NCBI GenBank assembly: GCA_015904055.1
Contig: JABMDE010000090.1
Location: forward strand, 19,166-26,940
Direction: 5' to 3'
Source: Nitrospira sp.
GTDB taxonomy: Bacteria; Nitrospirota; Nitrospiria; Nitrospirales; Nitrospiraceae
Length of the DNA: 7,775 nt
Shown: positions 1 to 7,775 of the stretch, piece after piece
Layout of the letters: the number at the start of each line of letters is the position of its first letter
Numbering within the stretch: the first letter of the stretch is position 1
Notes under the pieces: model-generated
Seen by the model: only the letters and a program-made list of their open reading frames with translations
Databases searched by the model: none
What the model was told of the DNA's origin: nothing
Translations under genes and position numbers: made by a program

Positions 1-35
1 TGCAGCAGAGGTGTTCATGAATCATGCGGATTAGA
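1..35 (-). other. spacer after the MotE-like gene; possible start of a next gene
   Basis: Short minus-strand stretch between the stop of the MotE-like gene and the window edge. It has ATG codons at 25-23 and 18-16; the second would read M-N-T-S-A-A to the edge. Neither has a visible Shine-Dalgarno sequence. In comparable operons fliK or another hook/motor gene often follows, but too little is present to identify anything. Confidence 0.25.
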
Positions 36-803
36 TTACGGTTTTTGCGCAAGCAGCTGTACACTGAGTTTGGCCGCGTGCTCCGGCTTGACCTGGGCAA
101 GGATCGCCGCAGCCGCTTTTGTTTTGACAAGGCGGAGGATTTCGATCGCTTTCTGGTCAGGCATCCGTTCCAGCCGGACTGCCGCATCCTCTGACGGCAT
201 CGCCTCATACATCTTGGCGAGCTGATTCTTCTGCTCTTGCATTTCGGCGAGCTGATTCTTCTTCGCCTGCGCAAGACGTTCCTTGGGCGGCTGTTGATCC
301 GCCTTTGCCCGCACGCTTTCAATCCGTTTTTCCAACGCTTCATTCTTCGCCAAGGCCTTTTCAATCTCGGCCCGCACCATCATAAGACGCTCTTCGGTCT
401 GGCGGACAGCGTCTTCTCGCCGGTCGAGATCGCGCTTTCGCAGATCCAACATCCCGATAACTTCTCGCGGCACATCCACTGCAGGCCCCTGCGCCGGCGG
501 AGCAAGCAGCCGGCTGCTCTCGTCTGATTCTGCTTCTTGCGCATCGGCAGGAACGACTGAGGGAACAGCTTGCACCGCTGCCGTTTGTGCTGGAACCGCA
601 GCCGGCCGTACTTTATCTTTCGGATTATTAGAGGCTTGCCCCAGTTGCACCATGATCCATAAGAGAATCGTGGAGCCAACGACGCCGCCTGCGATCGTCC
701 AGAGCGAGGACCGCCGTTCTGAAGGCGACAGCGCCGCCTTGGACCGTCCGGCACGGCTGAGAAAAATACCATCTCCTGTGGATCGCGCTAATTGTGCATT
801 CAT
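36..803 (-). CDS. MotE-like flagellar protein (membrane anchor, coiled coil, MgtE_N-like C-terminus)
   Basis: 255-residue protein. Seen: a basic N-terminus, one hydrophobic segment at about residues 34-54 (LWTIAGGVVGSTILLWIMVQ), a Pro/Ala-rich linker at about 65-112, a highly charged predicted coiled coil at about 114-195, and a C-terminal helical domain at about 197-252 with the pattern of the MgtE intracellular N domain (MPSEDAAVRLERMPDQKAIE). This architecture is typical of MotE-type proteins encoded in flagellar operons; the rhizobial MotE is a periplasmic chaperone for the motility protein MotC. The role here (stabilising motor or basal-body components) is inferred from architecture and position. 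The ATG overlaps the fliJ stop as ATGA, indicating translational coupling. A 10-residue tandem duplication lies in the coiled coil (residues about 183-202). It could instead be another unnamed flagellar coiled-coil protein. Confidence 0.72.
   Translation of the reverse strand: MNAQLARSTGDGIFLSRAGRSKAALSPSERRSSLWTIAGGVVGSTILLWIMVQLGQASNNPKDKVRPAAVPAQTAAVQAVPSVVPADAQEAESDESSRLLAPPAQGPAVDVPREVIGMLDLRKRDLDRREDAVRQTEERLMMVRAEIEKALAKNEALEKRIESVRAKADQQPPKERLAQAKKNQLAEMQEQKNQLAKMYEAMPSEDAAVRLERMPDQKAIEILRLVKTKAAAAILAQVKPEHAAKLSVQLLAQKP
216..262. repeat. 17-bp direct repeat inside the MotE-like gene
   Basis: The 17-mer GGCGAGCTGATTCTTCT occurs at 216-232 and again at 246-262, exactly 30 bp apart. On the coding strand this gives two consecutive 10-residue units, KNQLAEMQEQ and KNQLAKMYEA. 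It looks like an in-frame 30-bp tandem duplication within the coiled coil. Confidence 0.8.
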
Positions 804-1243
804 GACACACCCCTTCTGGCAGGATGCTGAAACATACGGCCAGCAGCTTCATCCATGGCCTGCTGTTCCCGTCGCTGCAGCTCGGCATCATGCGCCTCCC
901 GCTGCCGTTCGAGAAGGCGATCGAGTATTTTGCGTTCCTGGGTCGCTTCAACAAGACGGGCATGCGCACCAGTCCACACCTCGGTCAGGTGACCGACCGC
1001 GCTGCGCGCCTGTATCAACGCGGCTCGTTGCACATCCAGGCGTCCCTGCCATTCCCACAACGCCTCGATCAGCAGTCCCTGCTCGGTGTGGAGCCGATAG
1101 GCCGCTGTATCCGACTGAATCGTCTCATCAAGCGCATTGCACCGCTGCTCCATGCGAACCAATTCTTGAGTCGCCTTCGCCAGCTCCATCGTGAGCGCTT
1201 CCTGTGCCTGTACCCGTAACTTCCGCAACGAATCGAGTTTCAT
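800..1243 (-). CDS. fliJ: flagellar export chaperone/stalk protein FliJ
   Basis: 147-residue, almost entirely helical and charged protein without membrane segments. Known family role: FliJ is the central stalk of the FliH-FliI-FliJ export ATPase, resembling the gamma subunit of F1, and it helps cycle export chaperones. Sequence support is the family length (about 145-150), an antiparallel coiled-coil pattern, and a C-terminal stretch (ERKILDRLLERQREAHDAEL followed by MDEAAGRMF) that matches the weak FliJ signature of E-K-x-L-E-x-L and a terminal D-E. FliJ diverges fast, so position carries weight: it follows fliI with an ATGA overlap at 1240-1243 and overlaps the next gene the same way at 800-803. 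The three genes are probably translated as a coupled set. No odd features seen. Confidence 0.88.
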   Translation of the reverse strand: MKLDSLRKLRVQAQEALTMELAKATQELVRMEQRCNALDETIQSDTAAYRLHTEQGLLIEALWEWQGRLDVQRAALIQARSAVGHLTEVWTGAHARLVEATQERKILDRLLERQREAHDAELQRREQQAMDEAAGRMFQHPARRGVS

Positions 1244-2550
1244 GCTGCCTGCTGCGCCAAGGCGCGCAGCCCTTGAACCGACGCGCCCAATGCTGCAGAC
1301 TCATCAATCCCCTGCCGAAGATAGGCATTGACGGCCTCTTGGGCCTGGACGGCCCGATCAAGAGTCTTGTTCATCCCCTGCTTATACGCGCCGAGAAGGA
1401 TGAGGTCTTCGGACTGCCGATATCGAGCAATCAATTCCCGAACAGTTCCTGCCGCACTACCATGTTCCCGACCGACGATATCCCGCATCACACGGCTGGT
1501 GCTTTGCAAGAGATCGATCGCGGGAAAATGATTCTGCGCCGCCAACGCGCGTGATAACACGATATGCCCGTCGAGAATCGACCGCGCGGCATCAGCCACT
1601 GGGTCAGTCAGATCGTCTCCATCGACCAACACCGTATACAAACCGGTAATGGCGCCTGCGCCGGGTCCGGTGCCGACACGCTCAAGAAGTTTAGGCAGCA
1701 TGGTAAATACAGACGGCGTGTAGCCTTTGGTCGCCGGCGGCTCCCCGATCGCAAGACCAACTTCCCGCTGGCTGTATGCCAACCGAGTCAGAGAGTCCAT
1801 CAATAAGAGCACTTGCTTTCCCGCATCACGGAAGTATTCCGCCACGGTGGTCGCCACCAACGCCGCGCGCAGCCGCACCAGCGGCGCTTGATCCGAAGTC
1901 GCCACGATAACAATCGACCGTTGGAGTGCGGCAGGCCCCAGATCGCGCTCCAAGAACTCTTTGACCTCGCGTCCGCGCTCACCGATGAGCGCGATGACGT
2001 TGACATCGGCGTTCGTATACCGGCTGATCATCCCTAGCAAGACGCTCTTCCCGACGCCGGAACCTGAGAAGATTCCCATCTTCTGCCCCTGCCCGCATGT
2101 CAGAAATCCGTTGATGGCACGGATCCCGAGATCCAGCGGTGTACGGATGCGCGCGCGCTGCAGCGGGTTGGGTGGAGCGGCATGAAGCGGATATCGTTCG
2201 AGATACGGGACAGCCCCTTTGTCATCGAGCGGGCGCCCGAGCCCGTCCAGAATGCGTCCCAACAGACCGGGCCCGACTGGCAAATGCGCAACCTGGCCGG
2301 TCATGGTTATGAGGCTGCCGGGTCCGATACCCTGCATCTCTCCCAGCGGCATCAGCAACACACGATCGCCACGGAATCCCACTACTTCTGCGGCGATCGA
2401 CCCGCCGCCATCTTCTCTACTAATCTCGCAGAGTTCACCCACCGTGGTCATAGGGGCATAGCCCTCGATCACGAGGCCGACAGCTTGGGCAACGCGCCCT
2501 GAGACTGCGACAGGATCGACTCGATCGAGCAGACGGCTAAGATTCATCAT
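1240..2550 (-). CDS. fliI: flagellum-specific export ATPase FliI
   Basis: 436-residue cytoplasmic ATPase of the flagellar type III export apparatus, related to the F1 beta subunit. It forms a hexamer with FliJ as stalk and FliH as regulator, and helps load and unfold export substrates. Visible motifs: P-loop SGSGVGKS (162-169), family signature ALIGERGREVKEF (187-199), Walker B VLLLMD (247-252), then SLTRLAYSQREVGLAIGEPP (253-272) of the catalytic interface. The N-terminal beta-barrel-like domain is about residues 1-125 and the C-terminal helical domain follows about residue 350. Length is normal. The start lies inside the 3' end of fliH (stop at 2539-2537), a 14-nt overlap if the first of two tandem ATGs is used (2550) or 11 nt for the second (2547). 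The stop overlaps the fliJ start as ATGA. The gene is intact. Confidence 0.97.
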   Translation of the reverse strand: MMNLSRLLDRVDPVAVSGRVAQAVGLVIEGYAPMTTVGELCEISREDGGGSIAAEVVGFRGDRVLLMPLGEMQGIGPGSLITMTGQVAHLPVGPGLLGRILDGLGRPLDDKGAVPYLERYPLHAAPPNPLQRARIRTPLDLGIRAINGFLTCGQGQKMGIFSGSGVGKSVLLGMISRYTNADVNVIALIGERGREVKEFLERDLGPAALQRSIVIVATSDQAPLVRLRAALVATTVAEYFRDAGKQVLLLMDSLTRLAYSQREVGLAIGEPPATKGYTPSVFTMLPKLLERVGTGPGAGAITGLYTVLVDGDDLTDPVADAARSILDGHIVLSRALAAQNHFPAIDLLQSTSRVMRDIVGREHGSAAGTVRELIARYRQSEDLILLGAYKQGMNKTLDRAVQAQEAVNAYLRQGIDESAALGASVQGLRALAQQAA

Positions 2551-3572
2551 TGGCCCTGTTCTTCAATGCACTGCCCAACCGAAACAGCTGAGTGTCCAAT
2601 GACGCGTCGATCACACGATTGGCGGTATGGATGAGACACCCCCCCCCCGCGTGATCGAGGCCATCGGCTCGACTTTTACCGTGAGTGCGAGATCACGCAG
2701 GGCCGCAAGTTCGGCTTGAGCAGATTCCAGCGCCGGCGCATCGGCCGGATGCACCTGAATAACGACGACGCCGGACTCTCGCACCGCCGTCACCGCGGAC
2801 TTAGCTTGCGCCACAATCTGGCCTTTACAGGCGGCCGCCGACTCATGGAGGACTTTCGACGCAATGTGAATAGCCAACGCGGCAATTTCATCTTCCATCA
2901 TCCGCTGAAGAGAAGACTGCACCTCGGCCAGCTTCCGCATCGCACCAGTAAACAGGGTCCGTTCATGCCGGCGTTCCTCTTCCCCACACTGTTGCCCCTC
3001 CTTCAGCCCCCGCTCGAATTCTGTCAAACCGTCCTCTCCCCGTAATGCCCCGTCGTCTCCAAAGGTTTCAAACGGCAGGCTCGACAGATGGAACGCCCCG
3101 GATCGAACAGCCGCATGTTTGAGAACGGTCTGTTCGGCACGCAACCGATGGAGTTCCAGCAGCCGACGCGCTGTCATCAAGACCACACCATTGTCGATGG
3201 GCTTCATCAAAAAATCGCTGGCACCGGCTTTCATGGCGCGCACGGCGAGTTCGACAGTTGCCGATCCTGTCATGACCACCCCAATGATTCGGTGGTCGAT
3301 TGTCAGGGCCTCTTCCAGAACCGCGATCCCGTCCTGGTCCGGCAACGTCACATCGATAAGCATCAGCGCGGGAGCGGACTGTTTCACCATGGCAATGGCA
3401 TCCCGCCCCGATCCCGCAGCCCGAATAGACACCCCTTCAGACCGGAAGAGCTCAAGAAACAAATTCCGGATCTCGGCTCATCGTCATCGACGGCCAAAAT
3501 CGTCCCATGAAGCCGAGGACCTCCCGTCTGTCCGCGAAACGCCTGCGCCGTCATGGTTGCGACAGCCGACAT
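2537..3572 (-). CDS. fliH: response-regulator receiver domain fused to FliH; two apparent frameshifts
   Basis: After correcting two frame breaks this reads as one protein of about 344 residues. Residues about 24-140 are a CheY-like receiver: acidic pocket VDDDE (28-32), phosphoacceptor Asp74 in LIDVTLPD, switch Thr102 in VVMTG, and Lys124 in MKPID. A linker leads to a FliH domain with the glycine-spaced repeat G189-xxx-G193-xxx-G197, a long charged helix, and the C-terminal end GGC..DASLDTQL typical of FliH/HrpE. FliH binds and restrains the FliI ATPase and docks it at the C-ring. Frame break 1: near 3474 one base seems lost (CCGAG where CCGGAG restores E-P-E-I-R-N). Frame break 2: the G10 run at 2639-2648 must be 8 or 11 long to join the true C-terminus ending at TAG 2539-2537; as given, the frame stops at 2613-2611. 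The largest uninterrupted frame is 3462-2611. ATG 3572-3570 directly follows the fliG stop (TAAATG), with GGGAGAGG about 11 nt upstream. Confidence 0.85.
2639..2648 (-). repeat. poly-G tract (10 G on the coding strand) within fliH
   Basis: A run of ten C on the plus strand (ten G in the mRNA) lies in the 3' part of the fliH domain. With ten G the reading frame ends early at 2611; with eight or eleven it continues through the conserved FliH C-terminus to the stop that overlaps fliI. Either a homopolymer length error or a slippage-prone contingency tract. Confidence 0.9.
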
Positions 3573-4565
3573 TTAGACCACTGCCTCTCCCGCGCCGGCA
3601 ATCACAATTCGCCCTTCCTCTTCCAGCTTGCGGCAGACCTTGAGCACATTCTGCTGCGCCTTCTCGACATCGGACACCTTGACAGGTCCCTTTGCCTCCA
3701 TGTCTTCCTTGAGCATTTCGGCGGCGCGGCTTGACATGTTTTTAAAGAATTTCTCCTTAACCTCAGGATTCGCGCCGCGTAGCGCAAGCGGCAGGTCATC
3801 CTTGCTGATCTCCTTCATCAGCTCCTGTATGCCACGGTCGTCTACCTTGATCAAATCGTCAAACACAAACATGAGCGCACGGATGGCATCAGCCAGCGTC
3901 TGGCTCTTCTCCGCGATCTTGGCCATAATTCCGCCCTCATTGGTTTTGTCCATCCGCGTGAGAATTTCGGCCACCACCTCGGCTCCGCCGATGCTCTGTC
4001 CGCCCAATCCCTGGCTTGCCAACAGTGTTTCTTGCAAACTCTGGCTCAATTCCTCCAAGACATCCGGCTGCACATCTTCCATGGTCGCAAGCCGCAACAC
4101 CACATCGCCGCGCATGGCGTCCGGCAGCGCGGCAAGCACCTGCCCGGCCTGATCGCTTTCGAGATGGGCCAGAATGACCGCCACCGTTTGTGGATGTTCG
4201 ATCTTCATGATTTGCGCGATGCTCTTTGCATCCACCCAGCGGAGCGCTTCCAATCCTGGATAGCTTTTCCGGGTCATCGATTCGATGATGCGCGCCGCTT
4301 TCTCGGGGCCCAACGCCTTGATGAGCACGGCCTTGATGTATTCTTTCCCCTGGAACTGCACCTCCCCCGTCGAGCTCGCCGCTTTGAAGTCCAAGATGAC
4401 CGCATCTTCCTCATCCCGTGAAATCTGCGCCGTACCGCTCATAGACGCCCCCAGCTTCTTGATCTCTTTGGGATCAAGCTGCTTCAAGACCTGTGCAGCT
4501 GCTTCCTCGCCGATCGCGCGGAGGAGAATCGCCGTCTTCTGCTCACCAGTTAAATTCTTCGCCAT
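3573..4565 (-). CDS. fliG: flagellar motor switch protein FliG
   Basis: 330-residue C-ring protein that sits on FliF and transmits torque from the stators, working with FliM and FliN. Seen: N-terminal FliF-binding helical domain (about 1-95), the EHPQ motif at 123-126 within IEHPQTVAVILAHL (FliM-binding middle domain), a Gly-rich linker around 187-194, the MFVFDDL motif (232-238), and the charged torque helix following it (DDRGIQELMKEI, with K and D/E residues toward the stator face). Length is normal. I start at ATG 4565-4563 (MAKNLTGEQKTAILL), which matches the family N-terminus; an upstream in-frame start at 4598 would add eleven residues inside fliF and is less likely. The gap to the fliF stop is 2 nt (TGAGCATG), so the two are likely coupled. 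Its stop abuts the next start. Intact. Confidence 0.97.
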   Translation of the reverse strand: MAKNLTGEQKTAILLRAIGEEAAAQVLKQLDPKEIKKLGASMSGTAQISRDEEDAVILDFKAASSTGEVQFQGKEYIKAVLIKALGPEKAARIIESMTRKSYPGLEALRWVDAKSIAQIMKIEHPQTVAVILAHLESDQAGQVLAALPDAMRGDVVLRLATMEDVQPDVLEELSQSLQETLLASQGLGGQSIGGAEVVAEILTRMDKTNEGGIMAKIAEKSQTLADAIRALMFVFDDLIKVDDRGIQELMKEISKDDLPLALRGANPEVKEKFFKNMSSRAAEMLKEDMEAKGPVKVSDVEKAQQNVLKVCRKLEEEGRIVIAGAGEAVV

Positions 4566-4567
4566 GC

Positions 4568-5988
4568 TCAGCCGTTCGCAGAAGAGCTCTTCAACCACTG
4601 TTTCACGACGACAGCCGTCGTGTCAGGATTCTTTCTGGCCATATCGATGATTTGAGCGCGATCGGGAGCTCCGGGGATCGCGGCAACCGCCGCCGCCGCC
4701 GAAAGAGGCAACGGCGCAGATCCACCCGCCTCGGGCTCCTGCTTGTCAGCGGTGCCCAGCATCGCGATCAATGGACGAACGACGAACAAGAGGATCATAA
4801 GAAAGAGGAGGGCCCCGACCCCGTAGCGCAGATAGGGCAGCCATGGGTTCGGCCCGTCCGATGCGGCTTCAGCCGCCGCCGTCGGCAGTTCGTCCGGCCC
4901 TAAGCCGAATTGGACATTGACCACTTGTCAACCAACACGGCCACCGACAACTTCTTGATCGCTCCGACCGGCTCCACGATTTTCGACACCGTGCGGCTGA
5001 TCTCATAGTTGACGGTCTCATTCTTCGTCAGACTGTTGTTCGAGCTGCTCTGCGCCGGCTCCTGATCCGTGCCCGGCGGCACATTCGATTGCACGCCTGG
5101 CACACCACCGGATACCCCGTTCACACCGCTGGACTTTTCTTGGCCGCGTTGCTCACTTCTGGCCACCTGGCTGTTGGGATCGTACCGTTCTTCCGTGGTC
5201 TCTATTTTGCGGAAATCGACCAGGCTGGACACACGCACGACCGCTTTATTGATTCCGACGATCCGTTCCAGCATCGTTTGGATGCGGGTTTCGATATCCT
5301 TCTCGATATTGCGCTGATACTCAAGCTGCGAGTTCGTCAACCCGGCCGTCTCATCCTCTGCAACCGTGCTGGACAGCAAGCGGCCATGGCCGTCGACGAT
5401 GGTCACGTCACGGGCCTGCAATCCTTCGACGCTGCTGGACACCAAGTGAATCACACCCTGCACTTGCGATTTCGTCAGCGCCTGTCCGTTGCGCAGCGCC
5501 AGGATGACGGAGGCTCGTGCTTTGTCCTGCTCATTGGCAAACAGCCGCCGCTCCGGCAAGGCCAGATGAACACGCGCCCGCTCGACCTCCGGCATTTGCG
5601 CGATCGTCCTGGCCAACTCGCCTTGCAGCGCACGGCGGTAATTGAGTTTCTGGACGAACTCGGACATGCCGATCGAGGTGCGGTCGAAAATCTCGTAGCC
5701 GACTCCCCCTCCATGCGGCAAGCCCTGCGTCGCCAGTTGCAACCGAAGGTCATGGACCTGCGCACTGGGCACCAGCACCGTCGCGCCTCCTCCTGTCGTC
5801 TCATACGGAACCTTCGTTTCTTTGAGCTTGTCGATGATCGCCGCCGCATCTTCACCGTTAAGATTCGTGAAAAGAACCTGCATGTCAGGCTGCTGCGTCC
5901 ATAAGGCCAATGCGATCAGGCCCGCCACTGACCCGGCCAGGGCCAGCAGAATGATCATCCGTTGATTGATTGAAAATTGTGAAAACAT
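4568..5988 (-). CDS. fliF: flagellar MS-ring protein FliF, interrupted by an internal deletion/frameshift
   Basis: FliF forms the inner-membrane MS-ring on which rod, switch and export gate assemble. The first frame (5988-4900) encodes TM1 (residues about 11-30), the ring-building domains with QVLFTNLNGEDAAAI, QGLPHGGGVGYEIFDRT, NYRRALQGELARTI and VHLALPERRLF, a Ser/Asn-rich loop, and KLSVAVLVD ending at residue 354. The second frame resumes at about 4927 with VVNVQFGLG, a second TM (LRYGVGALLFLMILLFVVRP) and the FliG-binding tail IIDMARKNPDTTAVVVKQWL, stopping at 4568. The span is 1421 nt, not a multiple of three. Between VLVD and VVNVQF the family normally has about 45-50 residues (the second half of the third ring-building domain), missing here. 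As written, translation ends at 4900 after eight foreign residues, without TM2 or the FliG site. Start ATG 5988 has AGGCAGG upstream. Confidence 0.92.
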
Positions 5989-6020
5989 GTCGGCTGCCTG
6001 CCTTTATTCGGTTCGATTCG

Positions 6021-6326
6021 TCAAATCTGCATCCGTTGAATTTCTTCGTAGGCCGTCACCAGTTTGTTTCTGATCTGCATCATCAACTGGAAGGACACAT
6101 CGGCCTGCTGCAACGCGACCATCGTGCGGTGAATGTCCTGCGTCTGGCCCGTCATCAGCGCATCGACGGCCTGGCCAGCTTGGAGCTGCATGTCATTGGC
6201 CTTGCCGACAGCCGTCTTCAGTGAATCTAGAAACCCTCCGGCCTCAGCCGGCGCCTTTGCAGAGCCCAGGGACGGCGCAGCAGGAACGGCGGGAACTGCA
6301 GGTGCAATGCCTGGAATAGGACTCAT
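6021..6326 (-). CDS. fliE: flagellar hook-basal body protein FliE
   Basis: 101-residue small protein that joins the MS-ring to the proximal rod and is among the first export substrates. The N-terminus is Pro/Ala-rich and disordered (residues about 1-29). The conserved part begins at GGFLDSLKTAVGKANDMQ (30-47) and ends with the family signature DVSFQLMMQIRNKLVTAYEEI (about 76-96). ATG 6326-6324 is chosen because GGGAGG lies 5 nt upstream (6337-6332), within the last codons of flgC, and it gives the usual FliE length; the in-frame GTG at 6359 would add eleven residues overlapping flgC. The start lies 2 nt beyond the flgC stop. The fliF start follows after 32 nt. Intact. Confidence 0.95.
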   Translation of the reverse strand: MSPIPGIAPAVPAVPAAPSLGSAKAPAEAGGFLDSLKTAVGKANDMQLQAGQAVDALMTGQTQDIHRTMVALQQADVSFQLMMQIRNKLVTAYEEIQRMQI

Positions 6327-6328
6327 CA

Positions 6329-6778
6329 CTACCTCCCGATCTCCAACGCCTTGTTCCACATCGCGCGCGTGGCATTGATGGCCTGCACGTTGGCCTCATA
6401 GGCCCGTGAGGCGCCCATCATATTGACCATTTCCTCCATCACGTTCACATTGGGAAGACGCACAAACCCTTTCGCATCGGCGTCAGGATGATGCGGATCA
6501 TAAATCTGCTGGCCAGGCTTTCTATCTTCGACCACTCTGGCCACCGAGACGCCTTCAAGCGCATGGGCCGACGGACCGGCGGCCACCTGGTGGAACGCCC
6601 GCTGGAATGCACTGGGCACCGGCGTCGACCGGAACACAACATCCCGGCGTTTATAGGGACCACCTCCCGCCGTTTTTGTCGATTGCGCGTTGGCAAGATT
6701 GCTGGCAATGGCGTTGAGCCGGTGCCGTTGGGCATCGAGGCCTGAGACTGACACCGCTAGGCTGTCTGACAATTCCAT
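6329..6778 (-). CDS. flgC: flagellar proximal rod protein FlgC
   Basis: 149-residue proximal rod subunit, exported through the flagellar T3SS. It has the rod/hook N-terminal motif SGLDAQRHRLNAIASNLANA (12-31) followed by a TKTAGGGPYKRRDVVF stretch, the mid-region YDPHHPDADAKGFVRLPNVN characteristic of FlgC, and the C-terminal rod helix with EEMVNMMGASRAYEANVQA. The start is set by an excellent Shine-Dalgarno (GGAGGTG, 6789-6783) four to six nt upstream. Unusually, about 100 nt separate it from flgB. The stop TAG (6331-6329) is followed at once by fliE. Intact. Confidence 0.97.
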   Translation of the reverse strand: MELSDSLAVSVSGLDAQRHRLNAIASNLANAQSTKTAGGGPYKRRDVVFRSTPVPSAFQRAFHQVAAGPSAHALEGVSVARVVEDRKPGQQIYDPHHPDADAKGFVRLPNVNVMEEMVNMMGASRAYEANVQAINATRAMWNKALEIGR

Positions 6779-6782
6779 GACA

Positions 6783-6789
6783 CACCTCC
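6783..6789 (-). promoter_or_regulatory. strong Shine-Dalgarno for flgC
   Basis: The minus strand reads CACGGAGGTGTGTCATG. The GGAGGTG core is a seven-base match to the anti-SD and fixes the flgC start at 6778. It is the strongest ribosome binding site in the window, which fits a gene that cannot rely on translational coupling because of the gap after flgB. Confidence 0.75.
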
Positions 6790-6805
6790 GTGAATACAGG
6801 TTATC

Positions 6806-6860
6806 GTTGAGGCTGGGGTTCAGATCGGATCGGCGTGAGCAGACTTGTCTCAGCCTTGAT
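6806..6860. repeat. degenerate copy of the intergenic inverted-repeat element (flgB-flgC gap)
   Basis: On the plus strand GTTGAGGCTGGGGTTCAG (6806-6823) is followed by TCTCAGCCTTGAT (6848-6860). The first block matches 16 of 18 bases of GTTGAGGCTGAGGTTAAG at 7371-7388, and CTCAGCCTT recurs 43 bp downstream of it (44 bp in the other copy). The arms pair over about 10-13 positions in plus-strand RNA, with several G-U wobbles. The rest of this gap (6779-6879) shows only the flgC ribosome binding site. Confidence 0.55.
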
Positions 6861-6879
6861 CTTCGCCTTGCCCAACTTT

Positions 6880-7290
6880 CTATCGCGCGTCTCGAATTGC
6901 GCTCAACAGTCCCTGAAACTTCTTGGCCAGTATCGTCGCAGCCGCGTTGTACTGCATCGCGTTGTCGGACAACTTTGCCATCTCGAGCTCAAGGTTGACC
7001 GAATTCGCATCGAGCGGAAGATCGCCCGCAGGCACCTCGCTCAACTTTCCCGTCACGGCCTGCACTCCCCGAGCCCCATGAAGTCCGAAGTGGCGCGACT
7101 GTGTCGCCGCCATGACGACCGGCAGCCGGCCTTGGTGAGCCGCGCGCAGCTGATCCATGAAATTCATGTCAGAAGCGCGAAAGCCTGGCGTTTCTTCATT
7201 GGCCAAATTCGAAGCAATCACGCGCTGCCGCGCGCTACGGAGATCCAAGTTCCGCTGCAACAATTGCATGGTCCGGTCGAAGATCCTCAT
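6880..7290 (-). CDS. flgB: flagellar proximal rod protein FlgB
   Basis: 136-residue proximal rod subunit secreted by the flagellar export apparatus, assembled between FliE and FlgC/FlgF. It shows the rod-protein N-terminus RQRVIASNLANEETPGFRA (21-39; the A-N-x-x-T-P-G-F motif is the family hallmark), a variable middle, and a C-terminal helix (NLELEMAKLSDNAMQYNAAA). I start at ATG 7290 (MRIFDRTMQLLQRNLDLRSA) because AAGGA lies about 9 nt upstream and the N-terminus matches the family; an upstream TTG at 7320 would add ten unlikely residues at the predicted mRNA 5' end. It is the first gene after the sigma-54 promoter. Intact. Confidence 0.96.
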   Translation of the reverse strand: MRIFDRTMQLLQRNLDLRSARQRVIASNLANEETPGFRASDMNFMDQLRAAHQGRLPVVMAATQSRHFGLHGARGVQAVTGKLSEVPAGDLPLDANSVNLELEMAKLSDNAMQYNAAATILAKKFQGLLSAIRDAR

Positions 7291-7335
7291 AGCCTCACGT
7301 CCTTTCTTTCCGCAACACAACGTCCAACGTCACGG

Positions 7336-7351
7336 TGCAACCTGAATGCCA
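7336..7351 (-). promoter_or_regulatory. sigma-54 (RpoN) -24/-12 promoter of the flgB operon
   Basis: Read on the minus strand, 7351 to 7336 is TGGCATTCAGGTTGCA. It matches the sigma-54 consensus TGGCAY-N5-TTGCA, with GG at -24, GC at -12 and the correct spacing. The predicted start is near 7325, giving a leader of about 35 nt before the flgB ATG at 7290. An activator of the right class is encoded immediately upstream. Confidence 0.82.
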
Positions 7352-7368
7352 GTTCAGAGTCCTGGCTA

Positions 7369-7428
7369 AGGTTGAGGCTGAGGTTAAGTGCAAGAAAGAA
7401 CGGGAGCCTCTTCCCTCAGCCTTAACCT
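7369..7428. repeat. intergenic inverted repeat (15-bp arms)
   Basis: The plus-strand arm AGGTTGAGGCTGAGG (7369-7383) pairs with CCTCAGCCTTAACCT (7414-7428) over 15 positions with one G-U wobble, across a 30-nt loop. A second register pairs TGAGGTTAAG (7379-7388) perfectly with CTTAACCTCA (7421-7430). No U tract follows on either strand, so it is not a textbook intrinsic terminator. It lies between the activator stop and the flgB promoter. Confidence 0.7.
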
Positions 7429-7436
7429 CATTCGCC

Positions 7437-7460
7437 AAAATCTGCCGATCGGCAACATTT
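7437..7460 (-). terminator. possible weak terminator after the sigma-54 activator gene
   Basis: The perfect 12-bp palindrome TGCCGATCGGCA (7443-7454) lies 13 nt after the activator stop and is followed on the minus strand by GATTTT; AAAT before it can also pair with ATTT after it. The stem is short and the T run has only four bases, so termination is uncertain. The palindrome could also be a protein-binding site. Confidence 0.3.
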
Positions 7461-7466
7461 GCCTAG

Positions 7467-7775
7467 TCACAATGTCGTCATCGACAATGGCTTCCCATCG
7501 GTTCGATACTCACGGAGCTTGTTCCGCAACGTGCGGATGCTGATACCGAGCTCCTTCGCGGCATGCGTACGATTGTCTTTCACCCGCACCAGGGTCTTAA
7601 AGATCAGATCCCGCTCCATTTCCCACAGAGAGCCATTCCCCGGCTGCTGAACGACCAACGGCACGGCAGCATCCCGGACTTCCACCGGGCAATGTTCCGG
7701 AAATATCGGACCATGACCCGCCAGTAAGACCGCCCGCTCCATCACGTTCTCCAACTCGCGGATGTTGCCCTTCCA
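7467..7775 (-). CDS. sigma-54-dependent flagellar transcriptional activator, C-terminal part (cut by window edge)
   Basis: 102 residues remain. The fragment opens in frame at the conserved end of the AAA+ activator domain (WKGNIRELENVMERAVLLA; the family usually has WPGN, so Lys replaces Pro). After a linker of about 30 residues it ends with a Fis-type helix-turn-helix (EMERDLIFKTLVRVKDNRTH then AAKELGISIRTLRNKLREY). Such proteins hydrolyse ATP to remodel sigma-54 polymerase at -24/-12 promoters. Its place beside a flagellar sigma-54 promoter suggests an FlrC/FleR/FlgR-type flagellar regulator, but the N-terminal sensory domain is outside the window, so the subtype cannot be set. The stop TGA is at 7469-7467. 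Confidence 0.93.
   Translation of the reverse strand, partial: WKGNIRELENVMERAVLLAGHGPIFPEHCPVEVRDAAVPLVVQQPGNGSLWEMERDLIFKTLVRVKDNRTHAAKELGISIRTLRNKLREYRTDGKPLSMTTL

Follow-up and report, generated by a model that had tools for sequence, protein, structure and literature searches.

A fusion of an NtrC-type receiver domain to FliH, the regulator of the flagellar export ATPase, in Nitrospira and related genomes

The window analysed here is a stretch of 7,775 nucleotides from a Nitrospira sp. assembly (GCA_015904055.1, contig JABMDE010000090.1), the minus strand of which carries a flagellar operon consisting of the end of a sigma-54 activator gene, flgB, flgC, fliE, fliF, fliG, fliH, fliI, fliJ and a further open reading frame (Table 1). 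The operon is Nitrospira-like, with fliH situated between fliG and fliI. The open reading frame that follows fliJ (36-803, minus strand) gave a weak match to MgtE_N, below the cut-off, and may encode a MotE-like protein.

The fliH gene of the window has no single intact ORF. According to the first-pass annotation, the frame 3462-2611 (minus strand) ran uninterrupted from a receiver domain into a FliH domain, and this frame is indeed open for 283 codons and has two Pfam matches, to Response_reg at residues 4-92 (E 1.8e-17) and to FliH at residues 169-250 (E 3.6e-8), but it is not the whole protein, since the gene extends over three frames. Its score against FliH PF02108 is 33.8 bits at a cut-off of 24.1, compared with 58.3 bits for the FliH of the intact relative L001 (Nitrospira sp. 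bin.260, genome G001; 343 aa, 94% identical, both domains above the Pfam cut-offs), and the GxxxGxxxG repeat FERGLKEGQQCG is present in it. In tblastn, residues 1-33, 34-309 and 309-342 of L001 each map to a different frame, the reading frame being interrupted near 3471 and again near 2644. The receiver's first strand and its acidic pair fall outside the long frame, in the one starting at 3572. The residues initially listed as Asp74, Thr102 and Lys124 are present, although these numbers are one above those of intact L001 (Asp73, Thr101, Lys123). Because the fliF gene of the window is disrupted as well, sequence errors are the likely cause of the breaks in both genes.

Table 1 Features of the window on the minus strand; L001 is the intact relative from Nitrospira sp. 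bin.260
Feature	Position	Strand	Evidence
C-terminal end of FlgR-like sigma-54 activator	7467..7775	-	Pfam HTH_8, AAA_lid_14; 91% identical to L001 NtrC
flgB	6880..7290	-	86% identical to L001 ORF; Pfam Flg_bb_rod
flgC	6329..6778	-	95% identical to L001 ORF; Pfam Flg_bbr_C
fliE	6021..6326	-	87% identical to L001 ORF; Pfam FliE 1.5e-26
fliF, broken	4571..5988	-	Residues 355-411 of the relative unmatched, frame changes; Pfam YscJ_FliF
fliG	3573..4598	-	Pfam FliG_N/M/C
Receiver-FliH fusion gene fliH	2543..3572	-	Three frames; tblastn of L001 FliH; Pfam Response_reg and FliH
NtrC-type receiver domain	3157..3509	-	About residues 22-138 of intact relative; Pfam, solved relatives, AlphaFold2 model of P0001
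Receiver acidic pair Asp-Asp, upstream frame	3483..3488	-	Sequence; alignment to L001
Phospho-acceptor Asp codon	3352..3354	-	Asp in 72/72 distinct fused FliH
Switch Thr codon	3268..3270	-	Thr 70, Ser 2 of 72
Conserved Lys codon	3202..3204	-	Lys in 72/72
Alpha5 and NtrC-type linker helix (RLRxENxVL)	3103..3192	-	30-residue helix in model; Arg 72/72
Flexible linker, conserved hydrophobic segment ending in Phe	3022..3102	-	Phe 69/72; pLDDT < 50 at P0001 152-165
FliH coiled coil and C-terminal domain	2543..3021	-	Pfam PF02108; helix 178-241 and C-domain in model
fliI, export ATPase	1240..2550	-	Pfam ATP-synt_ab 2.6e-86, T3SS_ATPase_C
fliJ	800..1243	-	Pfam FliJ 2.7e-13

A search of 5.8 billion proteins returned 388 matches with E ≤ 0.001 among 7996 scored candidates, and the best 120 of these 388 homologues (283-350 aa) all carry both Pfam domains, so chance can be excluded as the origin of the combination. 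The recurrence of the Response_reg plus FliH architecture, for which the first-pass annotation had suggested looking in domain databases and in related genomes, was thereby established for these best 120. The intact relative P0001 (337 aa) is 94% identical over 96% of the query, and its cluster holds 67 member sequences. With a divergent fused protein as the query, the 120 matches listed comprised 45 with both domains, 4 with FliH alone and 71 receiver proteins, mostly NtrC-family activators.

Of the 295 genomes in the phylum of G001, 162 gave a FliH match; 100 of these 162 places were fetched and, together with L001, L002 and 32 short loci, made up 134 loci encoding 122 distinct FliH proteins, of which 65 are fused. 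At the level of the family, FliH was found in 129 of 175 genomes; among these 129, 71 were fused and five (G145, G062, G222, G387 and G388) receiver-less on inspection of the frames, the other 53 being known by open frames of 338-476 aa. Elsewhere in the phylum, none of the 54 genomes inspected outside the family had a receiver in the FliH frame; fused proteins are ≈ 340 aa long, against mostly 200-280 aa for the receiver-less open frames of the phylum. Two non-family loci among the 54, L101 and L125, encode a FliH or FliI that is unusual and possibly come from stray contigs. At genus level, FliH was found in 68 of 79 genomes with frames of 295-678 aa, and the 295-aa frame ends at a contig edge, yet contains receiver sequence. 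One genome, G349, has fused fliH on two different contigs (L211 and L212), perhaps as two copies or in a mixed assembly.

In three other phyla (those of L006, L036 and L004, with 398, 247 and 297 genomes), where 5-8 candidates were scored per genome, all the matches listed for profile A1 were receiver-only (within positions 4-188 of the 348-position query, the best at E 7.1e-44); as a positive control, five divergent true fusions score 1e-126 to 1e-140 with the same profile, and both domains are spanned. A tblastn search of plasmids gave no record covering 80% of the query. It had initially been considered that related genomes might have a separate receiver gene and a separate fliH, or that a stop and a start might lie between the two domains; in the receiver-less loci, the interval from fliF to fliH contained no detected receiver gene, and the intact relatives read through.

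The active site of the receiver was compared in 72 distinct fused FliH proteins. All of them have the phospho-acceptor Asp and the conserved Lys, and the switch position is occupied by Thr in 70 and by Ser in two. The first acidic residue is D/E in all 71 readable receivers; the second position is Asp in 61 of the 71, Ala in seven, His in two and Gly in one (L118, L121 and L146 being among these ten), and these replacements may weaken Mg2+ binding. The features by which membership in PF00072 is recognised, namely the Asp, the Lys, the Thr/Ser, the acidic pair and the receiver fold, are found in the FliH receiver. At the same time, its mean pairwise identity is 57% vs 75% for the FlgR receiver of the same 60 loci, and the preservation of the active site while the whole receiver diverges suggests selection for phosphorylation. 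The earlier proposal of a real, conserved fusion with a putatively phosphorylation-competent active site is borne out by the homologues, in which both Pfam domains occur and the phosphorylation residues are kept.

The label "CheY-like" that had been given to this receiver should be replaced. When solved structures are ranked by sequence match, NtrC1 and chains of the NtrC family come first and CheY chains lower; the matches by sequence and fold include NtrC1, NtrX, DctD and other receivers, several of which align into the helix that follows, and the receiver tree groups it with a sigma-54 activator. By these comparisons, the FliH receiver is assigned to the NtrC type, not the CheY type. An AlphaFold2 model of P0001 made from 79 sequences (mean pLDDT 83.5, pTM 0.42) places the receiver at residues 18-120, followed by a helix (121-150) continuous with alpha5, a flexible linker (152-165, pLDDT < 50), a long helix (178-241) and then the FliH C-domain; at this low pTM, the placement of the receiver relative to the FliH half in the model is tentative.

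The number of gains was addressed with trees of the neighbouring sequences. In a careful search on 35 hand-chosen genomes with FliI and the FliH C-domain, the receiver columns being excluded, the 22 fused members form one clade (92/98, 92% of bootstrap trees). A tree of FliI only, with 93 rows, places receiver-less family members among the fused ones, which corresponds to two changes. So, one gain of the fusion is favoured by the sequence trees but not proved.

The nearest relatives of the receiver were found close to fliH itself. In a first receiver tree (near-identical FliH receivers dropped, 71 to 37), the FliH receivers lie on one branch (87), with an activator of genome G029 as their sister (98). 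This sigma-54 activator, which heads the flagellar cluster, is named NtrC2 here; the order in the G029 cluster is NtrC2, a TPR protein, a histidine kinase, a FlgR-like activator and flgB. The TPR protein between NtrC2 and the flagellar histidine kinase has 726 aa (L205:4760-6937, minus strand). Close orthologues of NtrC2 (E 3.5e-160 or better) are present in 37 of the 60 family genomes that were searched, among them all five without the receiver. Both genes were found in 33 genomes; in 32 of these, NtrC2 is located ≈ 10-12 kb upstream of fliH in the same orientation on one contig, and in the 33rd they are on different contigs; four genomes have NtrC2 and no FliH match.

In a careful tree of 105 receivers (near-copies dropped, NtrC2 thereby from 32 to 24; 43 FlgR rows reduced to the first 20), FliH and NtrC2 are joined with 100/99 and FlgR is separate with 96/88, while the support of the FliH receiver clade alone is moderate (82/86). 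The NtrC2 rows fall on two branches, so that the FliH receivers may be either a sister group of NtrC2 or nested in it. In all 24 genomes with the three receivers, that of FliH is closer to NtrC2 than to FlgR (40.5% vs 29.4% identity), and in the same 24 genomes the helix after the receiver is on average 33% identical to that of NtrC2 and 5% to that of FlgR; therefore, the fusion carried over the receiver together with its signalling helix. The other regulator considered as the receiver source, the FlgR-like one beside the kinase, is ruled out by the trees and the identities. The first-pass annotation had suggested that a kinase linked to the flagellar sigma-54 activator might be used; this gains indirect support from the apparent donor, which is a sigma-54 activator encoded in the same cluster, although the donor is NtrC2 and the histidine kinase lies beside the FlgR-like regulator. 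Taken together, the fusion and the kinship of its receiver with that of NtrC2 are nearly certain on the sequence evidence, and most simply the receiver would have been gained by copying that of NtrC2, apparently once.

In 95 of 102 loci, flgB is preceded by genes for a histidine kinase and for a receiver-bearing sigma-54 activator, the seven others being mostly on short contigs; because the pair is found in loci fused or not, it predates the fusion. No dedicated kinase gene adjoining fliH was found. The alpha1 helix of FlgR is near-invariant and not common to the FliH receiver, which does not make the kinase of the operon itself an obvious partner of the latter.

Compared with canonical FliH (Salmonella; PF02108, NF004270/PRK05687), the fused protein has the same coiled coil and C-domain, and its gene is part of the same order fliF-fliG-fliH-fliI-fliJ, whereas the Salmonella protein has no receiver. 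With the NtrC-family sigma-54 activators (NtrC1, DctD, NtrX and NtrC2) it has in common the receiver, the alpha5/linker helix and the phospho-acceptor site; their output is an AAA+ and a DNA-binding domain, while here the output is FliH. The kinase and activator pair preceding flgB is comparable to FlgS/FlgR, FleS/FleR and FlrB/FlrC, the activity of which depends on the MS ring, rotor and export gate (PMC7064773). These regulators act on transcription, whereas here a receiver is located on an export component as well, and the FlgR receiver, unlike that of NtrC2, is not its nearest relative. A signalling input directly on the export ATPase complex is likewise found in P. fluorescens, where FliI is a c-di-GMP effector, as stated in a review (PMC12564702); there a second messenger binds FliI, while in Nitrospira a receiver domain is on FliH. 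Each domain is known singly; what is specific to this lineage is their combination in one protein.

In most descriptions, flagellar export is controlled by transcription, by chaperones and, in one case, by c-di-GMP. With a receiver on the ATPase stator, Nitrospira and its relatives offer a natural experiment that bears on a direct action of two-component phosphorylation on the export machine. The N-terminus of FliH would carry a working-type NtrC receiver with its signalling helix, and dimerisation of FliH would place two receivers side by side on the coiled coil. In NtrC1 and DctD, the dimer contacts of the receivers switch upon phosphorylation; phosphorylation of the Asp may change receiver pairing here as in such activators, and this change could be relayed via the linker helix to the FliH N-terminal region, setting how well FliH2-FliI docks at the C-ring/export gate. 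Such a phospho-switch on FliH dimers, linking docking of the export ATPase to flagellar two-component signalling, has in our estimate an even chance of being correct. A kinase addressing the flagellar sigma-54 activators would then tune both flagellar transcription and export. More tentatively, one kinase output may be split between NtrC2 and the receiver copy on FliH, so that transcription and the docking or activity of the export ATPase would be phospho-coupled; if true, the stator of the flagellar type III export machine would itself be a two-component response regulator, and such signalling would reach export directly, at the post-translational level. The traced origin leads to predictions on the kinase and the dimer interface, with the receiver-less sister genomes as controls.

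The same kinship can be read in the opposite direction, with the FliH receiver as a phosphate sink or reporter that competes with NtrC2 for the same kinase; the amount of FliH, free or in the export complex, would then feed back on sigma-54-dependent transcription, and information would run from assembly to transcription, the reverse of the phospho-switch. The relationship to the NtrC2 receiver and the kept active site agree with this, as does alpha1, which is nearer to that of NtrC2 than to that of FlgR in 17 of 24 genomes and tied in six. However, alpha1 has drifted (mean identity 37%), and its same-column co-variation is 0.50 with NtrC2 vs 0.41 with FlgR, compared with 0.44 vs 0.41 outside alpha1, which is no clear excess. 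The residues of FliH and NtrC2 agree 26/26 in one alpha1 column, a column picked afterwards that reflects three independent changes only (p 0.25), and co-evolution of kinase-facing residues with NtrC2 is accordingly not claimed. Moreover, the linker helix is kept, though a sink would not need it, and we consider both the sink or reporter role and the reversed flow of information improbable.

Alternatively, the receiver fold may be mainly a protein-protein interface for docking or dimerisation, for example towards FliM/FliN, where it would stand in for the FliH N-terminus, and phosphorylation would then be of secondary importance. FliH is a dimer, the N-terminus of which (Trp7/Trp10 in Salmonella) binds FliN and FlhA (PMC9114704). 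The stretch after the receiver has its own conserved segment, with Phe in 69 of 72. With an ungapped profile built on 59 receiver-less N-termini, the 72 linkers score 0.35 vs -1.46 (sd 2.98) for shuffles at width 10, and -2.96 vs -3.25 at width 14. By eye, a canonical FliH docking motif seemed to be retained after the receiver, but the profile is not clearly above shuffles; the motif may persist there, or the receiver may, as the first-pass annotation had it, have replaced the docking N-terminus. Docking may thus have been taken over by the receiver, and two FliM/FliN-type genes are present in each of the nine genomes checked. Against this, the retention of Asp, Lys and Thr/Ser in 72/72 is unexpected for a pure scaffold, and the receiver is NtrC-like, not CheY-like, which makes an interface role unlikely. 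The frame-broken copy of the window and the five family genomes without the receiver would suit an ordinary domain fusion of little functional effect, kept by descent and represented in the window by a sequencing artefact or pseudogene, but this is very doubtful given that the fusion was verified in 71 genomes, that Asp and Lys are invariant, and that there is an intact 337-aa relative with a 67-member cluster.

The architecture has already been named by annotators, as NCBI record P0096 is entitled "putative Flagellar biosynthesis protein FliH with response regulator receiver domain (Modular p...", and no study of the receiver-FliH fusion was among the papers listed in searches of the open-access literature. 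Additionally, some fused FliH proteins, including P0103 and P0064, have a match to PF00213, and the database name of P0103, F0F1 ATP synthase subunit delta, is likely a misannotation.
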